The notes below the pieces were generated by a model. The model saw nothing but the letters and a program-made list of their open reading frames with translations. It was not told the DNA's origin and ran no database searches. This document shows positions 1-43,225 of a stretch of 43,225 bases of DNA, piece by piece. Made by a program: the position numbers and the translations under genes. Numbering within the stretch: position 1 is the stretch's first letter; each line of letters opens with the position of its first letter. The stretch comes from a virus: positions 1-43,225 of the IMG/VR virus record IMGVR_UViG_3300031576_000117; one strand, written 5' to 3'.

Positions 1-127
1 ACAAGTTTATTCCCATTGACGCTAAAGACCAGAATGTAACTAATGCAGTTGCACCTTTGATTAAAAATAGACCAAACCTACAACTTTTAGACTTTATTTA
101 TAACTCACTTGATATTTCCGCGCAAAA
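1..127. repeat. 127-bp terminal direct repeat, copy 1
   Basis: Bases 1-127 are identical to 43099-43225. Both copies lie inside the portal reading frame, and joining them gives one uninterrupted ORF. The length equals a common maximum assembly k-mer (127). It is therefore best read as the overlap of a circular contig rather than a biological terminal repeat. Confidence 0.95.
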
Positions 128-899
128 GGCAACTGCGACTCCGGAGTTACAGCAAGGACAAGTTTCCGAAGAAAAGAGAACTCTTGGAGAAATTAACATC
201 ATTGCTTCTAAGGTTGATACCCGTTATTCACTTTCCGCAAAAGTATTTGGATGGAGTGAAAAAAGATTTTGGTTACAGTGGTACAGACTTTATAAGAGTA
301 ATTTTGAAAGTGACATTGATGAGAAAGTAATTAGATTAGTTGGCGCATTTGGGGCAAAGCATAGACCTCTTAGACGATCTAACATAGTTGCGAACATTGA
401 TCCGGACGTGAAGATTGAGAGTCGAGTTGTTTCTCGTGCCAGACAGTTAGAGGAACGACAAGCATTGACTGCTTACTTCGGGCTTGCTTTGCAAGAGCCG
501 ACCTCAAACCGCAGATGGGGACTCAAGAAACTGGCAAAACTAAACGGGCTTGAAAAGGACGAGGTTGAGAGATTATTCCCTCCGACCATTGATGAGCGAA
601 TTGCAGAGAGGGAAAATGACAGTCTTAACAACGATATTACAGTTCCAATTTCAGTCGAGGACGATCATAATGTTCATTTGGAAATGCACTCAAAAGCTGG
701 TGATACTCCTGCAACTTACGCTCATATTACGACTCACGAAGAAGCGTTATCTATAAAGAAAGTTCAACCGGAGCTTTTCCCTCAAGACACAGGATCAGCA
801 GAATTTCAACCGCCCGGAACTGAAAAGTTGGCAACACCTAATGTTCCTCAAGCAAGGCCAATTGCTCCAAGTCAAGCGCCGGGCGCACCAACTCAATGA
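1..899 (+). CDS. Portal protein, C-terminal part (5' end at 41943 across the circle join)
   Basis: This is the last part of the portal gene, in frame from base 3; the rest is at 41943-43098. The joined protein is about 684 aa and this part holds about residues 387-684. An in-frame TTG at 57 is not the start, because the frame is open from the window edge. The portal forms the dodecameric ring at the capsid vertex through which DNA is packaged and ejected. The C-terminus is low-complexity and rich in Pro, Gln and Ala, as portal tails often are. The stop overlaps the next gene by ATGA. The function call rests on position between terminase and capsid genes and on portal-like composition. Confidence 0.82.
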   Translation, partial: KFIPIDAKDQNVTNAVAPLIKNRPNLQLLDFIYNSLDISAQKATATPELQQGQVSEEKRTLGEINIIASKVDTRYSLSAKVFGWSEKRFWLQWYRLYKSNFESDIDEKVIRLVGAFGAKHRPLRRSNIVANIDPDVKIESRVVSRARQLEERQALTAYFGLALQEPTSNRRWGLKKLAKLNGLEKDEVERLFPPTIDERIAERENDSLNNDITVPISVEDDHNVHLEMHSKAGDTPATYAHITTHEEALSIKKVQPELFPQDTGSAEFQPPGTEKLATPNVPQARPIAPSQAPGAPTQ

Positions 900-1225
900 G
901 AGATTTATTTAAAACCGAAAAAGATAAACAGAACGCAGTAACTCTTTTTGAGGACTTACAACACAACCCTGCATGGAAATTATTGGTTGAAGTTTTAAAT
1001 GCAAACATTGAGTTTCTTAGAGAGCAAATAGTCAATGGCACAGAGGACGAAACTAAAGAGGATATAGACAGACTGCGCGACAAACTCAAAGCCTATGAAG
1101 AAGCAAGGGACACGCCTGAAATAATGATTATAAGGCTTCAATCAATTGAATCAAAATCACCAGACTTTGATCCTTACTTAGATGTTGATGAGTTAAAAAA
1201 ATCACGCCGTAGGGCAACGAATTGA
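896..1225 (+). CDS. Small coiled-coil protein after the portal (unknown function)
   Basis: This 109-aa charged, helical protein starts in the ATGA overlap with the portal stop, so it is translationally coupled to the portal. It contains stretches rich in Glu, Lys and Leu (about residues 30-75) typical of a coiled coil. No catalytic motif is visible. The position between portal and scaffold suggests a head-assembly accessory. I do not recognise the family. Confidence 0.8.
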   Translation: MRDLFKTEKDKQNAVTLFEDLQHNPAWKLLVEVLNANIEFLREQIVNGTEDETKEDIDRLRDKLKAYEEARDTPEIMIIRLQSIESKSPDFDPYLDVDELKKSRRRATN

Positions 1226-1251
1226 CAAGCCTACGAGTGACGTATTATAGT
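1222..1251 (+). promoter_or_regulatory. Promoter for the scaffold-like gene
   Basis: TTGACA lies at 1222-1227 and TATAGT at 1246-1251, with an 18-base spacer. The predicted start is near 1258, about 20 bases before the ATG at 1278. The -35 box overlaps the end of the preceding gene. Confidence 0.6.
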
Positions 1252-1261
1252 TAAAGAAAGC

Positions 1262-1276
1262 TAACGGAAAAACCGA
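1262..1276 (+). promoter_or_regulatory. TAACGGAAAAACCGA leader element, copy A
   Basis: The 15-base motif TAACGGAAAAACCGA can form a CGG-AAAAA-CCG mini-hairpin. It sits directly before the ATG at 1278 and downstream of a TTGACA promoter. The same motif follows the promoters at 2694 and 5737, so it is a recurring 5' leader element. No Shine-Dalgarno is present. Confidence 0.55.
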
Positions 1277-1277
1277 C

Positions 1278-1958
1278 ATGGCAGATACAGACCCTCAAGA
1301 CAACGAAAATACTGAAACCCCAGACTTAGTTTTAAGTGAGGTCGCCGAAATTGCTCCTGATGATTTGTCTGACGATCAAAAGACATTTCTTGAAGACAAC
1401 AAAGCCGAACTTTCGGACGAGCAATTGGAAAAATACGGATTAGAAAAAGCGACAAAAGAAGAACCCCCAGAAGACGTTGAGCCTGAAACCAGAACTCCGG
1501 CGGAAAAAGCAAAAGCAAAGACAAAAGAAGATGAGGCAGAAGGAGATGAAGACGAGGAAATAAATCCGGATGATGAAAAGACAATTACTAAGGTGGTTGA
1601 TAAAAGAGTTGATTCCCTTGCACGGGAGTTAGCAGCAACTAAAGATCAAGTTGAGGTAGATTCTTTTATAAGGGCGAATCCAGAGTATGAAAAGTATCGG
1701 GGGTCAATGTTAAAATTCATAGGCCATCCGGCTTATAGAAACATTCCAGTTAATAATATTGCAGCAATTGTTGCTTCTAAAGATCAACAAAAGATTGGTG
1801 CAGCTAAGGAAAGAGAAGCGGACAAAAAAGCTAAAGACACTCAAGCAGGCGGTTCAAACGCGAGGAAACAGGAAGGCGGAAAAGTTGACTGGTCAACGGC
1901 ATCTAAAGAAGATTTAGAGGCGCAAAAAGCTAAAGTATTCGGTAGAGAAGGAGTATAA
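1278..1958 (+). CDS. Acidic scaffold-like head assembly protein
   Basis: This 226-aa protein is strongly acidic and low-complexity in its first ~100 residues (runs of E, D and K). A predicted helical region follows (about 100-180) and then a Lys/Gly-rich tail. Size, charge and location between portal and major capsid are typical of phage scaffolding proteins, which template procapsid assembly and are later removed. Expression is probably driven by the promoter at 1222. No protease domain is visible. Scaffold is inferred from position and composition, not from a sequence match. Confidence 0.65.
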   Translation: MADTDPQDNENTETPDLVLSEVAEIAPDDLSDDQKTFLEDNKAELSDEQLEKYGLEKATKEEPPEDVEPETRTPAEKAKAKTKEDEAEGDEDEEINPDDEKTITKVVDKRVDSLARELAATKDQVEVDSFIRANPEYEKYRGSMLKFIGHPAYRNIPVNNIAAIVASKDQQKIGAAKEREADKKAKDTQAGGSNARKQEGGKVDWSTASKEDLEAQKAKVFGREGV

Positions 1959-1959
1959 C

Positions 1960-2121
1960 GTGGATACTATAAAAAAACCAGAGCAATCTTTTACTCAAAC
2001 ATCAGAATACAGAAAATGGTACGAGAGGATAAAACCTACGTTACCTGTTGCGCCAAAAACTATCAAAGAACTTAAAAAAAATACTGATCCTGTAACTCAA
2101 TTTATTGCAGCGATTATATAA
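1960..2121 (+). CDS. Small 53-aa protein of the head operon (GTG start)
   Basis: The GTG at 1960 is one base after the scaffold-like gene's stop. It is preceded by GAGAAGGAG, and the frame runs to TAA at 2119-2121. The product begins MDTIKKPEQSF and contains a YRKWYERIKP segment. The AAGGAGGTGA for the next gene overlaps this stop. The product is basic, with no recognisable domain; a minor head protein is plausible from position. Confidence 0.6.
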   Translation: MDTIKKPEQSFTQTSEYRKWYERIKPTLPVAPKTIKELKKNTDPVTQFIAAII

Positions 2122-2132
2122 GGAGGTGAAAG

Positions 2133-2684
2133 ATGGCAGAATCTAATTTAGAAGAATTGACAGTTAAAGAACTCCAAGCAGAGGCAGTCAAATTGGGTAT
2201 GCCCGAAAATGACGCTAAATTGTTTGTGACAAAAGCCCCTTTGATTGCAACAATCAATACTTTGCGCGCAAGTGGTGCTATCAAAAAAGTTGAAAGTCTT
2301 AATGCACCTGCTAGTCCCCAAGAAGAAAAACAGGTTGAGCAATCACACAAAACAAAATTAGAACACATGAGAAGTGTATTGGCATCACAGCCCAAAGTTG
2401 AGAGATTTTATCCGCTTGAGGGGAAAGAAACAAAAGGTATTGTGGATTGGGTTTTTAATGAAAAGACTCGCAGGAATGAACAAGTCCACAGAAGCGGAGC
2501 AATTCAACCAGTCACTCTTAATGGCTTCCAATATCTAGTTCCCAAAGGTGTTCGTGTGATGATTCCTCAGCAAGTTGCACAAACAATTGATGAGAAATAT
2601 CAGCAGACAAGTGAAGCAGGGGAAGAATTATTGATTGATAGGCTTGATCCGGAAACTGGAAAAACTGTTAGGGATCAACTTTAA
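2133..2684 (+). CDS. SAP/Rho-N-like head-region protein
   Basis: This 183-aa protein has a perfect AAGGAGGTGA nine bases upstream. Residues ~5-48 (LEELTVKELQAEAVKLGMP and onward) resemble the short helical SAP/HeH or Rho N-terminal fold found in many phage head proteins. The C-terminal half (~85-183) is mixed alpha/beta with no known motif. Its place just before the capsid promoter suggests a head-completion or DNA-binding head role, which is inference. Confidence 0.65.
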   Translation: MAESNLEELTVKELQAEAVKLGMPENDAKLFVTKAPLIATINTLRASGAIKKVESLNAPASPQEEKQVEQSHKTKLEHMRSVLASQPKVERFYPLEGKETKGIVDWVFNEKTRRNEQVHRSGAIQPVTLNGFQYLVPKGVRVMIPQQVAQTIDEKYQQTSEAGEELLIDRLDPETGKTVRDQL

Positions 2685-2693
2685 TTGAGGCAC

Positions 2694-2722
2694 TTGACAA
2701 ATAAGAATATGTTGTTTTAAAC
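2694..2722 (+). promoter_or_regulatory. Major capsid promoter (type B/C leader)
   Basis: TTGACA lies at 2694-2699, then a 17-base spacer, then TTAAAC at 2717-2722. The downstream stretch TGTTTTAAACTTAATTTAG is identical to that of the promoter at 5737. The -10 is non-canonical, so the exact box and start are uncertain. Confidence 0.55.
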
Positions 2723-2738
2723 TTAATTTAGAACCGCG

Positions 2739-2783
2739 TAACGGAAAAACCGAGCGCTCAGTCAAATGACTGGCGCTTTTTTT
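2739..2783 (+). promoter_or_regulatory. Leader element plus terminator-like hairpin before the major capsid gene
   Basis: TAACGGAAAAACCGA (2739-2753) is followed by a hairpin: GCGC 2754-2757 pairs with 2773-2776, and CAGTC pairs with GACTG inside. Seven Ts follow at 2777-2783. It looks exactly like an intrinsic terminator, yet it lies between a promoter and the ATG at 2792, with no Shine-Dalgarno after it. It could be an attenuator, a stability hairpin or a short RNA gene. Confidence 0.6.
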
Positions 2784-2791
2784 AATAGAAA

Positions 2792-3757
2792 ATGGCTGAC
2801 ACAACCAGAACACAAATACCGGCAGAAGTAAATAACTTCTATGACAGAGTTCTTTTAGAGAAAGCTGTTCCTGCCTTTGTCCACAATCGCTTCGCTCAAG
2901 TAAGAGATATTCCTGCAAATTCCGGTACTGATACAATTAAATTCCGAAGATACGGACTTTTGGCAGCACAAACCACAGCGTTAACAGAAGGTGTTACTCC
3001 TTCTGGTAAACAACTTTCGGTTACTGACATCACCGCAGTTGTTCTTTACTACGGCGATTATGTAACTCTAACTGATAAAGTCCAGTGGGAAACTTACGAC
3101 CCGATACTTACTGAAACCGCAGAACTTCTTGGTATTCAAGTTGGTGACTCTCTTGACCAACTTTGCCGAGATGTAGTTGCAGCAACTACCACAAAACAAT
3201 TTGCTTCAACCGCCGTTTCTACAGTAACAGTTACGGCAGCAATGAAAATTAACAGGGCAGAAGTTAAAGAAGCAGTTAGAACCCTAAAGATTGCAAATGC
3301 AAAACCGGTTACTTCTATGATTAACCCTTCAACGGGTTACAACACGACACCTCTCAACGCAGCATTTATTGGGATAGTTCACCCAAGTACAACTTTTGAT
3401 CTTGATGATGCAGTTGGCTGGATTCCAGTTGAAAAGTACCCAAACAAAGGTGATGTTATGGCAAATGAAGTTGGATCAATTGCTGGGGTTAGATTCATTG
3501 AATCAACAAATGCAAAAGTTAGAACCGCAGGTGGGGCAGGCGGAATTGACGTTTACTCAACTTTAATAGTTGGAATGTACGCTTATGCCCAGACAAGAAT
3601 TTCTGGAAAATCTCTTATGAATATAGTAAAACCTCTTGGTTCTGCTGGAACAGCAGACCCACTAGATCAAAGGTCAACTTCGGGTTGGAAATTAACCTAT
3701 GTCGCTAAGATTCTTAACGACAATTTCTTGGTTGATTTGCAGCACGCAGTAAGCTAA
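2792..3757 (+). CDS. Major capsid protein, N4-gp56 family
   Basis: This 321-aa HK97-fold capsid protein forms the icosahedral shell. The N-terminus (about 5-80) matches the N4-gp56 family pattern of a Tyr/Phe-rich helix, a segment like DTIKFRRYGLLAAQT and then an EGVTPSG-type loop. Later parts (GIVHPST, GVRFIES and a C-terminal LVDLQHAVS) also fit the family. The length is close to the usual 300-400 aa. Its dedicated promoter and structured leader agree with high late expression. Translation apparently starts without a Shine-Dalgarno. Confidence 0.92.
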   Translation: MADTTRTQIPAEVNNFYDRVLLEKAVPAFVHNRFAQVRDIPANSGTDTIKFRRYGLLAAQTTALTEGVTPSGKQLSVTDITAVVLYYGDYVTLTDKVQWETYDPILTETAELLGIQVGDSLDQLCRDVVAATTTKQFASTAVSTVTVTAAMKINRAEVKEAVRTLKIANAKPVTSMINPSTGYNTTPLNAAFIGIVHPSTTFDLDDAVGWIPVEKYPNKGDVMANEVGSIAGVRFIESTNAKVRTAGGAGGIDVYSTLIVGMYAYAQTRISGKSLMNIVKPLGSAGTADPLDQRSTSGWKLTYVAKILNDNFLVDLQHAVS

Positions 3758-3772
3758 ACTTAAAATAAGAAC

Positions 3773-4108
3773 ATGGCGATAACACAAACACAGTCAAAAG
3801 TAGAAGCAAGCGTAGTCAACAAGGCGCAAGGGAGCTTTTTGGACGACGTTGCTTCACCGGCAGCAGCAACATTAACAGTTGGATTCATCCCTCGCTATGT
3901 TGCATGGCACAATGTGACTGATCGTATTTCTTACGAGTGGTTTCAAGGTGCAGCAGCCGGGACTACACTCAAGACTGTAGCTGCTGGAACTCGAACACTT
4001 GATACAGCAGACGTTGCTATCTCAGTCAATGCAACGACCGGAGTGATAACGATTGGCGCAGCAGCTATTCTTCAAAACAAACAGAATCGTTGGGTCGCAG
4101 AAGGTTAA
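3773..4108 (+). CDS. Small virion-associated protein (probable decoration)
   Basis: This 111-aa protein lies 15 bases after the capsid stop and shares its transcript. It is rich in Ala, Thr and Val with a regular beta-strand pattern, and has an aromatic IPRYVAWHNVTDRISYEWFQG segment in two pieces around residue 43. Similar short proteins lie beside capsid genes in environmental phages. I infer a virion surface or decoration role; no enzyme motif is present. Confidence 0.7.
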   Translation: MAITQTQSKVEASVVNKAQGSFLDDVASPAAATLTVGFIPRYVAWHNVTDRISYEWFQGAAAGTTLKTVAAGTRTLDTADVAISVNATTGVITIGAAAILQNKQNRWVAEG

Positions 4109-4135
4109 GTTTAGGGCAGAGTAAGGAAAAAGAAT

Positions 4136-4558
4136 ATGAAACCAACACTTAATTCCGAAGTCACTCATGGTAATTTTCCTCTTGAAAAAGCGTTGTCTGA
4201 TATGTATGACAACACTAATAAGGTAACTCAGACTGCCGTTACTGATACAGCAACAATCACCGCAGCCCAACTTTTAACTAGAATCCTTGATGGTACTCCG
4301 ACAGCTGGTGCAACTTATACACTACCTACAGCAGCCCTTTTAGTTGGGGCAATTGAGAATCCGAAAATAGGAGATAGTTTTCTATTTATTGTCAACAATA
4401 AAGCTGCCGGTGCTTTTACGATTACAGTGGCAGGCGGTGCAGGCGGAACGGGTGATGGAACTTTAACAGTTGCCCAAAATATAATCAGACAATTTTTAGT
4501 AATTATCACTAACGTCACCGCAGGTTCACAAGCATACTTCGTTTACGGAATTGAATAA
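4136..4558 (+). CDS. Beta-rich structural protein of the capsid operon
   Basis: This 140-aa protein shows a pattern common in phage virion proteins: an AAQLLTRILDGTPT segment, TYTLPTAALLVGAI, then GDSFLFIVNNKAAGAFTIT and a Gly-rich loop (~95-110). This suggests a beta-sandwich decoration or fibre domain. It follows the 3773 gene by 27 bases in the same operon. The specific role is unknown. Confidence 0.7.
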   Translation: MKPTLNSEVTHGNFPLEKALSDMYDNTNKVTQTAVTDTATITAAQLLTRILDGTPTAGATYTLPTAALLVGAIENPKIGDSFLFIVNNKAAGAFTITVAGGAGGTGDGTLTVAQNIIRQFLVIITNVTAGSQAYFVYGIE

Positions 4559-4585
4559 AACATTCCGTTTATCTTTTCAAAGTGA

Positions 4586-4591
4586 TATACT
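4586..4591 (+). promoter_or_regulatory. -10 box six bases before the ATG at 4598 (leaderless)
   Basis: TATACT is followed by TTAATT and then the ATG. A start 6-7 bases after the -10 would fall on the A of the start codon. No Shine-Dalgarno is present. Confidence 0.6.
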
Positions 4592-4597
4592 TTAATT

Positions 4598-4969
4598 ATG
4601 AGTCCGCTATTTAGAGAACAGACGCTTCTTAATGCAGTAGTCGTGACTACGACTTCCAGCCCGTTTAATATTGAGGGATTAAAAAGAATTGGTTTACAAT
4701 TTTTGTCAACTGGTATTTCTGTCGGAAATGGTGTGTTTACAGTTGAAGGAACGCTTAATGGCACGAATTGGGTTCCTCTAAATGTACTTATTGATAACGT
4801 CATAAATTCAAATGTACAAAATCTTACAAGAGTTGCTTCTAAAACACTAAGCACAAACACTTCTGTTTTGGTCTGGCTTGACGAGCTGACTGGCTTAAAA
4901 GCCATTCGAGTAATATGTACCCGTACTACAGATGGGACATATTCAGCCTTCGCAATCGGTAGCGAGTAA
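4598..4969 (+). CDS. Beta-sandwich structural protein
   Basis: This 123-aa beta-rich protein contains VFTVEGTLNGTNWVPL (about 47-62), a pattern typical of small jelly-roll domains on phage capsids and fibres. It probably has its own leaderless mRNA from the -10 at 4586. No enzymatic motif is visible. It lies between capsid-associated genes and the tail-adaptor gene, so a decoration role is inferred. Confidence 0.65.
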   Translation: MSPLFREQTLLNAVVVTTTSSPFNIEGLKRIGLQFLSTGISVGNGVFTVEGTLNGTNWVPLNVLIDNVINSNVQNLTRVASKTLSTNTSVLVWLDELTGLKAIRVICTRTTDGTYSAFAIGSE

Positions 4970-4985
4970 TTTCTTCTTTTAATGC

Positions 4986-4991
4986 TATAAT
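4986..4991 (+). promoter_or_regulatory. Extended -10 promoter six bases before the ATG at 4998
   Basis: The sequence is TGCTATAAT then CAAAGC then ATG. The extended TGn -10 may compensate for the lack of a clear -35. The mRNA is predicted to be leaderless. Confidence 0.7.
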
Positions 4992-4997
4992 CAAAGC

Positions 4998-5723
4998 ATG
5001 ACACCCGTACAGTTTGCAGAGTACGTTAGACTTAAAACGAGGACTAATTCCACAACTTTTACCAACGCTGATATTATTATTTTAATGAGGCAAAGACAGG
5101 ATCAGATCGCGCAGGATATTATTAAGACTGATGAAGATATTTTACTGATTCCCCAAACAACCGGTCTTGTTTTAAACCAACGGGATTATCCTTTTCCGGC
5201 AGATATTCTTTCAAGAATTAAAAGAATTGAAGCTAAGTTAGATGGTACTAACTGGTTGAAATTAGACGAACTGGATATTACTTCCCACCCGAAACCTACA
5301 AATGAAACAAACATCACTTATTATTTTGCTAATCTTGAAGGTGAAGCATTTTATGATCTTCTTAGAAAGTCAATTATGATTTATTCTGGCTCGATTACAA
5401 CAGTCGCAAGCGGATTAAAGTTATGGTGCAATACTTGGCCTACTGCCGTTACTGATTTGACCTCAACAGTTGATATGAGTGTTGATCCCTCAACCACGAC
5501 TCATGGAATTCCAAGATCAATGCACGAAATTTGGGCAAGAGGAGTTATTATTGATTGGAAGCAGAGCAGAGAAAAACCCATTCCCTTAAATGATAACGAA
5601 TTGAAATATGAGCTTGATCTTCAAAAGACAATAGAAACCTTAAAACATGGTAATTTAGACCGCGAAGTTATAGGGAAACTTCCGGCAGAAGCAGAACGTG
5701 GGAATGATGGGCAAGACTACTAA
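4998..5723 (+). CDS. Head-tail adaptor / tail-tube A-like protein
   Basis: This 241-aa mainly helical protein opens with MTPVQFAEYVRLKTRT and a helix carrying MRQRQDQIAQDI. That pattern resembles the adaptor (tail tubular A, P22 gp4-like) proteins that join the portal to a short tail. The middle (~85-165) is beta-rich and the C-terminus helical (IIDWKQSREK). Size and order (portal, capsid, adaptor, later nozzle) fit podoviruses. The match is by pattern, not strict motif. Confidence 0.6.
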   Translation: MTPVQFAEYVRLKTRTNSTTFTNADIIILMRQRQDQIAQDIIKTDEDILLIPQTTGLVLNQRDYPFPADILSRIKRIEAKLDGTNWLKLDELDITSHPKPTNETNITYYFANLEGEAFYDLLRKSIMIYSGSITTVASGLKLWCNTWPTAVTDLTSTVDMSVDPSTTTHGIPRSMHEIWARGVIIDWKQSREKPIPLNDNELKYELDLQKTIETLKHGNLDREVIGKLPAEAERGNDGQDY

Positions 5724-5736
5724 TTTTTAATAGGAC

Positions 5737-5765
5737 TTGACAATTGAGTTATCTCTGTTTTAAAC
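5737..5765 (+). promoter_or_regulatory. Promoter of the 5836 structural gene (type B/C leader)
   Basis: TTGACA lies at 5737-5742, followed by a 17-base spacer and TTAAAC at 5760-5765. The block TGTTTTAAACTTAATTTAG is shared with the capsid promoter. Confidence 0.55.
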
Positions 5766-5781
5766 TTAATTTAGTAAGCGA

Positions 5782-5827
5782 TAACGGAAAAACCGAGCGC
5801 AAGGAATTTATCCTAAGCGCTTTTTTT
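5782..5827 (+). promoter_or_regulatory. Leader element plus terminator-like hairpin before the 5836 gene
   Basis: TAACGGAAAAACCGA (5782-5796) is followed by a hairpin: GCGC 5797-5800 pairs with 5817-5820, and AGGA 5802-5805 with TCCT 5811-5814. Seven Ts lie at 5821-5827, nine bases before the ATG at 5836. The stem sequence differs from the capsid copy but the architecture is the same, which indicates selection on structure. Confidence 0.6.
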
Positions 5828-5835
5828 AAAACAAA

Positions 5836-6285
5836 ATGGCAAGATTTGCAGTAGACGGACAAGATACCAGCACAGCAGCCACAACCCTTCTCGGATTGAC
5901 TGGCGCTGCTACAGTTAGGCCAAAGATTTATGACTTTACTCTCGGTTCTAATGCGACTCCTGCCGATAATGCAGTCGAGTATGCGCTTCAAAGAACTACA
6001 GTCGCCGGAACAACTGGAACAGCAATTACACCTACTCCACTAGACCCACTTACAATTGCAGCCGTTACAGCCTGTCAGGAAGCCCCGACAGTAGAACCTA
6101 CCTATACAGCTAACATTATTCTTTTTCAATGGGCGCAGAATCAGCGTGCAACTTATAGATGGGTTGCAGCACCGGGTGGCGAACTTATTTTCTCAGCAGC
6201 AGCAGCAGCAGGAATTGGCGTTCAGGTAATTTCAATTGCTGGATCAGCAGTAATTTACCGAATGACAATCCATTTTGAGGAATAA
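5836..6285 (+). CDS. Abundant structural protein (149 aa)
   Basis: This 149-aa protein has Ala/Thr-rich beta strands, with VRPKIYDFTLGSNATPADNA near residue 27 and a ...YRWVAAPGGELIF segment near the C-terminus. This pattern recurs in many environmental phages as a small virion protein of unknown role. It is the only gene besides the major capsid with the full promoter, element and hairpin leader. It is therefore probably a high-copy virion component, such as a capsid decoration or major tail protein. Confidence 0.72.
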   Translation: MARFAVDGQDTSTAATTLLGLTGAATVRPKIYDFTLGSNATPADNAVEYALQRTTVAGTTGTAITPTPLDPLTIAAVTACQEAPTVEPTYTANIILFQWAQNQRATYRWVAAPGGELIFSAAAAAGIGVQVISIAGSAVIYRMTIHFEE

Positions 6286-6287
6286 AC

Positions 6288-6467
6288 ATGGCAGACGAAA
6301 ACGTAAGACATTGTGATCGTTGCAAAAAACCTCTGACAGCAGAGAATAGTGCAGATGGTGTTAATGGATTTGAGATTCGATATGCAGTTCCCGAAGCCCC
6401 CGAAAAAACTAAGGCCGAAGAAGCCTGCAATGATTGCTATGCAGACTTCCGCGCAGGCAAGAAGTAA
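6288..6467 (+). CDS. Small zinc-ribbon protein
   Basis: A 59-aa ORF with ATG two bases after the previous stop. It has two CxxC pairs (C9-x2-C12 and C47-x2-C50) around an acidic middle, as in a minimal zinc ribbon. It is one of many short zinc-binding proteins in this genome. Function unknown. Confidence 0.7.
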   Translation: MADENVRHCDRCKKPLTAENSADGVNGFEIRYAVPEAPEKTKAEEACNDCYADFRAGKK

Positions 6468-6492
6468 GCTCCCCCTTTTCTAAATAGATTGC

Positions 6493-6498
6493 TATAAT
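6493..6498 (+). promoter_or_regulatory. Extended -10 promoter six bases before the ATG at 6505
   Basis: TGCTATAAT, then TAGGTT, then ATG. No Shine-Dalgarno with useful spacing is present. Leaderless start predicted. Confidence 0.7.
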
Positions 6499-6504
6499 TA
6501 GGTT

Positions 6505-6807
6505 ATGTCACAGTATTTTGTGGGTAAAAGAGCCTCTGGTTATGTCATAATTCACGATCCGGAACTCCCAAACGGCAAAGTCGAACTTGAAACTCGAATG
6601 TGCGCGCATTGTGGATTCCATGGTCTTTACAATCCCGGTAATGCCCGTCAGTATCTTAAATACATGGGCAAGAATAATAAAAACTTCATCAATGGTATTT
6701 GTATTTCCTGTCAGGGGCTTACTTGTATGAAAAGAACCTGTAATGACCATTGTGAGATTTTGGAAAAGAGATTGGAAAAGGAAGAAAAAGGACTACCAAT
6801 TTTTTAA
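6505..6807 (+). CDS. Cys-rich zinc-binding protein
   Basis: This 100-aa protein has a CAHCGFHG knuckle (~33-40), a CISCQGLTC segment (~67-75) and further Cys/His (CNDHC). Together they suggest one or two zinc sites. The C-terminus is a short charged helix. Similar Cys-rich proteins occur beside structural genes in environmental phages. It ends directly against the ATG of the LamG protein. Function unknown; a nucleic-acid or protein-binding role is guesswork. Confidence 0.72.
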   Translation: MSQYFVGKRASGYVIIHDPELPNGKVELETRMCAHCGFHGLYNPGNARQYLKYMGKNNKNFINGICISCQGLTCMKRTCNDHCEILEKRLEKEEKGLPIF

Positions 6808-8844
6808 ATGGGATTACTTGATAACCTTATTTCTTACTGGAAGATGGATGAAGTGGATGGCACACGGAAGGATTCTCATGGTTTAAATCACCTTACAGAC
6901 AATAACACAGTAGCTTCGGCTGCCGGAGTGATAGATAATGGGGCGGATTTTGAAGAGTCGAATTTAGATGAAGCTCTTTCTATTGCAGATAGTGTCGATT
7001 TTGACTTTACAACGGCAATGTCATGGTCTATTTGGGTCAAACCCGAAACACTTACTGCTGCTGCTCACGCTTTAATTTCCAAGTTTGCAGATGGTAGTCA
7101 GGCTGCTTATAGATTAAGGACTGACGGAAGCGGAAACATTATTTGTCTTTTGGCAGATCAATTGACTGACAATGATGATGCTGGTTGCCCACAAGGAAGT
7201 GTAGGAGGTCTTTCAGTAGGCGTGATGGCTCATTTGGTCATTATCTATAATGGCGCAGGCGCAACAAACGCTGACAGGCTCAAAATTTATCTCAATAATG
7301 TTCTTCAAACTTTAAGTTTTACTGGTACAATTCCAGCCTCGCTTTTAGATAGTACGGCTGCTTTATGTTTCGGTTTAAATATTGTGGGTGGCGCTGCGGA
7401 ATATGATGGGATTATAGATGAAGTAGGATGTTGGAATCGGCTTTTAACCACAGATGAGATTAGTGATCTTTACAATAATGGCAATGGTTTGACTTACCCA
7501 TTTATTACAATCACTAATACGAAGGCGCTTGATTTAGAGTCTGGTTCTTCTCAATATGCTTCGGTTGCGGACACAGCAGCACTTTCTATAACAGGGAATT
7601 TAAGTATCGAAGCATGGATAAACTTAGAATCAGATAAGACTCATGTTCTTATATCGAAATGGGACGAAGCCACTAACAGAAGAAGTTATAGTTTTTATAT
7701 CAATACAACCAATGGTAAATTACATTTCGTAATATCTTCTGACGGCATCACTCCAACTGATGTGTCGAGTAATTACTCTTTTTTCACAAATGTCAATTCT
7801 TTAGGAACTTGGATTCATGTGGCAGTTACCTATAACGCTGCTGCCGGTACTTGTAAATTCTATATAAACGGTGTGTTGGATTCAACTGCAAGTGGTTTAG
7901 CAACCTCAATTCACGATAATACTTCGGCTTTTGCAATTGGTGCAAATGACACATTGGGTACACCAGCCAACTTTACAGATGGTAAGGTTAATCAAGTTAG
8001 AGTGTTTGCCTCTGAAAGAAGTGCTACACAGATTTTGGCTGATATACATAGCGAGAGCGCTAATGGTTCAGCAGGATATTGGAAACTGAATGGTAACTAT
8101 TTAGACTCAAGCGGAAATAATCAAACGCTTACTGCAACTGGCTCGCCTGTATTCACAACTGATGTCCCGTTTTTTACAACTGGATTAAGTCTGGAAGTGA
8201 CTTCTACTCAAAGCGTTTATCTTACCAGTAACGAACCAACAGTAAATAAGGATGGAGAAGACATATTTGTTGGTGAACATAATGCTGGTGTTGAACAAAT
8301 GAGAGCTTTAATTAAATATGCCATAGACTCAATTCCTGCCACAGCAACTATCAATTTAATAGTAGTAATGTTGACTTTTACGGGGGATAACTCAGATAGT
8401 GCCAGAAATTTTAATGTTTATCGTCTAAAACGAGTATGGGTAGAAAATCAAGCTACTTGGAATGTTTATTCAACAGGCAATAGTTGGCAAACAGCAGGTG
8501 CAGCCGGAGCAAACGATAGAGAATCAACAGCGATCAATTTATACCATGCGCAAGTTGCTGCGCCGGACACTACAACGCCGGGTAGAAAAGGCGTGATTTT
8601 AAATCGCAGGGCAATTCAAGAAATGATTAACGGAACTTTTACGAACAATGGGATTTTATTACAAGTCGACAACGAATCCAATGATGCAATTCTTTATGGC
8701 TCAGATGATAATGTGACTGCAAGCAAAAGACCTCAGTTACTTATTGATTACACAGAAGCGGTTGTTGAAGGCGATATCCCTCCTGCGATAGTTCCACTTC
8801 AAAGTACGTCAATCGGTAGGGGATTCAAAATCTCAGCTTATTGA
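6808..8844 (+). CDS. Tail fibre / adhesin with two LamG domains and a DNRLRE-like domain
   Basis: This 678-aa protein has two concanavalin-like LamG_3 domains. The first is at ~1-230 (LISYWKMDEVDGT, AMSWSIWVKPET, IIDEVGCWNR). The second is at ~236-450 (ALDLESGSSQYASV, LSIEAWINLES, IYINGVLDS-like strand). The C-terminal ~455-665 resembles a DNRLRE/CBM-type module (SARNFNVYRLKRVW, NQATWNVY, LLIDYTEA). Such modules bind glycans, so a receptor-binding role at the virion surface is likely. No signal peptide or hydrolase motif is visible. The start abuts the previous stop. Confidence 0.85.
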   Translation: MGLLDNLISYWKMDEVDGTRKDSHGLNHLTDNNTVASAAGVIDNGADFEESNLDEALSIADSVDFDFTTAMSWSIWVKPETLTAAAHALISKFADGSQAAYRLRTDGSGNIICLLADQLTDNDDAGCPQGSVGGLSVGVMAHLVIIYNGAGATNADRLKIYLNNVLQTLSFTGTIPASLLDSTAALCFGLNIVGGAAEYDGIIDEVGCWNRLLTTDEISDLYNNGNGLTYPFITITNTKALDLESGSSQYASVADTAALSITGNLSIEAWINLESDKTHVLISKWDEATNRRSYSFYINTTNGKLHFVISSDGITPTDVSSNYSFFTNVNSLGTWIHVAVTYNAAAGTCKFYINGVLDSTASGLATSIHDNTSAFAIGANDTLGTPANFTDGKVNQVRVFASERSATQILADIHSESANGSAGYWKLNGNYLDSSGNNQTLTATGSPVFTTDVPFFTTGLSLEVTSTQSVYLTSNEPTVNKDGEDIFVGEHNAGVEQMRALIKYAIDSIPATATINLIVVMLTFTGDNSDSARNFNVYRLKRVWVENQATWNVYSTGNSWQTAGAAGANDRESTAINLYHAQVAAPDTTTPGRKGVILNRRAIQEMINGTFTNNGILLQVDNESNDAILYGSDDNVTASKRPQLLIDYTEAVVEGDIPPAIVPLQSTSIGRGFKISAY

Positions 8845-8847
8845 TGC

Positions 8848-8853
8848 TATAAT
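8848..8853 (+). promoter_or_regulatory. Extended -10 promoter six bases before the ATG at 8860
   Basis: TGCTATAAT, then AAAAAT, then ATG. The TGA of the LamG gene lies just upstream, within the promoter. Confidence 0.7.
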
Positions 8854-8859
8854 AAAAAT

Positions 8860-9162
8860 ATGCCAGAGCCAACTAGAATCTTGATTAACACAGATTCCTT
8901 ACCCGAGCCTAAAAATATTGACGGCGTATTAGGTGAGAAATGTAACAATTGCGGAGGATACGGATATACAATGGGAATTAAGGGTAAAAGTTTAAGTTGT
9001 GAAGAATGTGAAAGAACAGGTGTGAAACTTCCTACCCGTAGAGAATTACAAACTCAAATTAGTGAAATTAGAAAAGACCTTCAAATGTTAAGAAAAGCAG
9101 TTTTGGCGACACTTGAAGCTGGCGGATTGAAAATAAAGACACCAGTTAAGAAAAATGGATAA
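8860..9162 (+). CDS. DnaJ-type zinc knuckle plus coiled-coil protein
   Basis: This 100-aa protein has CNNCGGYGYTMG and CEECERTG (about 28-54), a CxxCGGxG/CxxCxGxG arrangement like a DnaJ zinc knuckle. A helical coiled-coil tail follows (~60-95). It overlaps the next gene by 8 bases. The role is unknown; a chaperone or fibre-assembly factor would fit its place among fibre genes. Confidence 0.7.
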   Translation: MPEPTRILINTDSLPEPKNIDGVLGEKCNNCGGYGYTMGIKGKSLSCEECERTGVKLPTRRELQTQISEIRKDLQMLRKAVLATLEAGGLKIKTPVKKNG

Positions 9163-9343
9163 AAAATACGAAATACTAGACATCCATGAATTACCAGATA
9201 AGTCATTTGCAGCAAGAGTCAGAATGTTTATAGGAACTCAAATTATAGATGAGGATATTGCTTTACCTACTGTGAAAACATTTGAAGAATCATTGAGTAC
9301 GGAAATTGATAAAAGAGTAGTTGCTTTGGAGGCCATCGCATGA
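9155..9343 (+). CDS. Small protein of the fibre operon
   Basis: This 62-aa protein overlaps both neighbours (9155-9162 and 9340-9343), a tight translational chain. It has a beta-rich first half (YEILDIHELPDKSFAARVRM) and a helical second half. There is no recognised domain. TTGGAGG for the next start lies in its 3' end. Confidence 0.7.
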   Translation: MDKKYEILDIHELPDKSFAARVRMFIGTQIIDEDIALPTVKTFEESLSTEIDKRVVALEAIA

Positions 9344-9906
9344 GTAGACAATATTGGACTGAATTACTATTTTGGGCAACTGCTGATGGAGCAGCGGTTG
9401 CTAATACCGCCGTTGAAACTATTATCTTTCCAAATATAACAATCCCCGCTAACTATATGCAGGATGGTCGGGCTTTAAGAATAACGGCTTATGGTAGATG
9501 GAGCAACGTAGTCACGGCCGTTCCGACAATGACATTTAGAGGTAGATGGGGTGGGGTAGGTGGTACTGTTCTCGCTGCTTCTGGTGCATTTATCACACCG
9601 GCAACAGCAACTACTAACGCAATGTGGTCAGTTGAATTGATCCTACAGACACGCTCTAATGGTTCTGCTGGAACTATATTCGCAATGGGGCAAGCTGGAA
9701 TGTTTGAGGATGCAGCAGCAACTTTTGGAACAGTCCTAAATTATGGTGTAATTAACCCAATGGGTTCCGCAGGCGTTGCAACACCGGCAGCAGTCACAGT
9801 TGACTTAACCGCTGACACAGCTTTTGCTTTAACGGCAACATGGAGTGCAGCAAATGCCTCGAATACTTTAACCGGACATATAGAATTACTTGAATCATTA
9901 AACTAA
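9340..9906 (+). CDS. Beta-sandwich fibre/virion protein
   Basis: This 188-aa beta-rich protein includes NITIPANYMQDGRALRITAYG (near residue 30), a pattern seen in phage virion beta-sandwich proteins. Alternating Ala/Thr/Val strands continue to the C-terminus (GHIELLESLN). It starts inside the ATGA overlap with the preceding gene. A structural or adhesin role is inferred. Confidence 0.7.
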   Translation: MSRQYWTELLFWATADGAAVANTAVETIIFPNITIPANYMQDGRALRITAYGRWSNVVTAVPTMTFRGRWGGVGGTVLAASGAFITPATATTNAMWSVELILQTRSNGSAGTIFAMGQAGMFEDAAATFGTVLNYGVINPMGSAGVATPAAVTVDLTADTAFALTATWSAANASNTLTGHIELLESLN

Positions 9907-9909
9907 AAT
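9904..9909 (+). promoter_or_regulatory. -10 box six bases before the ATG at 9916
   Basis: TAAAAT, then GAAAAT, then ATG, overlapping the stop of the previous gene. It has the same six-base spacing as the other leaderless promoters. Confidence 0.55.
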
Positions 9910-9915
9910 GAAAAT

Positions 9916-10485
9916 ATGGCAGCAACCGCAGCTACAAACGGGGCAACTTTTGCAAACGATACCGCAGTTGGCACAATAGCAATAACCAATCCTTCTAACG
10001 CCCAACTTTCGGACAATGTATACGCCACCGCAATTTTGTTACTAGCAGAAGTTACTCAATATCTCAAAGTCACAAATTTTGGTTTTACTATTCCAATTCA
10101 CTCAATGATTGATGGCATATTAGTTGAAGTGGAACGAAATTCTACTATTTTAAATTCTATTACAGATAATGCCGTAAGACTTGTACTCCCAAGTGGCTCG
10201 TTCGGATCAACGAATAAATCAGCCGGAGCAACATGGCCTACTGCTGACGCGTATTCTTCTTTTGGTTCTGCTTCTGATAAATGGGGAGAAACATTGACCC
10301 CAATTGATATAAACGATAAGAATTTCGGAGTCGTACTTAGTGCTGCTGCTACACTTTTAGCTGGGACTGCACAGATAGATCATATAAGAATTACAATAAC
10401 TTACACGCCACTTTCTATGCCTCACAATATGATAAGAGTTGGTAGAGTTGGAAGTGGTATGTCAAGAAGTGAGAGGGCATCGTAA
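9916..10485 (+). CDS. Fibre-associated beta-domain protein
   Basis: This 189-aa beta-sandwich protein has NFGFTIPIHSMIDGILVEVER (around 55-75, read in two parts) and INDKNFGVVLSAAA with IDHIRITITYTP near the C-terminus. The same layout occurs in residues ~50-225 of the 942-aa repeat protein (13583), where IPSNARIRGMKVNVEG and DLDHCELSVCYDIP are the counterparts. These look like paralogous domains. Probably a virion fibre component. TAATG overlap with the next gene. Confidence 0.7.
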   Translation: MAATAATNGATFANDTAVGTIAITNPSNAQLSDNVYATAILLLAEVTQYLKVTNFGFTIPIHSMIDGILVEVERNSTILNSITDNAVRLVLPSGSFGSTNKSAGATWPTADAYSSFGSASDKWGETLTPIDINDKNFGVVLSAAATLLAGTAQIDHIRITITYTPLSMPHNMIRVGRVGSGMSRSERAS

Positions 10486-11180
10486 TGGCTGCAACACGAT
10501 TTTATTTTCCAGCAGAAGGATCAGGAACGCCACCAGTTTCACCGGCATTTGATGCTGGTTGGGAACAAAATGGTCAAGCAACAAGATTAAAACTTCTTTA
10601 TAAAAAAGGTCTTTCTGTTCTTTCCGCTCTTGCTAATACTGGAACTCGTACAGTTCCTATTACAACAACTCAAGATATTTTGTGTAATCAATTTGTTTCC
10701 GAGCCTATTCCCCCTCAAATATTCGATACAAGCATCTTATTCTCGCTTGTTATAAGAGTATTGGAGAGCGCGACAACTGCAAATGTGACTTTGGCAGTTT
10801 TAGCAAAGGTATTTTCTCAGGATGGTCAAACTGCCAGAGGAACTTTATTTAGTACCTTTAATGTGGACACAGAATTTGGAACAACGGCAGCCACTAGAAT
10901 TGTTGCTCAGACTGCGGTCACGCTTTTAACAACTCGACCCGGTGATAGAATAGTAATTGAGATTGGAGGACACGCAGCTGCTCCATCTGCTGCAACCACT
11001 TATACTATGCGTCAAGGGAATAATAATGCTTCTGATTTTGCTCTTACTAGCGGTTTGACAACTGATCTTAACCCGTGGTGTGAGTTTTCAAACGATTTAT
11101 TTGCCTCGCCATTTAATAATTTTCAACATCCGAAAGCAGTTAGTGCAGGAGTGATAAGCACAACGGAAAAAATAAGATAA
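10485..11180 (+). CDS. Structural/fibre protein (231 aa)
   Basis: The protein is beta-rich with an aromatic start (MAATRFYFPAEGSGTPP), a core of Thr/Val strands and a C-terminal VSAGVISTTEKIR tail. No enzyme motif is visible. It overlaps the upstream gene by one base and is followed two bases later by another fibre gene, so it belongs to the same fibre operon. Such proteins recur in environmental phages with unknown detailed roles. Confidence 0.68.
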   Translation: MAATRFYFPAEGSGTPPVSPAFDAGWEQNGQATRLKLLYKKGLSVLSALANTGTRTVPITTTQDILCNQFVSEPIPPQIFDTSILFSLVIRVLESATTANVTLAVLAKVFSQDGQTARGTLFSTFNVDTEFGTTAATRIVAQTAVTLLTTRPGDRIVIEIGGHAAAPSAATTYTMRQGNNNASDFALTSGLTTDLNPWCEFSNDLFASPFNNFQHPKAVSAGVISTTEKIR

Positions 11181-11181
11181 C

Positions 11182-12333
11182 ATGGCAGTAAGATATACTA
11201 CTGGTTTTGAAACGGGTTCAACCAGACCGAATATAGACCTAACTGGTACAACTCAGTCAATTTCTAATGTTAATAAAATCTCAGGAGATTATTCGCTTCG
11301 AGTGAACCCTTCTAATGGCCAGACTGGTTATGCAATTTTAGATATGACATTAAGTGGTGGGGCTGCCAATGTTTTTCCAAGCGGAACTTCCGATACAGGT
11401 TCTATTCGTTTCAACTGGAAGCCAATGGCGATTCCACAATATTTACAAAGAAGATTTTGGGAAGCTGTACGATCAAGTGATAATGCGCATATGATTATTT
11501 TAAGAATAAAATCTGACGGGTTGATGCAAATAATTGTTCAAAATGGAAATCAAACAGAAGGAACGACAAAAATTCATGCCAAAAGAAAATATCAAATTAA
11601 CGTAGTTTGGACTCGTAGTTTGGATCAAGTTCAGGTATATATTGATGGAGTATTAGAATTTAATATCAATGGTGGTGCAGCCGATTTAGGCACTGAAAAT
11701 AATGGTTACTTTGTTTTTGGTGACAGAAATAGCGGAGGCGGTGAAGATTCAGCAATGGAGTTAATTTACGATGATATTGTCATTAGAGATGATACAACTT
11801 ACATAAATCCCGGAATCAATAAATTAGGAATTCCAAACGCGAATGGCACTTACACAGCATGGACAAATGATTATACAAATGTTCGTGAACCTCAAACTGA
11901 TGATGGGACTGGCACAGAAATTATTGGAGTAGCAAATAACGATCAGGAATCAATGACTGTATCTGACCCGACTGCTGGACAAACAGTTAATGCGGTTATG
12001 ATTAGGGCTGTAATGATTAAATCTTCTGCAAGTGCTTCTACCTGTCAAATTCTCTCAAGAGTAGCTGGTGTTGATGAGTTATCAGAAACAATCACATTAG
12101 GGCAAACTGCTTATGCGAATGGTTCAGTTCAGACATTCGCACCAGCTACACAACCAACTCAATCACAACTGGCAGCATGGGAAATTGGGCTTAAAGCAAT
12201 TGACTCTACGGCTGATCCACAATGCACTCAATTAGTTGCGGAGATAGACTATGCTTTTGATGCTGGATTTTCGCCGATTAAAAAAGAAAATAAACTTAGG
12301 CCAAGTATATTCGCGCCGGGAATTGCAAGATAA
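11182..12333 (+). CDS. LamG-like fibre protein (383 aa)
   Basis: The N-terminal ~200 residues follow a concanavalin/LamG pattern: FETGSTRPNIDL, YSLRVNPSNG, a VQVYIDGVLEFNI strand and LIYDDIVIRDD. The C-terminal ~170 residues form a second beta-rich module shared in style with other phage fibre tails (TAWTNDYTNVREPQTDDG). Carbohydrate binding or a structural fibre role is likely. It ends in a basic tail resembling those of neighbouring proteins. Confidence 0.72.
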   Translation: MAVRYTTGFETGSTRPNIDLTGTTQSISNVNKISGDYSLRVNPSNGQTGYAILDMTLSGGAANVFPSGTSDTGSIRFNWKPMAIPQYLQRRFWEAVRSSDNAHMIILRIKSDGLMQIIVQNGNQTEGTTKIHAKRKYQINVVWTRSLDQVQVYIDGVLEFNINGGAADLGTENNGYFVFGDRNSGGGEDSAMELIYDDIVIRDDTTYINPGINKLGIPNANGTYTAWTNDYTNVREPQTDDGTGTEIIGVANNDQESMTVSDPTAGQTVNAVMIRAVMIKSSASASTCQILSRVAGVDELSETITLGQTAYANGSVQTFAPATQPTQSQLAAWEIGLKAIDSTADPQCTQLVAEIDYAFDAGFSPIKKENKLRPSIFAPGIAR

Positions 12334-12334
12334 T

Positions 12335-13558
12335 ATGGCAAAATTACCTCTACAGTTACCAAAAGATTTAACAGATAAATTTCAAATTTTCAATAATACG
12401 TTGGGTCGTGATATCAAAAGTGATTTTAAAGATAGAATTACTCTCGAAGTAGGGGATTCTAAACAACCGGAAACTTTTTATCCCCAAGCAAAAATAATGC
12501 GTTGGGATAATGAGGTAAATGCCTCATTTCGTTATGTGGATAAGGAAGCAGGTAATCCAGTAATTATAACGGAGGGTAAGGTAATTAAATATATCAAACC
12601 CAAAGTTGAATTTCATACTTACGAACTTGATCCAAACAATTTAGGAGAGGATGGCGGACTTGAAATTGAACTTATTTTAAAAGAAAAACCAGATACTAAT
12701 AAATTTGAGTTTACTATTCAAACAAAAGAATTGGATTTTTTCTACCAACCTCCGTTAACTCAAAGTGAAATACAAACCGAAGAAACTGTCAGGTCAGAAA
12801 ACGTAATTGGAAGTTACGCTGTTTATCACAAAACAAAAGGTCGAATGAATGACGCAGCAGGCATGGAGTATAAAGTTGGCAAAGCATTTCATATTTATAG
12901 ACCAAAAGTAATTGATGCTGATAGAAATGAAACTTGGGGGGAGTTAAATATCAATGAAGCCGAAGGATTTTTAATAGTAACTATCGACCAAAATTTTCTT
13001 GATAACGCGATTTATCCAGTTATAGTAGACCCGACATTCGGGTATACGAGTATCGGGGCGACAAGTGGCGCTGCTGGCGCAAATTTTGCTGAATTAGCAG
13101 AAGGGACTCCTGCGGATTCTGCAACAATTGATAAACTAACTTTTTATGCTGCCGATCCGGGCGGTACAGCGGATGTCAAAGGTGCATTGTGGGTTTTTTC
13201 TAGTTTGGTTCTTGTAACAAATAGCGTTTCAAATATAACCGCCAATATATCCTCAACCGCAGCTTGGAGAGATTTAACTTATACTACAGCACCATCAGTA
13301 GTTGGCGGTACACAATACTATTTGGGGTTTATTTCAGATGATACGTCATGGACAAGATTTTGGGATGTTGTCGCTAATAACGGATTTGATGCTAATAGTT
13401 ATGCTTCACCGACTAATTTAAGTCTTCCTTTGAGTGATACCGACGATAGACATTCTGTTTATGCTACTTATTCATTGGGGGGAGCTGGCGCTGCCGTGAT
13501 TGTTGGGTCTATTCCTTCTCCTGCTGTTAGATTCACAGATAGAGTCATTGGTTATTAA
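12335..13558 (+). CDS. Fibre/virion protein with C-terminal beta-sandwich
   Basis: I chose ATG at 12335, one base after the upstream stop; an upstream in-frame start would overlap the previous gene by 80 bases. The product is about 407 aa. The first ~230 residues are mixed and charged. At ~225 comes NAIYPVIVDPTFGYTSIG, a junction I have seen in phage and bacterial surface proteins. A beta-sandwich (~245-385) follows. A virion surface role is inferred. Confidence 0.7.
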   Translation: MAKLPLQLPKDLTDKFQIFNNTLGRDIKSDFKDRITLEVGDSKQPETFYPQAKIMRWDNEVNASFRYVDKEAGNPVIITEGKVIKYIKPKVEFHTYELDPNNLGEDGGLEIELILKEKPDTNKFEFTIQTKELDFFYQPPLTQSEIQTEETVRSENVIGSYAVYHKTKGRMNDAAGMEYKVGKAFHIYRPKVIDADRNETWGELNINEAEGFLIVTIDQNFLDNAIYPVIVDPTFGYTSIGATSGAAGANFAELAEGTPADSATIDKLTFYAADPGGTADVKGALWVFSSLVLVTNSVSNITANISSTAAWRDLTYTTAPSVVGGTQYYLGFISDDTSWTRFWDVVANNGFDANSYASPTNLSLPLSDTDDRHSVYATYSLGGAGAAVIVGSIPSPAVRFTDRVIGY

Positions 13559-13562
13559 CTGC

Positions 13563-13582
13563 TAAAATGGTATTAAAGTACC
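13563..13582 (+). promoter_or_regulatory. -10 box and mini-hairpin leader of the 942-aa repeat protein
   Basis: TGCTAAAAT (box 13563-13568) is followed by 14 bases, GGTATTAAAGTACC, that form a GGTA/TACC hairpin directly against the ATG at 13583. No Shine-Dalgarno is present. This variant has a short structured leader where the others are leaderless. Confidence 0.5.
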
Positions 13583-16411
13583 ATGTCGTTTAAACCATTA
13601 AGATCACCGTATTTTAGGAATCGACGAGAAATCACCGCAGATCAATGGCTTCCTAAAACAAATATTCCTCAAAGTAACTGGTCAGCGCGAGCAAGAAATA
13701 TGGGTGTCGCTGCTGCTATTGCAGCCGGGTCACTTTTCTTTGTTCCACCAGCAAGACAAGACTATACAGGATTTACTTGTACAACTTTCAGATCACCAAC
13801 AACAACTAATGAAGCGACGAGCGTAACCACTCCGGGTAACATTGTAAGTTCTAATGATCTTTATGCCGTTTTTGATGCCCTTAACGACGTAATGGATACA
13901 GGTAATTATGGCAGTTTTGGAATTCCCAGCAACGCCAGAATTAGGGGGATGAAAGTAAATGTTGAAGGGAAAGTTACCGGCGCTGGTCTTAATCATATAA
14001 TTCAAGTCTTAATTAAGGGTGGAGGAACTTTTAGGTCTGGTAGTAACAGCAGTTTTGACACCGATAGTACCAGTGATGTAGTCCAGAACTTAGGAGGAGA
14101 TACTAATACTTGGGGTTACACTGGCTTTGTTCCTTCTGATTTTGATGATGCAACTTTAGAGGTTAGACTTCGATGTGATTCTTTCAACGTAACTTCTATT
14201 GATCTTGACCATTGTGAGTTGAGTGTTTGTTACGATATTCCGGATTTTGGTTGGCAAGAAAGAACGACTCCCGACAAATGGCAGCAAGAGGCATTTCTGC
14301 CTCCACATAAGCCCAAAGCAACACCTCATCTTTACCCATCACTAGTTTGGCATCCGGAAGCTATTGCTGCTGCACCGGAAACTGTTACATTAGACAAATG
14401 GTATCGTGAACTTTCGACTCCAAGACGAGATTTTCAAAGAAATCAATGGCTGTATCCTTCATTCATAATTGATCCATTTCAACTCACTCAAGGTGAAAGA
14501 ATCACTTATGATAAGTGGCGACCGCAATTTCCAGACAGAGTTTGGGGCAAAGTTCATAACGAATATTTATATCCGCCATTCGTTATAGATGCAAGGCAAC
14601 TTACATTAGGTGAAAAAATCACAATTGATAAATGGTTTAGGCCACTTGCTGAACCTCAACGGGATCGTAAGCGTTGGCAATATCTGTATCCTTCATGGAC
14701 TGTAATTGACACAGCTACCCTATTACGACAACAGGACATCTCTCTTGATAAATGGTGGCAACCAACAGAAGAACCTCCAAAAGGATTTAAGCACTGGGAA
14801 TATTTATTCCCCTCATTCACGATTGACGCACGCCAATTAACTCAAGGCGAAGAAATTGGTCTTGATTCATGGTTTAGAGAATTGTCAACTCCACCATTTA
14901 GATATAAGGCAACGCCACATCTTTATCCGTATTTTGAAATTGATAATAAACAACTTACACAGGCAGAACGAATTGATCTTGATAAGTGGTTCAGGGCGCT
15001 CTCAACTCCTCAATGGGATAAACCACGATGGCAATTTTTATACCCGTCGTTTGTAATTGATGCAACACAGTTAACTGTCGGTGAAAGAATAACTTTAGAT
15101 AAATGGTTCCAAGAATTTCAAAGACCTCCTAAAAGTGCAATTCATAACGAGTACCAATATTCCTCATTCTTCTTCTGGCCTAATCCGATAATTACTGTTG
15201 AGGACATTACTCTTGACAAGTGGTTTAGAGAAACTGAACGTCCGCCAAAAGGCGCGATCAATTGGCAGTATTTTTACCCAACATTCTCAGTTGATTCTTT
15301 TGCTTTAACACAAGCAGAAACCATCACCTTAGACAAGTGGTTTGCTGAATTATCAACGCCAAGACGAGATAGACCACGTTGGCAATTTACTTACCCATCT
15401 TTAGTTCAAAGTTTTATATTTCAACAGCTTGCGGTTTTCAGCCCGAACTCTACAGTTATTTATTACCCAAGAGTAACTCAATATCAAACATGGGCAAAAC
15501 CTATTGCAGCGCCCGGCCAAGAAGCAGAAAATATAACCCTCGATAAGTGGTATCAAGAATGGTCTAAACCACAAAAGTTAATAGGTGACAGGAATCAATA
15601 TCTGTATCCGCCACTTTTCTACTGGCCGGGAGTTTTTGTCCCACCAGAAGAAACATCTCTTGATAAATGGTTTAGGGAGCTTTCAGTACCGCCATTTAGA
15701 TACAAAGCAACACCACATTTATATCCTTCTTTGTTTCAACCGAATAAGGTAATAATTGTGCCGGTATTGGCTGGCGGAGCAAATATAGAGGTCATTTTCA
15801 TATCGCATTATCAGTATCAGCAAAGAGCAGAAGCACCACAACTTGTAGGTGAAAGAATAACTCTGGACAAGTGGTTTACAGAACTTTCAAAACCACGCTG
15901 GGATGTTCGCAGGTGGCAATTCCTCTATCCGTCATGGGCAGTTATCGATCCTGTTACCCTCACTAGAGCAGAAGATATAAAACTCGACAGATGGTTTAGA
16001 CCATTATCTGAACCTCGTTGGGACAGAAAACGATGGCAGTTCTTGTATCCTGCTTGGGCTGTTATTGATCCGCTTGCAATGACAAGGGCAGAAGGAGTCA
16101 ATCTTGATAAGTGGTGGCGACCACTTTCAGAGCCGAGGTGGGATGTTAAAAGATGGCAATGGCTGTACCCGGCATGGGCAATCATTGATACTAAGTTTTT
16201 TGAGATTCCGCCAAAAGTCAGTATTTGGATTCCAGTTCCGGAAGGCGCAGGCACATGGACAAAAGTTGCTGAATCAACGGCAACATGGAGTCCAAGTGTA
16301 GAAAGCATAGCTACATGGACTATAGTTGCAGAAAGTACAACAACTTGGACAATCGCAGTTGAATCAACTTCAACTTGGGTAAAAGCAGATAAACCACCGA
16401 ACTTAATATAA
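13583..16411 (+). CDS. 942-aa Trp-rich tandem-repeat protein (probable tail fibre)
   Basis: The N-terminal ~50 residues are followed by a beta-domain (~50-225) paralogous to the 9916 product. Then come about 15 imperfect repeats of ~39 aa with the core LDKWFRELSxPxxDxxRWQ, LYPSxxID and LTxAE. Repeats 10 and 12 carry insertions. The C-terminal ~65 residues hold about five shorter repeats of the VAESTxTW type. There is no signal peptide or enzyme motif. The regular W, P, Y and D positions suggest a stacked beta or linear fibre. Virion fibre is inferred from its place among fibre genes. Confidence 0.8.
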   Translation: MSFKPLRSPYFRNRREITADQWLPKTNIPQSNWSARARNMGVAAAIAAGSLFFVPPARQDYTGFTCTTFRSPTTTNEATSVTTPGNIVSSNDLYAVFDALNDVMDTGNYGSFGIPSNARIRGMKVNVEGKVTGAGLNHIIQVLIKGGGTFRSGSNSSFDTDSTSDVVQNLGGDTNTWGYTGFVPSDFDDATLEVRLRCDSFNVTSIDLDHCELSVCYDIPDFGWQERTTPDKWQQEAFLPPHKPKATPHLYPSLVWHPEAIAAAPETVTLDKWYRELSTPRRDFQRNQWLYPSFIIDPFQLTQGERITYDKWRPQFPDRVWGKVHNEYLYPPFVIDARQLTLGEKITIDKWFRPLAEPQRDRKRWQYLYPSWTVIDTATLLRQQDISLDKWWQPTEEPPKGFKHWEYLFPSFTIDARQLTQGEEIGLDSWFRELSTPPFRYKATPHLYPYFEIDNKQLTQAERIDLDKWFRALSTPQWDKPRWQFLYPSFVIDATQLTVGERITLDKWFQEFQRPPKSAIHNEYQYSSFFFWPNPIITVEDITLDKWFRETERPPKGAINWQYFYPTFSVDSFALTQAETITLDKWFAELSTPRRDRPRWQFTYPSLVQSFIFQQLAVFSPNSTVIYYPRVTQYQTWAKPIAAPGQEAENITLDKWYQEWSKPQKLIGDRNQYLYPPLFYWPGVFVPPEETSLDKWFRELSVPPFRYKATPHLYPSLFQPNKVIIVPVLAGGANIEVIFISHYQYQQRAEAPQLVGERITLDKWFTELSKPRWDVRRWQFLYPSWAVIDPVTLTRAEDIKLDRWFRPLSEPRWDRKRWQFLYPAWAVIDPLAMTRAEGVNLDKWWRPLSEPRWDVKRWQWLYPAWAIIDTKFFEIPPKVSIWIPVPEGAGTWTKVAESTATWSPSVESIATWTIVAESTTTWTIAVESTSTWVKADKPPNLI
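14265..16220 (+). repeat. Coding tandem repeats, about 15 units of ~117 bp
   Basis: In the 13583 gene, the repeat unit encodes (I/V)TLDKWFRxLSxP ... RWQxLYPSxxIDxxxLTxAE. I counted 15 units by the DKW/DSW/DRW landmark. The last three units are the most similar to each other (RWDxKRWQFLYPAWAVID), which suggests recent amplification at the 3' end. The DNA itself has diverged, so the repeat is much clearer in protein. Confidence 0.85.
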
Positions 16412-16416
16412 AATGC

Positions 16417-16422
16417 TAAACT
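16417..16422 (+). promoter_or_regulatory. Extended -10 promoter six bases before the ATG at 16429
   Basis: TGCTAAACT, then AAAGAT, then ATG. Same spacing as the other leaderless promoters, with a weaker box. Confidence 0.55.
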
Positions 16423-16428
16423 AAAGAT

Positions 16429-18240
16429 ATGGCCAAAGCGAAACCTATTGTAATTGACAATTTTAATCTTGGTGGCCTTGCAGATTCAAAATTTTCCGGA
16501 ATTGAACATTCACTCGCGGAACTTGTTGGATTTGATCTTCACTCAACGCCCGGTCTTTTAAAAGTTAGACAGAAATTAACTAAGATTAGCGCTTCAACAG
16601 TTGACGCTTTTGCGAAAGTCGGGATTCCCTGTTCTGATGGTAATAGTTATTTTTTCTCCTCAACTACTGGTAAAGTTTGGAAAGTAACCTCTACATTCAC
16701 AGTTAGTTTAGCTCACACAACTACTCCCGACAAAGGCGGTGCTGGTTGTTTAGGTGCAAAAGAATATAACGGATATATTTATTGGGCAACCGAAAAAAGA
16801 CTGCACAGAATTGCAGTTTCAGGACTTTCCGATTGGGCAACTAACGCAGTTGAAGATTGGCAAGAAATAAACTTAGATCAAGCAGCGTTAGGAGGTACTG
16901 GACAGACTTATACACTCACGACTGGCGTAAATGAAGGTGTAACACACAGACAGACGTACACACCTGTTAAGAGGGGCTTAGAGGCTGTAGGGGTCAATAT
17001 AGGAGCAAAAGGTACGGGGGACTGGACTGTTACTGTCCATGATGCAGCTAATAATTCAATTGGTTCTAAAACAATTGTAAATGCCAGTTTAGCAGCCGGC
17101 TTTAACATTTTTGAATTTGCTTCCGTTATTTATCCTGTAGTTGGGGACGCTCACCACATTCATATTCATTCCACAGTTGCAGATGGAACAGTAGTTTCCA
17201 ATGTCACAACGGACTTAGAAGGTGGAAACATTAAAATCTATACAACTTCTGATCCAGAATTTCACCCAATGGAGATACAGAATTTAATTCTTTTTATTGG
17301 AGATAGACACTTAGTTCATCAGGTTGATAACCAAACTTTTTCAAGAGATGCCTTAGACATAAAACCTCCTTATAGAATTAAATCTCTGGGAGTTCTTAGA
17401 ACAAACCTTCTGATTGGAACTTACATAGCAGATAACGTCAACAAAACAGAGATACTAATTTGGAATACCTTGAGTGTTAGCTTTACGTCTTCTGATCCAA
17501 TTGAAGAAGCTGGCATTAACGCATTTTTACAAGCTGATAATTTCGTTTTGGTAAATGCTGGGCTGGCTGGCAATATCTATTATTACAACGGAGAAACACT
17601 AGAGCAATTTAAAAGAGTTCCGGGTGATTATTCGGATACAAAAAAGGCTGTTGTGCATCCCGGTTCTGTTGGTAATTTACATGGTTTAATGTTGTTTGGG
17701 TTTTCAAATAATACTGGCAATCCTGCTAATCAAGGGGTTTATGTGATGGGGAAATATGCTCGTAATTATCCTCTTGTTTTGGATTTCTCTTTTCCAATAT
17801 CTGAAAGAAGCGGGGGAGCCTTTGTTTTGACAGGAATAGAGATAGGAGCAATTGTAGTAGCTGGTTTTGACGTTTTAATAGCGTGGAAAAACGGGTCAAC
17901 TTTTGGGATAGATAAAATAGATTACTCTAACAAGCTAGACGGGGCTTATTTTGAAAGTCGTGTTGCTATTATTGAACGAGAAATGCTCCAAAACTTTGGT
18001 AATTTCCTTGTTGCTTACGAATCTTTACCTGCCAGTACCGCTATTGCTATCGGTTATAAAATGAATCACGCAGGTAGTTATACTGCTACAACAATCGTAA
18101 ATGATACTGACAGAAAAGTTGTTGAAGCTCCAAACGAGAATCCTTCCGGTACGACAGCGCAAATGAAAGTAACTATTACGGCAAATAGTAATGACGCACC
18201 AACAATTGAATCAGCAGGAATTTTCCCAAGAGATATATGA
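16429..18240 (+). CDS. Tail nozzle / beta-propeller-like tail protein
   Basis: This 603-aa protein opens with IVIDNFNLGGLADSKFSGIE and then LVGFDLHSTPGLLKVRQKL. The pattern (N..GG, then P G L..R) is seen in short-tail nozzle proteins of the tail-tubular-B type and related propeller tail proteins. Repeated segments like GNSYFFSSTTGKVWKV, KEYNGYIYWATEKRLHRI and LILFIGDRHLVHQVD look like propeller blades. It overlaps the next gene by ATGA. It probably forms the distal tail through which DNA exits; this is inferred from pattern and genome order. Confidence 0.65.
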   Translation: MAKAKPIVIDNFNLGGLADSKFSGIEHSLAELVGFDLHSTPGLLKVRQKLTKISASTVDAFAKVGIPCSDGNSYFFSSTTGKVWKVTSTFTVSLAHTTTPDKGGAGCLGAKEYNGYIYWATEKRLHRIAVSGLSDWATNAVEDWQEINLDQAALGGTGQTYTLTTGVNEGVTHRQTYTPVKRGLEAVGVNIGAKGTGDWTVTVHDAANNSIGSKTIVNASLAAGFNIFEFASVIYPVVGDAHHIHIHSTVADGTVVSNVTTDLEGGNIKIYTTSDPEFHPMEIQNLILFIGDRHLVHQVDNQTFSRDALDIKPPYRIKSLGVLRTNLLIGTYIADNVNKTEILIWNTLSVSFTSSDPIEEAGINAFLQADNFVLVNAGLAGNIYYYNGETLEQFKRVPGDYSDTKKAVVHPGSVGNLHGLMLFGFSNNTGNPANQGVYVMGKYARNYPLVLDFSFPISERSGGAFVLTGIEIGAIVVAGFDVLIAWKNGSTFGIDKIDYSNKLDGAYFESRVAIIEREMLQNFGNFLVAYESLPASTAIAIGYKMNHAGSYTATTIVNDTDRKVVEAPNENPSGTTAQMKVTITANSNDAPTIESAGIFPRDI

Positions 18241-18485
18241 CTAAATCAGGATTTATAGACATTGAAAATAAACCACTACCTCGTACACAAGGAGTATTTA
18301 ATTTGTCCAACTTAGACAACGATACTGATTTTAGAGGAGGGATCAGAGTTCGTGCAGGAGAGTCCGGTTATGTAAAAATGGGTAACTTTGGTAAGGATGC
18401 AAATGGTAATTTAATGTATGGTGTAATCATCAATGATGGCACAAAGAATATTTTTTTTGCAGGATTTCAAGTAAATGGATTTTAA
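18237..18485 (+). CDS. Small tail-region protein
   Basis: This 82-aa protein is coupled to the nozzle-like gene by ATGA. It is a mostly beta protein with Asp/Asn/Gly turns (LDNDTDFRGGIRVRAGESGYVKMG). No known motif is visible. It precedes two genes that share the GDIGxK module, so it is probably a tail-tip or fibre-attachment component. Confidence 0.65.
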   Translation: MTKSGFIDIENKPLPRTQGVFNLSNLDNDTDFRGGIRVRAGESGYVKMGNFGKDANGNLMYGVIINDGTKNIFFAGFQVNGF

Positions 18486-18487
18486 TT

Positions 18488-18916
18488 ATGGGCGATATTG
18501 GAGTAAAATTTGTTGACACAGATAGCAACATTGATGTTTTGTCTGCAACAGATGAACAGTTGGCTTTTACTACAAAATACTTTACTCTTAAACAGTTAGA
18601 CAATACAGATACACAGACTTTTGCAACCTCTGTTACTATCCCCGGAACTGGTACTGGTGAAACTTTTGTAACATTTACGCACAATTTAGGTTACAAACCG
18701 GCCTATGAAATGTATTTTGAGGATCATAATGGAAAAATGTTCAGGATTCCCGGCAGAAGTGATGATACTGAACCTTCGTGTGGGTTTGTTTTTGAGGTAA
18801 CAAATACCTATATTAAAATAGCAGTCGGATATTATGGGGGGGCTGACGTTCCTCACGGACACGATCACGTTCGGGCAATTTTGTGTAAAATTTATGTTGA
18901 ATCGGAGATTCAATAA
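18488..18916 (+). CDS. Tail protein with GDIGVK module
   Basis: This 142-aa protein begins MGDIGVKFVDTDSNIDVLSA, a module repeated twice in the next gene. A beta domain with FVTFTHNLGYKPAYEMYF follows, a pattern common in phage tail and fibre proteins. His residues cluster near VPHGHDH. The stop overlaps the next start by TAATG. Likely a tail-tip or fibre component. Confidence 0.68.
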   Translation: MGDIGVKFVDTDSNIDVLSATDEQLAFTTKYFTLKQLDNTDTQTFATSVTIPGTGTGETFVTFTHNLGYKPAYEMYFEDHNGKMFRIPGRSDDTEPSCGFVFEVTNTYIKIAVGYYGGADVPHGHDHVRAILCKIYVESEIQ

Positions 18917-19746
18917 TGGGAAATATCGGAATTAAAGCCTCTGGCACAAATGACGTTTTGACTGCTACTCCTGCTCAATTAGCTTTTTCAAGTGCCTATC
19001 GACATCCTAAAATTTGGCAGTCGGGGAAAATCTCCGGTACTTCGCAAACAATCGCTACGCCTTTTGGGTATCCCCTAAGAACTCAAGGATATATTCTTAA
19101 TGGCGGAGCTTATTATTATTATTTTGACAGAGAAATTGAGTGGACTGGTAATCTCACAAACCATAACTACGGCAAAATTAAAACTGATAATAGCAATCTT
19201 TATTTAACAGCTACTTCGGCAGATTCTCTTGTTTACGTTGCTTATGTTGATCCGGCAATTGATCTACCATCTGCCCCTTTGAGTTTGATAAAAGGTGATA
19301 TTGGAATGAAATTCTCTAAAACAAATGATGATGTTTTAACGGCTGCCGATTATTTAAAGTCGATAACTAGCGAATATAAATTACTCAAAATAGTCCAAGA
19401 AGGGAACGTAACAGTATCAGCGCAAGCGTGCAATGCGCCCTGTCCTCCACAAATAGTTGAAACAACTGATTTTGTTGACGTGAATCATTCTTTGGGATAC
19501 GCAGGACACATTATTCTTTTTGGCGAATGGGGGAGAAAAAGCATATCTTTTCTTCCACACCCTGTTGGTTTTGTACCTCCAACCATTTTTACGGAGGAAG
19601 AAGTTTCAATTGACACTACTAAAATTCGTTTCAGAATTTCTCGAAAAGCGGAATCAGGAGGAATTGGCCCATGTAGTCCTTCAAATAATGCTGCGAAAGA
19701 TTTTGCGTTTCATTATTTTTTAACTGATTACCGCTTACTCTCTTAG
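18916..19746 (+). CDS. Tail protein with two GxIGxK modules
   Basis: This 276-aa protein is a two-unit version of the preceding one. Unit 1 starts at residue 1 (MGNIGIKASGTNDVLTATPAQ) and unit 2 near residue 128 (KGDIGMKFSKTNDDVLTAAD). Each unit is followed by a beta domain; the second has VDVNHSLGYAGHIILFGEW, matching HNLGYKP in the upstream gene. Gene or domain duplication is evident. Probable tail-tip or fibre protein. Confidence 0.68.
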   Translation: MGNIGIKASGTNDVLTATPAQLAFSSAYRHPKIWQSGKISGTSQTIATPFGYPLRTQGYILNGGAYYYYFDREIEWTGNLTNHNYGKIKTDNSNLYLTATSADSLVYVAYVDPAIDLPSAPLSLIKGDIGMKFSKTNDDVLTAADYLKSITSEYKLLKIVQEGNVTVSAQACNAPCPPQIVETTDFVDVNHSLGYAGHIILFGEWGRKSISFLPHPVGFVPPTIFTEEEVSIDTTKIRFRISRKAESGGIGPCSPSNNAAKDFAFHYFLTDYRLLS

Positions 19747-19751
19747 AAATG

Positions 19752-19757
19752 TATAAT
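19752..19757 (+). promoter_or_regulatory. -10 box seven bases before the ATG at 19765
   Basis: TATAAT, then AAAGTAA, then ATG. No Shine-Dalgarno. Leaderless start predicted for the ejection-protein operon. Confidence 0.65.
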
Positions 19758-19764
19758 AAAGTAA

Positions 19765-21165
19765 ATGGCGACACCAACTAATCTTGCTCAATACTACTCA
19801 TCAAAAGGTCAAGGTTTGCCTTCGGTTCAACAACGAGCGCCTCTTTACGAACAATATGGGCTTGGATCAGCAAGCACTTATTCGGGAACTGCACAGCAAA
19901 ATACACAACTTTTAGGCAAATTATTAGGTGGGGGTGTGACTTCTGCACCTGCTCAATCTGCGCCAACAACTCCAAGTTTTCAAAATACTCAACAGGTTTC
20001 AACTTATCTTAATAGCTTCCAGTCGGCTCTAGCAGCTCCAAGTGGGCGTATGCCGAGTAAAACTGACATAAATCCGACCACAGGGAAACAATATGCAGTT
20101 AATCCATCAACGGGAGTTTGGGATGATACTTATTGGGCAGAGGTAGTTGAACCCGGACTCAAACAACAAGGATTCGGTGACGGAGTTTCTACGCCCAGCG
20201 TGGAGGAATTAAGAACTCAACTTTTGCCAAAAGGCGAAGCACCAGCGCCATTTAGTCGTGTTCAGGAATTTGAAACACGTAGGGAACAAATGGGTGTGAC
20301 TGATCTTGAAACAAGACTTAATGATCTAAAAGCGCAAGAAGATGAAGCTCACGCTCAATTAAGGGTAAATGTTGCAGGAGAACGTGGCAAGCCCGTTGCT
20401 ATGGGGGTTATTGAGAGCAGGATTTCAGAACAGACTCGAATGGCGCAGGAGAATCTTGATTTTATTGGAAGGCAAAAAAGTCGAGTAATTGATGAACTCA
20501 ATACAGCTAATAATGTTATCAGTTTATATGTTCAGCTTGGAGGGCAGGACTATGAGGACGCAGTTAATCGTTATAATGACGAATTTACTAAAAATCTTCA
20601 AGTTTACGACTTGTGGCGTGGGCTTAGACGAGATGAATTAGATGAGCGACAACGACAACGTGATAACGCAAGAGCGAACTTGCAAATTTATGCAACAGCT
20701 TTGATGGAAGGCAATTTGGACTACGGAAGTTTGGGGGCAGATCAAAAGTTAATGCTTAATAGGCTTGAGGTTCAATCAGGACTGCCAATAGGATTTACGT
20801 CCAACTTGCACATGAGCGCAAAAGATCGACTGCTTACAGTAAATGAAAAAACCGGAGAGGCTTTGGTTGTCGGAGAGAATGGTCAAATGAAAGTAATTCA
20901 GACTGGTCTTAGACCTACACCAAAAGAAGCAACTGGTGCAGAGAAGTCCGAAGCAAGATTTTTCTCTGATGCTAAGAGTATTCAGTCGGTTAAGGTAGGT
21001 AAAGAAGAAATTGGAATCTTTCCACAATTGGTTCAAAGATATGCTGGTGATATGAGCCTCTCTCAAATTTATGCTGCTTATGGGCAATCTGACGCAGGTA
21101 AAGCGTTTGGAAAACCTGTAGAAGACCCTAAAGATATTGCAGATATTTATGCTAAATACAAGTAA
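19765..21165 (+). CDS. Coiled-coil internal virion (ejection) protein
   Basis: This 466-aa protein has a Gln/Ser/Gly-rich N-terminus (~1-95, with STYSGTAQQNTQLLGKLLGG). A long helical coiled-coil region follows (~170-310, rich in E, R and Q: RRDELDERQRQRDNARANL), then a mixed C-terminal part. It lies two bases before the 1900-aa polyvalent gene, like paired inner-core proteins of short-tailed phages. Probably packed in the capsid and ejected with DNA. No enzyme motif is visible. Confidence 0.65.
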   Translation: MATPTNLAQYYSSKGQGLPSVQQRAPLYEQYGLGSASTYSGTAQQNTQLLGKLLGGGVTSAPAQSAPTTPSFQNTQQVSTYLNSFQSALAAPSGRMPSKTDINPTTGKQYAVNPSTGVWDDTYWAEVVEPGLKQQGFGDGVSTPSVEELRTQLLPKGEAPAPFSRVQEFETRREQMGVTDLETRLNDLKAQEDEAHAQLRVNVAGERGKPVAMGVIESRISEQTRMAQENLDFIGRQKSRVIDELNTANNVISLYVQLGGQDYEDAVNRYNDEFTKNLQVYDLWRGLRRDELDERQRQRDNARANLQIYATALMEGNLDYGSLGADQKLMLNRLEVQSGLPIGFTSNLHMSAKDRLLTVNEKTGEALVVGENGQMKVIQTGLRPTPKEATGAEKSEARFFSDAKSIQSVKVGKEEIGIFPQLVQRYAGDMSLSQIYAAYGQSDAGKAFGKPVEDPKDIADIYAKYK

Positions 21166-21167
21166 AA

Positions 21168-24100
21168 ATGGCAAGTCTACTGAGAAATTACTTCAAACTT
21201 GATGAAGATGAGGACGAGGACGTAATAGCTGAGGAAGAAACTCCTCAACAGCGATCTTCTCAATTTCTCCGTGCTTATTATAATGTCGACAATTTAGAGG
21301 AAGAAGATCGACAGACTATCCTCACCCCTTCTCAAAAAGCAAAAGAAGAAGTAAAACCGGAAAAAGAATCTTTGATTAGAAAAGTAGCTGGTGGTGCAGC
21401 TAAACTTGGCAAAGAAGCTCTTAGGGGTGCAGCTCGTTTAATACTTCCTAAAAAAGCAGAAGAAGCTATAGGCATTGCTCCAACCGAAGAAGAAAATCCT
21501 TATGTTATTGAAAACGAAACTATTAGCACAGATCAATTAGTTTTATCTGCACAAAAAGATTTAGTCGAAATTGAAGATAGAATCCAGCAACTCAAAAAAG
21601 GAACTCTTGAAGAAAAACATCCCAAACTCGGAAAAGCTGTAAGAACAGTTGCTAGACTTGCTCCGGAAAGATTATTCAAAACAGAAAGAAGCCAGAAGTT
21701 AAATGAGCTTCTTAATCTCGAAAAGGCAGCAACCATACTTCGTGAAGTTTCCGGCCACGATCCAGTCGACAAAGGTTTTTTCAAAGGAGTTTTGGAGGGT
21801 GCAAGAGAAGTCGAAAAAAAGATTCCTTTTACTGGATCGGTTTTTTCGGTGAAGGAAATGTATGATACGAAACTTGCACTTGAAAAAGAAAAAGCAGGAA
21901 TGGAATTAACTCCTTACGATAAATCACTCGTAACAGTTTTTAACGCTAAAGAAAAAGAAAAGATTTTAGATCGTGGTATCGGGTATATGGCAGGACAAAC
22001 TCTTGCCGGTATTCCTACTTTTGCTATTGAGTTTATGGCGACAAGCGGAGCATTTAGTGCCGGCAAAGCAATTACTATGAAGGGTGCGGAAAAGGTACTT
22101 TTGCCAAAAGTCGCAGCAAAAGTCGCAGCCTATGCTATCGGATCAGCAGCGCAAACAGGAGTTAATGTTCCCAGACTTGCAGAAAATACGGCACGATATA
22201 TGCTTCCGGAATATGAATTGACTACAGGAGAAAATGGCGAGGCTTTTATAAAAGAGATTGATAAGCATGGCGATACTTTTGAGAAGGCACTTGCTAAGTC
22301 TTTCGGAACAACTTTCATTGAGTTTTACAGCGAGCGAGCCGGAGGGATAGTTGAAAAGCCCATTGATTTTCTAAAGAGAGCAACTCTTGGAAGATTTATT
22401 GCTAAAAATGGAATGTTTGCACCATCACAAGTTATGGACAAACTGGCAAAAGGTATCGGTTGGAATGGAATGATTGCAGAAGTATTTGAGGAGGAATTTG
22501 CAGAGTTAGGACAAGCTCCGATTGAAGGTAGAGAAATTAAAATTCCGTTTGCAACCCCGGAAGGCACAGAGAGGCTTTTAGTTGAAACTCTCGGTATTGG
22601 GGCGTTTGCAGGAATTTCAAAGATCACAGATATTACCGCGCGGAAACTTACACGCAGTAAGGATACAGTTGATTTTGAGAATAAAGACGTTAATCAGGTT
22701 TTAAGCGAGGCAGAGAAAATCACAGGAGAACCAATTATCTCTACAACTCCAAGTATCTTGCCCCCTGTTATTGCAAAGGAATTTGCAAAAGGGGAAGAAG
22801 CTCAACCAACTATTCTCTACAAATCAGTTGCAAAAGGGACAAGCCCGTTAATTGAAACTTCTTATGATGATGGCGGGGCTGGTGTTTATCTTGGAACTCG
22901 TGCAGTTGCAGAAGGGTTTGAAGGAGAACTAAATGAGATCAAAATAAAAGAGGGCGCAAAACTTTTGGATTTACATAATCCAGATCAAAAACAAATTTAC
23001 GATCAGGTTAGGGATCAATTCCCAGCAGAGCCGAGAGGCAATGAGTTGGAATCAGTTTCCAGAGGGGTAAGTGCTGCCTTAAAAGATCAAGGATATGATG
23101 GTGTTATTTTTGCAGAAAAACGTGATGGAGAAACTCTCATATTTGATCCGAGTAACTTAGAAATAAATAAACCAATTATAAAAGGAAAAGAAATTACGCC
23201 TAAGCCTAAAGCTAAAAAGGTTACTTTACCAGTAGAACGGAAAACAAAACTCACTAAAAGCGCACAAGAGGCAATTACTACTATTAAAGTTGCTCTTTCT
23301 AATCAAGAAGAAGAAGGCGCAGTTGCATTTTATAAAGAAATATCTAAAGAAGAAAAACTACCTCCATTTAAAGAAATAAAAGCGTCATTTGAAACTGAAC
23401 AAGAAGCACTTGTCAAAGCTCCTTCTTCTGAAAAGGAAACGGAATTTGGCCAATATCAAGCTGTCGCTAAAAAGATGAAGCGCTTTTTAAGAATGGCTGC
23501 TGATAAAAAAAGTCGAAGAACTGGTGAATTATTTAGAGAACATATCCCTGTTAATGTTTTTGGTGTTGGATCAGATGAGATTGCAACCGATTTAGGCATT
23601 TCTGAAAATGAGTTGATGGCACAACTTTTAGGCGAAAAAGCCCCCTCCGGTTTTGCTAGTACCTCACCTTATGCTGATTTACCAGCACCAACGAAAGCAA
23701 CCTACGAAAATATAAATCCTGTTGAATTTCCAGAACTCCTTAGGATTGCTAAAGAACTAATGGGTACTACGCCATCAGTTAAAAAGAAACTGCCCGGAGC
23801 AAGAGGACGATTCTATCCATGGGGCGAAGGCAAAATAAAACTTCTTGCCAGTATCTTTGAAGACTCTGCCGGTGCAGCCAAAACTCTTGCTCACGAGATA
23901 GGTCATTTAATTGATTATTTACCAGATAAAACTATGGCTCGCGGAAATCTTGTAGGAAGAATTATGACACTTAGGAAACACCTTAAAAGACTTTATGGTG
24001 ATCTTGATAATAAAATGGTTAGACAAGAACTGTGGGATTTATCAGTTCTCTGGCATCCGGAAGCTCCGGAAAAGTGGCGCAAAAAGTCAACTGAACTTTA

Positions 24101-26870
24101 TGCAGATGCAGTTTCAGTTTTATTCAACGATCCTGCTCTCTTGAAAGAAAAAGCCCCTACTTTTTGGAGAGGATTTTTCGATCATCTTAACGCAAAACCA
24201 GAAGTAAAAGATAACTTTTTTGCAATTCAAAGTTTACTTAATCGTGGAGAAAAAGAAGTTTTGTCAGAGCGTGAACAAGATATTAGGACAATGTTTAAAA
24301 ATGCGGAAGATCAATTCCGGATTAAGGTTGCGGAGAACAATCAACGCAGAGATAGTATTAAATTCAGGCTCAAATATGATTTTATAGACCGCAATCAAGC
24401 CGTCATTGACAAAGTAAACGAAGCTAAGAAAAAAGGCACACCGGTAAATGATGATGCCAACCCTATCTATTGGTTAGAGGAAATGAACTATTTAGGCGGA
24501 GTCCAAAAGAGTTTTGTAGAAACACAAATGCAGCCAATTTATAAAGATATTATGCTCAATGGTGTGACTTGGGAAGATTTTGGTGAAGTTCTATTTTTAG
24601 AGCGAGTTATAAATGAACGCGGTGAACTGGCAAACCCTTTGGGGTATGATCCCAAAACTGCACAGAAACAATTAGATTATCTCAAAACGAATCTTGGTAA
24701 AAAATGGGCAATCATTGAAAGAAACTTGCCTAAATTTAGAGAGGCAGTCAAAAGTATAATTCCGGATGCTGAAAAAGCAGGACTTTACACACCGGAAATG
24801 ATTGCACAGATGAAAGCAAATCCTGCTTATGCAACCTATCAGGTGATAGATTACATTGACACTTATATCTCGGCTTCGGTCAAACAACAAATAGGAACTC
24901 TCAAAGAAATTGCTAATCCTGCCAGCTCAACTCTTGCGAAAACTCTTGCAGTTATCCGCGCGATTGAGAGGACAAAAGCAAAAAACAGCATTATTAACTT
25001 TATGAAAGAAAATTTCCCAGATGAAATTATTAAGGCAGATACTCTTTGGAGTGGTAAAGCTCAAATTCCTATTGATCCAAAAGAGGTTGGTTTAGGCATG
25101 ATTACAACTGTTGAGGGAGGAAAATTAAAAGGATATTACGTTGACGAATATATTGCCTCCACAATGGAATATATGAACACAGGTACAGTTAATGCAATTG
25201 TCAGACTTTTGAAGTTTACTAATAGTAAATTATTCAGACCACTTTTTATAACTTTTAACTTAGGGTTTCAGTCTTTCAATTTGGCAAGGGACTTTTTCCG
25301 ATTCTACAAAAATACTCCTAATATGCCTATTTGGAGAGCTGCTGTTAGATATGGGCAAGCATTAAAACCGGCGTTTGCGAGGGCTTGGCAGCTTGATAAC
25401 GCCACAATTCAGACAATGGAGAAAGCAAAAATTCTCTCAATTACTTTCAACGATATAATCAAGGGTTTGAGTGAAGAAGATAAACAAGTCGATTACATAA
25501 TGGGTAGAGTCGGACTTTCACCACTCACTTCAACCAAAAAGAAATTCTTTAACCCATTCACAGCAATTTTAGGGACAATTGAAAAGACTGGTAATTTAAT
25601 TGAAACTTTGCCAAAAGTCGCAGCTTATAAAGAACTTAACGGGAAATTACCCACAAAAGAAACAGCTTCATTTATCAGAACTAGCGTAGGATCGCCGGAC
25701 TTCTTGAGGCGTGGGGCTGCCTACAAGTGGTATAACGAACTTTTCCTTTTCTCTAATGCAATCAAAGAGGGTATCAGAAGCGATCTAAATGTAGCTTTTA
25801 AGAATCCCAAAACTCGCGCGGGATACTGGTGGAAAACAGCGTGGCTCACATTACTGCCTAAAATGGTGATGTTTGCAGCCCTCTATGGCGCTTTTGGCGA
25901 CAAGATTAGAGAAATGCTGGAAGATGTTTCAGAGTATGATAAGGCCAATTACACAGTTGTTCCACTCGGCAAAGACGAAAATAACCTTACAGCTTACTTG
26001 AGAGTGCCTCAAGACGAAACTTCAAGAGTAATTGGGGGGGTATTTTGGAAGGCTTTAAACTTAACCACAAAAGAGGCAGGGATTAAATTTAAAGATGTTA
26101 CAGATATTCTTTCTTATACAGGAGGGCAAATTCCATCAGTTACACCCGTTGTCGAATCAATTATTGCTACCGGACAATTTTTAGCAGGACAGAATCCCTA
26201 TGACTTTTTCAGAGGAAGAAATGTTATTCCGGACGAAGAATTTAAAGCTGGCGGTAAGTATTCACTCAAACCTTTTGTTACTTGGCAGTTGCAGAATTTA
26301 GGGCTTGGAACTTTCTGGAAAATTTATACTTCCGAACAAGCGCCGGAAAACAAAACATGGGGGCAAAAAGTTTTGGAAGCTCCAGTTCTTTCAAATACAT
26401 TAGGCAGGTGGATCAAAATTTCTAATTATGGGCAAAAAGAGAAAAACAGGGAAATTCTCAAAACAGTTGGCGAGGGTGAGGCAACGCGCAGACTCGAAGA
26501 AAAAGAAATTATCAAGGATTATGTTAAAAAATATAACGCAGGCGAACCATCAATCTTTAGACGTAGAGAACTTGAAAGACAACTTAAAAAGGATGTTTTA
26601 GAACTCGCGCCGGCAGATTGGGGAAAAGCAGAAAAGAAACGTAAGTCGACAGATACAGAAAAGAAATTTAGAATCGCTATCATTAAGGGCGAGGCTGATA
26701 CTGATATTAACAGTTTAATTGAGGCAAATAGTAATGAGCAAAAATTACAACTTTTAAGGCAAATTAAATCTTCTATGAGTGATGAGGAATTTTTGAAACT
26801 TAAAAATACAGTTATAAAAGAGAAGATAGTAAGCAAAGAGGTTTTTAAAGACCTTAAAAAGAGTTTATGA
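21168..26870 (+). CDS. 1900-aa polyvalent ejection protein with ART-like and zincin domains
   Basis: The largest gene. Residues 1-40 are very acidic, then helical. About 549-665 resemble the ADP-ribosyltransferase fold of polyvalent phage proteins: ILYKSV, GVYLGTRAVAEGF, YDGVIFAE and a terminal IFDPSNL. A zinc metallopeptidase follows: HEIGH at 909-913 (H909, E910, H913) with a likely third ligand in ELYADA at 976-981. The C-terminal ~500 residues (FNLARDFFRFYKNTPNMP and onward) match the large-polyvalent-protein-associated style. Such proteins are injected with DNA and act on host targets. There is no signal peptide. The stop overlaps a small membrane-protein gene by ATGA. Confidence 0.82.
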   Translation: MASLLRNYFKLDEDEDEDVIAEEETPQQRSSQFLRAYYNVDNLEEEDRQTILTPSQKAKEEVKPEKESLIRKVAGGAAKLGKEALRGAARLILPKKAEEAIGIAPTEEENPYVIENETISTDQLVLSAQKDLVEIEDRIQQLKKGTLEEKHPKLGKAVRTVARLAPERLFKTERSQKLNELLNLEKAATILREVSGHDPVDKGFFKGVLEGAREVEKKIPFTGSVFSVKEMYDTKLALEKEKAGMELTPYDKSLVTVFNAKEKEKILDRGIGYMAGQTLAGIPTFAIEFMATSGAFSAGKAITMKGAEKVLLPKVAAKVAAYAIGSAAQTGVNVPRLAENTARYMLPEYELTTGENGEAFIKEIDKHGDTFEKALAKSFGTTFIEFYSERAGGIVEKPIDFLKRATLGRFIAKNGMFAPSQVMDKLAKGIGWNGMIAEVFEEEFAELGQAPIEGREIKIPFATPEGTERLLVETLGIGAFAGISKITDITARKLTRSKDTVDFENKDVNQVLSEAEKITGEPIISTTPSILPPVIAKEFAKGEEAQPTILYKSVAKGTSPLIETSYDDGGAGVYLGTRAVAEGFEGELNEIKIKEGAKLLDLHNPDQKQIYDQVRDQFPAEPRGNELESVSRGVSAALKDQGYDGVIFAEKRDGETLIFDPSNLEINKPIIKGKEITPKPKAKKVTLPVERKTKLTKSAQEAITTIKVALSNQEEEGAVAFYKEISKEEKLPPFKEIKASFETEQEALVKAPSSEKETEFGQYQAVAKKMKRFLRMAADKKSRRTGELFREHIPVNVFGVGSDEIATDLGISENELMAQLLGEKAPSGFASTSPYADLPAPTKATYENINPVEFPELLRIAKELMGTTPSVKKKLPGARGRFYPWGEGKIKLLASIFEDSAGAAKTLAHEIGHLIDYLPDKTMARGNLVGRIMTLRKHLKRLYGDLDNKMVRQELWDLSVLWHPEAPEKWRKKSTELYADAVSVLFNDPALLKEKAPTFWRGFFDHLNAKPEVKDNFFAIQSLLNRGEKEVLSEREQDIRTMFKNAEDQFRIKVAENNQRRDSIKFRLKYDFIDRNQAVIDKVNEAKKKGTPVNDDANPIYWLEEMNYLGGVQKSFVETQMQPIYKDIMLNGVTWEDFGEVLFLERVINERGELANPLGYDPKTAQKQLDYLKTNLGKKWAIIERNLPKFREAVKSIIPDAEKAGLYTPEMIAQMKANPAYATYQVIDYIDTYISASVKQQIGTLKEIANPASSTLAKTLAVIRAIERTKAKNSIINFMKENFPDEIIKADTLWSGKAQIPIDPKEVGLGMITTVEGGKLKGYYVDEYIASTMEYMNTGTVNAIVRLLKFTNSKLFRPLFITFNLGFQSFNLARDFFRFYKNTPNMPIWRAAVRYGQALKPAFARAWQLDNATIQTMEKAKILSITFNDIIKGLSEEDKQVDYIMGRVGLSPLTSTKKKFFNPFTAILGTIEKTGNLIETLPKVAAYKELNGKLPTKETASFIRTSVGSPDFLRRGAAYKWYNELFLFSNAIKEGIRSDLNVAFKNPKTRAGYWWKTAWLTLLPKMVMFAALYGAFGDKIREMLEDVSEYDKANYTVVPLGKDENNLTAYLRVPQDETSRVIGGVFWKALNLTTKEAGIKFKDVTDILSYTGGQIPSVTPVVESIIATGQFLAGQNPYDFFRGRNVIPDEEFKAGGKYSLKPFVTWQLQNLGLGTFWKIYTSEQAPENKTWGQKVLEAPVLSNTLGRWIKISNYGQKEKNREILKTVGEGEATRRLEEKEIIKDYVKKYNAGEPSIFRRRELERQLKKDVLELAPADWGKAEKKRKSTDTEKKFRIAIIKGEADTDINSLIEANSNEQKLQLLRQIKSSMSDEEFLKLKNTVIKEKIVSKEVFKDLKKSL

Positions 26871-26995
26871 AAATAGTCATTGATTTATCCTATAAAACGC
26901 TCACTTTCATCTTTTGGGTTATTATTTTTCTTGCGGTTTTTCTTCCTCAATCTACTGTTTACTGGACGCACGATATAGTCGAAATCATTAAATAA
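26867..26995 (+). CDS. 42-aa single-pass membrane protein
   Basis: ATG at 26867 overlaps the TGA of the polyvalent gene, and the frame ends with TAA at 26993-26995. Residues ~11-28 (TLTFIFWVIIFLAVFLP) form one hydrophobic segment. It opens a run of small membrane proteins leading to the M23 peptidase, so a holin or lysis accessory is plausible. Short, but supported by the coupled start and full gap-filling. Confidence 0.65.
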   Translation: MKIVIDLSYKTLTFIFWVIIFLAVFLPQSTVYWTHDIVEIIK

Positions 26996-26998
26996 AAT

Positions 26999-27259
26999 AT
27001 GCCACAAGATGCCCTCACAAAATTAACGGAAACAATTTTAGGGGCAGTTATTGTAGTCCTTCTTGGCATAATTTGGATGTTAATTAAAGAGATTAGATCA
27101 ATTCAAGAACAACGAATCATAGATTTAAAAGAAGTTGGTACAAAAGGTATTGAACCTATTTTAGAAATTAAAAGATCAGTTGATTTAACACTTTCGACAG
27201 TCACCACCCTTTTAAATGTTGTCAATAATTTAACTAAAATCGTTGACAATAAAAAATAA
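26999..27259 (+). CDS. Small membrane protein, holin-like
   Basis: This 86-aa protein has one N-terminal membrane segment (~12-28, ILGAVIVVLLGIIWMLI) followed by an amphipathic, charged helix. That is the layout of several phage holin or pinholin-like and spanin-like proteins. It carries copy 1 of a 40-bp direct repeat (27073-27112). It is followed two bases later by another small gene. A lysis role is inferred from context. Confidence 0.65.
   Translation: MPQDALTKLTETILGAVIVVLLGIIWMLIKEIRSIQEQRIIDLKEVGTKGIEPILEIKRSVDLTLSTVTTLLNVVNNLTKIVDNKK
27073..27112 (+). repeat. 40-bp direct repeat, copy 1
   Basis: A 40-base stretch beginning TTGGATGTTAATTAAAGAGA is identical to 27443-27482, 370 bases downstream. 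Here it encodes the end of the membrane segment and the following helix of the 26999 product. Confidence 0.95.
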
Positions 27260-27261
27260 AA

Positions 27262-27453
27262 ATGCTTAATCTTATAAAAATTTGTGGGGCAAAAAACCAC
27301 AAAGATATTGAAAAAGAAAAGAATAAGGTTATCAAAAAGATTGATCGAACCACAGAAACGATCAAAATAATTAACGTGAAACTCGAAAGATTATCAAAAA
27401 GAAGTGTTACACTTGACATAGCAAGATCAATAGGCGTGAAAATTGGATGTTAA
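27262..27453 (+). CDS. Small charged protein ending in the duplicated repeat
   Basis: This 63-aa Lys/Ile-rich helical protein (KNHKDIEKEKNKVIKKIDRT) has its last three codons and stop inside copy 2 of the 40-bp repeat, read in a different frame from copy 1. The original C-terminus may have been replaced when the repeat was inserted. No domain is recognised. Cys occurs near both ends (KICGAKNHK, KIGC). Confidence 0.55.
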   Translation: MLNLIKICGAKNHKDIEKEKNKVIKKIDRTTETIKIINVKLERLSKRSVTLDIARSIGVKIGC

Positions 27454-27482
27454 TTAAAGAGATTAGATCAATTCAAGAACAA
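27443..27482 (+). repeat. 40-bp direct repeat, copy 2
   Basis: Identical to 27073-27112. It terminates the 27262 frame, and its final base is the A of the ATG of the next gene (27482). This copy looks like the inserted one, since it is read through by no continuous gene. Confidence 0.95.
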
Positions 27483-27817
27483 TGAGTATGACAATATATA
27501 TAATTATTTTCTTGAGAGTAATTGCACTTTTAATACTTTTGAGATACGTTTTCCCGGCACAAATTCAAGAGATTAAAACTAGTAGGGGCAAACTTAAACC
27601 ATTAAGAGTAATACTTTTTTTAATAGTAATTTTTGTTTTTATTAGTATTACAGTACCATTGATTTACCAGACCTGCCGGATAGCAATATTGCATTGTACA
27701 AATATCATAACTGTGGATTTGGCAGGACTTTTTACTTCATTTGCTAATCTTCTTGTATCTGTTTTCCTTGCCTGTATATATCATTACGATAAATTATTCA
27801 AAAGAAAAAAAAGCTAA
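27482..27817 (+). CDS. Multi-pass membrane protein of lysis cassette 1
   Basis: This 111-aa protein has three likely membrane segments: ~4-20, ~42-64 (VILFLIVIFVFISITVPLIY) and ~78-98. It ends in a basic tail (KLFKRKKS). The layout fits a class I holin, but sequence proof is lacking. It lies 20 bases before the M23 peptidase gene. A second ATG at 27488 is an alternative start. Confidence 0.65.
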   Translation: MSMTIYIIIFLRVIALLILLRYVFPAQIQEIKTSRGKLKPLRVILFLIVIFVFISITVPLIYQTCRIAILHCTNIITVDLAGLFTSFANLLVSVFLACIYHYDKLFKRKKS

Positions 27818-27821
27818 GATG

Positions 27822-27827
27822 TATAAT
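27822..27827 (+). promoter_or_regulatory. -10 box nine bases before the ATG at 27837
   Basis: TATAAT followed by nine bases and the ATG of the M23 peptidase. The expected leader is at most 2-3 bases. No Shine-Dalgarno. Confidence 0.6.
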
Positions 27828-27836
27828 AATTAAAGT

Positions 27837-28349
27837 ATGCCATTTATCTTGTCTGATATTTTCATTGGCAATTACCGCGTTTCACAAGCGTTTGGGAATA
27901 ATCCTAAATATATTGGTGGTAAATACTACCCTAACGGATACTATTCACAATTTAAAATTAACGGCATCCCTCAACGAGGTCACGAAGGAACCGATTGGGC
28001 AACACCATCTGATGTGATAATCACTGCTCCTTTTAATGGCATAATTCTTCGACAAGATTTTCAAATAGATTACAAGGGTTATGGTAGAGTAGTTGTTGTA
28101 TGGAATCCGGCTCAAAAGTGCGCAGTCTGGTTTTGCCATTTATCAGTAGAAAATATAAATAGTGGAGATCGAGTTATAAAAGGGCAACCATTGGGTAAAA
28201 CTGGCGCAACTGGTAATACTTTCGGAGCGCACCTCCACTTTAATTTATGTGCAACAGATCAATGGGGAAACAGAATTAACAGGCTGAATGGTTACGGAGG
28301 ATTTATTAACTGTATTGACAGAAATAACGTAACATGGATACTAACTTAG
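27837..28349 (+). CDS. M23-family peptidase (endolysin candidate)
   Basis: This 170-aa protein carries a single LytM/M23 zinc endopeptidase domain: H49 and D53 in GHEGTDW, H101 in CHLS and H132/H134 in AHLHF. M23 enzymes cut peptide bridges in peptidoglycan. There is no signal peptide or cell-wall-binding domain, so release would need a holin, consistent with the membrane proteins on both sides. It overlaps the next gene by 16 bases. Confidence 0.9.
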   Translation: MPFILSDIFIGNYRVSQAFGNNPKYIGGKYYPNGYYSQFKINGIPQRGHEGTDWATPSDVIITAPFNGIILRQDFQIDYKGYGRVVVVWNPAQKCAVWFCHLSVENINSGDRVIKGQPLGKTGATGNTFGAHLHFNLCATDQWGNRINRLNGYGGFINCIDRNNVTWILT

Positions 28350-28573
28350 ACGATTATAATTTTCCGGGTAAAGACCTAACGGAAAGTGAAACTATTAAAG
28401 AACTCACCGAGGCTCTTATTTTACCTATCGATTCAACTACGACCCCAGAAGTTCTACCTGAAGCCCCTGAGAGCGCCCTAGAGCCTTCACCACCATCCAC
28501 ACCTGTTTCTCCAAGTAAACCGGCTTCTCAAGGGCTTATAGCGAGGTTTATTAGGTGGCTTTTAAGCCTTTGA
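28334..28573 (+). CDS. Pro/Ser-rich protein with amphipathic C-terminus
   Basis: This 79-aa protein has an acidic N-terminal half, a Pro/Ser-rich linker (~45-65) and a hydrophobic/basic C-terminal helix (GLIARFIRWLLSL) that could bind membrane. It overlaps the M23 gene's 3' end. Function unknown; a spanin-like or lysis accessory role is possible given its neighbours. Confidence 0.6.
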   Translation: MDTNLDDYNFPGKDLTESETIKELTEALILPIDSTTTPEVLPEAPESALEPSPPSTPVSPSKPASQGLIARFIRWLLSL

Positions 28574-28577
28574 AATA

Positions 28578-28901
28578 ATGACAGATAAGGAAATAACAGC
28601 ACATCTCAAAGTAATTATTGAATTACTCAAAGAGATTAAAAGGGTTCAGGATAGGCATGAAGTAAATACTGATAAAGAAATTAGTGATTTACATGATTTT
28701 ACAGTTGAAGTAGCAAGGCTTGGAGGGCAGATGGAAGCATTTAGGAAAAGTCAAAAAAACCAAACAGATAAGATAACAGATCAAGTTGAAGAAGTAACAC
28801 AACCGATAATTGAAGAAGCAAATAAATTAAAGAATGTTATTAAAGATAAAAAGTTTATCAAAATAAAAGGAAAACATTGGTGGAAATTTTGGGGGAGGTG
28901 A
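28578..28901 (+). CDS. Coiled-coil protein with Trp-rich basic tail
   Basis: This 107-aa protein is nearly all helix with a heptad-like pattern (~1-85). It ends in KHWWKFWGR, an aromatic and basic motif that could insert into membrane or bind lipid. It lies five bases before the holin-like gene. No catalytic site. Probably a lysis-module accessory. Confidence 0.65.
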   Translation: MTDKEITAHLKVIIELLKEIKRVQDRHEVNTDKEISDLHDFTVEVARLGGQMEAFRKSQKNQTDKITDQVEEVTQPIIEEANKLKNVIKDKKFIKIKGKHWWKFWGR

Positions 28902-28906
28902 GTTAA

Positions 28907-29113
28907 ATGGACGCAATTAAAGAATCTGCAAAATTGATAATCAGACTTGCAATTTTGGCTGGTGTGTCAGCATTTGTCGCTTCGGTGACAGAATCCGTAT
29001 CTAATCTTCCACAGAACCAAGTAACTGTTATTTTAGGCTTTGTTTTAGCAGGAGTTGATAAATGGATTCACGAGAGGAAAGACATACCACTAAAAGGTAT
29101 TATTCCTTTTTAA
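28907..29113 (+). CDS. Holin-like membrane protein
   Basis: This 68-aa protein has two hydrophobic segments: ~9-28 (LIIRLAILAGVSAFVASV) and ~38-52 (VTVILGFVLAGVD). It is preceded by a GGGAGGTGAG Shine-Dalgarno. Size, two-segment topology and adjacency to the M23 peptidase support a holin. It is the last gene before a strong terminator. Confidence 0.7.
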   Translation: MDAIKESAKLIIRLAILAGVSAFVASVTESVSNLPQNQVTVILGFVLAGVDKWIHERKDIPLKGIIPF

Positions 29114-29131
29114 TTTGAAAATAGTGAAGCA

Positions 29132-29218
29132 AGTTCTCTGATTTTGGTGTTTGTCATTTTTCTTAGTTATACTTCTAGTATAGCAGACAACAGCCCTTAC
29201 CGGAGTTCTTGCTTTTTA
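29132..29218 (+). terminator. Rod-like terminator of the late operon
   Basis: AGCAAG at 29132 pairs with CTTGCT near 29208-29213. An inner GTTTGTC/GACAAC helix and a TATAC-TTCTA-GTATA hairpin stack above it. CTTGCT is followed directly by a T run. This long rod ends the structural and lysis transcripts. Confidence 0.65.
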
Positions 29219-29224
29219 TAGGGG

Positions 29225-29255
29225 TTGACTGCTACGAATAAATTTCAAGTATAAT
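29225..29255 (+). promoter_or_regulatory. Promoter of the 36-aa acidic protein
   Basis: TTGACT (29225-29230) and TATAAT (29250-29255) are separated by 19 bases. They are followed by AAAGGAGGTGA at 29267-29277 and the ATG at 29284. The spacer is two bases longer than ideal. Confidence 0.65.
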
Positions 29256-29283
29256 TAAAGCTACGCAAAGGAGGTGATAAACT

Positions 29284-29394
29284 ATGACCTATTTTGATGA
29301 TCCAGACGAAACAAAAACAGACGGAGATGAATCAGATGCAGGTTCAGACGCAGGTGGAGAAACTCCTGCTTCTGATGAAACTCCTGCCGAGTAA
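29284..29394 (+). CDS. 36-aa very acidic protein in its own transcription unit
   Basis: ATG at 29284 follows a perfect AAGGAGGTGA, and the frame runs to TAA at 29392-29394. The product starts MTYFDDPDETKTDGDE. Thirteen of 36 residues are Asp or Glu against one Lys, and the protein is likely disordered. A dedicated promoter and a strong terminator bracket it, which suggests heavy expression. DNA-mimic or anti-defence function is possible, as small acidic phage proteins often block nucleic-acid-binding host factors. That is speculation. Confidence 0.72.
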   Translation: MTYFDDPDETKTDGDESDAGSDAGGETPASDETPAE

Positions 29395-29397
29395 GAA

Positions 29398-29455
29398 AAT
29401 TTAACTTCGTTGAATTGGGGGGAGTTGGTATTGGCAGCAACTCTCCTCTTTTTTT
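29398..29455 (+). terminator. Double hairpin terminator after the acidic gene
   Basis: A first hairpin, AATTTAAC-TTC-GTTGAATT (29398-29416), is followed by a second stem, GAGTTG 29422-29427 with CAACTC 29438-29443, extended by G/C and G/T pairs. Seven Ts lie at 29449-29455. Confidence 0.85.
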
Positions 29456-29548
29456 GTGGTATGAATATAGTGAGGGGTTCGGTCTGTTTCGATTCTGGGG
29501 TATGCGAATATCTCTTTCGAGGCTTCACGAGTCCCTCATTTTAAAGAC

Positions 29549-29577
29549 TTGACATATTAGTTGACATGATTTAATAA
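29549..29577 (+). promoter_or_regulatory. Possible promoter with two TTGACA boxes
   Basis: TTGACA occurs at 29549-29554 and again at 29561-29566. The first pairs with TAATAA at 29572-29577 (17-base spacer). A start near 29583 would put the three following hairpins in the RNA. Confidence 0.4.
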
Positions 29578-29583
29578 TAAATT

Positions 29584-29640
29584 GACAAGTGAAAACTTGT
29601 CCGTCCAACTTTAGGTTGGCACTCCTACGGTAAGAGGAGT
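29584..29640. repeat. Three consecutive inverted repeats
   Basis: GACAAGT-GAAA-ACTTGTC (29584-29601), CCAAC-TTTAG-GTTGG (29605-29619) and ACTCCT-ACGGTAAG-AGGAGT (29621-29640) are perfect stems of 7, 5 and 6 bp. They lie within 57 bases with almost no gap. They may be RNA hairpins or protein-binding dyads. Confidence 0.8.
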
Positions 29641-29645
29641 ATAAT
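29616..29645 (+). promoter_or_regulatory. Promoter overlapping the third inverted repeat
   Basis: TTGGCA (29616-29621), an 18-base spacer and a perfect TATAAT (29640-29645). The ACTCCT/AGGAGT dyad fills the spacer, an ideal position for an operator. The start is predicted near 29652. Confidence 0.5.
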
Positions 29646-29646
29646 A

Positions 29647-29731
29647 GCGGAGAGTAAAAACTACTTTCTCATGGTAAGGTCACTTACCAAAGTATGCTCT
29701 CTGCATCCTTACCAGCAGAAAGTAGTTTTTT
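29647..29731 (+). ncRNA. Candidate RNA switch with mutually exclusive helices
   Basis: AAAAACTACTTTCT (29656-29669) is perfectly complementary to AGAAAGTAGTTTTT (29717-29730), a 14-bp terminator-like stem running into Ts. A competing helix pairs GCGGAGAG (29647-29654) with CTCTCTGC (29697-29704). Within the loop, TGGTAAGG (29672-29679) can pair with CTTACCA (29683-29689) or with CCTTACCA (29707-29714). Such alternatives are the hallmark of attenuators and riboswitches. No known family is recognised. Confidence 0.5.
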
Positions 29732-29732
29732 A

Positions 29733-29885
29733 ATGGAAAATAGTCAGGTTAAAAATCAATCCTTCAAGTCCTACATCAAGATGCGTTTTGACAGACTCCG
29801 CAAATTAGCAAAAGAAAAAAGAGAAGACGAACAGAATCAATTTTTGAAACTCGTGGAAGTAAGCAGCCAGAGCGAGTCTAAATAA
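29733..29885 (+). CDS. Possible 50-aa basic helical protein
   Basis: ATG at 29733 lies immediately after the T run of the putative switch/terminator. The 50-aa product starts MENSQVKNQSFKSYIKMRFD and is basic and helical (RLRKLAKEKREDEQ). There is no Shine-Dalgarno, and the hairpin would occlude the start. An upstream non-ATG start exists at 29694. It could be a switch-controlled gene or a chance frame. Confidence 0.35.
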   Translation: MENSQVKNQSFKSYIKMRFDRLRKLAKEKREDEQNQFLKLVEVSSQSESK

Positions 29886-29890
29886 TTAGT

Positions 29891-29939
29891 GGCGAACTGA
29901 ATACTCAACGCTTACCCCGAAGTGAAAATCGGGGTCGCC
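29891..29939 (+). repeat. Nested stem: GGCGA/TCGCC around CCCCGA/TCGGGG
   Basis: GGCGA (29891-29895) pairs with TCGCC (29935-29939), and CCCCGA (29915-29920) with TCGGGG (29929-29934). The 3' halves are contiguous, so the two stems could stack, leaving a 19-nt side loop. Confidence 0.6.
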
Positions 29940-29986
29940 GGAGTAAAAGATTAAACTAGCTAGTAAAACAAAATATGTGAGAAATC

Positions 29987-30051
29987 GGCTTTTAGAGCTT
30001 TAATAAGAACGTGGTTAAAAAAACACCCTTATTATTCCGAAGTCTAAAGCC
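29987..30051 (+). repeat. 65-base imperfect rod hairpin upstream of the recombination genes
   Basis: GGCTTTTAGA (29987-29996) pairs with TCTAAAGCC (30043-30051), CTT with AAG, TAATAAG (30001-30007) with CTTATTA (30028-30034) and GTG with CAC around an A-rich loop. It ends 20 bases before the ATG at 30072. Confidence 0.65.
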
Positions 30052-30071
30052 TAATTATCGCCAGAGTAATT

Positions 30072-30344
30072 ATGGATAGTTTAAAAAACATAGTTAGTTT
30101 AACTAAGTATAAAAGAAAAGAAAAAAAAACGAACGGCGCAACTTATCGTTGGCAAGACAGGGCAGTTATTGTTTGGCAGAAGTTGGGGCTTACCGGTTCT
30201 CCAAAATCGGGATTTTTTAAAATCTTTCGAGATGATCCACAAAAAGCCGAGCAGTGCTACTCTTTTGTTGTTGATGCTAGTGCTTATGATCCGGAGAAAC
30301 TTTTTTACTGGAAATATAATGATTTAAAGAGAGTTCAAAAATGA
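30072..30344 (+). CDS. Small basic protein opening the recombination operon
   Basis: This 90-aa protein is basic at its N-terminus (KYKRKEKKTNGATYRWQDRAV) and aromatic later (SGFFKIFRD, FYWKYNDLKR). It overlaps the next gene by ATGA. No known motif is visible, though the alpha/beta pattern could suit nucleic-acid binding. No Shine-Dalgarno is seen before the ATG. Confidence 0.7.
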   Translation: MDSLKNIVSLTKYKRKEKKTNGATYRWQDRAVIVWQKLGLTGSPKSGFFKIFRDDPQKAEQCYSFVVDASAYDPEKLFYWKYNDLKRVQK

Positions 30345-30850
30345 TTCTTTCAAAAGAAGAACAAGCAATTTGTAAATATATCGGTATATTAAGACATCGA
30401 AACAAAGTCCAGCACAACGTACGCGAGCAAAAAGTCGATAATACTCGAACTGGTGAACAGATTTCAATTGATGGTTTTGGAGCTGAAATGGCATTTGCTA
30501 AAATGGCGAATCTTTACCCTAATTTTGACATTATGATCGGAGGAGATGATGGAGATTTATTAGCAATGAATGGCAAAAAAATTGACGTAAAATCTTCAAA
30601 ACATAATCCCACTTGGCTTACTTGCAAGAAAACCAAAGAAAAAGGGGACGCATTTTATTATGTTATGCTAACTGGTTTGTTCCCAGAATATGAATTTGCT
30701 GGTTGGGCAACAGAGGACGAATTGTTACAAGAAGAAAAGCTGAAAGATTGGGGTTATGGTGAAGGGAAAGAGATGTATTCCTTATTCCCAGAAGGTTTAA
30801 AATCTCTCGATCTATTTTTGCGAGAATCTGTACCTATTTTGACCCCTTGA
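30341..30850 (+). CDS. PD-(D/E)XK-like nuclease
   Basis: The 169-aa protein has the core of a restriction-endonuclease-like fold: E49 in DGFGAEMAFAK, D72 in GGDDGDLL and the D82-V-K84 signature in KKIDVKSSK, then strands (DAFYYVMLTGL) and an FAGWATEDEL segment. Small proteins of this type recur in phages near recombination genes. DNA cleavage is likely, but substrate and role (host DNA breakdown, recombination) are unknown. The downstream promoter's -35 overlaps its 3' end. Confidence 0.72.
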   Translation: MILSKEEQAICKYIGILRHRNKVQHNVREQKVDNTRTGEQISIDGFGAEMAFAKMANLYPNFDIMIGGDDGDLLAMNGKKIDVKSSKHNPTWLTCKKTKEKGDAFYYVMLTGLFPEYEFAGWATEDELLQEEKLKDWGYGEGKEMYSLFPEGLKSLDLFLRESVPILTP

Positions 30851-30876
30851 CATATCCTAAAAGAATCCCTTATACT
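30847..30876 (+). promoter_or_regulatory. Promoter of the recombination operon, eight bases before the ATG
   Basis: TTGACA (30847-30852), an 18-base spacer and TATACT (30871-30876), then eight bases to the ATG at 30885. Nearly leaderless start predicted. Confidence 0.7.
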
Positions 30877-30884
30877 CAAAGGGT

Positions 30885-31586
30885 ATGAGTAATGATAAAG
30901 CAATTGATATAGCAAAACTTCCCTATAAGTCGCGAGAGGCTTATAAATCCCAATTAAAAGAACAGTTAATGGAAGCGATTGGCACGGCACAAGCCGTCAT
31001 GCTTCTACAAAAGACCCCAAAGGGTGAGATACGCAAAAGGTTAATGAATCCACAAAAACCTGCCGGTGCTAATAACCCAGAATTTTCCTATGTTGAACAC
31101 GCTTATGTTTCGGAGCAACTTGATTTAACTTTTTTTATGGATTGGGATTTAATTGTTACTAAAAGCGAGAGGGTTGGAGAAGAAGCATTAGTCGAGGGTT
31201 ATCTTGAGTGCCGGTTTAAAAACAAAACTATTATTAAAAAACATGGTTTTGGCGGGGCAGTTCACCGTAATAATCCCAACATGACTTGGGGGGATACTTT
31301 CAAATCTGCTACCTCTGATCTTCTCAAGAATTGTGCAGCACGAATGGGGATTGCTCGTGATCTTTACAGACACGAAGAAAAAGTCACTGATAAGTTCATA
31401 GAAATAAAAAGTGAACCAAAAGGCGAAGCGCCACAACTTGAGGACGGGTCAAGACCGGCAACAGAAGCACAGCTTCAAACCATAAAATCCCTTGATCCGG
31501 AATTTGACGTAGCAACTTCAAATTTCACAAAACAGGAAGCGGTAAACAGACTTGATGAACTTAGGAAGGAATTGATTAAAAAATAA
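30885..31586 (+). CDS. Rad52/Sak-like single-strand annealing protein
   Basis: This 233-aa protein contains the Rad52-superfamily core: VEHAYVSEQLDLTFFMDWDL (~70-88), VEGYLECRFKNKTIIKKHGFGG (~103-124) and TWGDTFKSATSDLLKNCAARMG (~134-155). These correspond to the strands and helix of the annealing domain. It would anneal complementary single strands during recombination-dependent replication or circularisation. The C-terminal ~60 residues are charged and helical (a likely interaction tail). A Cas4/RecB-like exonuclease lies two genes downstream, a usual partner. Confidence 0.85.
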   Translation: MSNDKAIDIAKLPYKSREAYKSQLKEQLMEAIGTAQAVMLLQKTPKGEIRKRLMNPQKPAGANNPEFSYVEHAYVSEQLDLTFFMDWDLIVTKSERVGEEALVEGYLECRFKNKTIIKKHGFGGAVHRNNPNMTWGDTFKSATSDLLKNCAARMGIARDLYRHEEKVTDKFIEIKSEPKGEAPQLEDGSRPATEAQLQTIKSLDPEFDVATSNFTKQEAVNRLDELRKELIKK

Positions 31587-31973
31587 ATGCCACACACAAC
31601 ACCAGACCAGATATTTTTAGAGGAAGATTCTATTACCAAACTTTCAAGTGAAAAGTTGGTTGAAACCCATGAGGTTGCAAGACATATCTTGGAACAATTG
31701 GACGCACAGAATAAAATTATTCGGGACGAGTTATACACCAGAATCAAAGGGGACGGAGAAGTAATCGGGAATTATGGGGTAACAAAAGCAATGCTGGTAA
31801 CTTTTCCGGACGTTACAATCGAACAGGCAATGGAATTAGGGGCGACTAAAGCAGCAGTTGACCAGAGTAAATTAAAAGAACTTTGGAATAAGGGAATTAA
31901 GATTCCTGCGAAAGAAACGCATTACGTCCGGATCAGAGAAGTTACAAAAACGAAAGACATTGACGTTAAATGA
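31587..31973 (+). CDS. Recombination-operon protein of unknown function
   Basis: This 128-aa protein starts directly after the upstream stop and overlaps the exonuclease gene by ATGA. It is helical in its first half (LVETHEVARHILEQLDAQNK). The second half contains ATKAAVDQSKLKELWNKGIKIP. Similar proteins often sit between phage annealing and exonuclease genes, so it probably assists them. No catalytic motif. Confidence 0.72.
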   Translation: MPHTTPDQIFLEEDSITKLSSEKLVETHEVARHILEQLDAQNKIIRDELYTRIKGDGEVIGNYGVTKAMLVTFPDVTIEQAMELGATKAAVDQSKLKELWNKGIKIPAKETHYVRIREVTKTKDIDVK

Positions 31974-32590
31974 TCCAACTGTCCTACTCAAGTCTAAATA
32001 TACTTCATAACCAACCTCATAATTGGCTTAATAAGCAAATGGGTATCAAAGCAGAGGATAAAATCTGGTTTAAAGAGGGCAGAGAGGCTCACAGTATTAT
32101 TCAAAAGCACGTTTCCGGAGTCGAACCATATCCGGCGATTGCCCATATTTTAGATAAATTCCCTATTGTCGAGGAAGTTGACTTTGATCCTCGTTTAAAG
32201 TTCGAGCGAGATTTTAAAAACTACAAAATTATTGGATTCTTAGATGGGTTAAATGAGGAAGAAAAAGCGTTTCTTGAAATCAAAACTTCCAGTAAAGCAT
32301 GGTCAATTGGACAATTTCAGAAAGCAATGCAGAGGAAAATCTATGCGTTTCTCCGTCCGGATTTAGTTAAATCAGTTCTAATTACCGGCGCAAGGAATCC
32401 GGAATTATGGCTCAAGGATATTTTAAAAATCTACCATGTGCCTTCAACTGCTCAAGACGAGGAAGAAGCGAAAGAGTGGATCGAAAAGGGCATTGTAATT
32501 TTGGAAGCCGGAAATTTTACGAGTGATTTAGTTGACGGGAAATGTGTTGAGAGATGGTGCAATTGGGGCAAGAATTGTTCTTTCAAATAA
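31970..32590 (+). CDS. PD-(D/E)XK exonuclease, RecB/Cas4-like
   Basis: This 206-aa protein shows the fold's landmarks: a first helix with an EGREAH motif (36-41), G89-x-x-D92 in IIGFLDG, E103-I-K105 in FLEIKTSSK and a QKAMQRKIYAF helix (~117-127). The C-terminus has Cys residues in VERWCNWGKNCSF, possibly metal or iron-sulfur ligands as in Cas4/AddB. It probably resects DNA ends for the annealing protein encoded two genes upstream. Confidence 0.82.
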   Translation: MIQLSYSSLNILHNQPHNWLNKQMGIKAEDKIWFKEGREAHSIIQKHVSGVEPYPAIAHILDKFPIVEEVDFDPRLKFERDFKNYKIIGFLDGLNEEEKAFLEIKTSSKAWSIGQFQKAMQRKIYAFLRPDLVKSVLITGARNPELWLKDILKIYHVPSTAQDEEEAKEWIEKGIVILEAGNFTSDLVDGKCVERWCNWGKNCSFK

Positions 32591-33022
32591 GTGAATGATA
32601 AAAGAATATCAGTTATCAATTTTAAAACGATTATCTGCAAGAGGTGTTCAAAAGCAGCGCAGGTAAATACACGGGCAATTAAGTATTGTCTAAAATGCGC
32701 AATTATTGTTAAGAGTGAGGATTATGTAAAAAAGATGATGGAGTCAATTAAGTTTTGGGAGGATTTTACAAAAAGACAAAAGCAAGACGAAAAAAGAATG
32801 GGGGACTTAATGTTTAGAGAATCAATAAATAACGAATTAAGTAGAGGAGAGGGGCTTAGGGGCGGGATACCAGAACAAGTTACTTCCACTGTTACTACAA
32901 CTTATTCACCACCAGAAAAAGTCGTGAGTGAACTTTATTACTCTAAAGATTTAGACCCGATTGGTTATGAAGAAAAACAGATTACAAGAGAAATTAGAAA
33001 CCGATTAAGAAGAATTAAATAA
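32591..33022 (+). CDS. Zinc-finger protein (GTG start)
   Basis: This 143-aa protein has a CKRC ... CLKC pair (about 16-37) forming a zinc ribbon. A charged helix and a polar C-terminal region follow (TSTVTTTYSPPEKVV). The GTG at 32591 abuts the previous stop; an ATG at 32595 is in another frame and short. No recognised family. It may bind nucleic acid, given its place in the recombination operon. Confidence 0.65.
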   Translation: MNDKRISVINFKTIICKRCSKAAQVNTRAIKYCLKCAIIVKSEDYVKKMMESIKFWEDFTKRQKQDEKRMGDLMFRESINNELSRGEGLRGGIPEQVTSTVTTTYSPPEKVVSELYYSKDLDPIGYEEKQITREIRNRLRRIK

Positions 33023-33034
33023 GGAGGTGAAAGA

Positions 33035-33259
33035 ATGGGAAAAATGACAGTTAATAAATTAAAAAGAATGTTTGCTAATCCTTATTATGCGATAGAAATA
33101 CACCCGGAACTTTGCACAACTCACGAACTTATGGTAACAGAGGAAATGTGGATTAAGGCAAATGTCCAAAGTATAAAAGAGAGTGGAGCAGAAAATTTTT
33201 TGCGTATATTATTAGATGTATTAAAAGGAAATTATCTAACAAGTGAAGAATTTGATTAA
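33035..33259 (+). CDS. Small helical protein
   Basis: This 74-aa protein is preceded by AAGGAGGTGA with ideal spacing, so it is well translated. It has a basic N-terminus (MGKMTVNKLKRMFANPYYAIEI) and a helical rest. An HPELCTTHELMVTEEMW segment is seen in phage hypothetical proteins. Function unknown. Confidence 0.72.
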   Translation: MGKMTVNKLKRMFANPYYAIEIHPELCTTHELMVTEEMWIKANVQSIKESGAENFLRILLDVLKGNYLTSEEFD

Positions 33260-33470
33260 AAATCAGATGATAAAAGCTAAATTCTATGTCACTCAATCAG
33301 AATCAGACCCAACTAAACAGTACCATGTTCGGCAATTACCCAATGAAACGTGGAGATGCGACTGTCCTTCTTTTGTTCTTAAAAAGAAAAAAGGGGACGT
33401 ATGCAAACATATCCGGAAAGTTATAAGAAAAATCTTTCTTGGGTTTGTCGAAGGGAGGGAATCAGAATGA
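33243..33470 (+). CDS. SWIM-type zinc-finger protein
   Basis: The product is 75 aa from GTG 33243; ATG at 33267 would give a 67-aa form that avoids the overlap. The core WRCDCPSF ... VCKHIRKV has C39, C41, C54 and H56, a CxC-x12-CxH SWIM zinc finger. SWIM domains bind DNA or proteins and occur in recombination mediators. It ends in an ATGA overlap with the next gene. Confidence 0.72.
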   Translation: MKNLIKNQMIKAKFYVTQSESDPTKQYHVRQLPNETWRCDCPSFVLKKKKGDVCKHIRKVIRKIFLGFVEGRESE

Positions 33471-33643
33471 GTGAAGTTGAAAGACTTGTTGAAACATTCT
33501 CGGTATTAAGACTGCTTGAACTTAGGCGGTTAATGACTTGGACAATTGCCAATACTCCGCCTCAAAATCTTGAACAAATAGCGAGGCGAAGAATGTTGCA
33601 AGCGTGTCTTGATCTGGCAATAGCAGTCAAGCGAGTCATTTAA
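33467..33643 (+). CDS. Small basic helical protein
   Basis: I chose ATG 33467 because it has a GGGAGG Shine-Dalgarno and overlaps the SWIM gene stop by ATGA; longer in-frame forms have no such support. The 58-aa product is Leu/Arg-rich and helical (LRLLELRRLMTWTIANTP). The stop overlaps the HNH gene by TAATG. Function unknown. Confidence 0.65.
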   Translation: MSEVERLVETFSVLRLLELRRLMTWTIANTPPQNLEQIARRRMLQACLDLAIAVKRVI

Positions 33644-33990
33644 TGGACGAATGGGAGAAAGCAAAAAAAGATTTAATTAAAGATGCAATTATCGAAGGCC
33701 GGATCACTTATATCAATAAGACCCTACAGGGAATTTGCGAGGACTGTTTGCTCTGGAAGGAACTTACGCCGGATCACAGAAAGAAAAGGAGTCAAGGAGG
33801 TTCTCACGACAAGTTCAATATAGATTGGGTTTGTCTGAACTGCCACGATTTGAGAGATAACATGGGTGATCCAAAAAAGAAAAAAGAAACAAAAGAAAAA
33901 GCCGGTTGGCAGAAAAGTCATAAGTGTAAAAAGTGTGGAGTAATTACTGTTCTGTATCTTTGTCATAACTGCGGACAACCCTCCGCTTGA
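33643..33990 (+). CDS. HNH endonuclease with zinc ribbon
   Basis: The 115-aa protein has CEDC (32-35), then the LTPDHRKKRSQGGSHD core (D44-H45, H55, N59) and CLNCH (64-68): a zinc-stabilised HNH beta-beta-alpha site. A second CKKC ... CHNC pair (95-110) adds a C-terminal ribbon. HNH proteins in phages nick or cut DNA and often help terminase. The promoter for lysis cassette 2 overlaps the gene's end. Confidence 0.82.
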   Translation: MDEWEKAKKDLIKDAIIEGRITYINKTLQGICEDCLLWKELTPDHRKKRSQGGSHDKFNIDWVCLNCHDLRDNMGDPKKKKETKEKAGWQKSHKCKKCGVITVLYLCHNCGQPSA

Positions 33991-34015
33991 CAATGGTTAC
34001 AAGTATAGTTTATAA
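33987..34015 (+). promoter_or_regulatory. Promoter of lysis cassette 2, seven bases before the ATG
   Basis: TTGACA (33987-33992), a 17-base spacer and TTATAA (34010-34015), then seven bases to the ATG at 34023. Leaderless start predicted. Confidence 0.65.
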
Positions 34016-34022
34016 GTAATAT

Positions 34023-34169
34023 ATGGCTGTTATTTCAGGAATACTAAATATCAAATGTCAAAGATGTGGGCATACGTGGACTCCACGTAAGAAGGAGGTA
34101 AGGACGTGTCCGAAATGCAAGTCCCCATATTGGGACAAGAAAAAGAAGCAGCAGCAAGTGCAAGGTTAA
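34023..34169 (+). CDS. 48-aa zinc-ribbon protein
   Basis: ATG at 34023 begins a frame to TAA 34167-34169. The product has CQRCGHTWTPRKKEV and CPKCKSPYW, a compact four-Cys ribbon, then a Lys/Gln tail. This CxxCGxxW...CPxCxSPYW pattern is widespread in small bacterial and phage proteins, some of them regulators. Its place first in the operon suggests a regulatory or DNA-binding role, unproven. Confidence 0.75.
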   Translation: MAVISGILNIKCQRCGHTWTPRKKEVRTCPKCKSPYWDKKKKQQQVQG

Positions 34170-34171
34170 AT

Positions 34172-34324
34172 ATGAACACGATTGATAACTTTACTGTGGG
34201 AGTATTTATATTTTCAACATTTGCAATTATTATTTTGGTCGTAATAGCAATTTCTCTTTCCGGATCACTTTCGGAAAAATTAAAAGAAGGAGGTGATAAT
34301 TTAGATGAACACAGAAGGAATTGA
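34172..34324 (+). CDS. Single-pass membrane protein, holin candidate
   Basis: I chose ATG 34172, two bases after the zinc-ribbon stop; an earlier in-frame start would overlap that gene. The 50-aa product has one strong membrane segment (~8-30, VGVFIFSTFAIIILVVIAI) and an acidic tail. The AAGGAGGTGA of the next gene is inside its 3' end. Probable lysis membrane protein. Confidence 0.65.
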   Translation: MNTIDNFTVGVFIFSTFAIIILVVIAISLSGSLSEKLKEGGDNLDEHRRN

Positions 34325-34535
34325 AACAACTATCGCAACTAGCTCTGCTCAACTTACAGGTCTTGCGCCTATTGAGAAAACAGCAGCGAGTTTAGGTTAT
34401 AACACTATTCTCTTTTTGGCTTGCGTAGGTGGCGCAGTTATAGCTTTTGTTTTCTTATACGGCTGTTGGAATTTGTTTGGTAGGCACTTAGTTGGTAGCT
34501 TGCCATTCATAGGCAGAATTATCAGAAAGAAATGA
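34305..34535 (+). CDS. Membrane protein, second holin candidate
   Basis: The 76-aa protein has a perfect Shine-Dalgarno (GGAGGTGAT) at its overlap with the preceding gene. It has one central hydrophobic segment (~34-54, ILFLACVGGAVIAFVFLYG) and a basic C-terminus (IGRIIRKK). The stop overlaps the transglycosylase start by ATGA, so membrane protein and muralytic enzyme are coupled, as in classical lysis cassettes. Confidence 0.7.
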   Translation: MNTEGIETTIATSSAQLTGLAPIEKTAASLGYNTILFLACVGGAVIAFVFLYGCWNLFGRHLVGSLPFIGRIIRKK

Positions 34536-34903
34536 TACCATTTTTTGATATAAACGCTGACCAACTGTTTGTAAGGAACTATGAACAGGTTACGACTGTC
34601 ACGACAAGAGAAACTCATGCTCACAAAGTTGAAAGACTTATACATGAGTATTCCGGTTCCCACGCGACTCAAACAATTCAACTTTGGGGAGGGGAGTCGG
34701 GACTTAGATGGTGGGCAAAGAATCCAACGTCCGGAGCTTGCGGAATACCACAAGCTCACCCTTGTTCAAAAATGCCTTGCGAACTTACTTTCGCTGATGT
34801 TGAGTGTCAGATACGCTGGGGTTACGACTATATCAAAAATCGTTATGGTGATGGCCGGCAAGCGTTAGCGTTTTGGCAGAGCCAGTTACCACATTGGTAC
34901 TAA
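34532..34903 (+). CDS. Lytic transglycosylase-like muralytic enzyme
   Basis: This 123-aa protein has a lysozyme-like SLT core: E55 in LWGGESGLRWWAKNP (the catalytic Glu), GACGIPQAHPCSKM (~68-81), then IRWGYDYIKNRYGDG (~94-108) and a W/Q-rich end. Such enzymes cut peptidoglycan glycan strands. There is no signal peptide, in keeping with holin-dependent release. With the M23 peptidase at 27837, the phage has two muralytic activities. Confidence 0.85.
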   Translation: MIPFFDINADQLFVRNYEQVTTVTTRETHAHKVERLIHEYSGSHATQTIQLWGGESGLRWWAKNPTSGACGIPQAHPCSKMPCELTFADVECQIRWGYDYIKNRYGDGRQALAFWQSQLPHWY

Positions 34904-34914
34904 GGAGGTGAAAA

Positions 34915-35091
34915 ATGAGCAAAATCAATCTTAACGCTTTGGCAAAGAGTGTCACAGAGTCAGAAGGTCTTAAAAAAAGTATATCTATTGCTCAAGTGAA
35001 GGAAGTTATTAGACTCACTCTTGATGAATTGGCCTTTGAATACGAGCGATCAGAAGTTTTAGAATTGTTAGAGAGGGTCGAGAACGGATGA
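34915..35091 (+). CDS. Small helical protein (58 aa)
   Basis: A perfect AAGGAGGTGA precedes ATG 34915, and the frame ends with TGA 35089-35091, overlapping the next start (ATGA). The product begins MSKINLNALAKSVTESEGL and has an IAQVKEVIRLTLDELA helix. Similar short phage proteins exist without known function. Probably nucleic-acid or protein binding; not established. Confidence 0.72.
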   Translation: MSKINLNALAKSVTESEGLKKSISIAQVKEVIRLTLDELAFEYERSEVLELLERVENG

Positions 35092-35270
35092 GTCAAAGAA
35101 GCAATTGTTGTTTAGCGCCTGTAAGGTATGAATGTAAATTTTGCGGAGAACCTTGCGATATTGACTCTCCATCACCTTCGGCATTACCGGATGAATTGGG
35201 AAGTTATGACAGTATCAAAATGTTTAAAGTCGTGAATCAAATCATCAGTTATTTAAAAAGTAGAGAATGA
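35088..35270 (+). CDS. Small zinc-finger protein
   Basis: The 60-aa product has CCLAPVRYECKFCGEPCD near its start, with five or six Cys suited to a single zinc site. A Ser/Pro linker and a short helix follow. Both ends overlap neighbours by ATGA. Function unknown. Confidence 0.7.
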   Translation: MSQRSNCCLAPVRYECKFCGEPCDIDSPSPSALPDELGSYDSIKMFKVVNQIISYLKSRE

Positions 35271-35602
35271 AAAAGTTAATGGCGACTATTCCTTTGTCTA
35301 AAATAGTTTTTCTAAAAAAGCAGATGAGAGTTCTTAAAGCAAATGCGCTGGAATCTGATAAGAACATAAGTTATTGGAGAGGGAAGGCAGAGGAAAGTGA
35401 GAGGAATTTTAAAGAAGTTTCCTCAAAAATAGATATGCGTGCTAATGAGGAACAACCTTATTTTGTGGCACTTGAAAAAGAGAATCGCTGGTTGCGAGAG
35501 TTAGTTGAGAAAGTGTTGACTGGAAAAGTAACTGATAGACAAATGATGGCCGGCGATTTTATAAAACCGGAAAGACGAGAACATTGCAAGGACTGTTACT
35601 AA
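35267..35602 (+). CDS. Coiled-coil protein (111 aa)
   Basis: It starts in an ATGA overlap. Residues ~15-85 are a strongly charged helix. The C-terminal segment ends ERREHCKDCY, with a CxxC. There is no enzyme motif. The start of the next gene abuts its stop. Function unknown. Confidence 0.7.
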   Translation: MKKLMATIPLSKIVFLKKQMRVLKANALESDKNISYWRGKAEESERNFKEVSSKIDMRANEEQPYFVALEKENRWLRELVEKVLTGKVTDRQMMAGDFIKPERREHCKDCY

Positions 35603-35812
35603 ATGGAGCGTGACAGAGAATTATTAACGAATGTTCCGACTAAGCCGGAAACAGCTAATGATAGAGCAAAAGTGTATCGCCATTGGCAATTTTTACATAT
35701 GCTTAGGAATTATGGAGAGATTGTGAATCTACCAGTTAGGCATAAAAGGATACAGACTCTTTCCAAAGGTGGGATGCCTAACGTAAGATTTACTGATGGC
35801 CAAGAAAACTAG
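35603..35812 (+). CDS. Small basic protein (69 aa)
   Basis: The start is directly after the previous stop. The product is helical and basic (DRAKVYRHWQFLHMLRNYG, VRHKRIQTL). It overlaps the following small ORF by 17 bases. No recognised domain. Confidence 0.68.
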   Translation: MERDRELLTNVPTKPETANDRAKVYRHWQFLHMLRNYGEIVNLPVRHKRIQTLSKGGMPNVRFTDGQEN

Positions 35813-35948
35813 AAAAGATAAATATGCAAGACAGTTTGCACGCACTCGTGCTAATAAGATAAAAAGAATAGAAAAGGAATTAAAGCGTAACCCAAACAAT
35901 AAAATTGCGAGGGAAACGCTTGAAAAATTACGAAAAGGAGGTGATTAA
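35796..35948 (+). CDS. 50-aa Lys/Arg-rich protein
   Basis: ATG 35796 to TAA 35946-35948. The product starts MAKKTRKDKYARQFARTRAN and is almost entirely basic helix. Small proteins like this recur in phages and may bind nucleic acid. Its last codons contain the GGAGGTGAT Shine-Dalgarno for the next gene, which confirms the dense packing. Confidence 0.6.
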   Translation: MAKKTRKDKYARQFARTRANKIKRIEKELKRNPNNKIARETLEKLRKGGD

Positions 35949-35949
35949 A

Positions 35950-36759
35950 GTGAGAGGAAATATTTTAATTAGTTTAATTATTGGTCTTGTAGTATTGGTT
36001 GCTGGATTAGTTTTTACAGTTGGCGCAAGCGCAACTTTTAATCCTCCCCAATTTACTCTTTGTCATATACCTCCGGGCAATCCTGACAATCCGCAGACAA
36101 TTACAGTTGGTTTTGCAGGATATTTGAATCATTTGCAGAATCACGAATTAGATTATGCCGGTGAGTGTCAAGAACCAGAACCGGAAGACGTTTGTGACAA
36201 TTTGGAAGGGGTGCAAGAAGAAACACCCGAAGGATATATCAATGATGATGGTTACTGTTATATTCCAGAACTAGAAGATGTATGCCCCAACTTAGATGGA
36301 ATTCAAGAGAAACTTCCAGAAGGGTATCATTTTGAGTATTTTGGTAATAATCACGAATACGAAGAAGCAATTTGTGTTCCTGATGAACAACCAGAAACTC
36401 CACCTACACCACGATCAGAACCACCACAGAGTCAACCATCTGCTCCTGAATACCATTCAAAGCAATGTCCTGACGGAAATAATCCGGCAGCGCCTATAGC
36501 TTTTGCTGGTGAACAAAGCAGAGTTGATGATGATACTGTTCTTTTGAAGTGGAGAAAATCAACTGATTGGCAGGACACGGCCAAACAATCCTTGATTTAT
36601 GGTTATAGTCCAGATCAATTGGTTTATGGCATTGACAACTTGCCAAAAGATGCTGAATCAACCCATGTGAACGAGGTGCAGAATAGGCATATTTGGTTTC
36701 AAGTTATTGCCGAAAAAGGAAATGGTTGCAATTCTCGATCAGAGATTGTAGACCCCTAA
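35950..36759 (+). CDS. Membrane-anchored secreted protein with CHIPPGNP motif and FN3-like domain
   Basis: I chose GTG 35950 because AAGGAGG lies at the right distance; an upstream in-frame start would override the 35796 gene. The 269-aa product has a membrane segment (~5-25), then TLCHIPPGNPDNPQTITVG (~36-54) with HLQNHELDYAGEC. Two DVCxNLxGxQ...PEGY...C units follow (~80-145), then a Pro-rich linker and a fibronectin-III-like C-terminus (~175-265). It should be exposed on the infected cell surface. Superinfection exclusion or adhesion is conceivable, unproven. Confidence 0.75.
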   Translation: MRGNILISLIIGLVVLVAGLVFTVGASATFNPPQFTLCHIPPGNPDNPQTITVGFAGYLNHLQNHELDYAGECQEPEPEDVCDNLEGVQEETPEGYINDDGYCYIPELEDVCPNLDGIQEKLPEGYHFEYFGNNHEYEEAICVPDEQPETPPTPRSEPPQSQPSAPEYHSKQCPDGNNPAAPIAFAGEQSRVDDDTVLLKWRKSTDWQDTAKQSLIYGYSPDQLVYGIDNLPKDAESTHVNEVQNRHIWFQVIAEKGNGCNSRSEIVDP

Positions 36760-36772
36760 TTTTAGGGTTTTT
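36754..36772 (+). terminator. Intrinsic terminator overlapping the stop of the secreted protein
   Basis: CCCTAA (36754-36759) pairs with TTAGGG (36762-36767) and five Ts follow. The TAA stop is part of the stem. Confidence 0.75.
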
Positions 36773-36774
36773 GA

Positions 36775-36803
36775 GGGTCGCTGGCAGCAAACTGAGGCGA
36801 CCC
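36775..36803 (+). promoter_or_regulatory. GC-rich hairpin between terminator and next gene
   Basis: GGGTCGC (36775-36781) pairs with GCGACCC (36797-36803), with an inner CAG/CTG helix. No T run follows, so this is not a simple terminator. It may be a 5' leader structure for the 36830 gene, whose GGAAGGAGG Shine-Dalgarno comes ~15 bases later. Confidence 0.55.
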
Positions 36804-36829
36804 AACTAAAACTCTAAGGAAGGAGGAGA

Positions 36830-37117
36830 ATGGAACAAAAATCAGATAAAGAAATAAAACCTTATCCAGCAGATTGTAAACACGAAGGTCAGTGGAAAGC
36901 GCTGGGGCAAATGAGTATGAGTCCAGTAGTTAATCCGCAGACAGGGCAAATGATAGGGGGTAATCTTATGGTTATAAGCAGTTTATATTGTGAGAAATGT
37001 AGTCAAGTGAAATTCAATGTCACGAACATAAAATTACCTTCGCCAGAAAAACCGCCGGGAATTGTTCAACCTAATGTAATTATCCCCGGACTCGATCCGA
37101 GGAAAAGGGACTCGTGA
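36830..37117 (+). CDS. Putative zinc-binding protein (95 aa)
   Basis: The product has C16 and H18 in PADCKHEG and a CEKC pair (about 64-67), with a beta hairpin of hydrophobic residues between (GNLMVISSLYCEKC). It ends Pro-rich. A GGAAGGAGG Shine-Dalgarno precedes the ATG. The TGA stop shares a base with the ATG of the RRM gene (TGATG). Function unknown. Confidence 0.7.
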   Translation: MEQKSDKEIKPYPADCKHEGQWKALGQMSMSPVVNPQTGQMIGGNLMVISSLYCEKCSQVKFNVTNIKLPSPEKPPGIVQPNVIIPGLDPRKRDS

Positions 37118-37479
37118 TGAAAAAGTTATTTATTGGTAATCTAAGCTGGTCAATTACGGAAGCGCAACTTGTGGATTATTTTAGTCAAGCCGGAAAAGTT
37201 ATCATGGGGACTATTATCACAAACAGGGATACCGGCAGATCACGGGGTTTTGGGTTTGTTGAAATGGAAACAGAGGAAGGTGCAACAAATGCGCTTACGA
37301 CTTTGAACCAAACTTATTTAGATGGCCGGCAGATCATTGTTAAAGAGGCTCAATCGGAAAACAAAGATCATAGCAGCGATAGAACTATCAATGATTTTCT
37401 CTACTCAAATGCGGAAATTGGTGACGAGATAGAAATACAAGTTGCTAAAAAGAAATTTGTTTTAGTACGAAAAGAGTAA
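37117..37479 (+). CDS. RRM-domain RNA-binding protein
   Basis: ATG 37117 is preferred over GTG 37114, since it couples by TGATG. The 120-aa product is a canonical RNA recognition motif: RNP2 LFIGNL at 4-9 and RNP1 RGFGFVEM at 43-50, with F5, F45 and F47 for base stacking. The beta-alpha-beta order and the DGRQIIVKEAQ last strand (~70-80) are typical. A 35-aa C-terminal extension has a small beta-like end. RRMs are frequent in eukaryotes, cyanobacteria and some other bacteria but rare in phages. It may control host or phage mRNAs. Confidence 0.9.
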   Translation: MKKLFIGNLSWSITEAQLVDYFSQAGKVIMGTIITNRDTGRSRGFGFVEMETEEGATNALTTLNQTYLDGRQIIVKEAQSENKDHSSDRTINDFLYSNAEIGDEIEIQVAKKKFVLVRKE

Positions 37480-37548
37480 TTTGAAGCTAAATTGGCATGA
37501 CCTATACATCAACTAATTTAAAAAAGGCTGTTAGAGAGGCGCTGACAG

Positions 37549-37884
37549 ATGGAATTGTTTGAAAACAATGCTCCAAGAGATGATCCGGAGTATTCCATCA
37601 CACCACGGAGGATACAGTGCAAAAGAGTTAAGGGCTGGCGTATGCCGGCAAATACAATCTATGTAGGCCGTCCGGCAAAGTGGGGGAATCCACTTCCAAT
37701 TAGTTCTTTCTACAATAATGACCGGAGAATAGCAGTTGATTTTTATAAAGCATATATGCACAACTTAAAACCTTTTAGGCAAGAAGAACTTATCGCAGAA
37801 CTCAAAGGCAAGAATCTTGCTTGTTGGTGTCCACTTGACCAACCTTGTCATGCAGACGTTTTGTTGGAGATAGCAAATAAATGA
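37549..37884 (+). CDS. DUF4326-family protein
   Basis: The 111-aa protein matches the DUF4326 pattern: RIQCKRVKGWRMPANTIYVG, GRPAKWGNPL (~40-50) and a C-terminal LACWCPLDQPCHADVLLEI with CxC...CH. This small family is common in phages and mobile elements with no established function. The Cys/His cluster may bind metal or be catalytic. It overlaps the next gene by ATGA. Confidence 0.82.
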   Translation: MELFENNAPRDDPEYSITPRRIQCKRVKGWRMPANTIYVGRPAKWGNPLPISSFYNNDRRIAVDFYKAYMHNLKPFRQEELIAELKGKNLACWCPLDQPCHADVLLEIANK

Positions 37885-38108
37885 CCAATAAAAACCTACG
37901 GAAGCAGATACAACAGATAATACATAGGGCTTTTGTAACACCTCACTGGCAAGTTGACCAACTAGAAGTCCTTTTTACCAAGGAACAAAAGGCGTTGATA
38001 GGGTCATTATCAAAAGATGGGGCTTGCTTTGCAGGGTGTGATAGGTGCGAGTTTAATGGCTCACCGCAAGTTGACGACCTTTTATCTAAGCTCAAAAAAA
38101 AAGATTGA
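37881..38108 (+). CDS. Small Cys-containing protein (75 aa)
   Basis: It starts by ATGA overlap. It has a helical N-terminus (KQIQQIIHRAFVTPHW) and a CFAGCDRCEF cluster near residue 53. No family recognised. Confidence 0.65.
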   Translation: MTNKNLRKQIQQIIHRAFVTPHWQVDQLEVLFTKEQKALIGSLSKDGACFAGCDRCEFNGSPQVDDLLSKLKKKD

Positions 38109-38109
38109 T

Positions 38110-38391
38110 ATGGGTAGCGCAATTTGTTGGCCGGAACAATTTGAAGGTGAAAGAGAAATAGCTGAAAAGATTTGGGCAGACGCAGATCAACGCTGGCCTA
38201 ACAGGGATCGCAGGTGTGGGAATGGGGAACACGCTTGTAAACATTGCCCGATATGCGGATATTTTATGACTAGAGTTACTATTTGGTGGAACGAAATTGG
38301 AGGACTTCTGGCAGTTGTGGGTCAATGCAAAAAACACGGAGAACAATGCGTTGATTCAGACTGGTGGAGTTATACAGATTGGAGCGAATGA
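38110..38391 (+). CDS. Cys/His-rich protein (93 aa)
   Basis: I chose ATG 38110, one base after the upstream stop. The product has C34 and H37, then CKHCPICG (~37-44), and later CKKHGEQC, so one or two zinc sites are likely. Trp-rich end (DWWSYTDWSE). Function unknown. Confidence 0.65.
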   Translation: MGSAICWPEQFEGEREIAEKIWADADQRWPNRDRRCGNGEHACKHCPICGYFMTRVTIWWNEIGGLLAVVGQCKKHGEQCVDSDWWSYTDWSE

Positions 38392-38395
38392 TGAA

Positions 38396-38683
38396 ATGAA
38401 AAAAATACCTATCCAGTTTACGAAGCACGCAATTGACCGAATTACTCAAATTGACATGAGTATTAAAGAAGCAAAGGATTTATTTAAACACTCGAAAGAA
38501 ACCGGCATAAGTGAGCAACACAGGTTTTACAAACTTATTAAATATGGTGAGAAGTATAAAAACATTAAATACTACATACATAGAGGCAAAAAGATTCTTT
38601 TTACTGTAAGAATTGTTGATAAAGAACCTCTGGTTATAACTGTAACCAAAAAGTCTGAGTTCCAACACGGGCTTACTCCTTAG
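38396..38683 (+). CDS. DUF4258-like small protein
   Basis: I chose ATG 38396, after the upstream stop, with GGAG nearby. The 95-aa product opens with FTKHAIDRITQIDMSIKEA, the (S/T)xHAxxR signature seen in DUF4258/RelE-like small proteins. KIKYYIHRGKKILFTVR-like strands and an LVITVTKK strand follow. Some relatives are toxins or RNases, but no partner antitoxin gene is obvious here. Confidence 0.65.
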   Translation: MKKIPIQFTKHAIDRITQIDMSIKEAKDLFKHSKETGISEQHRFYKLIKYGEKYKNIKYYIHRGKKILFTVRIVDKEPLVITVTKKSEFQHGLTP

Positions 38684-38695
38684 CTTCCTCAATGC

Positions 38696-38701
38696 TATAA
38701 T
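38696..38701 (+). promoter_or_regulatory. Extended -10 promoter nine bases before the small terminase ATG
   Basis: TGCTATAAT (box 38696-38701), nine bases, then ATG 38711. The leader is at most ~3 bases. It would drive the packaging and head operon. Confidence 0.65.
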
Positions 38702-38710
38702 AATTTCAGT

Positions 38711-39166
38711 ATGCCAAAGACGGAAAAACCGAAGGCAGTTGCGGTAGTAAAAACTCCAAAGCACAAAGGCGGACGGCCACGAGGCAGTTTTATTAAGTTA
38801 ACTATAGATCAAAAAAAAGCGGCCATTAACTACGTTCTTAAAGCTGGATTGTGGAAAGTAAGACTGACTCATTTTTTAAGGATAGACCTCAAAACTCTAA
38901 ACAGAATTTTAAACAGTGATAAAGATTTTTCCCTCGATCTTGAGGCTGCGGAAGCCGAATTTGCGGGAAATAACATAGCGGCGGCCAAGCCCGAATTTAT
39001 CCTCAAGACAAAGTATAAAGATGAATTTCCCGAAGAAACTAAAATTGGGATTGAGCATAGTATTGATGAGAAGCTATTGGAATTTTTAGATAAACAAATG
39101 GCATTGACTAACACGAGAAGGCGGTTGATAGATGATAATGGAAGCCACCAAAACACTCCTCAATAA
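38711..39166 (+). CDS. Terminase small subunit
   Basis: The 151-aa protein has a basic N-terminus (PKHKGGRPRGSFIKLT), then a helix-turn-helix-like core (~35-75: KKAAINYVLKAGLW, LTHFLRIDLKTLNRIL) and a helical C-terminus. That is the usual design of a small terminase, which recognises phage DNA and recruits the large subunit. It overlaps the large-terminase gene by 35 bases. The assignment relies on fold pattern and adjacency. Confidence 0.75.
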   Translation: MPKTEKPKAVAVVKTPKHKGGRPRGSFIKLTIDQKKAAINYVLKAGLWKVRLTHFLRIDLKTLNRILNSDKDFSLDLEAAEAEFAGNNIAAAKPEFILKTKYKDEFPEETKIGIEHSIDEKLLEFLDKQMALTNTRRRLIDDNGSHQNTPQ

Positions 39167-40547
39167 TTACGCCTTAGTCGACGAAACTGGACAGTTAATT
39201 GACTGGACTCCGGGTCAATTGGAAATCATTGATTGTATTGTTCAGAGAAAAGCCCCCGATGGTAAGAACCGCATACAGATAATCGCTTCTACTCGCTATG
39301 GGAAATCCCTCGCTGTTGCTGCTGGACTCGTCATTAGAGCCTCTTTAAACCCTGAAAGATGGGCGATTGTTGCCGGAACTAAAGAGAAAGCCAGAATCAT
39401 TATGGAGTATGTGACTATGTTTTCTCTCGATTGTGCCCTTATTAGAACCCAGCTTGATGTAGAAGAATCACTTGATAAACTTAGAATGAGGCGCTCTCAA
39501 GATAGACTTACTTACAAAAGGAGAGGTGAGGTTAGGGTTTACTCTGCTGACTCTACGAGAATAACTGAAACCAGTAAATCTTTGATGGGGTTTGGAGCGC
39601 CAAACGTCATAGGTGATGAGTCCGCTTTAATTCCGGATATTTTGCAAGCGACCATAATGAGAATGTTGGGGGACAAAACAGACAACTTTTTAGTTAAAAT
39701 CGGCAATCCTTTTAATCGTAATCACTTCCTCCGTACTTGGAATAATGACCGATACTATAAAATCTTCATTGACTATCAGCAAGGGATTAAAGAAGGTAGA
39801 TATTCGGAGGATTATATCAATGAAATGCGTGAAGAAGCCTTGTTTGACATTCTTTACGCCTGTAAGTTTCCAGATGCAGACTCAATTGACGCATTGGGGT
39901 GGATTCCGCTTTTGACAGACCTCGATATTGAAAGAGCCTTCGTTGATGAAGATAATCTTTTTGGGAATAAACGATTAGGTTGTGACGTTGCAGGGGGAGG
40001 CAGAAACTACAGCGCCATTGTGCTTCGGGCTTTTAACCTTGCGAAAAAAATGTATAAGGAGCAAGAGCCGGACACTATGGAATTTGCTACTAAAATAATG
40101 GCACTCGCGAGGGCATTGCAGATTAAAGATAGAGATATTTTTTTAGACAGTGTGGGTGTCGGTAAGGGTGTTTACGATCATATTAAAAAAGTTATATCGA
40201 AAGTAGTTGGGGTTGAAGGTGGGCGTGAACCCCGTAGTCCGAGATATAGTAACCTTAGGGCGGAAATGTATTGGAGAGCGAGGGAGTGGATTTTGCATGG
40301 GGGAAAATTGCAGCGTGATAAGGACTGGTTGCAGCTCGCCAACATTAAATACAAAGTCGCTGACGGGACGGGGAAGCTCAAGATTATGAGTAAGGAAGAA
40401 ATGCTTAGGAACGGAATTGACAGTCCGGATATTGCCGACAGTTTCGCAATGACATTTGCACGGGAGGAAGACCCTCCGGAGGCGCAGGAGCAAGCGGTAG
40501 TGAACGAGCCGGACTTTGACCCTTATGATTCAATTGAAACAGCATGA
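39132..40547 (+). CDS. Terminase large subunit (DNA packaging ATPase/nuclease)
   Basis: The 471-aa motor protein has Walker A ASTRYGKS at 52-59 and Walker B NVIGDESA with D162/E163. The C-terminal RNase-H-like nuclease has acidic residues D285 (LGCDVAGGG), D339 (FLDSVGVGKG) and D436 (SPDIADSFAM). It pumps DNA through the portal and cuts it. A second ATG at 39138 is an alternative start. It overlaps the next gene by ATGA. Circular permutation of the genome would suit headful packaging. Confidence 0.93.
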   Translation: MIMEATKTLLNNYALVDETGQLIDWTPGQLEIIDCIVQRKAPDGKNRIQIIASTRYGKSLAVAAGLVIRASLNPERWAIVAGTKEKARIIMEYVTMFSLDCALIRTQLDVEESLDKLRMRRSQDRLTYKRRGEVRVYSADSTRITETSKSLMGFGAPNVIGDESALIPDILQATIMRMLGDKTDNFLVKIGNPFNRNHFLRTWNNDRYYKIFIDYQQGIKEGRYSEDYINEMREEALFDILYACKFPDADSIDALGWIPLLTDLDIERAFVDEDNLFGNKRLGCDVAGGGRNYSAIVLRAFNLAKKMYKEQEPDTMEFATKIMALARALQIKDRDIFLDSVGVGKGVYDHIKKVISKVVGVEGGREPRSPRYSNLRAEMYWRAREWILHGGKLQRDKDWLQLANIKYKVADGTGKLKIMSKEEMLRNGIDSPDIADSFAMTFAREEDPPEAQEQAVVNEPDFDPYDSIETA

Positions 40548-40750
40548 ACGAGCCATTTGTACCTCACAAACCAGAAAAAAGAATGTTAGTTGAAGTTTTT
40601 GGTCGGGAAGCGAGTTTGATTAAAAAGTTAAGAAAATATGCTTTCGGAAAGTTTACAATTCAGAAGGTTGACAATATGATTATTAGAATCGAGATTAACG
40701 AGAGTCAGATTATTGAGGAGAACGATGGAGATGATCTTGCTGTAAAATAA
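40544..40750 (+). CDS. Small protein after the large terminase
   Basis: This 68-aa alpha/beta protein (FVPHKPEKRMLVEVFGREAS, then MIIRIEINESQII) is coupled to the terminase by ATGA. No motif is visible. Probably a packaging or head accessory by position. Confidence 0.7.
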   Translation: MNEPFVPHKPEKRMLVEVFGREASLIKKLRKYAFGKFTIQKVDNMIIRIEINESQIIEENDGDDLAVK

Positions 40751-40753
40751 ATG

Positions 40754-40759
40754 TATAAT
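40754..40759 (+). promoter_or_regulatory. -10 box six bases before ATG 40766
   Basis: TATAAT, then CGAGTT, then ATG 40766. The box overlaps the upstream candidate ATG at 40751, which argues that 40766 is the real start. Confidence 0.6.
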
Positions 40760-40765
40760 CGAGTT

Positions 40766-41002
40766 ATGCTAGATAAACCAAAAGAAATGCGTCCTCACTT
40801 AAATCTCTCCGCAAAAGATTTTCCGGCTCTTAAAAACTGGAAAGTTGGCGGAAAATACAAGTTAGAGTTAGATGTTGAACAAATATCTATGCAAAAAGAT
40901 GAGTGGATGGAAGGCGAACCATTGTCTGCCAGTTTTAGAATTAACAAGATCGAAGATGTTACTTTAACAGACGAGGAAAAGGAAGGAAGAAAAGGTTACT
41001 GA
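40766..41002 (+). CDS. Small acidic structural-operon protein
   Basis: I chose ATG 40766 over ATG 40751, because the TATAAT at 40754 would place the transcript start at 40766 and the longer form's first codons lie in the promoter. The 78-aa product (MLDKPKEMRPHLNLSAKDFP) is mixed alpha/beta and acidic at the C-terminus. Unknown role in head assembly or packaging. Confidence 0.65.
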   Translation: MLDKPKEMRPHLNLSAKDFPALKNWKVGGKYKLELDVEQISMQKDEWMEGEPLSASFRINKIEDVTLTDEEKEGRKGY

Positions 41003-41005
41003 CTT

Positions 41006-41368
41006 ATGAATCCCAGCATTTCTACGTCACCGAAAATTAAAATGAAGTCTGTTCGCGGAAGAATTAGAGTCCTTCGTGCTATTGGTTATCGTGGATCAAT
41101 GATCTATATTCGTCAAATTGATGGAGATATTTTTATGTATGATGTAGTTTTTAAAGAGCAAATTTATTCTTCTCACATTGAAATATTACCAAAAGAAGGT
41201 GCAAGTAAGCTGACTAAAAGAGAAATAAGCGAAGCAACCGGCATCATTTTAGCTGGCGCAACTACCACGATTGATGTTCTTTTAGGGGATAAAGTAGACA
41301 AGAAGACTAAAGAAACAGTTGAGGCTTTTGAAAAAGCTGGACGGCAGATGTATGGAGGCGAAAGTTAA
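41006..41368 (+). CDS. Head-module protein of unknown function (120 aa)
   Basis: The first half is beta-rich and basic (VRGRIRVLRAIGYRGSMIYIR); the second is helical (LTKREISEATGIILAGATTT, then KKTKETVEAFEKAG). No catalytic site is visible. The stop overlaps the next gene by TAATG. It lies in the packaging-to-portal stretch. Confidence 0.7.
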   Translation: MNPSISTSPKIKMKSVRGRIRVLRAIGYRGSMIYIRQIDGDIFMYDVVFKEQIYSSHIEILPKEGASKLTKREISEATGIILAGATTTIDVLLGDKVDKKTKETVEAFEKAGRQMYGGES

Positions 41369-41535
41369 TGCCGGCAGGATTTGAAAATTGTGTCGCCAAA
41401 GGTGGCAGAGTTAGAACCAAACGAGTTGACAAAACACATTATATGCACATTTGTTTTTTAGGTGGTAAGAGTTTTGCCGGAGAAGTTAAAGCGTATAAAA
41501 AAGTTTTGAAGGGGGGTAAAAGTGGGAAAAAATAA
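41368..41535 (+). CDS. 55-aa basic conserved-looking protein
   Basis: ATG 41368 to TAA 41533-41535. The product has FENCVAKGGRVRTKRVDK, a YMHICFLGGKSFAGEV strand pair and a Lys-rich tail. Short proteins of this type recur near packaging genes in environmental phages. Function unknown. Confidence 0.7.
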   Translation: MPAGFENCVAKGGRVRTKRVDKTHYMHICFLGGKSFAGEVKAYKKVLKGGKSGKK

Positions 41536-41566
41536 AAAGAAGAAAAAGAAAAAGAGTAATTATTAA
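41522..41566 (+). CDS. Possible 14-aa poly-Lys peptide
   Basis: A GTG at 41522, with GGGGGG upstream, opens a 14-codon frame of nine Lys, two Asn, Gly, Ser and Tyr, ending at 41564-41566 right before the next ATG. It overlaps the preceding gene. It could be a tiny peptide or a relay frame that couples translation; weak evidence. Confidence 0.3.
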   Translation: MGKNKKKKKKKSNY

Positions 41567-41950
41567 ATGAACGTAATTCATGGTTATCCTCCCAATTACG
41601 AGGAGATAGAAAAAGAATTCAATCCTCCAAAAAGTGTAGTGTTTACTTATGGAGAAAACTTATATAGTCCCAGCGGTGGATTTATCTCTAACGATCTTAT
41701 GACCCACGAAGAAACTCATTCAAAACAGCAAGGTAATAACCCTCAAGCATGGTGGAGAAAATACTTTGATGATATTAAGTTTAGAATTTCGCAGGAAGTC
41801 GAGGCTTATCAAAACCAATACAAGGCATTTGTAGGCAATAGAGATTCACGGCGTAAGTTTCTGCGCAAGATTGCTAATGACTTATCGAGTAGAATTTATG
41901 GGAATGTTATTCGCTTTGATGAAGCTAAAACACTAATTAAAAATGGCTGA
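41567..41950 (+). CDS. HExxH zincin-like protein (putative metallopeptidase)
   Basis: The 127-aa protein has H47-E48-E49-T50-H51 in LMTHEETHSKQQG, then WWRKYFDDIKFRISQEVEAYQ, where E77 or E79 could be the third zinc ligand. This compact HExxH plus E layout is that of a minimal zincin. It is encoded just before the portal, so roles in head maturation or virion release are possible. It overlaps the portal start by 8 bases. Confidence 0.68.
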   Translation: MNVIHGYPPNYEEIEKEFNPPKSVVFTYGENLYSPSGGFISNDLMTHEETHSKQQGNNPQAWWRKYFDDIKFRISQEVEAYQNQYKAFVGNRDSRRKFLRKIANDLSSRIYGNVIRFDEAKTLIKNG

Positions 41951-43225
41951 CGAACAAGAAACTCTAAAAAAAGCTGGTATACCCGAAAAGTCGAGCGGTG
42001 ATCCTTATGAGTCACTTGCTGCTCAAATTCAAGCAGAGCATGAACTTGCTTGGAAACATCAGAAACCCAAAAAAGATGAAGCAGAGGTAAGGCTTAGGCT
42101 TTATAACAATCAGAAGCGTAAGAAAAAAGACGTTGGGGATACTACCCTTTTTACAGTTCATCAGACAATACTTGCTTCTTTATATATTGATCGGTTGACT
42201 ACAGAATGGGGTGGTCGTGAGGAAGGGGACGAGGAAGTTGCAGAGAATCTCAATGCAATGTCTGAGTACGATTATGACGAGATGGGTAAGGACGAAATTG
42301 ATTATGACTGGATTTGGGATACGTTATTTTTTGGCAGGGGACTGGTTATGCTTTCAGAGTACGAGCGTGATCCGGAGAATAATATCTTTGTACCAGTTCC
42401 GGAAGTCTTAGACCCTATCACGTTTCTACATGATCCACGAGCTGCCTCAATCAATGGTAATAGACGAGGCAAGGGTGCTTGCCGGTTCTTTGGCAGAGAA
42501 ATAAAAATGACGGCACAGGACATTGAGGAATTACCACACAGAACTGATAGTTTTAAGATGACTGATCTTAAATTCCCGTCTGGCGTTAATACCAGATCGC
42601 TTCTTCAAGACGCAATTGAGGCAAGAGATATGGCTCAAGGTAGACAGACTCAAAAGATGGAAGGGGAAACAAAGTTAGGTGTTAATGCTGAATACGACAT
42701 TGTTGAGTGGCACACACATCAAAAAATTAACGATAGAGTTAAAAAAGTAAAAGTGTGGCTTGCTAACGAGCGAAAAACAACAATTGGTTATCAGATTCTT
42801 GAAACGGAAATGACCGATAAACAGAAGAAAAAGTTTGACGAGGATCAAAAAGAGGCAAAAGAAAAAGGTGAAACTCCTAAGAACCCCATTAAACTCTGGC
42901 CGGTAATTGATAGGCCACTCTATCCGACAGCACATGATTGGGACGGAACTTCTATTCCAGATTTAACAGAAGATAAACAACGCGCAAGAGCAGTTGCACA
43001 GAATTTGGGACTGGATGCAATGAAGGCAGATTTATACCCAATGTATATTTACGATTCAAACAAAGTAATTAATCGCAATGATCTTAATTTTAATTTTAAC
43101 AAGTTTATTCCCATTGACGCTAAAGACCAGAATGTAACTAATGCAGTTGCACCTTTGATTAAAAATAGACCAAACCTACAACTTTTAGACTTTATTTATA
43201 ACTCACTTGATATTTCCGCGCAAAA
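41943..43225 (+). CDS. Portal protein, N-terminal part (continues at base 1-899)
   Basis: ATG 41943 opens a frame that runs off the window edge and continues in frame at base 3; the last 127 bases are the repeat. The joined protein is ~684 aa. Residues ~95-150 (DYDWIWDTLFFGRGLVMLSEY, then VPEVLDPITFLHDPRAAS) are typical of portal proteins: an aromatic helix and a DP-containing strand. The place between terminase and capsid genes agrees. Confidence 0.85.
   Translation, partial: MADEQETLKKAGIPEKSSGDPYESLAAQIQAEHELAWKHQKPKKDEAEVRLRLYNNQKRKKKDVGDTTLFTVHQTILASLYIDRLTTEWGGREEGDEEVAENLNAMSEYDYDEMGKDEIDYDWIWDTLFFGRGLVMLSEYERDPENNIFVPVPEVLDPITFLHDPRAASINGNRRGKGACRFFGREIKMTAQDIEELPHRTDSFKMTDLKFPSGVNTRSLLQDAIEARDMAQGRQTQKMEGETKLGVNAEYDIVEWHTHQKINDRVKKVKVWLANERKTTIGYQILETEMTDKQKKKFDEDQKEAKEKGETPKNPIKLWPVIDRPLYPTAHDWDGTSIPDLTEDKQRARAVAQNLGLDAMKADLYPMYIYDSNKVINRNDLNFNFNKFIPIDAKDQNVTNAVAPLIKNRPNLQLLDFIYNSLDISAQ
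43099..43225. repeat. 127-bp terminal direct repeat, copy 2
   Basis: Identical to bases 1-127. It marks the overlap of a circular assembly. Confidence 0.95.

Follow-up and report, generated by a model that had tools for sequence, protein, structure and literature searches.

A conserved RNA element of about 150 nt, with two predicted folds, ahead of differing genes in seven metagenomic phages

Relation to described regulatory leaders

Leaders in which a terminator competes with an antiterminator are already known, and to our knowledge very few systems control phage early genes by RNA only. In the attenuators of amino-acid operons (trp, his), alternative pairing of ordered segments selects the terminator or the antiterminator. 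The element described here was found in a 43,225-nt stretch of viral DNA (IMG/VR record IMGVR_UViG_3300031576_000117; hereafter the window) and is predicted to use a similar ordered alternative pairing. In contrast to the trp and his leaders, no conserved leader peptide was found; when one was sought after hairpin H3, which holds GGAG, frames were possible in some copies only.

In plasmid attenuators of the pT181/pIP501 type, the leader forms either a terminator or an antiterminator, and the kissing of loops can decide between them (PMC4878617). Competing folds and loop kissing are also predicted for the phage element. However, a fully complementary antisense RNA controls the plasmid systems, whereas no antisense gene is evident in the phages; a consensus search for a minus-strand promoter shared by the seven copies found none and gave weak matches in some copies only. 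Further, in the phages a single molecule carries both the loop and its target, within a repeat of four strands, and the start codon follows the U-tract directly.

On the leader of satellite phage P4, the CI RNA pairs with the complementary sequences seqA and seqC of the same leader, which leads to termination (PMC4825925), and C4 is a phage antisense RNA (PMC2864571). Complementary repeats on one phage leader are also present in our element. However, the P4 and C4 RNAs are processed immunity RNAs of temperate elements, whereas most of the phages studied here lack lysogeny genes, and the element had no match to the Rfam C4 family. The put RNA of HK022 acts as RNA only; its two neighboring stem-loops are located behind an early promoter of the phage (PMC9378689). 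The phage element has a similar position, and hairpins spaced by 1 nt are seen in the window, L004, L011, L124 and, roughly, L134, but are doubtful in the other two copies, L012 and L143. Unlike the phage element, put has no partner-swap terminator, and the conserved parts of the phage element are explained by internal pairing. A sequence search of 50,697 phage records for put likeness gave no relevant match.

Although the class of mechanism is known, the layout appears to be new, in that partners are swapped among four strands and the start codon sits directly behind the U-tract. The element is apparently an undescribed phage RNA family, which is well defined and for which a function is predicted.

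Genome setting of the hairpin-rich stretch

The first and last 127 bases of the window are identical, indicating a circular phage genome of 43,098 bp. A sequence-only reading had drawn attention to dense hairpins at positions 29458–30071, at a switch between gene modules, and both observations were borne out. The stretch holds eight perfect inverted-repeat seeds (perfect arms of 8, loop of at most 60), compared with a genome median of 0 and no more than 3 anywhere else. The lowest GC-corrected folding energy of the genome was found in the 600-nt segments at 29101 and 29401, and the folding z-score of region 29540–30085 was −4.1 on either strand. The stretch is the most structured part of this genome. 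Genes for an M23 peptidase and a holin-like protein lie upstream, on the lysis side, and a gene for an Erf-like protein of the recombination module lies downstream (Table 1), where a CRISPR/Cas-associated (Cas4-like) family was also matched weakly. The best-covering named terminase showed approximately 26% identity.

The same reading considered the roughly 600 bp as a possible single large non-coding RNA, and this part was not upheld. The stretch consists of three separate structured pieces and a short ORF, and the conserved unit is a 5' leader of only about 150 nt, with a promoter-like site ahead of it and a U-tract and start codon behind. The folding z-score of this element was −5.7 (29585–29740), whereas the ORF that follows is unstructured (29740–29885, z = +1.0). 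The long hairpin at 29468–29542 is imperfect, sits between the late-side terminator and the putative early promoter, and is outside the conserved element. A further hairpin-rich gap was observed at 29120–29260, in which inverted repeats (AGCAAGTTCTCTG..CGGAGTTCTTGCTTTTT) lie over a strong promoter-like TTGACT-TATAAT pair (29225–29255), followed by a 36-codon, very acidic ORF (29284–29394).

No relative was found for the second folded stretch of the window, and the segment at the matching position of L004 (2350–2690) was not unusually folded (z = −0.95). Two close relatives, G011 (L143, 2135–2530, plus strand) and G009 (L141, 16060–16480, minus strand), share a structured non-coding RNA of approximately 400 nt downstream of the switch, at the same place as the window's second stretch. 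Its two copies are 72% identical with 20 double-changed pairs, and it had no Rfam match. This RNA is possibly the better candidate for a large phage non-coding RNA.

Table 1. Features of the hairpin-rich stretch and its surroundings in the window.
Feature	Position	Strand	Basis or remark
M23 peptidase gene	27837–28349		lysis side, upstream of the stretch
Holin-like gene	28907–29113		lysis side, upstream; identified by eye
Strong intrinsic terminator, GGGGGGAGTTGG..CAACTCTCCTC, T7	29417–29455	+	sequence; ends the upstream small transcript
Long hairpin of ~75 nt, TAGTGAGGGGTTCG..CGAGTCCCTCATTTT	29468–29542	+	folding z = −3.4 (29466–29543)
Sigma70-like promoter, TTGACA-18-AATAAT	29549–29578	+	consensus match, 11/12
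RNA element of ~150 nt	29584–29735	+	folding and seven covarying copies
Hairpin H1, GACAAGT-GAAA-ACTTGTC	29584–29601	+	5' end of transcript; not conserved
Hairpin H2, CCAAC-TTTAG-GTTGG	29605–29619	+	sequence different in each copy, paired in most
Hairpin H3, ACTCC-TACGGTAAGA-GGAGT	29621–29640	+	1 nt after H2; stem pairs covary
L3, GGTAAG, core of H3 loop	29629–29634	+	L3·C' paired in 42/42 cells
A, GCGGAGAG, 5' strand of antiterminator helix	29647–29654	+	8/8 pairs covary
5' arm of terminator stem: B (29656–29672), then C, GGTAAGG (29673–29679)	29656–29679	+	
C', CTTACC, then AAAG	29683–29692	+	RAAG in all copies
A', CTCTCTGC	29697–29704	+	pairs with A
3' arm of terminator stem: C'', CCTTACC (29707–29713), then B' (29714–29730)	29707–29730	+	
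U-tract, T6, with ATG (29733) directly behind	29726–29735	+	same in all seven copies, GTG in one
Possible ORF of 50 codons from the ATG of the element	29733–29885	+	no family match; other genes here in other phages
Second folded stretch, with ATAATTAGTGGCGA / TCGCCAGAGTAATTAT as closing arms; directly adjoins the ATG of the 30072 gene	29882–30073	+	z = −3.4 (29880–30076), single genome
Erf-like annealing protein gene	30885–31586		downstream, recombination module

Seven copies and their covariation

The sole exact match between this region and a related phage was one 24-base string in L004, which lies inside a gap there too. When IMG/VR was scanned with the 18-base core of this string, L004, L011 and L012 were obtained, which have the H3 motif in common; they exhibit the same layout as the window, with unrelated letters between the parts. 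A scan with downstream parts only (CTTRCC-NAAG, CTTRCY and TTTTTATG) gave two more copies, L124 and L134. Since these two were found by the C'/C''/T-tract pattern, their H3, A and B are independent evidence. A structure-only descriptor, run over approximately 4 Mb (both strands counted), recovered all six known copies and a seventh, L143, with a score of 42.4 against 32.5 for the best match in shuffled sequence. The first four copies were obtained through the H3 sequence (the exact match of the window and L004 included H3) and L143 through its helices, and statements about A·A' and B·B' rest on parts that were unused in finding six of the seven copies.

All seven copies share one layout: a promoter-like site (10–11/12), H3, A, B, C, C', RAAG, A', C'', B', at least six U, and a start codon no more than 1 nt behind the U-tract. 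H2 is usual before H3 but is doubtful in L012 and L143. B and C pair with C'' and B' to form a stem of at least 24 bp with few mismatches, followed by the U-tract, and the A·A' helix (about 8 bp; 7 in L143) is situated between the foot and the loop of this stem. In L012 (2911–2963), the linker between A and B is longer by about 30 nt. It contains one additional hairpin and another promoter-like pair (TTGACA..TATAAT), so that separate transcription of the terminator part may also occur in this copy. In the phage of this record (G007, 44.3 kb), none of the 57 ORFs of at least 100 codons has a Shine-Dalgarno-like sequence, unlike in the other six phages; its host may therefore not use such sequences.

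Full-element alignment by MAFFT put the B arms out of register. We therefore cut out the helix arms and joined them with constant spacers for the pair counts. With this register set by hand, and the counts to be read accordingly, 96% of 280 cells were paired in A·A', B·B', H3 and C·C'' across the seven copies. Both sides had changed in 29 of the 40 pairs, compared with 14.6 expected by shuffling, and 0 of 500 shuffles reached this number; when the partners were slid by 1–3 columns, pairing fell to 38–48%. The antiterminator set was paired in 99% of cells, with changes on both sides in 15 of 25 pairs (0 of 500 shuffles). Segment A differs in each phage and fits its own A', and among 5040 permutations the identity pairing alone reached the observed score; the permutation test of B·B' had the same outcome.

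The short strands covary as a group. L3·C' was paired in 42 of 42 cells (41 Watson-Crick), C·C' in 39 and C·C'' in 37, and L3, C, C' and C'' change together (GGTAAG, GGCAAG or GATAAG with CTTACC, CTTGCC or CTTATC). A T-to-C change in the loop of L124 and L134 is matched by A-to-G changes in C' and C'', and all four strands are altered at the same position in L143. We conclude that the element of about 150 nt is real and conserved.

Searches of Rfam 15 gave no match at the gathering score over the whole window and nothing credible up to E = 10 over the region; across the copies, nothing was detected beyond a tRNA in another part of L143 and chance matches below the threshold. The sequence-only reading, which had recognized no known family, had proposed an undescribed structured RNA as one possibility, to be checked against Rfam and for covariation in relatives; seven covarying copies in different phages without an Rfam match bear this out.

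Related terminases are encoded by the phages of the window, L004, L134 and L143, but not by those of L011 and L012, and the record of L124 is absent among the terminase relatives. Comparison of the proteins revealed none common to all seven phages, and some of them share almost none. Most other terminase relatives showed no copy of the element; many of those contigs are fragments. There was no convincing copy in the cultured phage records searched, or in plasmid records, which were searched with the window copy only. A looser scan of viral contigs gave 29 matches, of which only the known members were real, and further scans, including genome contigs, gave chance matches. A search for a conserved partner gene among the downstream proteins gave no relative for P0002 and one distant relative for P0001. 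Another terminase relative, L142, contains on its minus strand (at ~14922) an A-B-A'-B' pseudoknot, with T5 and an ATG that opens a minus-strand ORF. We set this candidate aside: it reached a score of 42.6 only at relaxed thresholds and does not show the L3/C repeat logic. It could be a distant cousin or a chance match.

T6 tracts with ATG or GTG at a distance of at most 1 base make up 8.5% of such tracts in these genomes. The combination was present in all seven element copies, five of which had not been selected for it, whereas in two it formed part of the search pattern. The gene that follows is an ORF of 50 codons in the window, 65 in L004, 62 in L011 and about 32 in L143 (read by eye); it encodes a replication-initiator-like protein in L012 and endonuclease/HNH-like proteins in L124 and L134. 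Of the close relatives G009 and G011, one has an endonuclease and the other does not. A protein frame conserved across the region, which the sequence-only reading had named as evidence against its proposal, was not seen, since the frame that follows the element varies among the phages. Since the start codon is kept on the U-tract in all seven copies though the downstream genes differ, it seems to belong to the element, so that translational control is also conceivable. An attenuator acting on transcription only would not require a start codon in this place, and its presence there hints at an additional role in translation.

The proposed attenuator and alternative explanations

On the basis of the conserved pairings, their covariation, the promoter-like sequence, the U-tract, the start codon, and the predicted folding order and energies, we consider that the element is probably a cis-acting transcription attenuator with two folds, located in the 5' leader of an early operon. 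Two features of this class, a promoter upstream and a stem/U-tract terminator in the leader, are present by their sequence form; a third, a conserved competing pairing that is incompatible with the terminator and able to form ahead of it, is indicated by prediction and covariation.

Transcription would start at the promoter-like site, and two mutually exclusive folds would swap partners among four strands, two of the GGTAAG type (L3, C) and two of the CTTACC type (C', C''). In the read-through fold, C·C' would lie inside A·A' and L3 would be able to hold C'' (nested, with L3·C'' outermost), thereby leaving the 3' arm of the terminator without a partner. In the terminator fold, C·C'' and B·B' would form a 24-bp stem followed by U6–8, with L3 free to kiss C', and RNA polymerase would be stopped just ahead of the start codon. 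Judged from this geometry, A·A' and the terminator stem should not both be complete. Because C' and A' are made before C'' and B', the read-through fold would form first and would be the early default; its delay or undoing would turn the early genes off, as a later shut-off. No ligand, protein or antisense RNA was identified for the switch. Since the phages have no protein in common, the candidate causes of a delay are a host factor, polymerase pausing or speed, and leader RNA that acts in trans.

When folding of the growing chain was predicted, A·A' preceded the terminator in seven of seven copies and C·C' preceded A·A' in six, and L3·C'' appeared in four (L011, L124, L134 and L143). The terminator overtook at most about 10 nt from the U-tract or later; for the window and L134, it did not do so ahead of the U-tract. 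Once the chain was complete, the terminator was the optimum in six copies, with a tie in L134. The minimum-energy gap between the folds ranged from 0 to approximately 16 kcal/mol, and this wide variation counts against an attenuator.

More tentatively, and with considerable doubt, we suggest that the element could be a self-contained viral RNA timer of a new class. The leader itself would time the shut-off of early genes, by polymerase speed or by self-pairing in trans via the duplicated GGTAAG/CTTACC strands, would control any gene placed behind it, such as endonuclease or replication genes, through its own start codon, and would move between or persist in phages that otherwise share almost nothing.

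It is unlikely that the element is a translational switch, in which the fold decides whether ribosomes reach the start codon joined to the U-tract, the terminator stem covering the start region and A·A' opening it, with or without transcription termination. In its favor, every copy has the start codon directly behind the U-tract although the genes that follow differ, and no good Shine-Dalgarno sequence is present outside the stem. However, a long stem with U6–8 immediately behind is shaped like an intrinsic terminator, the ribosome-binding sequences are weak and would serve poorly even when open, and the short ORFs have no family match.

Slightly less likely still, the terminated leader of about 150 nt would itself be the product, a small trans-acting RNA with the ORF expressed by leak and L3/C and C'/C'' acting between molecules as in P4 immunity. 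The P4 CI RNA is a precedent (PMC4825925), and here too complementary repeats lie on one transcript. However, a tyrosine integrase is absent from the window and five of the six other phages (only G008 has one), and no serine recombinase or HTH_3 repressor was detected by Pfam in any of these records, which may be fragments. Lysogenic immunity is therefore unlikely, except perhaps in G008.

Improbable in turn is a protein-free, put-like processive antitermination, in which the two 5' hairpins would bind RNA polymerase so that the terminator and later ones are ignored. Two stem-loops 1 nt apart at the 5' end of the early transcript, found in most copies, resemble the putRNA architecture (PMC9378689), and a host target is suggested by their conservation in phages that have hardly any proteins in common. 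However, the H2 sequence is not conserved and the presence of H2 in L012 and L143 is questionable, the phage records searched gave no sequence match to put-bearing phages, the conserved H3 loop is already accounted for by its pairing with C' and C'', and A·A' has no role in the put model.

A replication origin, which the sequence-only reading had also favored, or another DNA-level structure such as a cruciform is very improbable: inverted repeats do lie in a gap beside replication or recombination genes, and base-pair covariation alone would also be compatible with a DNA hairpin, but GC skew is positive throughout the genome without a turn at 29–31 kb, which led us to reject this reading, the layout is directional with a promoter on one side and a U-tract on the other, the helices tolerate G·U (wobble pairs on one strand), and no iterons were seen. 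The replication-initiator-like gene behind the L012 copy places the element near replication genes, with no sign that it is an origin.

The element is defined by covariation in seven metagenomic phages and is small enough for testing in vitro. A single molecule here combines two plus and two minus strands, a layout that would be useful for studies of co-transcriptional folding and for building RNA switches. Further, regulatory RNAs can stay conserved where phage proteins do not, and annotation based on proteins therefore misses such RNAs.
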